A stretch of 33,153 bases of DNA from Luminiphilus sp. (GTDB lineage Bacteria > Pseudomonadota > Gammaproteobacteria > Pseudomonadales > Halieaceae): positions 354 through 33,506 of the forward strand of contig JAAXJC010000012.1 in assembly GCA_012270045.1 (NCBI GenBank), given 5' to 3'. Of the stretch, positions 1-33,153 are shown piece after piece. The position numbers and the translations under genes are program-made. The stretch's first letter is position 1; each line of letters starts with the position of its first letter. The notes beneath the pieces were generated by a model that saw only the letters and a program-made list of their open reading frames with translations, made no database searches and was not told the DNA's origin.

Positions 1-42
1 CCACTGACACTGGGAGTGATGGTGGGTATGTCCTGGGATTAA
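1..42 (+). CDS. C-terminal tail of an unidentified protein (partial)
   Basis: Reading from base 1 gives 13 hydrophobic codons (ending GVMVGMSWD) and a TAA stop at 40-42. A factor-independent terminator follows about 50 bases later, which is what the end of a real gene would look like. The tail resembles the end of a membrane helix, but too little is present to name a family. The frame is chosen because it is open to the window edge and is followed by the terminator. Confidence is limited by the length. Confidence 0.35.
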   Translation, partial: PLTLGVMVGMSWD

Positions 43-93
43 CCGCAGGGTAGGGGGTTAACCCCCCGGCCCGGGCTCACCCGGGACATGATG

Positions 94-119
94 AAAGCCG
101 GCCACGCGCCGGCTTTTTT
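94..119 (+). terminator. Rho-independent terminator of the upstream gene
   Basis: A 9-bp perfect stem, AAAGCCGGC (94-102) pairing with GCCGGCTTT (108-116), has a 5-base loop and runs into a T tract. It lies downstream of the partial gene at the left edge and upstream of the S1 protease promoter region. The stem has the same sequence as the terminator at 1501-1525. Confidence 0.85.
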
Positions 120-146
120 GCGCGAGGCGCGCATCACTCTCCAGAG

Positions 147-162
147 TGTGATCTATATCACA
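147..162. promoter_or_regulatory. Perfect CRP/Vfr-type operator upstream of the S1 protease
   Basis: The sequence is TGTGATCTATATCACA, an uninterrupted TGTGA-N6-TCACA palindrome extending into flanking A/T (TTT on the right). This is the textbook binding site of the cAMP receptor protein family. It lies about 135 bp upstream of the S1 protease start, in an AT-rich stretch (160-297) that stands out from the GC-rich surroundings. A further TCACA half-site occurs at 171-175. I could not place the -35/-10 with confidence. A TACAAT at 220-225 is a possible -10 but lacks a good -35. Confidence 0.8.
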
Positions 163-297
163 TTTAGTTATCACATCTTGGCGCCCAAGTACTAAAGATT
201 CTTATTGACTGCCCAAAAGTACAATGACGTTTGGAGCGCAATAGCATTCAATATTATTGGGCATTTTCAAACAAATTAATAAATCTGGAGATTGCAC

Positions 298-1443
298 ATG
301 ACAAGGAAGACAGCAAATAGCATTAAGGGAAGGGCCGCGGTTTTGGGGGCGACAGTCATTGCACTTCTTGGGACCGGGGCAGCTAATGCCCAGGCGCCAC
401 AGGCCTCGGAGCGGGCAAAGGAAGTCGCAAGAGTCAAGGCATTCTGGACCGCCGAGAGGATAGCGGCAGCGCAGCCACGGGATTTGGTCATTGATGAGCG
501 CGGATTGGGCTATCTGCGGGGCAGCAATGGTAGGCTGATCCCTTACGGACACAGGACGCCTGCCACGCCTGAGCAGCCCCTAGCCAGGGGCGGTAACGGG
601 GGCGGCAACGGTGGTGGTGGTGGCCCTGGCTGCACTGGGTTCGAAAACGTCAAGAACGCCGCCTGGGGCAACGGAGGCACCGTTCAGACTGCCGCAGGAC
701 GGATTTTCTTTATTTTTGGAACTAGCGGATATGTCTGCTCGGGCACCTTGATCAACGATGGTGAAACCGCCAGCGATCGCAGCATTGTTCTGACCGCAGC
801 CCATTGCATGTATGACGACGTCAATAAGGTGTTCGCTGACGCGGCTATTTTCATACCCAACCAGGCAAATACATCGGGCACGGCCACGGATCAGGATTGC
901 TCGAATGATCCAGCGGGATGCTGGGTGGCAGATTTCGGCGTGGTCAGTAATGGCTGGGACGCAGCCGTGTTCCCCAACAACATCCCGTCGGATTACGGGT
1001 TTTACGCTTTGGGCACCAACTCTGATCCGGTTTACTGGGAAAACGACGGCCAGTCTGTAGCCATGGACACGGTCATCACCCCCATGGAGGTCTCGTTTGG
1101 GCCGGCAACCCAGGACATCTACACCCGGGCGCTGGGCTATTCCTACAGCGACGACCCCAATTTTATGTATTGCGGGGAGCCAGTAACAGGCAGCCAATAT
1201 GACGGATACCTGCTACCCAACTGCGGACTTTCTGGTGGATCGTCCGGCGGACCCTGGAGCCAGTCCACTGCCGTCGACCTGGGTACGGGCCCTATTATGT
1301 CGGTCAACAGTTATGGCCCATCCCGTGGCAAGAAATACATGGGTGGACCGCGCCTTGACAATACGGATGCGGCCTGTCTGTTCGAGGTTGCAAAGAATGC
1401 ACCTTCGAACCAGACAACCGGTATTGTGGGCGGCGGCTGCTAA
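298..1443 (+). CDS. Secreted trypsin/V8-like serine protease (peptidase family S1)
   Basis: A 381-residue exported endopeptidase. The ATG at 298 is preferred over an in-frame TTG at 292 because a TCTGGAG Shine-Dalgarno ends 7 bases before it. A signal peptide (positive start, hydrophobic 12-28, cleavage after ANA near residue 31) is followed by a charged pro-region of about 65 residues. A Gly/Asn-rich linker (about 98-110) then leads into the catalytic domain. The triad is visible as His169 in LTAAHC, Asp232 in SDYGFY and Ser316 in GGSSGGPW. Several cysteines suggest disulfides, as expected for a periplasmic or extracellular enzyme. Family membership is clear, the substrate is unknown. It converges on an M43 metalloprotease with the same linker type and is preceded by a perfect CRP-type site, suggesting cAMP-dependent control. 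Confidence 0.92.
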   Translation: MTRKTANSIKGRAAVLGATVIALLGTGAANAQAPQASERAKEVARVKAFWTAERIAAAQPRDLVIDERGLGYLRGSNGRLIPYGHRTPATPEQPLARGGNGGGNGGGGGPGCTGFENVKNAAWGNGGTVQTAAGRIFFIFGTSGYVCSGTLINDGETASDRSIVLTAAHCMYDDVNKVFADAAIFIPNQANTSGTATDQDCSNDPAGCWVADFGVVSNGWDAAVFPNNIPSDYGFYALGTNSDPVYWENDGQSVAMDTVITPMEVSFGPATQDIYTRALGYSYSDDPNFMYCGEPVTGSQYDGYLLPNCGLSGGSSGGPWSQSTAVDLGTGPIMSVNSYGPSRGKKYMGGPRLDNTDAACLFEVAKNAPSNQTTGIVGGGC

Positions 1444-1500
1444 GCACCGTTGATGTATGGCACCATCGATGGTTGAGGGATAACTCAAGCTCCAAACAAA

Positions 1501-1527
1501 AAAGCCGGCGCATGCCGGCTTTTTTGT
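1501..1527. terminator. Bidirectional terminator between the two secreted proteases
   Basis: The stem AAAGCCGGC (1501-1509) pairs with GCCGGCTTT (1514-1522) around a 4-base loop. An A-rich run precedes it and a T-rich run follows, so it can end transcription from both directions. It sits between the stops of two convergent protease genes (1443 and 1563). Confidence 0.88.
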
Positions 1528-1562
1528 TTGCTTGTTTCTACTGTGCGCTAACCAGGCCTACC

Positions 1563-2558
1563 CTAAGGTGAACTCCTGTAGACCAACCACTGATCCTCAG
1601 CCCGGGTAGACTGGCCCAGGGAGAAGCGGTCCATACAGCTGTCATCCGTGTAGTCCATAAAGTTATAGATGGGATCAAACCCTTCGGCCTCACAAGTGTT
1701 CCGCCCCACCGGGCAACCGTAGGCAGGGCTGGCCTCCTGAGGCGTGTCGCTGACATAGTCACCGGGGTTTGAACAACCGCCCTGGAACGTGTGATAAAGA
1801 CCCAGCCAGTGACCGATTTCATGGGTCAATGTATCGCCTTCATTGTAAGGAGCGGCCGTTCCCCCCGGCATGGACTCATCAAGGATTACGACGCCGTCCA
1901 GGCCAGGCTGGGATGAATAGGAACTGGGAAATGTGGCGTAACCCAAGATTCCGTTACTGGGGCGACAGGAATAGACGTTGAGTGTGGCTACCCCTCCCTC
2001 GCGCAGCGATGACTTCATCGAGCGCTCGCTACGTCCGTAGCAACCGGTATACCACTTCCTGTCAGCCGTTCGGGTGATCTTTAGGAGATCAAATTCATAG
2101 GGTAGCGCAGGGTTGCCGCCAATACCCGCGAAGGCGGTATTGATAACGTCGATCTGCGAGTTGATGATTGAATCTGGCACGTCACCGCTGCCTCGACCAT
2201 CGGATATCACGTGAAAAACGACGCCGATACAGGTCTTGCCGGCGCTGCACTGTGGCGTGGGTAACTCAGGGTCGGTGCCGCCGCCGCCATCATCACCGCC
2301 ACCACCGCCGTTACCGCCGCCGTTAACGTTACCGTTGTAGTTGGGCTTACCCTTGGCGGCTTGCCGGGTCGCCAATAGCGCCCGGAACTCTCTCTCAAGT
2401 TGACGGGACTCTGCCTGGCTTGGGTGTTCGGTGGCACAGCGCTTGAACGCGGCGTTATCACCGGCATTCTCAAAAGCGGAGTCGCTCTGCGCCAGCAAGG
2501 GTGCAGATAACACTGCAGCGGACAGGGTAAGAAGGTTTACTGAAGGTTTGACTTTCAT
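1563..2558 (-). CDS. Secreted zinc metalloprotease, M43 (pappalysin/cytophagalysin) family
   Basis: A 331-residue exported metalloendopeptidase. The ATG at 2558 is chosen because GGGAG lies 5 bases upstream and a signal peptide follows directly (hydrophobic 8-22). The longer open frame to 2720 would bury that signal. After a pro-region (about 24-75) comes a Gly/Asn/Asp-rich linker (about 76-94). The zinc site is HEIGHWLGLYH (His246, Glu247, His250, His256), the extended HExxHxxGxxH motif. A SDTP segment (270-273) and an NFMDY Met-turn (Met301) follow, the signature order of M43. Eight or more cysteines suggest disulfides. It is convergent with the S1 protease and shares its terminator, and a second perfect CRP-type palindrome lies upstream. 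Physiological substrate unknown. Confidence 0.93.
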   Translation of the reverse strand: MKVKPSVNLLTLSAAVLSAPLLAQSDSAFENAGDNAAFKRCATEHPSQAESRQLEREFRALLATRQAAKGKPNYNGNVNGGGNGGGGGDDGGGGTDPELPTPQCSAGKTCIGVVFHVISDGRGSGDVPDSIINSQIDVINTAFAGIGGNPALPYEFDLLKITRTADRKWYTGCYGRSERSMKSSLREGGVATLNVYSCRPSNGILGYATFPSSYSSQPGLDGVVILDESMPGGTAAPYNEGDTLTHEIGHWLGLYHTFQGGCSNPGDYVSDTPQEASPAYGCPVGRNTCEAEGFDPIYNFMDYTDDSCMDRFSLGQSTRAEDQWLVYRSSP

Positions 2559-2699
2559 GGTAGCTCCCGAGCCTAGATGGGAGCCTTTGGCGTGGCCCAA
2601 TACGGCTCGGCGCCAACACAAGAGTTCCCAACGTTGAGTTTGCTCCCTGCGATACCGCCGCTGATCACACAGCCTGCTTCCTACTTGCTCTACCGTAAA

Positions 2700-2715
2700 T
2701 GTGATTTGTGTCACA
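2700..2715. promoter_or_regulatory. Perfect CRP/Vfr-type operator upstream of the M43 protease
   Basis: The sequence is TGTGATTTGTGTCACA, again matching TGTGA-N6-TCACA exactly, with A/T on the left flank. Its centre lies about 150 bp upstream of the minus-strand M43 start, close to the 143-bp offset of the matching site before the S1 protease. The aminotransferase start is 200 bp away on the other side, so control of that gene is possible but less likely. The rest of 2559-2911 (353 bp) holds the two leader regions, with a TACAAT (2864-2869) that may be the -10 of the aminotransferase promoter. Confidence 0.78.
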
Positions 2716-2911
2716 CGCAAGTCTGAGGTTTTGACCTAATAAATTGGACCCACGTAAAGCGGACCCATGCAGCTTCGGCAACACCCCAAAAGTGGTACTG
2801 CCCTTTCTAGCCCGATGTGCCACGATAGCGCCCATTGAACTGCGACTCAGCAGGCGAAAACGCTACAATGCTTAAAAGGCCAGACAGGACGGCCAGCGAG
2901 GGGGAGATACC

Positions 2912-4279
2912 GTGAACGCAACACTGGATACCAACACACTCAAGAAGCTCGATCAGGACCACCATTTCCACCCGTTTACGGATTTCCATGACTATGCCAA
3001 GCACGGCGGCCGCATTATCAGCCGGGCCGAGCACATCTACATTTACGACTCCGATGGCAACCAGATCCAGGACGGCATGTCCGGTCTGTGGTGCTGCAAC
3101 CTGGGCTACAGCATGGACGCCATCAAGGACGCCGTCGCCGCCCAGCTCAACGAACTGCCCTTTTACAACAACTTCTTCAAATGCTCGAACCAGCCCGCGG
3201 TGGAACTGGCCAGCAAGCTGAGCGAGGTCACCCCGGCCGGATTCAACCACGCCTTTTTCACCAATTCGGGTTCCGAGGCCAACGACACCCAGCTGAAACT
3301 GGTGCATCGCTACTTCGATCTGCTGGGCAAGCCCAACAAGAAACTGATCATCAGCCGCAAGAATGCCTACCACGGCTCCACCATTGCCGCGAGTTCCCTG
3401 GGCGGTATGTCGGCCATGCACGAGCAGACCATGGGCCTCAACTACGTGCACCACATCAACCAGCCCCACTGGTTTGAATGCGGCGGTGACATGGACGAGG
3501 CCAGCTTCGGGGTGCAGGTGGCCCGGGAACTTGAAGCCAAAATTGATGAGCTGGGTGAGGACAATGTGGCGGCGTTCATCGCCGAACCCGTGCAGGGTGC
3601 CGGCGGTGTCATCATCCCCCCGGACAGCTACTGGCCCGAGGTCCGACGTATTCTGGAAGAACGGGACATCCTGTTCATCTCCGACGAGGTCATCTGCGGC
3701 TTCGGCCGCACCGGCCGCTGGTTTGGCTGCGAGACCTACGGCATGGAGCCCGACCTGATCACCTTCGCCAAGGCGGTCACCAACGGCTACATGCCCCTGG
3801 GTGGCAGCATGATCAACGACAAGATGGCCGAGGTGCTGTTGGGCAGTGGCGGCGAGTTCGCCCACGGCCTGACCTACTCGGGCCACCCGGCCTCCTGCGC
3901 CGCGGGTCTGGCGACACTGGATATCTATCGGAATACCGGGATTATTGAAGACGCCGATGCCAATCTCGCGCCCCACTTTGCCGCCCGGTTGGCGACCCTT
4001 GCAGACCATCCCATTGTCGGCCAGGTGCGGGTCAAGGGCATGTTTGCCGCCGCGGAGCTGGTACGGGACAAGGGTAGCCGGGAGCGGCTGGCACCGGAAT
4101 CAGCGGGAGCGGTGTACTGCCGGGACCGCGCCATTGAAGACGGCCTGATGGTGCGCCAGACCGGCGATGCCATGATCATGGCGCCGCCTTTCGTGACCAC
4201 AGCTGCAGAGATCGACACCCTGGTGGACAAGCTCAGCAAGGCCCTGGACCAAACCGCCGCCCATTACGGAGTAAGTTAA
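2912..4279 (+). CDS. Class III PLP-dependent aminotransferase (putrescine/omega-amino acid:pyruvate type)
   Basis: A 455-residue cytoplasmic aminotransferase of fold type I. The GTG start has a strong GAGGGGGAG Shine-Dalgarno 6 bases upstream. The cofactor site is visible: SGSEAND (119-125) for phosphate binding, the ISDEV aspartate (Asp258) and the Schiff-base Lys287 in FAKAVTNGY. The GLWCC segment near residue 60 is typical of SpuC-like putrescine/omega-amino acid:pyruvate transaminases, and length matches that group (about 450). Known members move an amino group from a polyamine, beta-alanine or similar amine to pyruvate. The exact substrate cannot be set from sequence, and no polyamine genes lie nearby. 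It is probably monocistronic, since 176 bp separate it from the next gene. Confidence 0.88.
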   Translation: MNATLDTNTLKKLDQDHHFHPFTDFHDYAKHGGRIISRAEHIYIYDSDGNQIQDGMSGLWCCNLGYSMDAIKDAVAAQLNELPFYNNFFKCSNQPAVELASKLSEVTPAGFNHAFFTNSGSEANDTQLKLVHRYFDLLGKPNKKLIISRKNAYHGSTIAASSLGGMSAMHEQTMGLNYVHHINQPHWFECGGDMDEASFGVQVARELEAKIDELGEDNVAAFIAEPVQGAGGVIIPPDSYWPEVRRILEERDILFISDEVICGFGRTGRWFGCETYGMEPDLITFAKAVTNGYMPLGGSMINDKMAEVLLGSGGEFAHGLTYSGHPASCAAGLATLDIYRNTGIIEDADANLAPHFAARLATLADHPIVGQVRVKGMFAAAELVRDKGSRERLAPESAGAVYCRDRAIEDGLMVRQTGDAMIMAPPFVTTAAEIDTLVDKLSKALDQTAAHYGVS

Positions 4280-4455
4280 GTCCCCCGGGGCGGGGTGACC
4301 GGCGGAACGCCCAGCGACAACTAACTGTCACGCATCCAGGGCCGGTGGCTCGGTCGCCGGCGGGCATCGGCTGCGGCCACGAAGGCCAGGCAAACACCGA
4401 ACGGGATAAAACGAGGTAATGAGCCGGGGCAGGGCGGTTCAATCTGCTCCCGTCT

Positions 4456-5028
4456 GTGCCACGTAGTAAGCCAGTGACTGATTTAAGCCAACAACCTGTG
4501 GCCGGGCTGGCCAGGCTGCGCGCACTGGGCCTCACCGAGAAAACCTGGTTTAACGCCCTGTGGTTCCAGAGCACCTGGTTTCTCTGTGTACTGGGTCGGG
4601 AGGCGCTGCTGCCGCTGACCCTGGCCATGTTTGCCCTGCACTTTGCCCTGGTGCCGTCCGCGGCACGGGAATTCCGCCAGCTGTTGCCCGTCGCCACCCT
4701 GGGCATTGGCGTGGACGCCGTGCTCAGCGCCCTGGGCATCTTTGACTTCGGCCCGGTGCTACTACCCATTTGGTTAATGGCCCTGTGGTTTGCCTTTGCC
4801 GTCACGCTGACCCGGGCACTGGCGGTATTCGGCCGCAAGCCGTGGATCGCCGGGGCGGTGGGGAGCGTCGGGGTGCCCTTTAACTACTGGGTGGGTGCGA
4901 AAATGGGTGCCGTGACCCTGCCACTGGATTTGCTCACTACCGGTATGATTCTGGTTTGTGTCTGGGCGCTGTTACTGCCGCTGCTGTACCGGGTCGCCGG
5001 CGTCACCCCGGAGCCTTCCAAGCAATGA
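4456..5028 (+). CDS. DUF2878 integral membrane protein
   Basis: Up to 190 residues, with about five or six hydrophobic helices. The pattern NALWFQSTWFLCVLG, then a GVDAVLSALGIFDF segment, a PIWLMALWFAF helix and a late GVPFNYWVGAKMGAV segment fits the DUF2878 family of inner-membrane proteins. Function is unknown. The start is uncertain: GTG 4456 and GTG 4474 are both in frame with weak Shine-Dalgarno sequences, and the family core begins only around residue 33. Its stop overlaps the next gene's start as ATGA, indicating translational coupling. In other proteobacteria this family is often seen beside chalcone-isomerase-like, cyclopropane-fatty-acid-synthase-like and DUF1365 genes. Only the first of those is present here. 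Confidence 0.8.
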   Translation: MPRSKPVTDLSQQPVAGLARLRALGLTEKTWFNALWFQSTWFLCVLGREALLPLTLAMFALHFALVPSAAREFRQLLPVATLGIGVDAVLSALGIFDFGPVLLPIWLMALWFAFAVTLTRALAVFGRKPWIAGAVGSVGVPFNYWVGAKMGAVTLPLDLLTTGMILVCVWALLLPLLYRVAGVTPEPSKQ

Positions 5029-5600
5029 CCCGAGTTAAAAACACAGCGCGCCAATCCATGGCCCCGGCCAGCTTTGCTGTCCTGCTGGCCACGGCCCTGT
5101 TACTGACCCCCATGGTGCAGGCCAATTCCGTGGGCACGGTGCCCCTGGTGGACCAGGGCAATCAGGCCCTGCGCAAATGCGGTGCCGCACGACTTAAAGT
5201 GCTGTTCTGGGATATTTATGAGTCCAGCCTGTATACCCCGGATGGCACCTGGTCTGAGGGAATTCGTCCCCTGCGTCTGGACATTCGCTATCTGCGCGCC
5301 ATCAGCGCACTGGACCTGGTGAAACAAACCGGCAAGGAGTGGGCCGAGCAGGGCAAGTCCTCACCTCAGCACATGGTGTGGCAGGGTGAGCTGCTGTCTA
5401 TCTGGCCAGATGTCACCGAGGGAGACGTCATCTCCCTGGCGATTGATCCCAGCGGCGTATCCACCTTCCTGTTCAACGGCGACGCCATCGGCACCATCGG
5501 GGACCCCCAGTTCGGTGAAGACTTCGCCGGCATCTGGCTGTCACCGGACACCACCCGACCGGCACTGCGTCGTCAGCTGATCGGGGAAGCGGACGCCTAG
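5025..5600 (+). CDS. Exported chalcone-isomerase-like protein
   Basis: 191 residues from the ATG at 5025, which overlaps the upstream stop by 4 bases. This start gives a good signal peptide (hydrophobic 17-31, cleavage after VQA near 33), whereas the longer frame to 4956 would not. The mature part carries the hallmarks of the bacterial chalcone isomerase-like fold: LRKCGAARLKVLFWDIYESSLY, then DIRYLRAIS, FNGDAIGTIGDPQF and a final FAGIWLSPDTTRPALRRQLIG block. Bacterial members are periplasmic and have no proven isomerase activity. A role in envelope lipid or fatty-acid handling is plausible but inferred. Its stop shares a CTAG with the stop of the convergent glpD gene. Confidence 0.83.
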   Translation: MTRVKNTARQSMAPASFAVLLATALLLTPMVQANSVGTVPLVDQGNQALRKCGAARLKVLFWDIYESSLYTPDGTWSEGIRPLRLDIRYLRAISALDLVKQTGKEWAEQGKSSPQHMVWQGELLSIWPDVTEGDVISLAIDPSGVSTFLFNGDAIGTIGDPQFGEDFAGIWLSPDTTRPALRRQLIGEADA

Positions 5601-7243
5601 GACTGGCGGAACGCCGCGACCTGGGCCGCCCCAGCCGGGCCGACCAGTATATGGGCCAGCTCCTCCAGGCCAGGGTCGGTCTGCAGCACCTCCCGGCGTA
5701 CCACCTGGCTGATTTTCGAGCGCCGCCGGAGAAAATCCCCCAATTCCACGATCCATTCCCGCCGCGCAATGAGCCGCAGCTCGGCCCGGGTGTATTCGGC
5801 GTCCGCAAGCACATGCTCGGCCTCGGTGACATCGGCGGCGATAACATCCAGCAGGTCGAAGGCCGATCGCCCGTAGCGCCGCCAGAAGCGCACCGACAGG
5901 GGCTCGGACGCGGTCGCCGGCGTCAGGGCATCGAGGTCCATGGCGGCTGCACGGGTCATGAACTTGGCGCGGCAACGAGGCCCGTCCTCACCGAACCAGC
6001 GTACGTCCGGCTTGGGAATGGCCACCCCCAGGGAGGCAATGACCGAGACCAGTTCGTCACCGACGTTCAGGCAGTCGGTCAACTTGCCGCCGAACACGCT
6101 GACAAACGCCCGCTCCCGATCCACTTCAATCTGGTGCTTGCGGGATAACTGCACCCAATCCCGACCCGCGGTGTCTCCCGCTACCGCCAACGGTCGCACC
6201 CCGACGCGCTCAGCAATGACATCCTCTGGGGTCAGGTCCTGCGGCAAATCAAGGAGGTTGTTGGCGTTGGCCAGGACAAAATCCCGGTCGGCGGCGGTGA
6301 CGCCCACCTCGGGGTCATCCACGGGGGTATCGGTGGTGCCGATACAGGTCTTGGGTCCCATGGGAATGACAAAGAACAGCCGGCCGTCACTGGCAAAGAA
6401 AGTCAGCACTTTGCGCACCGGTGTCACCCGATCGACGATCAGGTGGATACCCTTGGACAACACATGGCGGTGCTCGGTCGCCACACCCACCCGCTCATTG
6501 TGCAAATCAGTAACCGCGCCCGTGGCATTGATGACCGTGCGGGCTGTCAGGGTAAACACCCGGTTGGCCACCCGGTCCCGTAGGGTGGCCCGCCAGCGCG
6601 CCTCTGCGGCCAGCCATTCCAGGCCCTCGACCGCCACATAATTGGCGGCCAGGGCACCTGCATCCGCCGCCTGTCGGACGAAGTTGAAGACAAATCGGGA
6701 ATCGTTGTCGTACAGGTAGCAGTCCGAGTACTCCAGGCCGCCCACCACCCCCTCGGCCGCGATCACAGGCGCCTCAGCCCGAATGCGCCGGGTGCTGAGG
6801 TAGCGGGGCGCGGCCATGCGGCAATTGCCCATCAACCAGTAGAGCAGGGCACCCAGCCAGACAAACACCGACCACATGCGGAATCCCTTGCGGATGCTGG
6901 TAAAGAACCTGATCTCCCGAACTGTGGACGGGTAGGCGTCCATAAGCCGATTTCGGGATTGGCACAGTTTGCGGACCAGCCGCCACTCGCCGGATTCCAG
7001 GTATTTGATGCCCCCCCAGGCCAGGTTACTGGAGTGGGAGCTGACCCCGCCGGCAAAGTCACCCCTATCGACCACGGCCATGTTCACGCCGGCCCCCGCC
7101 AGCGCCGCCGCAGCCACGGCCCCGTTGATGCCGGCACCCACTACAAGGGTATCCAACTGGGCCCCATCGAGGGCGGCGAGGGCGGTTTCCCGCTCGGCAG
7201 GTGAATGGCGCGGGGCGCCGGTACCACTGGCTGTCATCATCAC
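5597..7243 (-). CDS. glpD: FAD-dependent glycerol-3-phosphate dehydrogenase
   Basis: 548 residues. The enzyme oxidises sn-glycerol 3-phosphate to dihydroxyacetone phosphate at the inner membrane and passes electrons to quinone. The N-terminal FAD site is LVVGAGINGA (33-42, GxGxxG). SSHSSNLAWGGIKYLESGEWRL-type sequence at 67-88 matches the GlpD signature (the R/K-rich G3P site follows), and IGTTDTP appears mid-protein. The C-terminal cap domain, rich in Leu/Arg, is present, so the protein is full length (family 500-560). Three adjacent ATG codons (7243, 7240, 7237) make the exact start ambiguous. No glpF or glpK is nearby, but a GlpQ-type phosphodiesterase lies at 27415. The 111 bp to the divergent MBL gene must hold its promoter. 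Confidence 0.93.
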   Translation of the reverse strand: MMMTASGTGAPRHSPAERETALAALDGAQLDTLVVGAGINGAVAAAALAGAGVNMAVVDRGDFAGGVSSHSSNLAWGGIKYLESGEWRLVRKLCQSRNRLMDAYPSTVREIRFFTSIRKGFRMWSVFVWLGALLYWLMGNCRMAAPRYLSTRRIRAEAPVIAAEGVVGGLEYSDCYLYDNDSRFVFNFVRQAADAGALAANYVAVEGLEWLAAEARWRATLRDRVANRVFTLTARTVINATGAVTDLHNERVGVATEHRHVLSKGIHLIVDRVTPVRKVLTFFASDGRLFFVIPMGPKTCIGTTDTPVDDPEVGVTAADRDFVLANANNLLDLPQDLTPEDVIAERVGVRPLAVAGDTAGRDWVQLSRKHQIEVDRERAFVSVFGGKLTDCLNVGDELVSVIASLGVAIPKPDVRWFGEDGPRCRAKFMTRAAAMDLDALTPATASEPLSVRFWRRYGRSAFDLLDVIAADVTEAEHVLADAEYTRAELRLIARREWIVELGDFLRRRSKISQVVRREVLQTDPGLEELAHILVGPAGAAQVAAFRQS

Positions 7244-7295
7244 TCTACAAGTGCCCGCCCGAGGTACCGGGCGCGGGTTTCGAAAAACTGTTGGC

Positions 7296-7311
7296 TACAC
7301 CCGACAGTGTA
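7296..7311. promoter_or_regulatory. Inverted repeat in the glpD/MBL-hydrolase divergent promoter region
   Basis: TACAC (7296-7300), six bases, then GTGTA (7307-7311) forms a short dyad halfway between two divergent genes. On the minus strand AGTGTA reads TACACT, which could be a -10 for glpD. The arrangement would suit an operator overlapping that promoter, but 5-bp arms arise by chance easily, so this is tentative. Confidence 0.25.
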
Positions 7312-7354
7312 ACGGCTATCCCCCTTTTCGGGGCGACTGGGTATTACCGGGGTC

Positions 7355-8518
7355 GTGGACAAGCACCGCACTAGGCCGCACACTCTGCACCTGCCCCGCG
7401 ATACCGACGCTGTCATGCTGGAACAAACCGACGAACACTACCGAGGACTGAACTACCCCTGGGGACGACAGCAGGCCCCCGCACCCCGGGAACCGTTCGA
7501 GGTTGCAAAAGGCGTGTGGTGGGTGCGCCTGCCCATGCCCATGGCCCTGGACCACATCAATATCTGGCTGCTGGAGGACGGCGACGGCTGGACGGTTGTG
7601 GATACCGGCCTGGCCTCGGACGACTCCCGGGGGATCTGGGAGGACCTGCTCAGTGGTTTCATGGCGGGACGTCCGGTCAAGCGGGTGATCTGCACCCACA
7701 TGCACCCGGATCACATCGGCTTGGCCGGCTGGCTTTGCGACCGCTTTGACTGCTCCTTGTGGATGACCCGGGAGGAGTATGTCATGTGTCAGTTGATGGC
7801 CAGTTACACCGGGCGGGAGGCGCCCCGAGAGGGCGTGGAATTCTACCGGGGCGCCGGCTTTGACGATGGACAGCTGGAGCAGTACCGACGGCGCTTCGGT
7901 ACCTTCGGCGCCATGATAGACCCCATGCCCCACCGCTTTCGCCGCATGGTCGACCGGGAAACCCTGACCATTGGCGACCGCTACTGGCAGGTCATCGTCG
8001 GTTCAGGCCACTCCCCCGAGCACGCCTGCCTGTACTGCCCGGCCCTGAAACTACTGATTGCCGGGGATCAGGTGCTGCCTCGGATAACGCCCAACGTCTC
8101 GGTGTTTCCCACCGAACCCGAGGGCAATCCGCTCTCGGAGTGGATGGCATCGAATGCGCGCATGCTGAGCATTTTGCCCGCCGACCTGCTGGTGCTGCCG
8201 GCGCACCAGAACCCCTTCCATGGCCTGCACATCCGCATCAACCAGATCATCGACAGTCACCGCCGGGGTCTGCAATCGGTCTACGAATACCTGACCGAAC
8301 CCAAGCGGGCCGTGGACTGTTTTCCCAGCCTGTTTTCCAGGACGATCTCGGACAAACTCATTGGCCTCGCCACCGGCGAGACCCTGGCCAACCTGAACCT
8401 GCTATTGCACCGGGGCAACATCAGCCGCCACACCGACGAAACCGGTGTGCACTGGTACAGCCAGAACCCTGATGCCCGCTATGCCGACAGCGATGAAAGC
8501 GTTCCTGTCGCGACTTAA
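7355..8518 (+). CDS. MBL-fold metallo-hydrolase with C-terminal winged-helix region (glyoxalase II/lactamase-like)
   Basis: 387 residues if the GTG at 7355 is used. An ATG at 7415 (residue 21) is an equally good start. The metallo-beta-lactamase core is visible: THMHPDHIG (His115, His117, Asp119, His120), GSGHSPEH (His219) and AGDQVL (Asp238), enough for a two-metal centre. The C-terminal part from about 265 on resembles the small winged helix seen in many such hydrolases. Members cleave thioesters, lactones or lactams, and the substrate is unknown here. No signal peptide, so cytoplasmic. Its end overlaps the following alpha/beta-hydrolase gene, so the two are probably co-translated and functionally linked. 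Confidence 0.86.
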   Translation: MDKHRTRPHTLHLPRDTDAVMLEQTDEHYRGLNYPWGRQQAPAPREPFEVAKGVWWVRLPMPMALDHINIWLLEDGDGWTVVDTGLASDDSRGIWEDLLSGFMAGRPVKRVICTHMHPDHIGLAGWLCDRFDCSLWMTREEYVMCQLMASYTGREAPREGVEFYRGAGFDDGQLEQYRRRFGTFGAMIDPMPHRFRRMVDRETLTIGDRYWQVIVGSGHSPEHACLYCPALKLLIAGDQVLPRITPNVSVFPTEPEGNPLSEWMASNARMLSILPADLLVLPAHQNPFHGLHIRINQIIDSHRRGLQSVYEYLTEPKRAVDCFPSLFSRTISDKLIGLATGETLANLNLLLHRGNISRHTDETGVHWYSQNPDARYADSDESVPVAT

Positions 8519-9383
8519 GGCGCTGGTGTTCCGGGCCTACTACCGGTACGTCAACCAACAAGCCTGGCGCGACCACGACCCGGGTCCAGGGGTACGTTCC
8601 AGCACCCTGATGCTGCCCACGGAAGATGGCGACCTGCGAACCCGTATGTACCACGGGGGCGAGGATTGCCCGCTGATTATCTATTTCCATGGCGGCGGCT
8701 GGGTTATTGGTGACATCGAAACCCACGACCCGTTCTGTCGCGCCCTGTCGGAAATCAGCGGCTGCACGGTCATGTCCGTCGACTATCGACTGGCGCCCGA
8801 GCACCCCTTTCCGGCAGCCCACGACGACTGCCTCGCGGCCACCCGCTGGATTCTCGACAACCTCAATGCCCTGGCACCCAACAACGGCCTGGCGGTCATT
8901 GCAGGTGACAGCGCCGGGGGTAATCTGACCGCCTGCACCATCGCCTCATTACCCGGGGAGCCACGCATTGCCGGCAGCATCATGATTTACCCGGCCACCG
9001 AACACTACCTCCATGGCTTTCCATCCTTCACCGAGCACGCCCGCTCCAAACCCCTGACCGCACCCATCATGCGCTGGTTCATCGACACCTACCTTGGGGA
9101 CACTGCGCCCGCCGCCCCCGAGGCGAAGCAGGTGTTCGTCGGCCGACGCACGGATTATCGGGACTTTCCCAGATCGCTGATCGTGACTGCGGAACGGGAT
9201 GTGCTGCGTGACGATGGCCGTCGCCTGAACATCAAGATGCGCCAGGCGGGAGTTGAAGTGACCTACCACCACTACGCCGAGGAGGCCCACGGCTTCGCCT
9301 GCTCGGAGGGCCCGGTCGCCGGTCACCTGCACTTTCTGGAACTCGCGGCCGACTGGCTGTCGGCCTTCCGAACTAACCGCTGA
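8493..9383 (+). CDS. Alpha/beta-hydrolase, hormone-sensitive-lipase-type esterase
   Basis: 296 residues from the ATG at 8493, overlapping the MBL gene by 26 bases. ATGs at 8481 and 8472 are alternatives and none has a strong Shine-Dalgarno. HGGGW (66-70) is the oxyanion-hole motif of the HSL family, and GDSAGG (138-143) holds nucleophile Ser140. Asp236 (AERDVL) and His266 (EEAHGF) complete the triad. YRLAPEHPFPAA (98-109) is another HSL-family landmark. It should hydrolyse short or medium carboxylic esters in the cytoplasm. Its last 11 bases overlap the end of the convergent alcohol dehydrogenase gene. It may act with the MBL hydrolase and the nearby dehydrogenases, which is inference from position. 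Confidence 0.9.
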   Translation: MKAFLSRLKALVFRAYYRYVNQQAWRDHDPGPGVRSSTLMLPTEDGDLRTRMYHGGEDCPLIIYFHGGGWVIGDIETHDPFCRALSEISGCTVMSVDYRLAPEHPFPAAHDDCLAATRWILDNLNALAPNNGLAVIAGDSAGGNLTACTIASLPGEPRIAGSIMIYPATEHYLHGFPSFTEHARSKPLTAPIMRWFIDTYLGDTAPAAPEAKQVFVGRRTDYRDFPRSLIVTAERDVLRDDGRRLNIKMRQAGVEVTYHHYAEEAHGFACSEGPVAGHLHFLELAADWLSAFRTNR

Positions 9384-10560
9384 TGGCGGTCAACACTCCC
9401 TGAACATCGGACTCGGTCAACAGCCGGGGCGAAAAGTAACCATCCCCCTCTTCGATTGCCCTGGCAACGATGCTGGCATGGTCCGCGCTCTGGATGGCGT
9501 CGGAGCTGGCCGGTAGCCCCACGCTCTCGCGCAGGGCCTCCATGGCATCGATGGCAGCGCCGGCACTGGCTGCGGACATAAGGGGCGCCAGCTCATTCAG
9601 CCGGGGCGTGGCAGCATCACCGTAGACCCGCAGCACGTGGGGCAGCACCATCGCGTTGGCAACACCGTGGGGCAGGTGGTAGTAGGCGCCCAGCTGATGG
9701 GCAATGGCATGGACCGAGCCGACATTAACCTGGTTAATGGCCACCCCGCCGTAATAGGCTGCGATGGACATACCCAGGCGCGCTTCAGCGTCCTGCGGGT
9801 CGGCCATAACCCGGGGCAGCCATTCGAACACGCCTTTGACACACATGCGGCCGGTCTCTGAGCGCGTGCCCCGATCCCATAGCCCTATATAGGCCTCTAC
9901 CCCATGGGTCAGGGCGTCCAGGCCCGTGGCCGCCGTGATCGCCGGGGGCAGCCCGAGCATCAGGTCGGGATCCAGGGCCACGGCTACGGGTAGCAGGGCC
10001 GCGCCGCTGATCACCACCTTGCTGCGATCCCCCTCGTGGGTGATGACCGCACCCATGGTTGCCTCACTGCCGGTGCCGGCGGTGGTGGGTACCGCATAGA
10101 GGGGCGCTGCCGTTGCAGGCGCCTTGTCCAGGCCCGCCCAGGACTCGGGCTCGTCACTGGAGTCCCGGGTGGCGGCGATGATTTTGGCGGCATCCATGGA
10201 AGAGCCTCCGCCCACCGCCAGAATGGCGGTGCAGGCCTGCTCGCGAAGAATTCGGGCACCCTCGCGCACCTGGGTGAAGGTCGGATCCGGCTGCACACCG
10301 TCGTACCAGTGCAAATCAAGTCCCGCTTTGACAAGGGCTTCACTGGCCCGGTCTGCAATGCCCAGGTCCCTAAGCGGCTTATCGGTCACCACCAACACCC
10401 GTTGGTGACCACTCTCCACAATACGTTGGCACAGTTGGCGGGAACTTCCGGCCCCAACCAGGGCAAAGTGGGGGGCGGTAGACTTGCTGCCGAACAGCAG
10501 CTTGGCCAGGGACAACTTGAACTGCCACTTTGCCGTGCGTAAAAACATCGATGTAGCCAC
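9373..10560 (-). CDS. Iron-type (group III) alcohol dehydrogenase
   Basis: 395 residues, normal for the family (380-400). The NAD(P) site is AVGGGSSMDAAK (115-126) and the conserved PTTAGTGSEAT block is at 158-168. Metal ligands line up as Asp215 and His219 (GLDALTHG), His284 (SVHAIAH) and His298 (HLPHGVANA). It would interconvert an alcohol and aldehyde or ketone with NAD(P)H, and the substrate cannot be told from sequence. The first 25 residues (basic and hydrophobic, KWQFKLSLAKLLFG) are a slightly unusual extension that might associate with membrane. It is divergent from the quinone oxidoreductase with 127 bp between, and its 3' end overlaps the esterase gene. Confidence 0.9.
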   Translation of the reverse strand: MATSMFLRTAKWQFKLSLAKLLFGSKSTAPHFALVGAGSSRQLCQRIVESGHQRVLVVTDKPLRDLGIADRASEALVKAGLDLHWYDGVQPDPTFTQVREGARILREQACTAILAVGGGSSMDAAKIIAATRDSSDEPESWAGLDKAPATAAPLYAVPTTAGTGSEATMGAVITHEGDRSKVVISGAALLPVAVALDPDLMLGLPPAITAATGLDALTHGVEAYIGLWDRGTRSETGRMCVKGVFEWLPRVMADPQDAEARLGMSIAAYYGGVAINQVNVGSVHAIAHQLGAYYHLPHGVANAMVLPHVLRVYGDAATPRLNELAPLMSAASAGAAIDAMEALRESVGLPASSDAIQSADHASIVARAIEEGDGYFSPRLLTESDVQGVLTAISG

Positions 10561-10687
10561 TATTTACTCCCGATTAACGACGCTGGAGGCCCAGCTGCAA
10601 TCCCCATGGCACTACTTGGCCCAATACGGGGAAGTTGAATTTACGCCCGTGGGGTATGCTTTGTAACCCCTTATTTTGAGTAAGACC

Positions 10688-11671
10688 ATGCAGCGACGTT
10701 ATATCCATATTGAGTCTCCGGAGGCTTTGTCCGTGCAACAGGACGAGCTGCGCGCACCGGCCGCCGGTGAACTCGCTATTGCCGTGCACTTTGCCGGCAT
10801 CAACCGGGCGGATTTGTTGCAACGCCTGGGCCTGTACCCGGTACCCGAGGATGCTTCGCCCATACTCGGGTTGGAGGTGGCCGGGGAGGTCATCGCCCTG
10901 GGGCCCGACGTGGAGGGCTTCGCCGTGGGGGACCGGGTCGCCGCCCTGGTACAGGGTGGTGGCTACGCGTCAGCGGCAATTGCCCGGGCCGACCACAGCC
11001 TGCTGCTCCCGGACACCATAGGCAGCCGCGAAGCTGCCGCCCTGCCCGAAGCCCTGCTCACGGTCTGGCACAACGTCTTTACCCTGGGCAGGCTGGCGCC
11101 AGGGGAAACACTGCTGGTACACGGAGGCGGCAGCGGCATCGGCAGCATAGCGGTACAGATGGCGAAAGTTCGGGGTGCCCGTGTGGTAGCGACCGCAGGT
11201 GGGCCGGAAAAATGCGACTGGGTGAAGTCACTCGGTGCCGACGTTGTCGCCGACTATAATGATGGCAATCTGAGGGAAACCCTGGCCGGGGCTGGCTTTG
11301 CCGGCGCCATCGATGTCGTGCTGGACATGGCCGGTGGCGACTTCGCCGCCCTGAACCTGGAACTCGCCGCCCCGGATGGCCGCATTGTCTGTATTGGCGT
11401 GATGCGCGGCTCCAAAGCCGAAATCGAGCTCGTTCAGATCCTGATGAAGCGGCTGGTATTGACTGGCAGCACCCTGCGGGGCATGGGTATGTCCGGGCGA
11501 GCCTCGGGATTTCGCAGCCTGCGGGAGGAGGTGATGCCGGAGGTCAAGGCCGGACGAATTACACCCCATATCCACAGCGTGCTGCCCCTGTCCGAGGCCA
11601 TGGCGGCCCATGAACTCATGCAATCGGGGCAACATTTTGGGAAGATTCTGCTCGACTGTCGTGGCGACTAA
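10688..11671 (+). CDS. NAD(P)H:quinone oxidoreductase, PIG3-like zinc-independent MDR family
   Basis: 327 residues from the ATG at 10688. An in-frame TTG at 10676 is a less likely start. The GroES-like N-terminal half contains FAGINRADLLQRLGLYPVP-like sequence (about 38-56) and a nearby G.EVAGEV segment typical of PIG3/TP53I3 quinone oxidoreductases. The Rossmann half has the nucleotide motif VHGGGSGIGSIAVQ (about 142-155). The zinc-ligand cysteines of classical alcohol dehydrogenases are missing, as expected. Members reduce quinones or alkenals using NADPH. It may detoxify reactive carbonyls produced by the neighbouring dehydrogenase and hydrolases, which is inference. Only 21 bp separate it from the subtilase gene, so read-through is possible. 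Confidence 0.88.
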   Translation: MQRRYIHIESPEALSVQQDELRAPAAGELAIAVHFAGINRADLLQRLGLYPVPEDASPILGLEVAGEVIALGPDVEGFAVGDRVAALVQGGGYASAAIARADHSLLLPDTIGSREAAALPEALLTVWHNVFTLGRLAPGETLLVHGGGSGIGSIAVQMAKVRGARVVATAGGPEKCDWVKSLGADVVADYNDGNLRETLAGAGFAGAIDVVLDMAGGDFAALNLELAAPDGRIVCIGVMRGSKAEIELVQILMKRLVLTGSTLRGMGMSGRASGFRSLREEVMPEVKAGRITPHIHSVLPLSEAMAAHELMQSGQHFGKILLDCRGD

Positions 11672-11692
11672 AAGGACCAGAACCACAGGATC

Positions 11693-14593
11693 ATGAAGCC
11701 CCCGCTCAACAAGCTGTTACTGGCCGTCATCGCCATTGGACTGGCGGGATGCCGTCTGGAAGTGGCCGTACCCGAAGGGGGGCGCGTCGAGTCAGCCTCG
11801 GGCCGGTACGACTGCGATGAGCTGTTCATCTGTTCGGGGGAAATAGATGACGGTGAATTTGAAGAGACCTTTACCGCAGTGGCTGACCCGGGATTCCGGT
11901 TTGTCAGATGGTCAGAAACCGAAAGTACGGTCTGTGAAGGCGCTGAGGGGAGCTGCACCCTGCGCATGCTCGACCTGCCCCCAACCCTGCGGCGCAGCCT
12001 GCTCAACTCTGACATGGTGGCCAGGCTGGTACCGGTGTTTGAGGAAACTGATGCACCCGCAGCCGTCTCGGTCACCGGCACCATCGGCGTACTGGAGGGA
12101 ACGGTCATCGATGCCGATACCAACAATCCCGAAAATACCTTCAACGCCAGCAGCGGCCTCAGCTCCAACAACAGCCCCAGCGAGGCCCAGCAACTTCCCA
12201 ACCCCGGGGCAGCAGGGGGCTACATTAACGAAGCCGGTGCCGGGGAGCCCGGGGAAACCCAGACCGCTGGCGACCCCGAGGACTTCTACCAGATCCAGGC
12301 CGAGGCCGGGGATGTGGTGACCCTTTTTGCCTCGGATTACACCGACGCCGACCTCGACCTGTATCTATACGACGAGGAAGGGGTGGAGACAGACTTCAGC
12401 ATTGGGACCGGGGAAATAGAACAGTTGACCATTCCCTCGTCTGGTACCTGGTATGTGAACCCTTCCGTGTTTTCAGGGGCCGCCAACTATGTGCTGACGG
12501 TGGGCAAAGGGGGGAGCGTCGGGAGCAGCACTACCGAACTTGTTCCCGGTGAGGCGCTGGTGACGTGGCAGGCAGAGACCATCCTGCAGCGCGACGTAGC
12601 CGACCGGCAACGAGACGACCTGACCCACCGCTTCGCCCTGCAGGAAGCGGGGGGCGGTATCGCCCGGGCACGACGCCTGGTTAGCAGCACTGTGGCCGTG
12701 TCTGCCCCGGGTATTGATGACAACCCGCGTCTGCTACAGCGGCAGGCAGCGCTGAGCGTTGATCCGACACGCCTGGCGCGCTGGCGTACGCTGATGATGA
12801 TTAAACAGCTGTCCCGGGAACCCGGGGTTGCCATCGCTGAGCCCAACTGGCGGGTCAGGGCACAGGCGACCACCAATGACCCCTTCCTGGATTTTATGTG
12901 GCACTACGACCAGATCAGCCTGCCCGCCGCCTGGGACACCACCACCGGCGACCCCGGCGTCACGGTGGCGGTGGTGGATACCGGCATCATCAGTGAACAC
13001 CCGGACATACAGGGCCAGCTCATCGATGGCTATGATTTTATTTCCGACCCGGTCAGCGCCGGAGACGGAGATGGTATCGACCCCGATCCCACAGACGTGG
13101 GTGAGGGTAGTAACCCCCTGCGTTCCGGGGATTTCCACGGCCTGCATGTGGCGGGTACCGTCGGCGCGGCGGGCAACAACAATACGGGAATTGCCGGGGT
13201 CGCCTATGGTTCCCGGGTAATGCCCCTGCGTGTCCTGGACGCGGATGGCCTGGGTACCACCTATGACATCCTGCAGGCCGTGCGCTACGCCGCTGGCCTG
13301 AGCAACGATGCCGGCATTGTCCCCGCCGACACCGCGGACATTATTAACCTGAGCCTCGGTGGTGCTGGATTCAGTCAAACCGCTGAAAATCTGTACACCA
13401 CGGTAGCCAGCCTGGGCATTTTGGTGACCGCTGCCAGCGGCAATGCCGGTGCCAGCACGGTCGACTACCCCGGGGGCTATACCGGGGTGTTCGCGGTGGG
13501 CGCTACGGACGCGCGCAACAGCATTACCGGCTACTCCAATACCGGCGAGGAGCTGGATCTTGTGGCCCCCGGCGGCAGACTTGGCGCTGACGCCAGCGGC
13601 GATGGGCGCCCCGATGGCATCTTCAGCACCTACTACGAGAATGGCGCGCCCACCTATACCGACCTCGAGGGCACCAGCATGGCGACACCCCATGTGGCGG
13701 GAGTCTTTGCGCTGATGAAGTCGGTCAATGATGACCTGTCTGCGGACACGGTGAACGAGCTTTTACAGGCAGAACTGCTGACCGATGATCTGGGTGATCC
13801 CGGCCGGGATGACGTCTACGGTTGGGGCATCATCAACGCCCGCAAAGCGGTTACCGCGGCCCTGTCGGCGGCCGGGGGCAGCATCGATATACCGCCACGG
13901 CTGGGCGCCTCTTCGTCGACCCTCAATTTTGGCAGTTCGCTGACGGTGGCCAACCTGACCCTGAGCAACCAGGGCGGGGGCGACCTCTCGGTGACTGGCG
14001 TGGTTAATAACGTCGACTGGCTGACCGTGACTGAAGCCAATACCAACGCCAGCGGCCTGGGCAGTTGGCGCATCAGCGTGAGCCGCCAGGGCCTGGACGA
14101 GGGCACATACCGCACGGAGCTGGTGTTTAATTCCACCGCCGGGGACGCCTCAGTCACCATTGAAGTCCGGGTGTCCGATGAAGCGGGGGGCGATGTCGGT
14201 GTGGTTTATGTGCTGTTTATCGAGGCCGATTCCCAGCAGATCTGGCAGGCCGCCACGGCACTCAACAATGACCTGAGCTATGTTGACCAGAACTACAGCA
14301 TCACCACCAATTACCTGCTGAGCCCGGATTTCACAGAAGTGGATCGGCTGCCCGCAGGCCGCTACGAGATTTGGGCCGGCACCGACAACGACAACGATCT
14401 CTTCATCTGCGATGCCGGCGAAACCTGTGGTGCCTGGCCCAGCCTGGATTTCCCTGAGTTCCTCGAAATTAACGATGACCTGAACGGCCTGGATTTTTCC
14501 AGCAACTACCAGGTCAGCCTGCCCGATGTCAGCGCCGCCAGCCTGAGGCCCACTACCACGGATCGTTTTGCCCGACCCAGGAGGTCACGATAA
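11693..14593 (+). CDS. Large S8 subtilisin-family serine protease, lipoprotein
   Basis: 966 residues. A lipobox (LAGC, Cys20) ends the signal peptide, so the mature protein should be lipidated and envelope- or surface-anchored. Domains in order: a beta-rich repeat domain with FTAVADPGFRFVRW (about 60-73), a pre-peptidase C-terminal (PPC)-like domain (about 190-270), a pro-region (about 282-395), the S8 catalytic domain (about 405-725), a beta-sandwich (about 735-823) and a further C-terminal beta domain with a cysteine pair. The triad is Asp429 (VVDTGI), His482 (FHGLHVAGT, where most relatives have HGTH) and Ser662 (GTSMATPHVAG), with oxyanion Asn584 (ASGN). PPC domains usually sit after the catalytic domain, so the N-terminal place is unusual. 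The stop overlaps the next start. Confidence 0.92.
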   Translation: MKPPLNKLLLAVIAIGLAGCRLEVAVPEGGRVESASGRYDCDELFICSGEIDDGEFEETFTAVADPGFRFVRWSETESTVCEGAEGSCTLRMLDLPPTLRRSLLNSDMVARLVPVFEETDAPAAVSVTGTIGVLEGTVIDADTNNPENTFNASSGLSSNNSPSEAQQLPNPGAAGGYINEAGAGEPGETQTAGDPEDFYQIQAEAGDVVTLFASDYTDADLDLYLYDEEGVETDFSIGTGEIEQLTIPSSGTWYVNPSVFSGAANYVLTVGKGGSVGSSTTELVPGEALVTWQAETILQRDVADRQRDDLTHRFALQEAGGGIARARRLVSSTVAVSAPGIDDNPRLLQRQAALSVDPTRLARWRTLMMIKQLSREPGVAIAEPNWRVRAQATTNDPFLDFMWHYDQISLPAAWDTTTGDPGVTVAVVDTGIISEHPDIQGQLIDGYDFISDPVSAGDGDGIDPDPTDVGEGSNPLRSGDFHGLHVAGTVGAAGNNNTGIAGVAYGSRVMPLRVLDADGLGTTYDILQAVRYAAGLSNDAGIVPADTADIINLSLGGAGFSQTAENLYTTVASLGILVTAASGNAGASTVDYPGGYTGVFAVGATDARNSITGYSNTGEELDLVAPGGRLGADASGDGRPDGIFSTYYENGAPTYTDLEGTSMATPHVAGVFALMKSVNDDLSADTVNELLQAELLTDDLGDPGRDDVYGWGIINARKAVTAALSAAGGSIDIPPRLGASSSTLNFGSSLTVANLTLSNQGGGDLSVTGVVNNVDWLTVTEANTNASGLGSWRISVSRQGLDEGTYRTELVFNSTAGDASVTIEVRVSDEAGGDVGVVYVLFIEADSQQIWQAATALNNDLSYVDQNYSITTNYLLSPDFTEVDRLPAGRYEIWAGTDNDNDLFICDAGETCGAWPSLDFPEFLEINDDLNGLDFSSNYQVSLPDVSAASLRPTTTDRFARPRRSR

Positions 14594-16047
14594 TGCCCAA
14601 CAGCACCCGATCACTGATTGTCATGCTGATGTTCGCTCTGCTGGTCCCGGCCGGGCTGCGCGGGGAACCACTGGAACACCCGGTGGCACTGGTGGACAAC
14701 GCACGCTTTAGCGGCGACCTGGATGCCATGATCGAGCGCCGCTTCATCCGCGTGCTGACCGTCTATGGACCGGGACGCTACTATTTGGATGAGGGCGCCA
14801 AAGGGATGACCGCCGAGTACGCCACCCGGCTCGAGAAAGTCATTAACGAAGCCTATGGCACCGGGCACCTGAAAGTGGTGGTCTTTGTGTTGCCGGTGGC
14901 GCGGGATGAACTGTTCCCGGCGCTGACCAGTGGTCGGGGCGACATCATCATGGCGGGTACCACCATCACCGACGAGCGCTCAGGGGAGGTCGCCTTCACC
15001 ATCCCCGCCAGCAAGCCGCTCAAGGAAATCCTGGTGACTGGGCCCAGCGCGCCGTCGATAAGCTCACTGGAGGACCTGTCGGGGAGGAGCGTCTACCTCC
15101 GGCTTTCATCGAGCTATGCCGAGAGTGTGGCGGAACTGAACAAACGGCTCACTGGCCAGGGCAAAGCACCGATAACCATTGAGCCCATGTCCGAACTGCT
15201 GGAGGACGAGGACCTGATCGAGATGGTAAATGCCGGGCTACTGCCCTGGACCATTGTGGATGACTACAAGCCGACCCAATGGTCCGGCGTGTTCAGTAAC
15301 CTTAAAATTCGCAATGACCTGGTATTTCGTGAAGGTGCCCGACTGGGCTGGGCCATCCGCAAGGACAATCCGAAACTGAAGGCGTTCCTCGATGGCTTTC
15401 TGAAAGACAACAAGGAAGGCACCTTGTTCGGCAACATCCTCAAGAACCGCTACGTTCGGGATTTCGACTGGGCGGCCAATGCCAATGCGGAGAGGGAACT
15501 GCAGCGCTACCGGGATCTTGAGTCACTGTTTCGCCGCCACGGCGTCAGTTACGGCATCGACCCGGCGCTGCTGGCAGCACAGGGTTTTCAGGAGTCCAGG
15601 CTGGACCAGAGTGTTCGCAGTCGCGCCGGCGCCGTGGGTGTGATGCAACTGTTGCCCAGCACCGCCGCGGACAAAAACGTCAATATCCCCGACATTTACG
15701 AAGTGGACCCGAATATTGAAGCGGGCGCGAAATACCTCGCCTTCCTCAAGAGCCGCTACTTCAGCCACCCCGACATTGACAGCCTGAACGGCTCACTGAT
15801 GGCGCTGGCCGCCTACAACGCGGGGCCGGCCAAAGTCAGGCGACTGCAGGAGGCGGCGCGCAACCGGGGTTATGACCCCAACCGCTGGTTCGACAATGTC
15901 GAGGTTATAGCCGCCGAACAGATTGGCAGGGAGACCGTGCAGTACGTCTCCAACATCTTCAAGTACTACCTGACCTACCAGATGATCAATCGCGAGAGTG
16001 CCCGTCGGGATGCGGCCCGACGCGCTGCCGGGGCGCCCCAGCACTAG
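14593..16047 (+). CDS. MltF-like lytic transglycosylase with periplasmic substrate-binding domain
   Basis: 484 residues. The ATG shares a base with the stop of the subtilase (TAATG), so the two are translationally coupled. A signal peptide (hydrophobic 8-20) is followed by a type-3 solute-binding-like domain (about 45-290). A soluble lytic transglycosylase domain (about 310-465) comes next. The catalytic Glu334 is in GFQESRLD, followed by AGAVGVMQLLPSTA and a later ALAAYNAGPAKV, all standard for family 1 transglycosylases. It would cleave peptidoglycan to 1,6-anhydro-muropeptides, with the N-terminal domain regulating activity as in MltF. No lipobox is seen, so it may be soluble in the periplasm. 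It ends 8 bases before the convergent barrel protein gene. Confidence 0.92.
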   Translation: MPNSTRSLIVMLMFALLVPAGLRGEPLEHPVALVDNARFSGDLDAMIERRFIRVLTVYGPGRYYLDEGAKGMTAEYATRLEKVINEAYGTGHLKVVVFVLPVARDELFPALTSGRGDIIMAGTTITDERSGEVAFTIPASKPLKEILVTGPSAPSISSLEDLSGRSVYLRLSSSYAESVAELNKRLTGQGKAPITIEPMSELLEDEDLIEMVNAGLLPWTIVDDYKPTQWSGVFSNLKIRNDLVFREGARLGWAIRKDNPKLKAFLDGFLKDNKEGTLFGNILKNRYVRDFDWAANANAERELQRYRDLESLFRRHGVSYGIDPALLAAQGFQESRLDQSVRSRAGAVGVMQLLPSTAADKNVNIPDIYEVDPNIEAGAKYLAFLKSRYFSHPDIDSLNGSLMALAAYNAGPAKVRRLQEAARNRGYDPNRWFDNVEVIAAEQIGRETVQYVSNIFKYYLTYQMINRESARRDAARRAAGAPQH

Positions 16048-16055
16048 GGAGGCCC

Positions 16056-16913
16056 CTAGAAGGCGAAGGTCACCGCCGCCGTAATTCCCTCAAACGCCAT
16101 ATCAAAGCGGCGAAAACCCAGCCGCAGGTCCTCCGTGACATCGACGTCGACGTACTGGTAACCCAGGGAGACACCGACCGTATCGTTGATGTCGTACTGG
16201 GCCCTCAGGTGCAGGTAGCTGAAATCCCCGTCATAGTCCTCATACCCCAGGGACAACCAGCCCAACGTACCCTGCACCGCCCACTTGTCATTGAAGGCAT
16301 AGAAGCCCGTAGCGCGCAGGTTGGGCAGGGGCGCCAGCAGTGAACCCCTGGCGGTTTCCCCGGCACCCACCTGTCGACCCCCGGCACCCTCGACCCCCAC
16401 CTCACCGGCCACGGTGACTTCCACATCAATTGCGTGCAGGCCACCGCCCACGGACAGCTCAAAATTATCGGTGCGTTTTATGTTGTACATGATGTCAACA
16501 ATATAGGTATCGAGATTCCAATCGATATCCAGGGCGACGCCGGCCGTAAATTCCTGCCCCTCCCAACTGATATCCTGGTTGAGGCGCTGCCCACTGGCGC
16601 CATCAGTGAACCGATAATAGGCCGCGGACAATTGCCACCGCTCAGAGAGCCGGTAGTGGTAATCCAGCATGGCGCTGGTGTAGGGGTCGTCGATACCGAG
16701 GTTGTCAAACTCAAACTCGACCGGCTCTGCCAGGCCACGGCGGCTCTCGGCCAACAGGTCACCGTCCTGGTGATAAATACCGGCGTACACGAAATGCTTG
16801 TTTTTGAGAAAGCTGTGACTGGGTTGTGCGCCAGCGAAGGGGGCGGCGAGAAGTAAACCCAGGACCAGCGGCTGGAATTTTTTTATAGGTATCAGCTGCA
16901 CATCCAAGCCCAC
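16056..16913 (-). CDS. Predicted outer-membrane beta-barrel protein, family not recognised
   Basis: 285 residues from a GTG at 16913, supported by AGGA 8 bases upstream. GTG 16901 is an alternative. A signal peptide (hydrophobic 14-26, cleavage after AGA near 29) is followed by alternating polar and hydrophobic strands (for example AMLDYHYRLS, WQLSAAYYRF, TYIVDIMYNI, VSLGYQYVDV). The chain ends in phenylalanine (AAVTFAF), the usual signal for BAM-dependent barrel insertion. About eight to ten strands look likely. I do not recognise the family. A Gly/Glu-rich loop (about 150-170) would be extracellular or periplasmic. It is convergent with the lytic transglycosylase and 19 bp behind the RNase J gene, so it may be read from that operon. 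Confidence 0.75.
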   Translation of the reverse strand: MGLDVQLIPIKKFQPLVLGLLLAAPFAGAQPSHSFLKNKHFVYAGIYHQDGDLLAESRRGLAEPVEFEFDNLGIDDPYTSAMLDYHYRLSERWQLSAAYYRFTDGASGQRLNQDISWEGQEFTAGVALDIDWNLDTYIVDIMYNIKRTDNFELSVGGGLHAIDVEVTVAGEVGVEGAGGRQVGAGETARGSLLAPLPNLRATGFYAFNDKWAVQGTLGWLSLGYEDYDGDFSYLHLRAQYDINDTVGVSLGYQYVDVDVTEDLRLGFRRFDMAFEGITAAVTFAF

Positions 16914-16932
16914 TCTGACAGTCCTGAATAGT

Positions 16933-18297
16933 CTACGCAGAAATCAGGCGCTGTCCATCCTCCAGCCATTCGAGCCGCCCCGTGGGGGCCCAGCGCCGGC
17001 GCACCCCGGGTGTCGGTGCCAGATGGAACAGGTCGCCATTGCTACCGGTCAGAACCGCGCCGGCGCCGTGTTCCCGGGCAACACGGGCATTGGCCGCCAT
17101 ATGCTGCTGCTCGCCGTGAACAGGAATAACCAGGGCGGGTTGCAAGCCGCGGTAGAGGTCAGCCAGCTCTTCCTGGCAGGGGTGACCCGATGCATGCAGG
17201 GTACGCTTACTGTTATCGGCGTGGATGACGGCTACACCCCGGGCGGTCAGGTATTCAACCAGGCGAGCCACCGCACCCTCATTGCCCGGTATGGTCTTGG
17301 CACTGAAGATGACGGTATCGCCTGGGCCGATGGACAGCTGGGGATGACTGTCCATGGCCAGCTTGTGCAGTGCCGCCCCGACCTCACCCTGGCTTCCGGT
17401 TGCCAGCGCCATAATTTCCTGCTCGGGCAGGTAATCCAGGTGTTCCGGGGCAATGGGTGCGAAATTGGGGTCGAGGTAGTCACAAGCCTTGGCACAGCGG
17501 TACATGTTATCCAGCGACCGGCCCAGTAACCCGACCCGCCGGCCCACCGCATGGGCAATACGCAGCACCGACTGCAGGCGGGCCACGTTGCTGGCAAAGC
17601 AGGCCACCACGACTTTACCGGTCAGGGGTGCAATGGTCTGCAGCAGACCATCAGAGACATCCCCCTCGCTGGGTGACCGGCCGGGGCGCAGTGCATTGGT
17701 GGAATCACAGACCACGACATCAATATCCCTGAAATCAGGCCCCCGCCAATGCCCGGTGTCCCAGGAGGGGCCTACAACCGGGCGGGTATCTATTTTCCAG
17801 TCCGCCGTGTGCAGGATGCGACAACCTTCGGTGCGGATGAGCAGGGCACAGGTTTCCGGCGTGGAATGGGTAATGGGCAACCACTGGACGTCAAAGGCAC
17901 CCAGCTGCAGGCGGTCGCCCGGGTTCACCTCGATCAGGGGATTGGGCAGTACGCCCCTGCGCCAGGCACTCTTTTTCCGCAGCACCGCGGCGGTGAAAGG
18001 CGTGGTGTAAACCGGACAGTCCAATTGCGACCAGAGATAAGGCACTGCCCCAAGGTGATCCTCATGGGCATGGGTGATGATCAGGCCGTCAATGCAGTCC
18101 TTGCGACTGGCTATGAACGCCGGGTCCGGCATCTGGATACTGGGGCGTCCGGTTGCGTTGCCCGCCCCATGCTCAAAGGTAATGCCACAATCCACCAGCA
18201 ACCACCGGCCCTGGTGTCCGTACAGGTTGAGGTTCATGCCGATTTCGCCCGTGCCACCCAGTGGCAGGAACCAGGTGGCATTGGCCGGGAGGTCCAT
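16933..18297 (-). CDS. rnj: RNase J-like metallo-beta-lactamase/beta-CASP nuclease
   Basis: 454 residues. The MBL signature is THAHEDHLGAVPYL (His76, His78, Asp80, His81), with His144 (PITHS) and Asp166 (HTADWK) as further metal ligands. The beta-CASP part shows VCDSTNAL, ACFASNVARLQS, ALATGSQGE, HASGHPCQEE (His368) and IPVHGE (His394), all typical of RNase J (5'-3' exo/endo-RNase in RNA turnover). The C-terminal oligomerisation domain of classical RNase J (about 555 residues) is absent or very reduced. This class is common in Firmicutes and alphaproteobacteria and less usual in gammaproteobacteria. It starts 2 bases after the DUF481 gene ends, so the two form an operon. A DNA-acting beta-CASP role is not excluded. 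Confidence 0.88.
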   Translation of the reverse strand: MDLPANATWFLPLGGTGEIGMNLNLYGHQGRWLLVDCGITFEHGAGNATGRPSIQMPDPAFIASRKDCIDGLIITHAHEDHLGAVPYLWSQLDCPVYTTPFTAAVLRKKSAWRRGVLPNPLIEVNPGDRLQLGAFDVQWLPITHSTPETCALLIRTEGCRILHTADWKIDTRPVVGPSWDTGHWRGPDFRDIDVVVCDSTNALRPGRSPSEGDVSDGLLQTIAPLTGKVVVACFASNVARLQSVLRIAHAVGRRVGLLGRSLDNMYRCAKACDYLDPNFAPIAPEHLDYLPEQEIMALATGSQGEVGAALHKLAMDSHPQLSIGPGDTVIFSAKTIPGNEGAVARLVEYLTARGVAVIHADNSKRTLHASGHPCQEELADLYRGLQPALVIPVHGEQQHMAANARVAREHGAGAVLTGSNGDLFHLAPTPGVRRRWAPTGRLEWLEDGQRLISA

Positions 18298-18299
18298 AC

Positions 18300-19448
18300 T
18301 TACCAGGCGTAGCCCACCCGGAAACTGTACTTCTGGTCAATCTCCTGCTCCAGGGAGGCATCGTAGTCAAAGGAGATCTCAGCCGCCGCCTGGAAACCAA
18401 ACACCAGCGGGAAGGCCAGGCCTGCTGTGGTCTTGATCAATATCTCGTCACCGAGATCGAAACCGACAATGCCCACATGCCGCAGATAAAGTCGCGAGTC
18501 ACCGCCCAAAATATTGCTCTCCCCGGTCAGGTTCCAGTTCACCGCGCCGTACTCTTTTTTGTCATAGCCAGGACCACACCGCGCGCGTTCGAGTTGGAGT
18601 TCGGTAGCGGCCAGGGTCGCGCAGTCGTCATCTTCGAACTGAATGTCTGAATAATCCGTGGACACGTAAACCAAACCCAGCTCGCCATCCAGCGAAATTC
18701 GGTCCCGGACCAGCAGCTTCCTACCAAAATAGGGCCCCGCGTAGGCCCGCAGATCAATGTCGGCGAGGGCGTCGGATTCCAACCCAAGGTTAACCCCCAG
18801 GTAGTTGCGGTCGTTGGCCAGAAAGTAGTCATACTTGCCCAGGACCTTCCATTTGTCCTCGGTATCGACGCGTTCACCATCGTTGTTGCCTGTATCGTCC
18901 TTGTCGATACGACCGTTGAAGGTATACCGGTCCCGGATCGTCTCTATCACCGTATTCACGGCCACATCTATTTCGTTGGTATCGGTGTTGCCCCTGGCCA
19001 CCGCGAGTGCGGCACTGGTATCGCCGGACCAGTTGAAGCCCCTGCCCTCTTCCCAGTCCTCGGGGTTCATGATGTACACGTCTGACAGGGCCAGTTCGCC
19101 CTCCGGCAGCTGGATGTTGCCGTCCACCACCTGCACCGAGGCAAGGGTGATGGTTTCGCCCTCATTGATCATGAGATCTGTTGACTGGGCGCGCTCGAAG
19201 CTGGCCACAAGGGCAACGGGAATCTTTAGGGCATCATCGTTAAAGGTATTCTCCACCACCACGGTGCCGTCGCGGATTTCACTGACCGTGCCAACAATGA
19301 CGGAGCCGTCCGTCAGGCGCACTCGACCCGCTGCATCACCTTCGGTCAGGTCCGGGTCAATACCGGCCTGTGCGGCTGATACAACAGCCAGTGCAGACAC
19401 CAGGGGCAGTAGTGGGCGCAAAATACCGGCAGCGGTTACACTAATCAT
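18300..19448 (-). CDS. DUF481 (YdiY-like) outer-membrane protein
   Basis: 382 residues from ATG 19448, chosen because GGAG precedes it closely and a signal peptide follows (cleavage after AQA near 28). The longer frame to 19496 lacks these. The early part (about 40-110) is an SH3-like beta domain with VRLTDGSVIVGTVSEI. After that comes the DUF481 barrel: NWSGDTSAALAVARGNTDT, then YTFNGRIDKD, a DYFLANDRNYLGVNLG segment and a final aromatic-ended strand (YSFRVGYAW). E. coli relative YdiY is an acid- or salt-responsive outer-membrane protein of unknown function. The TTGCAC at 19519-19524 on the minus strand is a weak candidate -35. Co-transcribed with the RNase J-like gene. Confidence 0.86.
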   Translation of the reverse strand: MISVTAAGILRPLLPLVSALAVVSAAQAGIDPDLTEGDAAGRVRLTDGSVIVGTVSEIRDGTVVVENTFNDDALKIPVALVASFERAQSTDLMINEGETITLASVQVVDGNIQLPEGELALSDVYIMNPEDWEEGRGFNWSGDTSAALAVARGNTDTNEIDVAVNTVIETIRDRYTFNGRIDKDDTGNNDGERVDTEDKWKVLGKYDYFLANDRNYLGVNLGLESDALADIDLRAYAGPYFGRKLLVRDRISLDGELGLVYVSTDYSDIQFEDDDCATLAATELQLERARCGPGYDKKEYGAVNWNLTGESNILGGDSRLYLRHVGIVGFDLGDEILIKTTAGLAFPLVFGFQAAAEISFDYDASLEQEIDQKYSFRVGYAW

Positions 19449-19541
19449 TTCTATCTCCAGAAAATTCAAGTTCGCGAGACTACGGGATCGTGACACAGAT
19501 TTAAATCATCCTTAAACGATAAGCTGTGCAATTACCGGAAA

Positions 19542-20909
19542 ATGATCATGCCTGCAGCAGATTTTGATTTTGACCTGTTTGTCATTGGTGCCGGCTCGGG
19601 CGGCGTAAGGGCGGCCCGTATGGCGGCAGCACTGGGCGCGCGGGTAGCCATAGCCGAAGACCGTTATATGGGGGGCACCTGTGTCAACGTGGGCTGTGTC
19701 CCAAAGAAGCTCTACGTCTACGCCAGCGAATTCGGTAAAGGCTTCGCAGACAGCGCCGGCTTCGGCTGGCAGGTACCGGAGCCGGCCTTTGACTGGGCGA
19801 CGCTGCGGGACCGGAAAAAGGCCGAGATATCCAGGCTCAACGCCATCTATGAGCGACTGCTGGAGGGGCCGGGTGCAACCATCATCTCAGGTCGCGCAAG
19901 CCTGGTGGATGCCCACCACGTCGCGGTCGCGGACCGCAGCTACAGTGCAGGGAAAATCCTGCTGGCCACCGGCACCTGGCCCTACGTGCCGGACTGGCCC
20001 GGCCGGGAACATATGTTGACCTCCAACGAGATTTTTGACCTGGAACATTTCCCCGAGCGATTGCTGATTGTTGGCGGTGGTTACATTGCCACCGAGTTTG
20101 CCGGCATTTTCAATGGGCTGGGATCCCGGGTGACACAGGCCTATCGCGGCGAACTCTTTATGCGGGGTTTCGATAACACCATACGACAATTCCTGGCTGA
20201 TGAGGTCCGTAAGACAGGGGTAGACCTGCGCTTCAACAGCAACCCGACCGGAATCGAGGCGGGCGTCACTGGCTACCGGGTCGCCTTCGAAGACGGCAGC
20301 GATTTGGAGGTGGATACCATTCTCTGCGCCACCGGCCGCCGGCCCAATATCAAGGATCTCAATCTTGCCTGCACCAAGGTGCGGTTGGATGACGCCGGAT
20401 TCATCCGTGTGGACGGCAACTTCCAGACCGACGAGCCGTCAATCTTTGCGCTGGGGGACATGAGCGGTGGCCCGCAACTGACGCCGGTTGCCCTGGAGGA
20501 GGGCATGGCTTTCGCCCACCGGGAGTTCGGTGCCGGGGGCCCGGAAGTTGACTACAACTTCGTGCCGACAGCCGTCTTCAGCCAACCCAACGTGGGCACC
20601 GTCGGCTACACCGAGGAAGAGGCCCGCAGGGAATTTGGCGATGTCACGATCTACCAGTCTGATTTCAAGCCGATGAAACATACCCTCAGTGGCCGGGATG
20701 AGCGCTCCCTCATGAAATTGGTGGTCGATAGCGACAGTGATCGGGTCCTGGGGCTCCATATGGTCGGCCCGGACGCGGGGGAAATTTTACAGGGAATGGC
20801 CATCGCCCTGCGCATGGGCGCAACCAAGGCGGACTTCGATCGCACCGTGGGCATCCATCCAACCGCCGCAGAGGAACTGGTGACCATGCGCGAGCCCCTG
20901 GGGACCTGA
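19542..20909 (+). CDS. gorA: Glutathione-disulfide reductase
   Basis: 455 residues, typical of Gor (450-460). It reduces oxidised glutathione with NADPH. The FAD site [13 protein letters not shown] (14-26) is followed by the redox disulfide [12 protein letters not shown] (Cys47 and Cys52). The NAD(P) Rossmann motif [11 protein letters not shown] lies mid-chain, with the second FAD site [10 protein letters not shown] after it. The interface motif GIHPTAAEE (His439, Glu444) supplies the catalytic acid/base. [10 protein letters not shown] and the HPTAAEE ending favour glutathione reductase over lipoamide dehydrogenase. An in-frame ATG at 19548 is an alternative start. It is only 4 bp from the sulfite-exporter-like gene, so an operon is likely. 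Divergent from the DUF481 gene, with 93 bp of shared promoter DNA. Confidence 0.93.
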
Positions 20910-20913
20910 CAGC

Positions 20914-21657
20914 ATGGAGCTGTGGCAGTACGCAGTGCTCATCGCTGCGGGCATTACCGGCGGCGCCATCAACGTCATGGCGGGCGGGGGGTCCATTATT
21001 ACCGTGCCGGTGATGATCTTCCTCGGCGTTCCAGGCCCGGTCGCCAACGGTACCAACCGCGTGGCCATACTCGCCCAGAATCTGACCGCCGTGGCCACTT
21101 TTATGAGCCGCGGGATGGCCAATTTCAGGCTCAGTATCAGCCTCGCCCTGTGCGCCCTGCCCGGCGCACTACTGGGCGCCTGGACCGGGGTTCAACTATC
21201 CGGACCGGCCTTCAACATTGCCCTGGCCGCAATTATGTTGGCTACGCTGTTACTGATTTACACCGGTGGACCCCAGCCATCCCAGGGCCAAGCCCGGGCT
21301 AAAAACCTGGTCTGGGGCCATTTGCTGATGGTGGCCGCCGGGTTCTGGGGTGGCTTCATCCAGATCGGTGTCGGCTTCATCCTGATGCCAATCCTGAACC
21401 GGGTGATGGGTCTGGACCTGGTAACCACCAATGCCCATAAATGTTTCATCATCGCGACTTACACGGTGGGTGCCCTGCTGGTGTTTGCCATCGAGAGCGA
21501 AGTGCTTTGGCTGACCGGTGCCATCCTTGCCATTGGTAACTCGCTAGGCGGCTTTCTGGGCGCTACACTGACCATGGACCGGGGTGAAGCGCTGATACGT
21601 CGGGTGCTGGCAATAGCGATTGTCGCTATGGTGGTAAAACTGCTGCTGTTTCCCTGA
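20914..21657 (+). CDS. TauE/SafE-family anion permease (sulfite exporter type)
   Basis: 247 residues with about seven or eight hydrophobic segments. The start motif GAINVMAGGGSIITVPVM and the second-half repeat GGFIQIGVGFILMP-like region are the two internal repeats of the TauE/SafE family. Known members export sulfite, sulfoacetate or related organosulfonates. Direct placement 4 bp behind gorA suggests a link with thiol or sulfite stress, which is inference. The specific substrate is not predictable. No obvious terminator follows before the DUF4136 gene 77 bp on. Confidence 0.87.
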   Translation: MELWQYAVLIAAGITGGAINVMAGGGSIITVPVMIFLGVPGPVANGTNRVAILAQNLTAVATFMSRGMANFRLSISLALCALPGALLGAWTGVQLSGPAFNIALAAIMLATLLLIYTGGPQPSQGQARAKNLVWGHLLMVAAGFWGGFIQIGVGFILMPILNRVMGLDLVTTNAHKCFIIATYTVGALLVFAIESEVLWLTGAILAIGNSLGGFLGATLTMDRGEALIRRVLAIAIVAMVVKLLLFP

Positions 21658-21734
21658 GCCAGCCCCACAAACGGGGAGCGTGCCGGCCATGCTGCCGGGG
21701 CCGAGTGGAAAACCGACCCATGAGGAGAGAGACA

Positions 21735-22343
21735 ATGAACGTCCGATCAGTACCTTCCAGAACCCCGTGGGCAAGCATGTTGCTGCTGTTCCTACTGGCT
21801 GGCTGCAGCGGCGTGCAGGTGGACACCACCGATGGCGAGCGCTTCAAGGCCGGCGGCTACCAGACCTACAGCTGGCTGGGTGCCGCCATTGAAAACACGG
21901 GCAATTCAACCGACCCACTTTACGTAATCGACCCGACGCTGCGCGCCGCCGTCGACAGTAAACTCGCGGCCAAGGGCTACCGAAAAGTCGACAGTGGGGG
22001 CGACTTTCAGGTGCTGTACCAGTTCAAGGAATCCATCTCGGAAGGCGCCCTGAATTCCACCGCCACCGATGCCAACAACCAGGACATTCCGGTCTCTAGC
22101 CAGGATTTGCTGATTAACCGCCGCGCCGACCAGGCACTGGTGGACAATGCCTACGCCCTGGCGGGGCCCAAGGAAGTCACCAGCATCCTGCTGCAATTTA
22201 CCGATGGCGAAACCCAGAGCCTGGTCTGGGCCGCCGGCATGAGTAAGGTGGTTGACCACGCCAATTTTGACGCCAAGCGCATGTCCTCGGGGGTCAACAG
22301 CGCCGTCAACAAGGCACTCAACCGACTGCCCAGCGCCAATTAG
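21735..22343 (+). CDS. DUF4136 lipoprotein
   Basis: 202 residues from ATG 21735, which has AGGAGAGA 4 bases upstream. A longer frame from 21705 is rejected on that basis. The signal peptide ends in a lipobox, LAGC (Cys24). DUF4136 landmarks are visible: FKAGGYQTYSWLG near the start of the mature chain, DPTLRAAVDSKLAAKGYRKV, DFQVLYQF and, near the end, a NSAVNKALNRLP segment. The Asp after the lipid-modified region gives no clear sorting signal. Function of the family is unknown, thought to be envelope-associated. Its stop overlaps that of the convergent 2-hydroxyacid dehydrogenase. Confidence 0.86.
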   Translation: MNVRSVPSRTPWASMLLLFLLAGCSGVQVDTTDGERFKAGGYQTYSWLGAAIENTGNSTDPLYVIDPTLRAAVDSKLAAKGYRKVDSGGDFQVLYQFKESISEGALNSTATDANNQDIPVSSQDLLINRRADQALVDNAYALAGPKEVTSILLQFTDGETQSLVWAAGMSKVVDHANFDAKRMSSGVNSAVNKALNRLPSAN

Positions 22344-23308
22344 CCCGGCCCATAGACCTCAGGGTTGGCGCACCAGGGCAGCCGTTCACCCCTGAGACCC
22401 GATGCCAGGTTAATACTGGCCCGCTCCATCATCGCCTGTCGTGTGGCGGCGGTTGCACTGCCGAGGTGGGGCACCAGTACTACGTTATCCAACCCCAGCA
22501 ACGGGCTGTCCTGGGGCAGGGGTTCCTGTTCGTACACATCCAACCCAGCGCGGATTTTTCCGGCCGCCAGGGCGTCGACCAGTGCCGTCTCATCAACCAC
22601 CGAACCCCTCGCGGTGTTGACCAGCACCGCCCCTGGTTTCATGCGCCCTATGCGATCCCGGTTCACCAAATGCCGGGTTTCAGCTGTCGCGGCGGTGTGC
22701 ACGGAAATAACATCCGCCTCGGCAAAAAGGTCGTCAAGGTCCACAGCGCAAACCCCCGGCACCTCCCTGACGGTGCGGTTCCAGCCAATAACACGCGCAC
22801 CAAAGGACCCCACCCGCGCCGCCACCGCCCTTCCAATGGGGCCCAAACCCACAATGCCCACCGTTGCCCGACTCAGGTCGGTGCCGAGAAAAAAGTCCGT
22901 GGACCAGCCCTGACCCCACTCGCCAGCGCGCACGAAGCGGTCCGCCTCCACAATCCGCCGCATGACCGACAGCATCAGTGCCACTGCCATGTCCGCCGTG
23001 CTGTCCACCAGCACATCCGGTGTATGCCCAACCGGCAAGCCGGCCCGTGTTGCCGCCCCGAGGTCGATATGGTCCACACCCACGGAGATACTTGAAATCG
23101 TCTGCAGCCGCGGACTGTTGGCGAGCAGCGTTGCGGTAATGGGTGTGCCCAGAGAGCAGAGAATGGCATCCGCATCGGCGGCCCAGGACTGCAGCGTGGT
23201 GTCGGGCATGGGTCCGGTCTCAGACCATGCGCTGAGCCGGTAGGACCGGCCCAGTTCATCCAGCACCGACGCGGGCAAAGGTAGTGTCACCACAACATGT
23301 GGGGTCAT
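22340..23308 (-). CDS. NAD(P)-dependent D-2-hydroxyacid dehydrogenase (glyoxylate/hydroxypyruvate reductase-like)
   Basis: 322 residues from ATG 23308, normal for the family. The frame extends to 23431 with a basic stretch not seen in relatives. The nucleotide motif GLGPIGRAVA (154-163) sits in the C-terminal Rossmann domain, and the substrate helix region SVGVDHIDL is at 75-83. The catalytic set is Arg234 (NTARGSVVDE), Glu262 (YEQEPLP) and His281 (VPHLGSAT). Members reduce glyoxylate, hydroxypyruvate or 2-ketogluconate, and which one applies here is not certain. The Shine-Dalgarno is weak, so translation start is less sure. It overlaps the DUF4136 stop by 4 bases (TTAG). Confidence 0.88.
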   Translation of the reverse strand: MTPHVVVTLPLPASVLDELGRSYRLSAWSETGPMPDTTLQSWAADADAILCSLGTPITATLLANSPRLQTISSISVGVDHIDLGAATRAGLPVGHTPDVLVDSTADMAVALMLSVMRRIVEADRFVRAGEWGQGWSTDFFLGTDLSRATVGIVGLGPIGRAVAARVGSFGARVIGWNRTVREVPGVCAVDLDDLFAEADVISVHTAATAETRHLVNRDRIGRMKPGAVLVNTARGSVVDETALVDALAAGKIRAGLDVYEQEPLPQDSPLLGLDNVVLVPHLGSATAATRQAMMERASINLASGLRGERLPWCANPEVYGPG

Positions 23309-23451
23309 TGTTCGGAACCGCCGTTGACTGCAACCCAGCCCAACAGTATCACCAAAACCCGCCATGACCAGCCGGCGGTGAGACCATCGATCCGGCGTCG
23401 GGGTGAGACGCCGGGCGCGCACCCCGGGCACTTGTCAGCCCGTGCCCGCAT

Positions 23452-24678
23452 TCAGGTGTCGGGCGCTTGCCGCTGGGCGTCTCCGGCATAGCGCGAGGCG
23501 GCGGTGCGGGACCAGATCACCACCAGCAACACCGGCAGCGCAAGCACGGACCAGGCCGTACCGTAGTTCCAAGCGGCCAGCACCAGCCCGGTCAGCAGGG
23601 GACCCAGCACCCGTCCGATGGAGGCCGCGAGGGCAGTTATCCCCATCATGCGGCCGCGCTCGTCCGCCGTCACAATGCTACTGGCAATGGTGTTGAGTAT
23701 GGGCAGGCAACAAGTGGCACCGGCAAATGCCAGGAACACGACTGAGGCCCGGGCAAACTCTGACTCGACCACAACCGCAGCGAGCAGGCTGGCGGCGAAG
23801 ATCACAGCTCCCGTAGTCAGTACATTGAGCAAACCCAGGGTTCGGGTCATCCAGTCCAGCAGTGCCCCCTGCACCACAATCATGACCACGCCAACCAGCC
23901 CAAACAGAATGCCAACCTCCCGGGGTCCCCAATCGAGGAAGGCGGCCAGCCAGAGCGGGCTCAGATAAATGGCCGAGCTCACGGCACCGGTATGGAGAAT
24001 GTACTGGGCACTGAGCAGCAATGCCCGCCTTTGGCGGGTAAACACCAGGATAGATTCCCGCTGGCTGTGCCGCTGCGTTTGCTCCGCCCTGTGCCTGTCA
24101 GGTTTGTCCATGGGCAGCAGCAGCCCCGCCAGCACCACCGAGGCAAGGGACATGGCAGCGGCAAACAGTCCCGGCCACAAAAACCGGTTCTCGGGCCCTG
24201 CCAGGACGCCACCTATGACGGGCCCGAGTATCAGGCCCAGACCAAAGGCCGTGCCCACCAGTCCCATGGCCTTGGCGCGACGGTGGGGAGCACTGACATC
24301 GGCCATCAATGCCGACGCGACCGGCAGGCTACCCGCCATGACCCCGCCAAAAGCCCTGGCGGCATACAGCATCCAGAGCTCTGTTGCGGCTCCCAACATG
24401 CCGTAGGACAGGGCACCACCAAACAGGCAGATCATGAGCACCCGCTTGCGTCCAATGCGATCCGAAAGCCCGCCCCAAAAGGGCCCGAACAGACCGGCGC
24501 AGAGACTGTAAACCGCGATGACCATGGCTACATCCATTTCATCGCCCCCGAGGATGGGTGCCATGAACGGAAGAATGGGTATCACCAGGCCGAAGCCGAT
24601 GAGATCAACGACGATGACGGCGAAAACCAACCACTCTGGGCCAAAACGCCGGGTCGCCGGGGTCACGACTCCGTCCAT
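23452..24678 (-). CDS. MFS multidrug/tetracycline-type exporter
   Basis: 408 residues with about 12 hydrophobic segments. The cytoplasmic loop motif A, GGLSDRIGRKR (69-79), and the N-terminal DLIGFGLVIPILP helix are typical of the Tet/DHA1 drug:H+ antiporter family. A middle loop (about 185-205, basic and charged) separates two six-helix halves. The substrate is unknown, and likeness to TetA proteins does not prove tetracycline resistance. It overlaps the start-proximal ubiX gene by 16 bases, so it is co-translated with ubiX, which is unusual for this enzyme. Confidence 0.88.
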   Translation of the reverse strand: MDGVVTPATRRFGPEWLVFAVIVVDLIGFGLVIPILPFMAPILGGDEMDVAMVIAVYSLCAGLFGPFWGGLSDRIGRKRVLMICLFGGALSYGMLGAATELWMLYAARAFGGVMAGSLPVASALMADVSAPHRRAKAMGLVGTAFGLGLILGPVIGGVLAGPENRFLWPGLFAAAMSLASVVLAGLLLPMDKPDRHRAEQTQRHSQRESILVFTRQRRALLLSAQYILHTGAVSSAIYLSPLWLAAFLDWGPREVGILFGLVGVVMIVVQGALLDWMTRTLGLLNVLTTGAVIFAASLLAAVVVESEFARASVVFLAFAGATCCLPILNTIASSIVTADERGRMMGITALAASIGRVLGPLLTGLVLAAWNYGTAWSVLALPVLLVVIWSRTAASRYAGDAQRQAPDT

Positions 24679-25223
24679 CGATGAATCCCGGGGGTATCGA
24701 TGGCAAAAAGATCGAGCACACGGGCCACCGTCTGGGTGACCAGTGCATCGAGGGACTCAGGGCGGGTGTAGAAAGCCGGCACCGGGGGGGCGATGATTGC
24801 GCCCATCTCGGTGGCGGCGACCATGTTGCGCAGGTGGCCTAAATGCAGGGGGGTCTCCCGCACCATCAGCACCAGCGGCCTGCGCTCTTTCAACGCCACA
24901 TCCGCAGAACGGGTCAACAGGGTCGAGGTAACACCGGAGACGATTTCTCCCATGGTGCGGATCGAGCAGGGTGCCACCAACATACCCAGCGTACGGAAGG
25001 AACCGCTGGCGATGGACGCGCCCACGTTCTTTATGGGGTGCCAGACATCGGCCAGGGCGCGCACGTCCTCTACGGACAGGTCGACCTCATGATGAACCGT
25101 CAGCTCGGCGGAGCGGGACATCACCAGATGGGTCTCCACGGGCAGCGGCGCCAGCAGCTCAAGAGCCCTGACACCGTACTGAACCCCGGAGGCCCCACTG
25201 ATTCCGATGATTAAACGATCCAC
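24663..25223 (-). CDS. ubiX: Flavin prenyltransferase UbiX
   Basis: 186 residues, normal for UbiX. It attaches a dimethylallyl group to reduced FMN to make the prenylated flavin cofactor of UbiD decarboxylases (ubiquinone biosynthesis). GISGASGVQYG (7-17) is the FMN motif. GSFRTLGMLVAPCSIRTMGEIVSG, ALKERRPLVLMVRETPLHLGHLRNM and PAFYTRPE blocks complete the signature. Residues of the family's active site (Ser in GASG, the ETPL glutamate) are intact. No ubiD gene is in the window. The gene overlaps the MFS gene by 16 bases and is preceded by 158 bp without an obvious gene. Confidence 0.93.
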   Translation of the reverse strand: MDRLIIGISGASGVQYGVRALELLAPLPVETHLVMSRSAELTVHHEVDLSVEDVRALADVWHPIKNVGASIASGSFRTLGMLVAPCSIRTMGEIVSGVTSTLLTRSADVALKERRPLVLMVRETPLHLGHLRNMVAATEMGAIIAPPVPAFYTRPESLDALVTQTVARVLDLFAIDTPGIHRWTES

Positions 25224-25381
25224 AGCGCCAGTGTAACGCCTCAGAACTCCATCCGGACACCCGGATAGAACAAACGCCCTGGCTTGGTTTCAGAAATGCG
25301 GGCTGGCGCCGTAGCAACTTATGCGAGCGAAACCCGTTATCCAGAGCGAAAATGCTGGCCGCCGTAGACCCAGGGTGGGTA

Positions 25382-25777
25382 TTACTGGGCCGCCTGACTC
25401 TGCATCTGCTGCAGGGCTGCCATCATTTTCTGGTGCACCATATTGATCGCCTTGAGAGGCCGTACCATCACCTTGAACTCGACGATGCGTCCATCGCGCA
25501 TGGTAATCATGTCGATGCCATTGATGTGGATACCGTCAATCTCGCACTCGAATTCGAATACCCCGTGCTCACCGTCAACAACCTGCCGGGTATACCGAAA
25601 GCCGGAATTAAAGACAGCGCCGGCAGCTGAAAGGTAGGCGTGGGAGACGGGCCGCCCTTGCTGGGGCGTGTGTACGACCGGGGACCAGAAAACACAGTCG
25701 GGATCCAGCAGGTCCCACAAGCCATCATGGCTTCCGGTTTCCATCATCCCCAACCAGCGTTCAAATCCCTGAGACAT
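25382..25777 (-). CDS. NTF2-like/SnoaL-type small protein
   Basis: 131 residues from ATG 25777, with GGAGGT close upstream. The much longer frame to 25978 contains only low-complexity sequence and is rejected. The cone-shaped NTF2-like fold is suggested by the early helix (FERWLGMMETG), the strand DPDCVFWSPVV and the paired strands FECEIDGIHINGIDMITMRDGRIVEFKVMVRP. Such proteins are ketosteroid-isomerase/SnoaL relatives that bind small hydrophobic ligands or act as uncharacterised enzymes. The Met/Gln-rich C-terminal helix is unusual. It is divergent from the MscS gene with about 89 bp between. Confidence 0.75.
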   Translation of the reverse strand: MSQGFERWLGMMETGSHDGLWDLLDPDCVFWSPVVHTPQQGRPVSHAYLSAAGAVFNSGFRYTRQVVDGEHGVFEFECEIDGIHINGIDMITMRDGRIVEFKVMVRPLKAINMVHQKMMAALQQMQSQAAQ

Positions 25778-25866
25778 ACGACCTCCGCTGCGGGACTCTA
25801 ACATCTTTGCGCTGGAAGAAAAGCGGCGCTGGCCTTGGGCCGGGCAATACGGGATGATGCCTGCTG

Positions 25867-26892
25867 ATGGCATTCGAGCATTACATCCCAGCCCTCTCCA
25901 CCCTGTTTGTAGGCAGTCTGGCGCTGCTGGTGCTGAGTCGGCTGGCACGCAGGGGGAAGCCCAGCGACGGGCGTACACTGGCGTTCCAGCTCATTTTCTG
26001 GGCCGCCGGCCTCGCCATGCTGGTGGCGCTGATCGTGGCCCTGCCCCTGGACACAGCCGTCCGGGGCCAGATTCTCAGCCTTCTGGGCGTGGTATTGACC
26101 GCTGTTATTGCCCTGTCCTCAACAACTTTTGTCTCCAATGCCATGGCGGGCATCATGTTGCAGGCAACCCGTCCCTTCAAACCAGGTGATTTCATACTGG
26201 TGAATGGCGTCTTCGGGCGAGTGAGCAGGCGCTCCCTGGTCAGCACCCGAATCCAAACGGAAACCCGCGACTTTACCAATCTGCCCAACCTACTGTTGGT
26301 TACACAGCCAGTGACGGTCCAGCACCGGGACGGGACCATCATCCAGGCCGATGTCTCCCTTGGATATGACGTGCACCACAATACCGTGGAGAGGGAACTG
26401 CTGGCATCCGCCGAATCGGCGGGACTGAAAGACCCCTACGTACTGGTGGTGGAGCTGCTTGACCACGCGGTGGTGTACCGGGCTGCCGGCTTCCTGGAAG
26501 ACGTGGTTAATCCGCTCACGGCCCGCAGCCAATTGCGCCGGAAAATGCTGGACGGACTGCATGGCGCCGGTCTGGAAATTGCCTCACCCAGCATCGTCGC
26601 CCAGCGACAACAACCCGGCGATACCCAGACCTTACCAACGGGGTCGGCCCTGCCCACCGCCAGCAGTGGCGAGGAGGCACCGGAAGCAAAGATTTTCGAC
26701 AGCGCCAATGCAGCAGCGTCCGAGGAGGCTTTACGAGAAGAGATTGCCGAGCTACAGGAAACCATCGCCAGCCAGCAGGAGGCCATCAAGGGCCTTGAGG
26801 ATGAAGAACGCGACAAGGCGGAGTGGGCGCTGGAAAGATTACAACGCAAACTCGAGTGGCTGGAATCCCGAAACGCGGAGACAACTGACTAG
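25867..26892 (+). CDS. Small mechanosensitive channel, MscS family, with coiled-coil tail
   Basis: 341 residues. Three hydrophobic helices (about 5-24, 38-62, 66-98) precede the beta domain. The pore helix TM3 continues into SNAMAGIMLQATRPFKPGDFILVNGVFGRV, which matches the MscS hallmark. It opens under hypo-osmotic shock to release solutes. The cytoplasmic cage region (about 130-245) is present but there is no long N-terminal periplasmic extension. Residues about 278-335 form a highly charged Glu/Lys/Gln-rich coiled coil (EEALREEIAELQETIASQQEAIK), which is uncommon in MscS proteins. Its stop is 3 bases from the stop of the convergent small gene. Confidence 0.85.
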   Translation: MAFEHYIPALSTLFVGSLALLVLSRLARRGKPSDGRTLAFQLIFWAAGLAMLVALIVALPLDTAVRGQILSLLGVVLTAVIALSSTTFVSNAMAGIMLQATRPFKPGDFILVNGVFGRVSRRSLVSTRIQTETRDFTNLPNLLLVTQPVTVQHRDGTIIQADVSLGYDVHHNTVERELLASAESAGLKDPYVLVVELLDHAVVYRAAGFLEDVVNPLTARSQLRRKMLDGLHGAGLEIASPSIVAQRQQPGDTQTLPTGSALPTASSGEEAPEAKIFDSANAAASEEALREEIAELQETIASQQEAIKGLEDEERDKAEWALERLQRKLEWLESRNAETTD

Positions 26893-26895
26893 CGT

Positions 26896-27228
26896 TCAGA
26901 CACCCGGTTGGGCCTGCAGATCCCTCAATGCCCTCTCCCGCAGCTCGTAGGCAGCCTGTCCCCTGACCTGCTCGGAGTCGCGCAGTCGCTGCCGGAAGCG
27001 ACGCTGTCGGTAGCCGCGGACGAGGGCCTCGAATCTCCGCTCCTCATGTTCGCCGGCCAGCAGCGCATCGATCAGGGCGATATCAATGCCCAGGCGATAG
27101 GCTATCCGGGTGGGACGAATACCGTAGGCGTGGAATTCGGCAACCAGTTCGATCTGTCGTGCAACCGGCAGGGTGCAGTCACAGCTGTAGCCATAGGGCG
27201 GGCAGGGCGATCGGGAGTCGGAAGTCAT
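26896..27228 (-). CDS. Small hypothetical protein with cysteine-rich N-terminus and helix-turn-helix-like segment
   Basis: 110 residues from ATG 27228. The frame continues upstream to 27564 but only through unlikely sequence. Cys9, Cys16 and Cys18 form a short cluster. Residues about 36-59 (GIRPTRIAYRLGIDIALIDALL) look like a two-helix turn, and the rest is strongly helical and arginine-rich. No known family is recognised. The mix suggests a small DNA- or RNA-associated protein, but this is inference. It is convergent with MscS (3-bp gap) and divergent from the GlpQ-type gene, with 186 bp of upstream DNA. Confidence 0.55.
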   Translation of the reverse strand: MTSDSRSPCPPYGYSCDCTLPVARQIELVAEFHAYGIRPTRIAYRLGIDIALIDALLAGEHEERRFEALVRGYRQRRFRQRLRDSEQVRGQAAYELRERALRDLQAQPGV

Positions 27229-27414
27229 GCCAGCCCTTATAACAGGGCTGAACAGGGGTGCAAAGTCCGTCGTGATCAAAACTGCACAGCCCTTGTATGG
27301 CAGGCTGCCAGCCCTGGCCGGAAAGAACCCATCCATTGGCAGGACGTGCGACACTAAGCCCCGGGCAGTTGCTGCCCCACCAGCCCAGACCATCATGGAG
27401 ACGTAACGGATACT

Positions 27415-28353
27415 GTGAAACCCATTTTGATCGCCCACCGGGGTGCCAGCGGTTATCTGCCCGAGCATACCCTGCCGGCAGTGGTCGCCGCCCATGTCAT
27501 GGGCGCTGATTACATTGAGCAGGACATCGTACTGTCCAGGGACGGCATACCCCTGGTGCTGCACGACATCTACCTGGAAACCACCACCGACGTGGCGGTC
27601 AAATTTCCGGGGCGCAATCGCAGTGACGGCAGGTTTTATGCGATTGACTTTGATCTGGATGAAATCAAGAGCCTATCTGTGCACGAGCGGGTGGATGGTT
27701 CGGGGACCGCTGTGTTCGGAAGTCGATTCCCGGTGGTGGATATGGCACTGCGTATTCCGACCCTTGCCGAGGAAATAACGCTGATCAACGGCCTGAACCA
27801 TTCCCGCTCCCGATCCGCCGGCTACTACATCGAATTGAAGGCACCCGCTTTACATCGCGCGGCCGGCCTTGATATCGCAACCATCACCCTGGAGTTGCTA
27901 GAGGGTGCCGGTCTCAATACCCCCAATGCCCCGGCCTTTCTGCAATGCTTTGACCCCGCCACCCTGCGTCAACTGAAAACTGAACTGGCAACGCCGCTGC
28001 CCCTGATCCAGTTGATTGCCGACAACGCCTGGGGGGAGGTGCCGGGTATCGATTTCCAGGCCATGCAATCCGATCGGGGGTTGGCGGAAATCGCCGACTA
28101 TGCCGATGGCATTGGGCCCTGGATACCCCAGCTGTTCGAACCCGATGGCACCACGCCCGGTGAACTGGTACAGAACGCCCACCATCATGGTCTTTTGGTA
28201 CATACCTATACCCTGAGGGCTGATAATCTGGAGGCCGGCTTTCAAACCTTTGATGCCCTTCAGGAAGGTGTATTTATCCGGGCAGGGGTGGACGGGGCCT
28301 TCAGTGATTTTTCCGACCTGACCCGTCGATTTATCGATGGCATGGACCGCTGA
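27415..28353 (+). CDS. glpQ: GlpQ-type glycerophosphodiester phosphodiesterase, no signal peptide
   Basis: 312 residues from a GTG. It hydrolyses glycerophosphodiesters to sn-glycerol 3-phosphate and an alcohol. IAHRGASGYLPEHT (6-19) carries His8 and Arg9. EQD (35-37) and VLHD (His50) complete the active site, and FYAIDFDLDEIKSL closely matches E. coli GlpQ. Unlike periplasmic GlpQ there is no signal peptide: the frame is closed by a TAA at 27355-27357 and the 19 codons before the GTG are not hydrophobic. It should be cytoplasmic, like UgpQ in location but GlpQ in sequence. Its G3P product could feed GlpD. GGAG lies 14 bases upstream, a poor spacing, so the start is not fully certain. Confidence 0.88.
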   Translation: MKPILIAHRGASGYLPEHTLPAVVAAHVMGADYIEQDIVLSRDGIPLVLHDIYLETTTDVAVKFPGRNRSDGRFYAIDFDLDEIKSLSVHERVDGSGTAVFGSRFPVVDMALRIPTLAEEITLINGLNHSRSRSAGYYIELKAPALHRAAGLDIATITLELLEGAGLNTPNAPAFLQCFDPATLRQLKTELATPLPLIQLIADNAWGEVPGIDFQAMQSDRGLAEIADYADGIGPWIPQLFEPDGTTPGELVQNAHHHGLLVHTYTLRADNLEAGFQTFDALQEGVFIRAGVDGAFSDFSDLTRRFIDGMDR

Positions 28354-28391
28354 GCACCCCGTACCGCCCATGGATCAGCAGGAGTAAATTT

Positions 28392-29846
28392 TTGAAACAG
28401 GGACCCATCACCCACCGGCGGACAAAAATTGTCGCAACCGTGGGCCCGGGCAGCGACAGCGAGGACATGCTGAATCGGCTGATCGGCGCCGGCGTCGACG
28501 TTTTCCGGCTCAACTTCAGTCACGGTGCCAGTTCACACCACGCGGAGGTGGCCGCCCGCATTCGCCGCCAGGCGGGCTACGCCGGCCGCTACATCGGGAT
28601 TCTGGCCGACCTGCAGGGCCCGAAAATCAGAATTGGCGGCTTCGCCACCGGCTCCGTCGAGCTGACCGCCGGCGACCCCTTCTGCCTGGACCTGGAAGTC
28701 CCCACCGATGGCGGCGACCAGCGCCGTGTCGGTGTTGAATACCGAGCCCTGCCCGAACAGGTTGTCATGGATGACGTGCTGTTACTGGACGACGGCAAAC
28801 TTCGGTTGCGTGTTGACGACGTATCCGCGACCGCCGTCGACTGCACGGTGATTACCGGTGGCAGGCTGGCGTCGAGAAAGGGTGTCAACAAACTCGGCGG
28901 TGGCCTGGCGGCACCGGCACTGACCGAGAAAGATCGGGCTGACATCGCTGCCATGGCGGACATTGCCCCGGACTTCGTTGCCGTGTCCTTTGTTTCCAGT
29001 TGCGAGGACATAGACCTGGCTCGATCCCTGCTGGGGGAGGTCGGACTGCAACCGGCCATCATCGCCAAAATTGAACGCGCCGAGGTGGTGGCAGACACCG
29101 ATTTGCTCGACAGCATCATCAGGTCCGCCGAGGGCGTGATGGTGGCCCGGGGTGATCTGGGCGTCGAGGTGGGCGACGCCCAGTTGATCGGTATACAGAA
29201 GGATCTCATCTCCCGCACACGCCGGCTGGACCGGTTGGTGATCACAGCGACCCAGATGATGGAGTCTATGATCAGCAACCGCATGCCCACCCGGGCAGAG
29301 GTGTTTGACGTGGCAAATGCCGTACTCGATGGCACAGATGCCGTCATGCTGTCTGCTGAAACCGCAGTCGGCCAATACCCTGTTGAGGTGGTAACGGCCA
29401 TGTCGGAAGCCGCTCTTGGTGCCGAAGCGCACCCGGTGGCGCGCACTTCCCGGCACCGGCTGGACCGGGAGTTTTCCAGTGCCCAGGAGGCGATCGCCCT
29501 GTCCGCCATGTACAGCGCCAACCACTTTGCCGGTGTGCGGGGAATCGCCACTCTCACCGAGCGGGGGGTCACACCCACCATGATGTCCCGCCTATCCTCC
29601 GGTTTACCCATTTTCGGGCTAAGCCGGCAAAACCAGACCCTGCAGAAGCTCGCCCTTTGCCGAGGCGTGGTACCACTGTACTTTGATGCCACGGCCTTCG
29701 CGCCGGAGGACATAGAGGGAAGGGTGCTGGAATTTCTGCTCGACGGCGGCTACCTGAGCCGCGGCGACTACATTTTGCTCACCATGGGCAGCACCATGGG
29801 CAAGACCGGCACCACTGATTTGCTGAAGATCCTGCCGGTGGCATGA
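28392..29846 (+). CDS. pyk: Pyruvate kinase, PykA type
   Basis: 484 residues from a TTG start with GGAG 7 bases upstream. Catalyses PEP + ADP to pyruvate + ATP in glycolysis. RRTKIVATVGPGSD (9-22) opens the barrel, with NFSHG (41-45), the catalytic Lys226 (IIAKIERAE), Glu228 and Asp255 (MVARGDLGVE) following. TATQMMESMI and DGTDAVMLSAETAVGQYP are the standard blocks. The INKLGGGLAA-like segment and C-terminal SANHFAGV region resemble E. coli PykA (AMP-activated type) more than PykF. Full length, no gaps. It lies 38 bp behind the GlpQ-type gene, so co-transcription is likely. There is no clear terminator after it before the csp promoter. Confidence 0.94.
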   Translation: MKQGPITHRRTKIVATVGPGSDSEDMLNRLIGAGVDVFRLNFSHGASSHHAEVAARIRRQAGYAGRYIGILADLQGPKIRIGGFATGSVELTAGDPFCLDLEVPTDGGDQRRVGVEYRALPEQVVMDDVLLLDDGKLRLRVDDVSATAVDCTVITGGRLASRKGVNKLGGGLAAPALTEKDRADIAAMADIAPDFVAVSFVSSCEDIDLARSLLGEVGLQPAIIAKIERAEVVADTDLLDSIIRSAEGVMVARGDLGVEVGDAQLIGIQKDLISRTRRLDRLVITATQMMESMISNRMPTRAEVFDVANAVLDGTDAVMLSAETAVGQYPVEVVTAMSEAALGAEAHPVARTSRHRLDREFSSAQEAIALSAMYSANHFAGVRGIATLTERGVTPTMMSRLSSGLPIFGLSRQNQTLQKLALCRGVVPLYFDATAFAPEDIEGRVLEFLLDGGYLSRGDYILLTMGSTMGKTGTTDLLKILPVA

Positions 29847-29910
29847 CCACCGCCCCTTGGTAATAGTTTCAATAATTAATAAAAATTTGAGTAAATCCCG
29901 CTTGCGCTAG

Positions 29911-29919
29911 TGCTACACT
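29911..29919 (+). promoter_or_regulatory. Extended -10 promoter of the cold-shock gene
   Basis: TGCTACACT fits the extended -10 pattern TGn plus a TAnAcT hexamer. It lies in an A/T-rich stretch just after pyk. The transcript would start near 29926 and carry a leader of about 120 bases before the ATG at 30047. Long leaders of this kind are usual for cold-shock genes, where they fold differently at low temperature. There is no good -35, which agrees with an extended -10. Confidence 0.5.
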
Positions 29920-30046
29920 CGTGGCATCGAGCGCTGTCGTCCTTTGGGAATGGCCACTGCTCGGCGGCGGGCTGGCCCCGTCACAACCCCGAAACCGGGC
30001 CACAACCCGGTGTCAGGGGGAAATTTTTGCAATAAAGGTACACTCA

Positions 30047-30253
30047 ATGTCACAAGTTACAGGCACCGTAAAGTGGTTCAACGAAACCAAGGGTTACGGA
30101 TTTATCGAGCAGGAAGGCGGCCCCGACGTATTCGTCCACTTCAGTGCAATCCAGGGCGACGGTTTCAAAACCCTCCAGGATGGCCAGAAAGTTCAGTTTA
30201 CGGTTGCAACGGGCCAGAAAGGCCCCCAAGCCGAGAATGTCGTTCCCGTCTGA
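30047..30253 (+). CDS. Cold-shock domain protein, CspA family
   Basis: 68 residues, the standard CspA length. [14 protein letters not shown] (RNP1) and DVFVHFSAI (RNP2) are the nucleic-acid-binding motifs of the cold-shock OB-fold. It would bind single-stranded RNA as a chaperone or antiterminator. The ATG at 30047 is chosen because the longer frame from 29921 adds sequence absent from the family, and AAGG lies upstream. The long leader suggests post-transcriptional regulation. A strong terminator follows 24 bases after the stop. Confidence 0.95.
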
Positions 30254-30276
30254 CTCGGCGTAAACCCAGGAAACAC

Positions 30277-30305
30277 AAAGGGGCTCCTCGCGAGCCCCTT
30301 TTTTT
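30277..30305. terminator. Terminator between csp and the TonB operon
   Basis: A 10-bp perfect stem, AAAGGGGCTC (30277-30286) pairing with GAGCCCCTTT (30292-30301), with a 5-base loop and a T run. It ends the csp transcript. On the minus strand the downstream side is also A/T-rich, so it may also stop the convergent TonB-operon transcript. Confidence 0.9.
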
Positions 30306-30370
30306 CCCTACCGTTTTTAGATGATGTCGCCCGCACTCGGGTAACGGTTCAGGCACATCGAACGCGACAG

Positions 30371-31699
30371 CTAGATGTCTTTCGCCATCTCCCGCTGCCG
30401 TTCTTCCTCGCTGTTGATGTAGCGAATCCACTGCCTGGCATATTTCTCTGAGCGGTCATCCTTGGCGGCTTCACGAAACGCCTTTTTCGCGCTGTCGTAA
30501 TCTCCCAGGTTGAAATGGGCCATGCCCAGAACCAAACGGGCCGAATCGGGCCGCTTGACACCCCCTTTGGCCAGACCTTTACGCACAGCTTCAATGGCCT
30601 TCTGGTGCTGATCACCATCCAGGTAAACGTTGCCCAGACGGCTGTACAATTCGCCCTTATCGGACAATTCGGCCGCACGCTCCATGTTCGGGATGGCCTT
30701 ATCGATTTCCTGGGCCTGGCGCCAGGCACTACCGGCCAACTCAAAATTCTTGGACTTCTCCTCTACCAGCTCATCCTCGAACCCCTGCTCCATTACCAGG
30801 GCTGCGGGATAGGGTACTTCGGAATTTAAATAGAGGTAGGCGAGTTGCACGATCTCGGAGCTCTTGTCCAACAGGTCCTGTTGGTAGGCGGTCTCCATCA
30901 TGGCGAGCTGTCGGGGCTCGTCTTTCTTCTCGCTGTAGATATGGGACGCCTGCACCCAGTACTGCTTCTTGGGGTAGTACTCAATCAATGTGTACAGGGT
31001 TGCCAGAGCGTTGTCATAGTCGTTCTTGTCGAAATACAGGAACCGCGCCAGGTTGTACCACTGCTCCTTGGGCAGCTTGCCCTCGGTCTCATGCATGGAG
31101 ATCGCAGTCTCGACATTCTTCAGCGCGCTGTCGTAATCCTTTAATTGATAGTAGCCCTGGGCCAGCAGAATGTAGGCCGTCGCATTGGGCTTATCGGTCA
31201 ACTCGAACCACTCAAGTAGTGCATCGATACCCGGCTGCCACTGCTCCTGAACAAAGTACAGCTGGGCCACCGTGAACCGGGTGCCGATCTCCATAGCCAG
31301 GGGGATGTCGGGCTGGGCGATGACCTGTCGGTAGTACCGCAACGCGCCGCTGTAATCCTCGGCTGAGTAGCGCAAGAACGCATACAGGTTATAGACGTTG
31401 GCCAGTTCATAGCTGTTCAGCGCCCGCTTGCCCTCTCCGGCAATCATTTGATCCAGCACCTGCTGTGCCGCGGGATAGTCCTTGGCCTCGGCGAAGGCCT
31501 GGGCCTCAGCCAGCTTTTCATAGACCTTGTTGCGCAGGGCCGGTGTGCGCCGGGTCTCCCGCTCCTTCTTCTTGCCATCGGAACTGCCCTGGGCCTGGGC
31601 GCTGGCCACCAGGCCTACTGTACCCGCACGGTCAACCACCACCACCGCCAGAGCGAGTATGGTGGCCAGAACAGCATTGCTGAAGAATCCCTTGATCAT
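30371..31699 (-). CDS. TPR protein of the TonB operon
   Basis: 442 residues with a signal-like N-terminus (hydrophobic 9-35, AQAQG cleavage near 36). The rest is made of about eight tetratricopeptide-type helical pairs (for example NVYNLYAFLRYSAEDYSGALRYY, KNVETAISMHETEG, RLGNVYLDGDQHQKAIEAV). It should be a periplasmic scaffold. Related proteins are encoded at the end of TonB2-type operons in Vibrio, Shewanella and Alteromonas relatives, where a TPR partner assists energy transduction. It lies 24 bp behind tonB, so it is the last gene of the operon. Individual function has not been shown for this exact protein. Confidence 0.86.
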   Translation of the reverse strand: MIKGFFSNAVLATILALAVVVVDRAGTVGLVASAQAQGSSDGKKKERETRRTPALRNKVYEKLAEAQAFAEAKDYPAAQQVLDQMIAGEGKRALNSYELANVYNLYAFLRYSAEDYSGALRYYRQVIAQPDIPLAMEIGTRFTVAQLYFVQEQWQPGIDALLEWFELTDKPNATAYILLAQGYYQLKDYDSALKNVETAISMHETEGKLPKEQWYNLARFLYFDKNDYDNALATLYTLIEYYPKKQYWVQASHIYSEKKDEPRQLAMMETAYQQDLLDKSSEIVQLAYLYLNSEVPYPAALVMEQGFEDELVEEKSKNFELAGSAWRQAQEIDKAIPNMERAAELSDKGELYSRLGNVYLDGDQHQKAIEAVRKGLAKGGVKRPDSARLVLGMAHFNLGDYDSAKKAFREAAKDDRSEKYARQWIRYINSEEERQREMAKDI

Positions 31700-31723
31700 G
31701 GTGTTTCCCTGCCTCCCCGAGCG

Positions 31724-32326
31724 CTACTGCTCAAGTTCGTAGGTAAATTTGTTCTGAACGCCAGCCACCTCGATGGGCTCGCCATCGACCACCCGGGGCT
31801 TGTACTTGAACTTCTCGGCCGCCTTGACCGAGGCGCGTTCAAAAATGCCTGAGGGCTGGCAGTCTACCGGTTGGGGGTCACGAATCGACCCGGTCTTGGT
31901 CACCGTGTACTCGACGATGCAGTAACCGGAAATGCCCCGGGTCTGGGCGCGTCGGGGGTAGATGGGCGCCACCTTCACGATGGGCAGGTATTCGCCATCA
32001 CCCGAGGACATACCGCTGGTGCTCAGGTTAAGGGTAACGCCCGTGGTAGGAGCGTTATTGACCACGCCCATGTCGACGTCACTATCGAACTGGATCGGCT
32101 CCATATCCGGTGGCGGCTCTTCGGGGTCCTCCACCTTCTCAGGCAAAACCTCCTTGAGGTTGGTTTCGATCACCTTGTCGGGAACGACGATGTCGGCAAT
32201 TTTACGTGCCTTGGCATCTTCCTGTTTGAAGTCTCGATCAACCAGCGCCTGCATGATGTAAAACAAGCCTATGGCAACCGGCACCGCCAGCAGGCCACCC
32301 ACGATCACCCGTACTGAGCTACCCAT
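31724..32326 (-). CDS. tonB: TonB energy-transducing protein
   Basis: 200 residues. One N-terminal helix (about 7-29) anchors it in the inner membrane, followed by a short Pro/Glu-rich periplasmic linker (EDPEEPPPDMEP, about 67-78). It is shorter than that of E. coli TonB. The C-terminal domain (about 115-200) has the YPRRAQTRGISGYCIVEYTV block and a closing FKYKPRVVDGEP segment. It transmits the proton-motive force, via ExbB/ExbD, to outer-membrane receptors. Two cysteines in the C-terminal domain could form a disulfide. The gene starts 5 bp after the upstream exbD stop. Confidence 0.93.
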   Translation of the reverse strand: MGSSVRVIVGGLLAVPVAIGLFYIMQALVDRDFKQEDAKARKIADIVVPDKVIETNLKEVLPEKVEDPEEPPPDMEPIQFDSDVDMGVVNNAPTTGVTLNLSTSGMSSGDGEYLPIVKVAPIYPRRAQTRGISGYCIVEYTVTKTGSIRDPQPVDCQPSGIFERASVKAAEKFKYKPRVVDGEPIEVAGVQNKFTYELEQ

Positions 32327-32331
32327 CTAGA

Positions 32332-32751
32332 TCAAGCCTCATCATCTGTAGAGATACAGGGGGGCGCGGTCAGTATCGGACGCACGATGTCGATCAGTTC
32401 CTCCACGGCATAGGCCGGAGTTTCCCTGTCCACCTGTACCACTATGTTGGCCTGGGGCGCTTCTTTTTTCGCTGCTTCAGCGGTCCGCAGGGCCTTATCC
32501 AGGGGCAACTTGTTCTTGTTGTAGTGAATGTCACCACGCTCATCAACGGCAAAGATAATCGTTCCCCGCTCGCAGGCCTCGGTGGTCGATGCCTGTGGCT
32601 TGAAGATTTCTACGCCGGGTTCCTTGACGAAGGACGAGGTCACAATGAAGAAAATCAACATGATGAAGACAACGTCCAGCATGGGCGTCAGGTCGATCTG
32701 CTGCTCATCCTGGCTGCCCCCTGCTCGGGTGGCGTGGTCACGCATACTCAT
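32332..32751 (-). CDS. exbD: ExbD biopolymer-transport protein (first copy by transcription order: second)
   Basis: 139 residues. QIDLTPMLDVVFIMLIFFIV (about 18-37) is the ExbD transmembrane helix with its essential aspartate (Asp25) for proton flow. The periplasmic domain follows with FAVDERGDIHYN and a VDRETPAYAVEELIDIVR segment. Works with ExbB to energise TonB. It lies 10 bp behind a second exbD and 5 bp before tonB. It has two cysteines (EACERG and PPCIST) not seen in the neighbouring copy. Confidence 0.92.
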   Translation of the reverse strand: MSMRDHATRAGGSQDEQQIDLTPMLDVVFIMLIFFIVTSSFVKEPGVEIFKPQASTTEACERGTIIFAVDERGDIHYNKNKLPLDKALRTAEAAKKEAPQANIVVQVDRETPAYAVEELIDIVRPILTAPPCISTDDEA

Positions 32752-32761
32752 TGCCTAGCCC

Positions 32762-33153
32762 TCACTTACTACTGGCCCAGTTAACAATTCCCACACCCGC
32801 CTCTCTGGCTGCGTCGGCGACGTCGACGACGACGCCCGCCTCGGCCCCCTTCTCAACTTTCACCGTTACCGGCGCCTCGGGGTCCTCCGCCAGCAGTCGC
32901 TGGATGTTGGCTCGAACCGCACGCACATCAACGCGTCGGTTCTCCATCCATATCTGGTTGTCCGCCGCAACCTCAACAACAATGCTGATGGAGTCTTCCG
33001 GATCGGTTTGCTGGTTGTCGTCGGGACGGTTTACCTCCACCCCGGCCTCCTTGATAAAGGACGCGACGACAATGAAGAAGATCAACATGATAAAGACGAC
33101 GTCCAGCATGGGCGTCAGGTCGATCTCCGCGCCGTCTCCTTCCTGCTGCTTGG
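32762..33153 (-). CDS. exbD: Second ExbD (partial, runs off the right edge)
   Basis: The frame is open to the window edge, so the start is missing. Visible residues begin KQQEGDGAEIDLTPMLDVVF, the usual ExbD opening, followed by the transmembrane helix and a periplasmic domain ending in VGIVNWASSK. It is a different sequence from the downstream ExbD, not a recent duplicate. An exbB gene, and perhaps a TtpC-type one, would be expected just outside the window. It is the first gene of the visible part of the operon. Confidence 0.92.
   Translation of the reverse strand, partial: KQQEGDGAEIDLTPMLDVVFIMLIFFIVVASFIKEAGVEVNRPDDNQQTDPEDSISIVVEVAADNQIWMENRRVDVRAVRANIQRLLAEDPEAPVTVKVEKGAEAGVVVDVADAAREAGVGIVNWASSK

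Follow-up and report, generated by a model that had tools for sequence, protein, structure and literature searches.

Two exact TGTGA-N6-TCACA palindromes, which lie upstream of a convergent pair of secreted-protease genes in a Luminiphilus-like genome (G000), are probably CRP-family binding sites, most plausibly read by the CRP/Vfr orthologue encoded on contig C137, and would act as upstream activator sites for secreted peptidases and other exported proteins. This CRP reading of the palindromes is likely because exact sites are in excess in the genome, sites lie near genes for secreted proteins, the sites across the genus are enriched in intergenic DNA and before genes with signal peptides, and both a CRP/Vfr orthologue and a cyclase are encoded. 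Comparison with relatives further suggests that secreted enzymes are genuinely controlled through the sites.

Organization of the locus

The window, by which is meant the whole 33,153-base stretch that was analysed, begins with the end of a TonB-dependent receptor gene, followed by the S1 and M43 protease genes in convergent orientation (Table 1). A third copy of the receptor 3' end, 88% identical, lies on contig C148, where the full gene encodes a TonB-dependent receptor with the same C terminus. The hairpin read by eye in the receptor/S1 interval recurs in a second copy of this region (C156:1-340) and at locus L228 of genome G009, and is missing from the output of the hairpin scan that gave the one between the protease genes. 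The M43 protein matches PF05572 (Peptidase_M43) with 60.9 bits against a cut-off of 23 (E 1.7e-16), and its HExxHxxGxxH motif is intact; its PDB matches are mirolysin/ulilysin (E 5e-25). The S1 protein matches the serine protease 3wy8 (E 6e-6) and retains the His and Ser motifs, with a score for Pfam Trypsin_2 of 17.1 bits, under the cut-off of 27.6. The third secreted protease of the window, an S8 lipoprotein (11693-14593), has no CRP-type site, and a promoter scan detected no sigma-70-like promoter around either palindrome.

Table 1. Features of the protease locus, in positions of the window
Feature	Position	Strand	Basis
TonB-dependent receptor gene, 3' end (PLTLGVMVGMSWD, then stop)	1..42	+	C terminus matches full gene on contig C148
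Terminator-like hairpin with T run, receptor/S1 interval	94..119	+	Read by eye from sequence
CRP-type palindrome TGTGATCTATATCACA, exact; centre 143 bp upstream of S1 ATG (298)	147..162	.	Pattern scan
Second box CTGCCCAAAAGTACA, one mismatch to consensus CTGCCCAAARGTMSG; begins 54 bp past CRP-site centre	209..223	+	Promoter comparison
S1-type serine protease, secreted; signal peptide, LTAAHC and GGSSGGP motifs	298..1443	+	Motifs, PDB match
Terminator-like hairpin separating convergent protease genes	1493..1530	.	Hairpin scan
M43 (pappalysin-type) metalloprotease, secreted; HEIGHWLGLYH	1563..2558	-	Pfam, PDB
CRP-type palindrome TGTGATTTGTGTCACA, exact; centre 149 bp upstream of M43 ATG (2558), 204 bp upstream of divergent aminotransferase	2700..2715	.	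Pattern scan
Class III aminotransferase, divergent from M43; most relatives without site	2912..4279	+	Profile match, relatives' loci

Palindromes in the window and the genome

An earlier sequence-only reading of this DNA had described error-free palindromes at 147-162 and 2700-2715 and no other perfect match, and both statements hold over all 33,153 bases. Of the spacings that it gave, 143 and 150 bp, the first was confirmed for S1 and the second was measured as 149 bp for M43; these and all other distances to starts depend on start codons picked by hand. When up to two mismatches were allowed, a single extra match was found in the window, at 26365, compared with 11.4 in shuffled sequences, so that relaxed matches are rarer here than chance would give.

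A genome-wide motif scan, which the same reading had proposed as a check, located exact sites at eight places as compared with 2.63 expected under a Markov-1 model (P for at least eight, 0.006), and the reversed control pattern at none (1.4 expected). The expectation for a single window is 0.026, and the probability of at least two exact sites in a given window is 3.3e-4, or ∼0.03 after correction for 101 windows. The five places outside the locus are not significant when taken alone (P 0.13). The eight places are not fully independent, since one of them (C156:121-136) is a duplicate lying 379 bp leftward, just outside the window and upstream of a partial S1 copy. The two copies of the S1 promoter are 84% identical overall, and are identical throughout the site (16/16) and the box (13/13). 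A relaxed pattern, TGTGATNNNNATCACA, with up to two mismatches occurred at 73 places against 11 for its reversed control, and was set aside as evidence of enrichment because the reversal introduces TAG, a triplet that is generally avoided in coding DNA; 50 of the 73 matches were listed, including all 11 with at most one mismatch.

Targets of the sites across the genus

Elsewhere in G000, one-mismatch sites lie 146 bp upstream of a secreted S8 subtilase gene on contig C12 and, at the same distance, upstream of a rightward gene on contig C19 that is divergent from an M20 peptidase gene, and an exact site lies 140 bp upstream of a secreted fasciclin gene. The spacing from site to start across the promoters compared is 140-149 bp. 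The orthologous S8 gene of G334 has an exact site 148 bp upstream (184 bp with the start given by the automatic caller), and an S8 homologue in G007 is also preceded by an exact site, so sites upstream of subtilase genes recur in three genomes. In G010, exact sites precede the genes for a met-zincin and an alkaline phosphatase.

Both palindromes of the window lie between genes, and across the genus 38 of the 75 exact palindromes examined are intergenic, compared with 18.2% at shifted positions (P 2e-10). Signal peptides were recognized in 14/42 target genes as against 21/148 genes in the background (odds ratio 3.0; P 0.006), where both the gene caller and the signal-peptide rule were ad hoc and crude, the latter missing some leader-like N termini, such as that of L227. 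Conservation was seen before the orthologous S8 gene of G334 and the S8 homologue of G007. In other genomes the relatives of S1 and M43 have no site at the corresponding place, nor is there one, with up to two mismatches, in the 500 bp upstream of the G319 S8 gene (68% identical). At E 1e-15, 57 genomes gave no other fasciclin orthologue for footprinting.

The sites are not limited to protease genes. Genes for a GMP synthase, a GGDEF protein and a TonB receptor, a small gene between WYL and DUF429 genes, and others also have them; several target family names were assigned by eye at first and later checked with Pfam. The prediction that sites would be found before other secreted hydrolase genes is partly borne out by sites before further secreted proteins, including a subtilase in G000 and in two relatives, but many targets are not proteases and the S8 gene of the window has no site. 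Likewise, the proposed cAMP-CRP programme of extracellular proteolysis agrees with the encoded CRP orthologue and cyclase, the secreted targets and the intergenic enrichment, but not with the breadth of the targets, the S1 and M43 relatives that have no site, or the S8 gene of the window.

A second box beside the CRP site

The S1, S8, and C19 promoters share an unnamed box, CTGCCCAAARGTMSG, which lies on the downstream side of the CRP site, 41-54 bp from its centre, and is missing from the M43 and fasciclin promoters. Its position near the CRP site suggests a second regulatory input. By title, none of the literature matches listed for its letters concerns bacteria. Some Luminiphilus species may, tentatively, have a two-input exoenzyme regulon, in which a CRP site is combined with an unnamed regulator reading CTGCCCAAARGTMSG in a composite promoter. 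Secreted proteases of unrelated families (S1, S8, and the M20-divergent gene) would have this promoter in common, and it would be exchanged into a single genomic position following the same TonB receptor; we consider this possible but doubtful.

The regulator and the direction of control

The sequence-only reading depended on the presence of a CRP homologue, and one is encoded: P0007, on contig C137, scores 284.8 bits against the cut-off of 266 for the NCBIfam CRP equivalog NF008732, and its best PDB match is Vfr (E 1.4e-65). The putative source of cAMP is one class III cyclase, the single match to PF00211 (99.2 bits), which is of the response-regulator type, with a receiver domain.

The start of the gene for a second CRP-like protein, P0008 (contig C201), lies 149 bp from this divergent cyclase gene, the only one of class III found, and P0008 could read the palindromes in place of the CRP/Vfr orthologue. 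Both the recognition helix (SREM..R) and the cassette (GE...RSA) are preserved in it, the solved proteins that it matches best are the actinobacterial CRP/FNR-family regulators 3h3u and 3d0s, and it is present in G334, a genome (80% complete) with five intergenic sites in which no CRP orthologue was found among the matches of the P0008 search. Nevertheless, P0008 scores no more than 133.8 bits where the CRP equivalog requires 266, and occurs in 45 of the 57 genomes (at least 80% identity), yet intergenic sites concentrate where the CRP orthologue occurs (12/28 genomes with it, 4/29 without). CRP orthologues were sought only among the P0008-search matches for this comparison, four of the 28 (G325, G330, G341, and G001) having stop codons inside the match, and its intergenic and coding counts were transferred by hand from the target table. 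With G334 kept, the per-site association gives only P 0.06, and the per-genome test on genomes at least 85% complete gives 6/17 against 2/11 (P 0.30). P0008 is thus an improbable reader of the sites, albeit the best placed of the alternatives.

Somewhat less probable still is that a CRP-family protein represses transcription here, or responds to a different ligand in the manner of Clp with c-di-GMP, in which case cAMP would not activate the programme. Clp of Lysobacter and xanthomonads has a REMAGR-type helix and extracellular enzyme targets. P0007 likewise has REMAGR, in contrast to REMVGR in Vfr; its loop after GEMGLF is shortened, and it strongly matches the Clp-like 3iwz (E 1e-52). At the RS pair of the cassette, T is found in 22 of the 24 relatives with the cassette that were examined and S in G000. 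The order of elements in G009 is a further point for this reading, the palindrome sitting between the box and the ATG, 32 bp from the start. However, Vfr (224 bits) and CRP (about 208 bits) both outscore 3iwz (182 bits) against P0007, and a putative source of cAMP, the class III cyclase, is encoded.

It is highly unlikely that the palindrome at 2700-2715 serves the divergent aminotransferase gene, with the pairing of the proteases an accident. The site lies 204 bp upstream of the start of that gene, and in the relative L066 a site with one mismatch is found 97 bp upstream of the aminotransferase gene, but among 80 such loci (four with less than 500 bp upstream) L066 alone has a site of at most one mismatch within 500 bp, and the spacing to M43 fits that of the other promoters. 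That the palindromes are functionless products of chance is the least credible of all, because of their intergenic enrichment and their spacing, to which the recurrence before subtilase genes may be added, although the absence of sites before S1 and M43 relatives speaks for chance, and the genus totals of exact sites, 82 against 63 for the reversed control, are barely above that control and by themselves would not exclude chance.

With the CRP/Vfr orthologue as the probable reader, a mechanism can be proposed. A rise in cAMP, presumably on carbon or nutrient limitation, would allow cAMP-CRP to bind ∼145 bp upstream of the start codons, where it may aid polymerase at the genes for S1, M43, the C12 subtilase, the protein divergent from the M20 peptidase, and the fasciclin. 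Binding, its dependence on cAMP, activation in place of repression, and the physiology are inferred.

Relation to known systems

Deletion of crp in V. mimicus ties CRP to extracellular protease and gelatinase activity and to metalloproteinase genes (PMC10854923). Both cases appear to link a gammaproteobacterial CRP-family regulator with secreted proteases; the V. mimicus link is a deletion phenotype, whereas that in Luminiphilus is known from sites alone and concerns other protease families (S1, M43, and S8). Vfr of Pseudomonas aeruginosa, the closest solved relative of the Luminiphilus CRP orthologue, is described as cAMP-activated, and the title of a reference cited in the same source connects it with protease production (PMC11139211); in Luminiphilus the palindromes sit directly in protease promoters. 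Clp of Lysobacter is described in that source as a CRP-like c-di-GMP effector (PMC11139211), unlike which the Luminiphilus orthologue scores higher to Vfr and CRP in a genome with a class III cyclase.

Among the titles and abstract openings listed for CRP with extracellular protease, marine organisms included, and for Luminiphilus with protease or cAMP, no account of the present regulon was found, and a search for Halieaceae, CRP, and regulon gave no match. The regulator to which the second box points has no bacterial description among the literature matches listed for the letters of the box. Bacteria of the OM60/NOR5 clade are common in coastal surface water. If cAMP-CRP switches the exoproteases of this clade, how its protein breakdown is tied to nutrient state would be directly testable at two palindromes.

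Palindromes before the Two Protease Genes

The sequence-only reading had placed an error-free TGTGA-N6-TCACA palindrome, a predicted CRP-type site, before each of the convergent S1 and M43 protease genes; both were found as described, with no further exact match in the window. The distance from centre to ATG that it gave for S1 (143 bp) stood, and that for M43 was corrected from 150 to 149 bp. From the dinucleotides of the window, 0.026 exact sites would be expected per window and 2.63 per genome. The whole genome, G000 (3,356,165 bases in 225 contigs, with the window at C156:354–33506), contains exact sites at eight places and none of the reversed pattern. The Poisson probability of two sites in one given window is 3.3e-4, or 0.03 across 101 such windows, and that of eight sites per genome is 0.006. 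The five places outside the window locus, taken alone, give P = 0.13, so the excess of exact sites lies mainly at the window locus.

S1 is a protein of 381 residues with a signal peptide and LTAAHC and GGSSGGP motifs, which matched solved serine proteases (3wy8, E 6e-6) and matched Pfam Trypsin_2 only under the cut-off. The M43 assignment is clear from both Pfam and solved-structure matches. The window encodes a third secreted protease at 11693–14593: this S8 subtilase has a lipoprotein-like signal, and its gene starts 21 bp after a zinc-dehydrogenase gene. The window scan revealed no CRP-type site for this gene, which counts against the CRP reading.

Receptor Copies and the Protease Slot

Just to the left of the window, C156:1–340 carries the receptor end, terminator, palindrome, second box and S1 start a second time, at 84% identity; in this copy (C156:1–343; L009:1–343) the S1 frame meets a stop at codon 21 and then an N gap. 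At the end of contig C148 (L027), behind a full receptor gene, there is a third receptor end that shares 88% identity with the window and 84% with the second copy. These copies indicate that the receptor/S1 region is probably repeated, at least in part, and that the assembly is broken there.

The aminotransferase (2912–4279) shares 91% identity with one encoded on a Luminiphilus MAG contig; its remaining close matches are from Luminiphilus and Halieaceae. At three related loci (L054, L058 and L091) the receptor gene stops ∼170–240 bp short of the aminotransferase, a gap in which the protease genes cannot fit. Genome G002 has only M43 between receptor and aminotransferase (L028/L049), with its frame split in two. 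In G009 (L228), a receptor with the same end (by Pfam, the end judged by eye) precedes a different gene; the 77 residues known of its product gave no Pfam match and are 67% identical over 46 to the S8 homologue of G007. Taken together with the empty relatives, these contents suggest that the slot receives secreted proteases, and the interval between receptor and aminotransferase (window 1–2912), occupied in G000 by S1 and M43 together, is a possible swap site for them.

CRP-type Sites before Other Genes

Further targets in G000 came from a relaxed genome-wide search and a reading of the neighbourhoods.

Sites and associated features in G000
Feature	Location	Relation to genes
Receptor gene end	window 5′ edge	final codons of TonB-dependent receptor gene
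Exact site, S1	window 147–162	centre 143 bp before ATG at 298
Exact site, M43	window 2700–2715	centre 149 bp before ATG at 2558 (minus strand)
Third C156 palindrome	C156:121–136	within second receptor-end/S1-start copy
One-mismatch site	C12	146 bp before secreted S8 subtilase (Pfam)
One-mismatch site	C19	146 bp before ATG of rightward gene cut by contig end; 226 bp before divergent M20 peptidase with signal peptide
Second one-mismatch site	C19	84 bp further away from M20
Exact site	C139	140 bp before secreted fasciclin-domain protein; 154 bp before divergent globin
Exact site	C86	before TonB receptor gene
Exact site	C106	before sigma-54-activator-type gene
Exact site	C166 (L014)	before small gene between WYL and DUF429 genes
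Intragenic sites	C68, C181, C107	in rod-binding protein gene; in enolase gene; intragenic by simpler gene caller
Second box	window 209–223; C12:2681–2693; C19:4237–4249; C156:184–196	beside CRP-type sites

The expectation that sites would precede other secreted hydrolase genes was borne out in part: sites stand before S8 and fasciclin in G000 and before S8 or its homologue, a met-zincin and an alkaline phosphatase in relatives, with targets wider than proteases. The sites inside genes are probably due to chance. In five G000 promoters (S1, M43, S8, the C19 rightward gene and fasciclin) the centre lies 140–149 bp from the start; five sites within 9 bp have P = 0.0006 if nine sites are uniform over 20–300 bp, the starts being hand-chosen. 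Site-to-start distances in other genomes of the genus are widely scattered.

Across 57 genomes of the genus, including G000, there are 82 exact sites versus 63 of the reversed pattern, so the totals by themselves show little. With genes predicted by a codon-usage script, 75 of the 82 were placed (leaving out three in G002, two in G347 and one each in G346 and G007), and 38 of these 75 are intergenic compared with 18.2% (1416/7763) of positions 500–1400 bp away (P = 2e-10). A crude signal peptide was observed in 14 of 42 genes starting ≤300 bp downstream of sites versus 21 of 148 others (odds ratio 3.0, P = 0.006), and in 10 of 33 when G000 was removed (P = 0.03).

In G334 an exact site lies 148 bp before an S8 gene 89% identical to that of G000, with an M20 homologue (66% over 41 aligned residues) at 280 bp on its other side, and in G007 an exact site precedes an S8 homologue of 48% identity. 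S8 matches at E 1e-30 were found in six genomes, the two weakest (G322 and G004) being left out of the site comparison; the S8 gene of G319 (68% identical) has no site with ≤2 mismatches in 500 bp upstream. Sites in G010 precede the met-zincin (DUF4953/DUF5117) and the alkaline phosphatase. Among 293 genomes of the order, S1 relatives were found in seven, G000 included, and six of the seven loci from the six other genomes lack a site with ≤2 mismatches in the 300 bp preceding the S1 frame; the weakest relative (L130) has a two-mismatch site overlapping its first ATG. No CRP-type site was found before M43 of G002, and 1 of 80 aminotransferase loci has a one-mismatch site close before the gene. 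The results for the S1 and M43 relatives count against the CRP reading.

The site upstream of the small gene is exact in five species (G000, G334, G009, G327 and G319), and this gene (L014, L196, L200, L141 and L212) is a good candidate for a conserved predicted CRP target.

Candidate Readers of the Palindrome

The proposed cAMP-dependent control presupposed a CRP homologue, and one is present among the three PF00027 proteins of G000. P0007 (C137) scores 284.8, over the NCBIfam CRP equivalog cut-off of 266, and its closest solved structure is Vfr (E 1.4e-65; E. coli CRP about 1e-60; the Clp-like 3iwz 1e-52). Aligned to Vfr, it retains GE...RS and the C-helix TT, which we take to be cAMP contacts. 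The second CRP-like protein, P0008 (C201), scores 133.8, under the cut-off, and retains SREM..R; it is encoded divergently from the sole PF00211 cyclase found in G000, a class III enzyme with a receiver (response-regulator) domain (L030, C201:22500–26500).

P0008 is found at ≥80% identity in 45 of the 57 genomes and a P0007 orthologue in 28 (60–100% identity), four of which carry stops within the matching region. Sites are intergenic in 29 of 50 cases in genomes with P0007 versus 9 of 25 in those without (P = 0.06). G334 (80% complete), with five intergenic sites and no P0007 found, counts against P0007; its removal leaves 4 of 20 in the P0007-less genomes (P = 0.004), removal of G000 gives P = 0.15, and removal of both P = 0.015. 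At least one intergenic site is carried by 12 of 28 genomes with P0007 versus 4 of 29 without (P = 0.015), and by 6 of 17 versus 2 of 11 among genomes ≥85% complete (P = 0.30). The site distribution weakly favours P0007 as the predicted reader.

A Second Box

CTGCCCAAARGTMSG recurs in the S1, S8 and C19 promoters with 0–1 mismatch, 41–54 bp after the centre of the CRP-type site, and this sharing was not matched in 1000 base shuffles of each promoter. The M43 and fasciclin promoters lack the box (six and five mismatches, respectively). G000 has six exact copies of TGCCCAAARGTMS (reversed control 0). Four lie beside CRP-type sites and one inside recA; the sixth, which has a counterpart in G334, is located downstream of a sodium:solute symporter gene. 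Of the four exact copies in G334 (control 0), one is at the symporter, one before S8, one upstream of a leader-bearing CotH-domain gene and one within a gene. The three in G009 (control 2) lie before a CotH gene, before another gene, and before the S8-like gene, 39 bp from its CRP palindrome. The remaining 54 genomes have 18 copies versus 37 reversed controls, which does not exceed chance. Within 200 bp of the CotH and symporter boxes, no CRP-type site with ≤2 mismatches was found. A second regulator may bind this box, or the box may be an unusual promoter element.

A crp deletion in Vibrio mimicus is described as lowering extracellular protease and gelatinase activity (PMC10854923), and Vfr, the CRP homologue of Pseudomonas aeruginosa, is described as usually cAMP-activated and Clp of Lysobacter as a c-di-GMP effector (PMC11139211). 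By these parallels the proposed mechanism is of a kind already known and the lineage is new; the second box is the less ordinary element.
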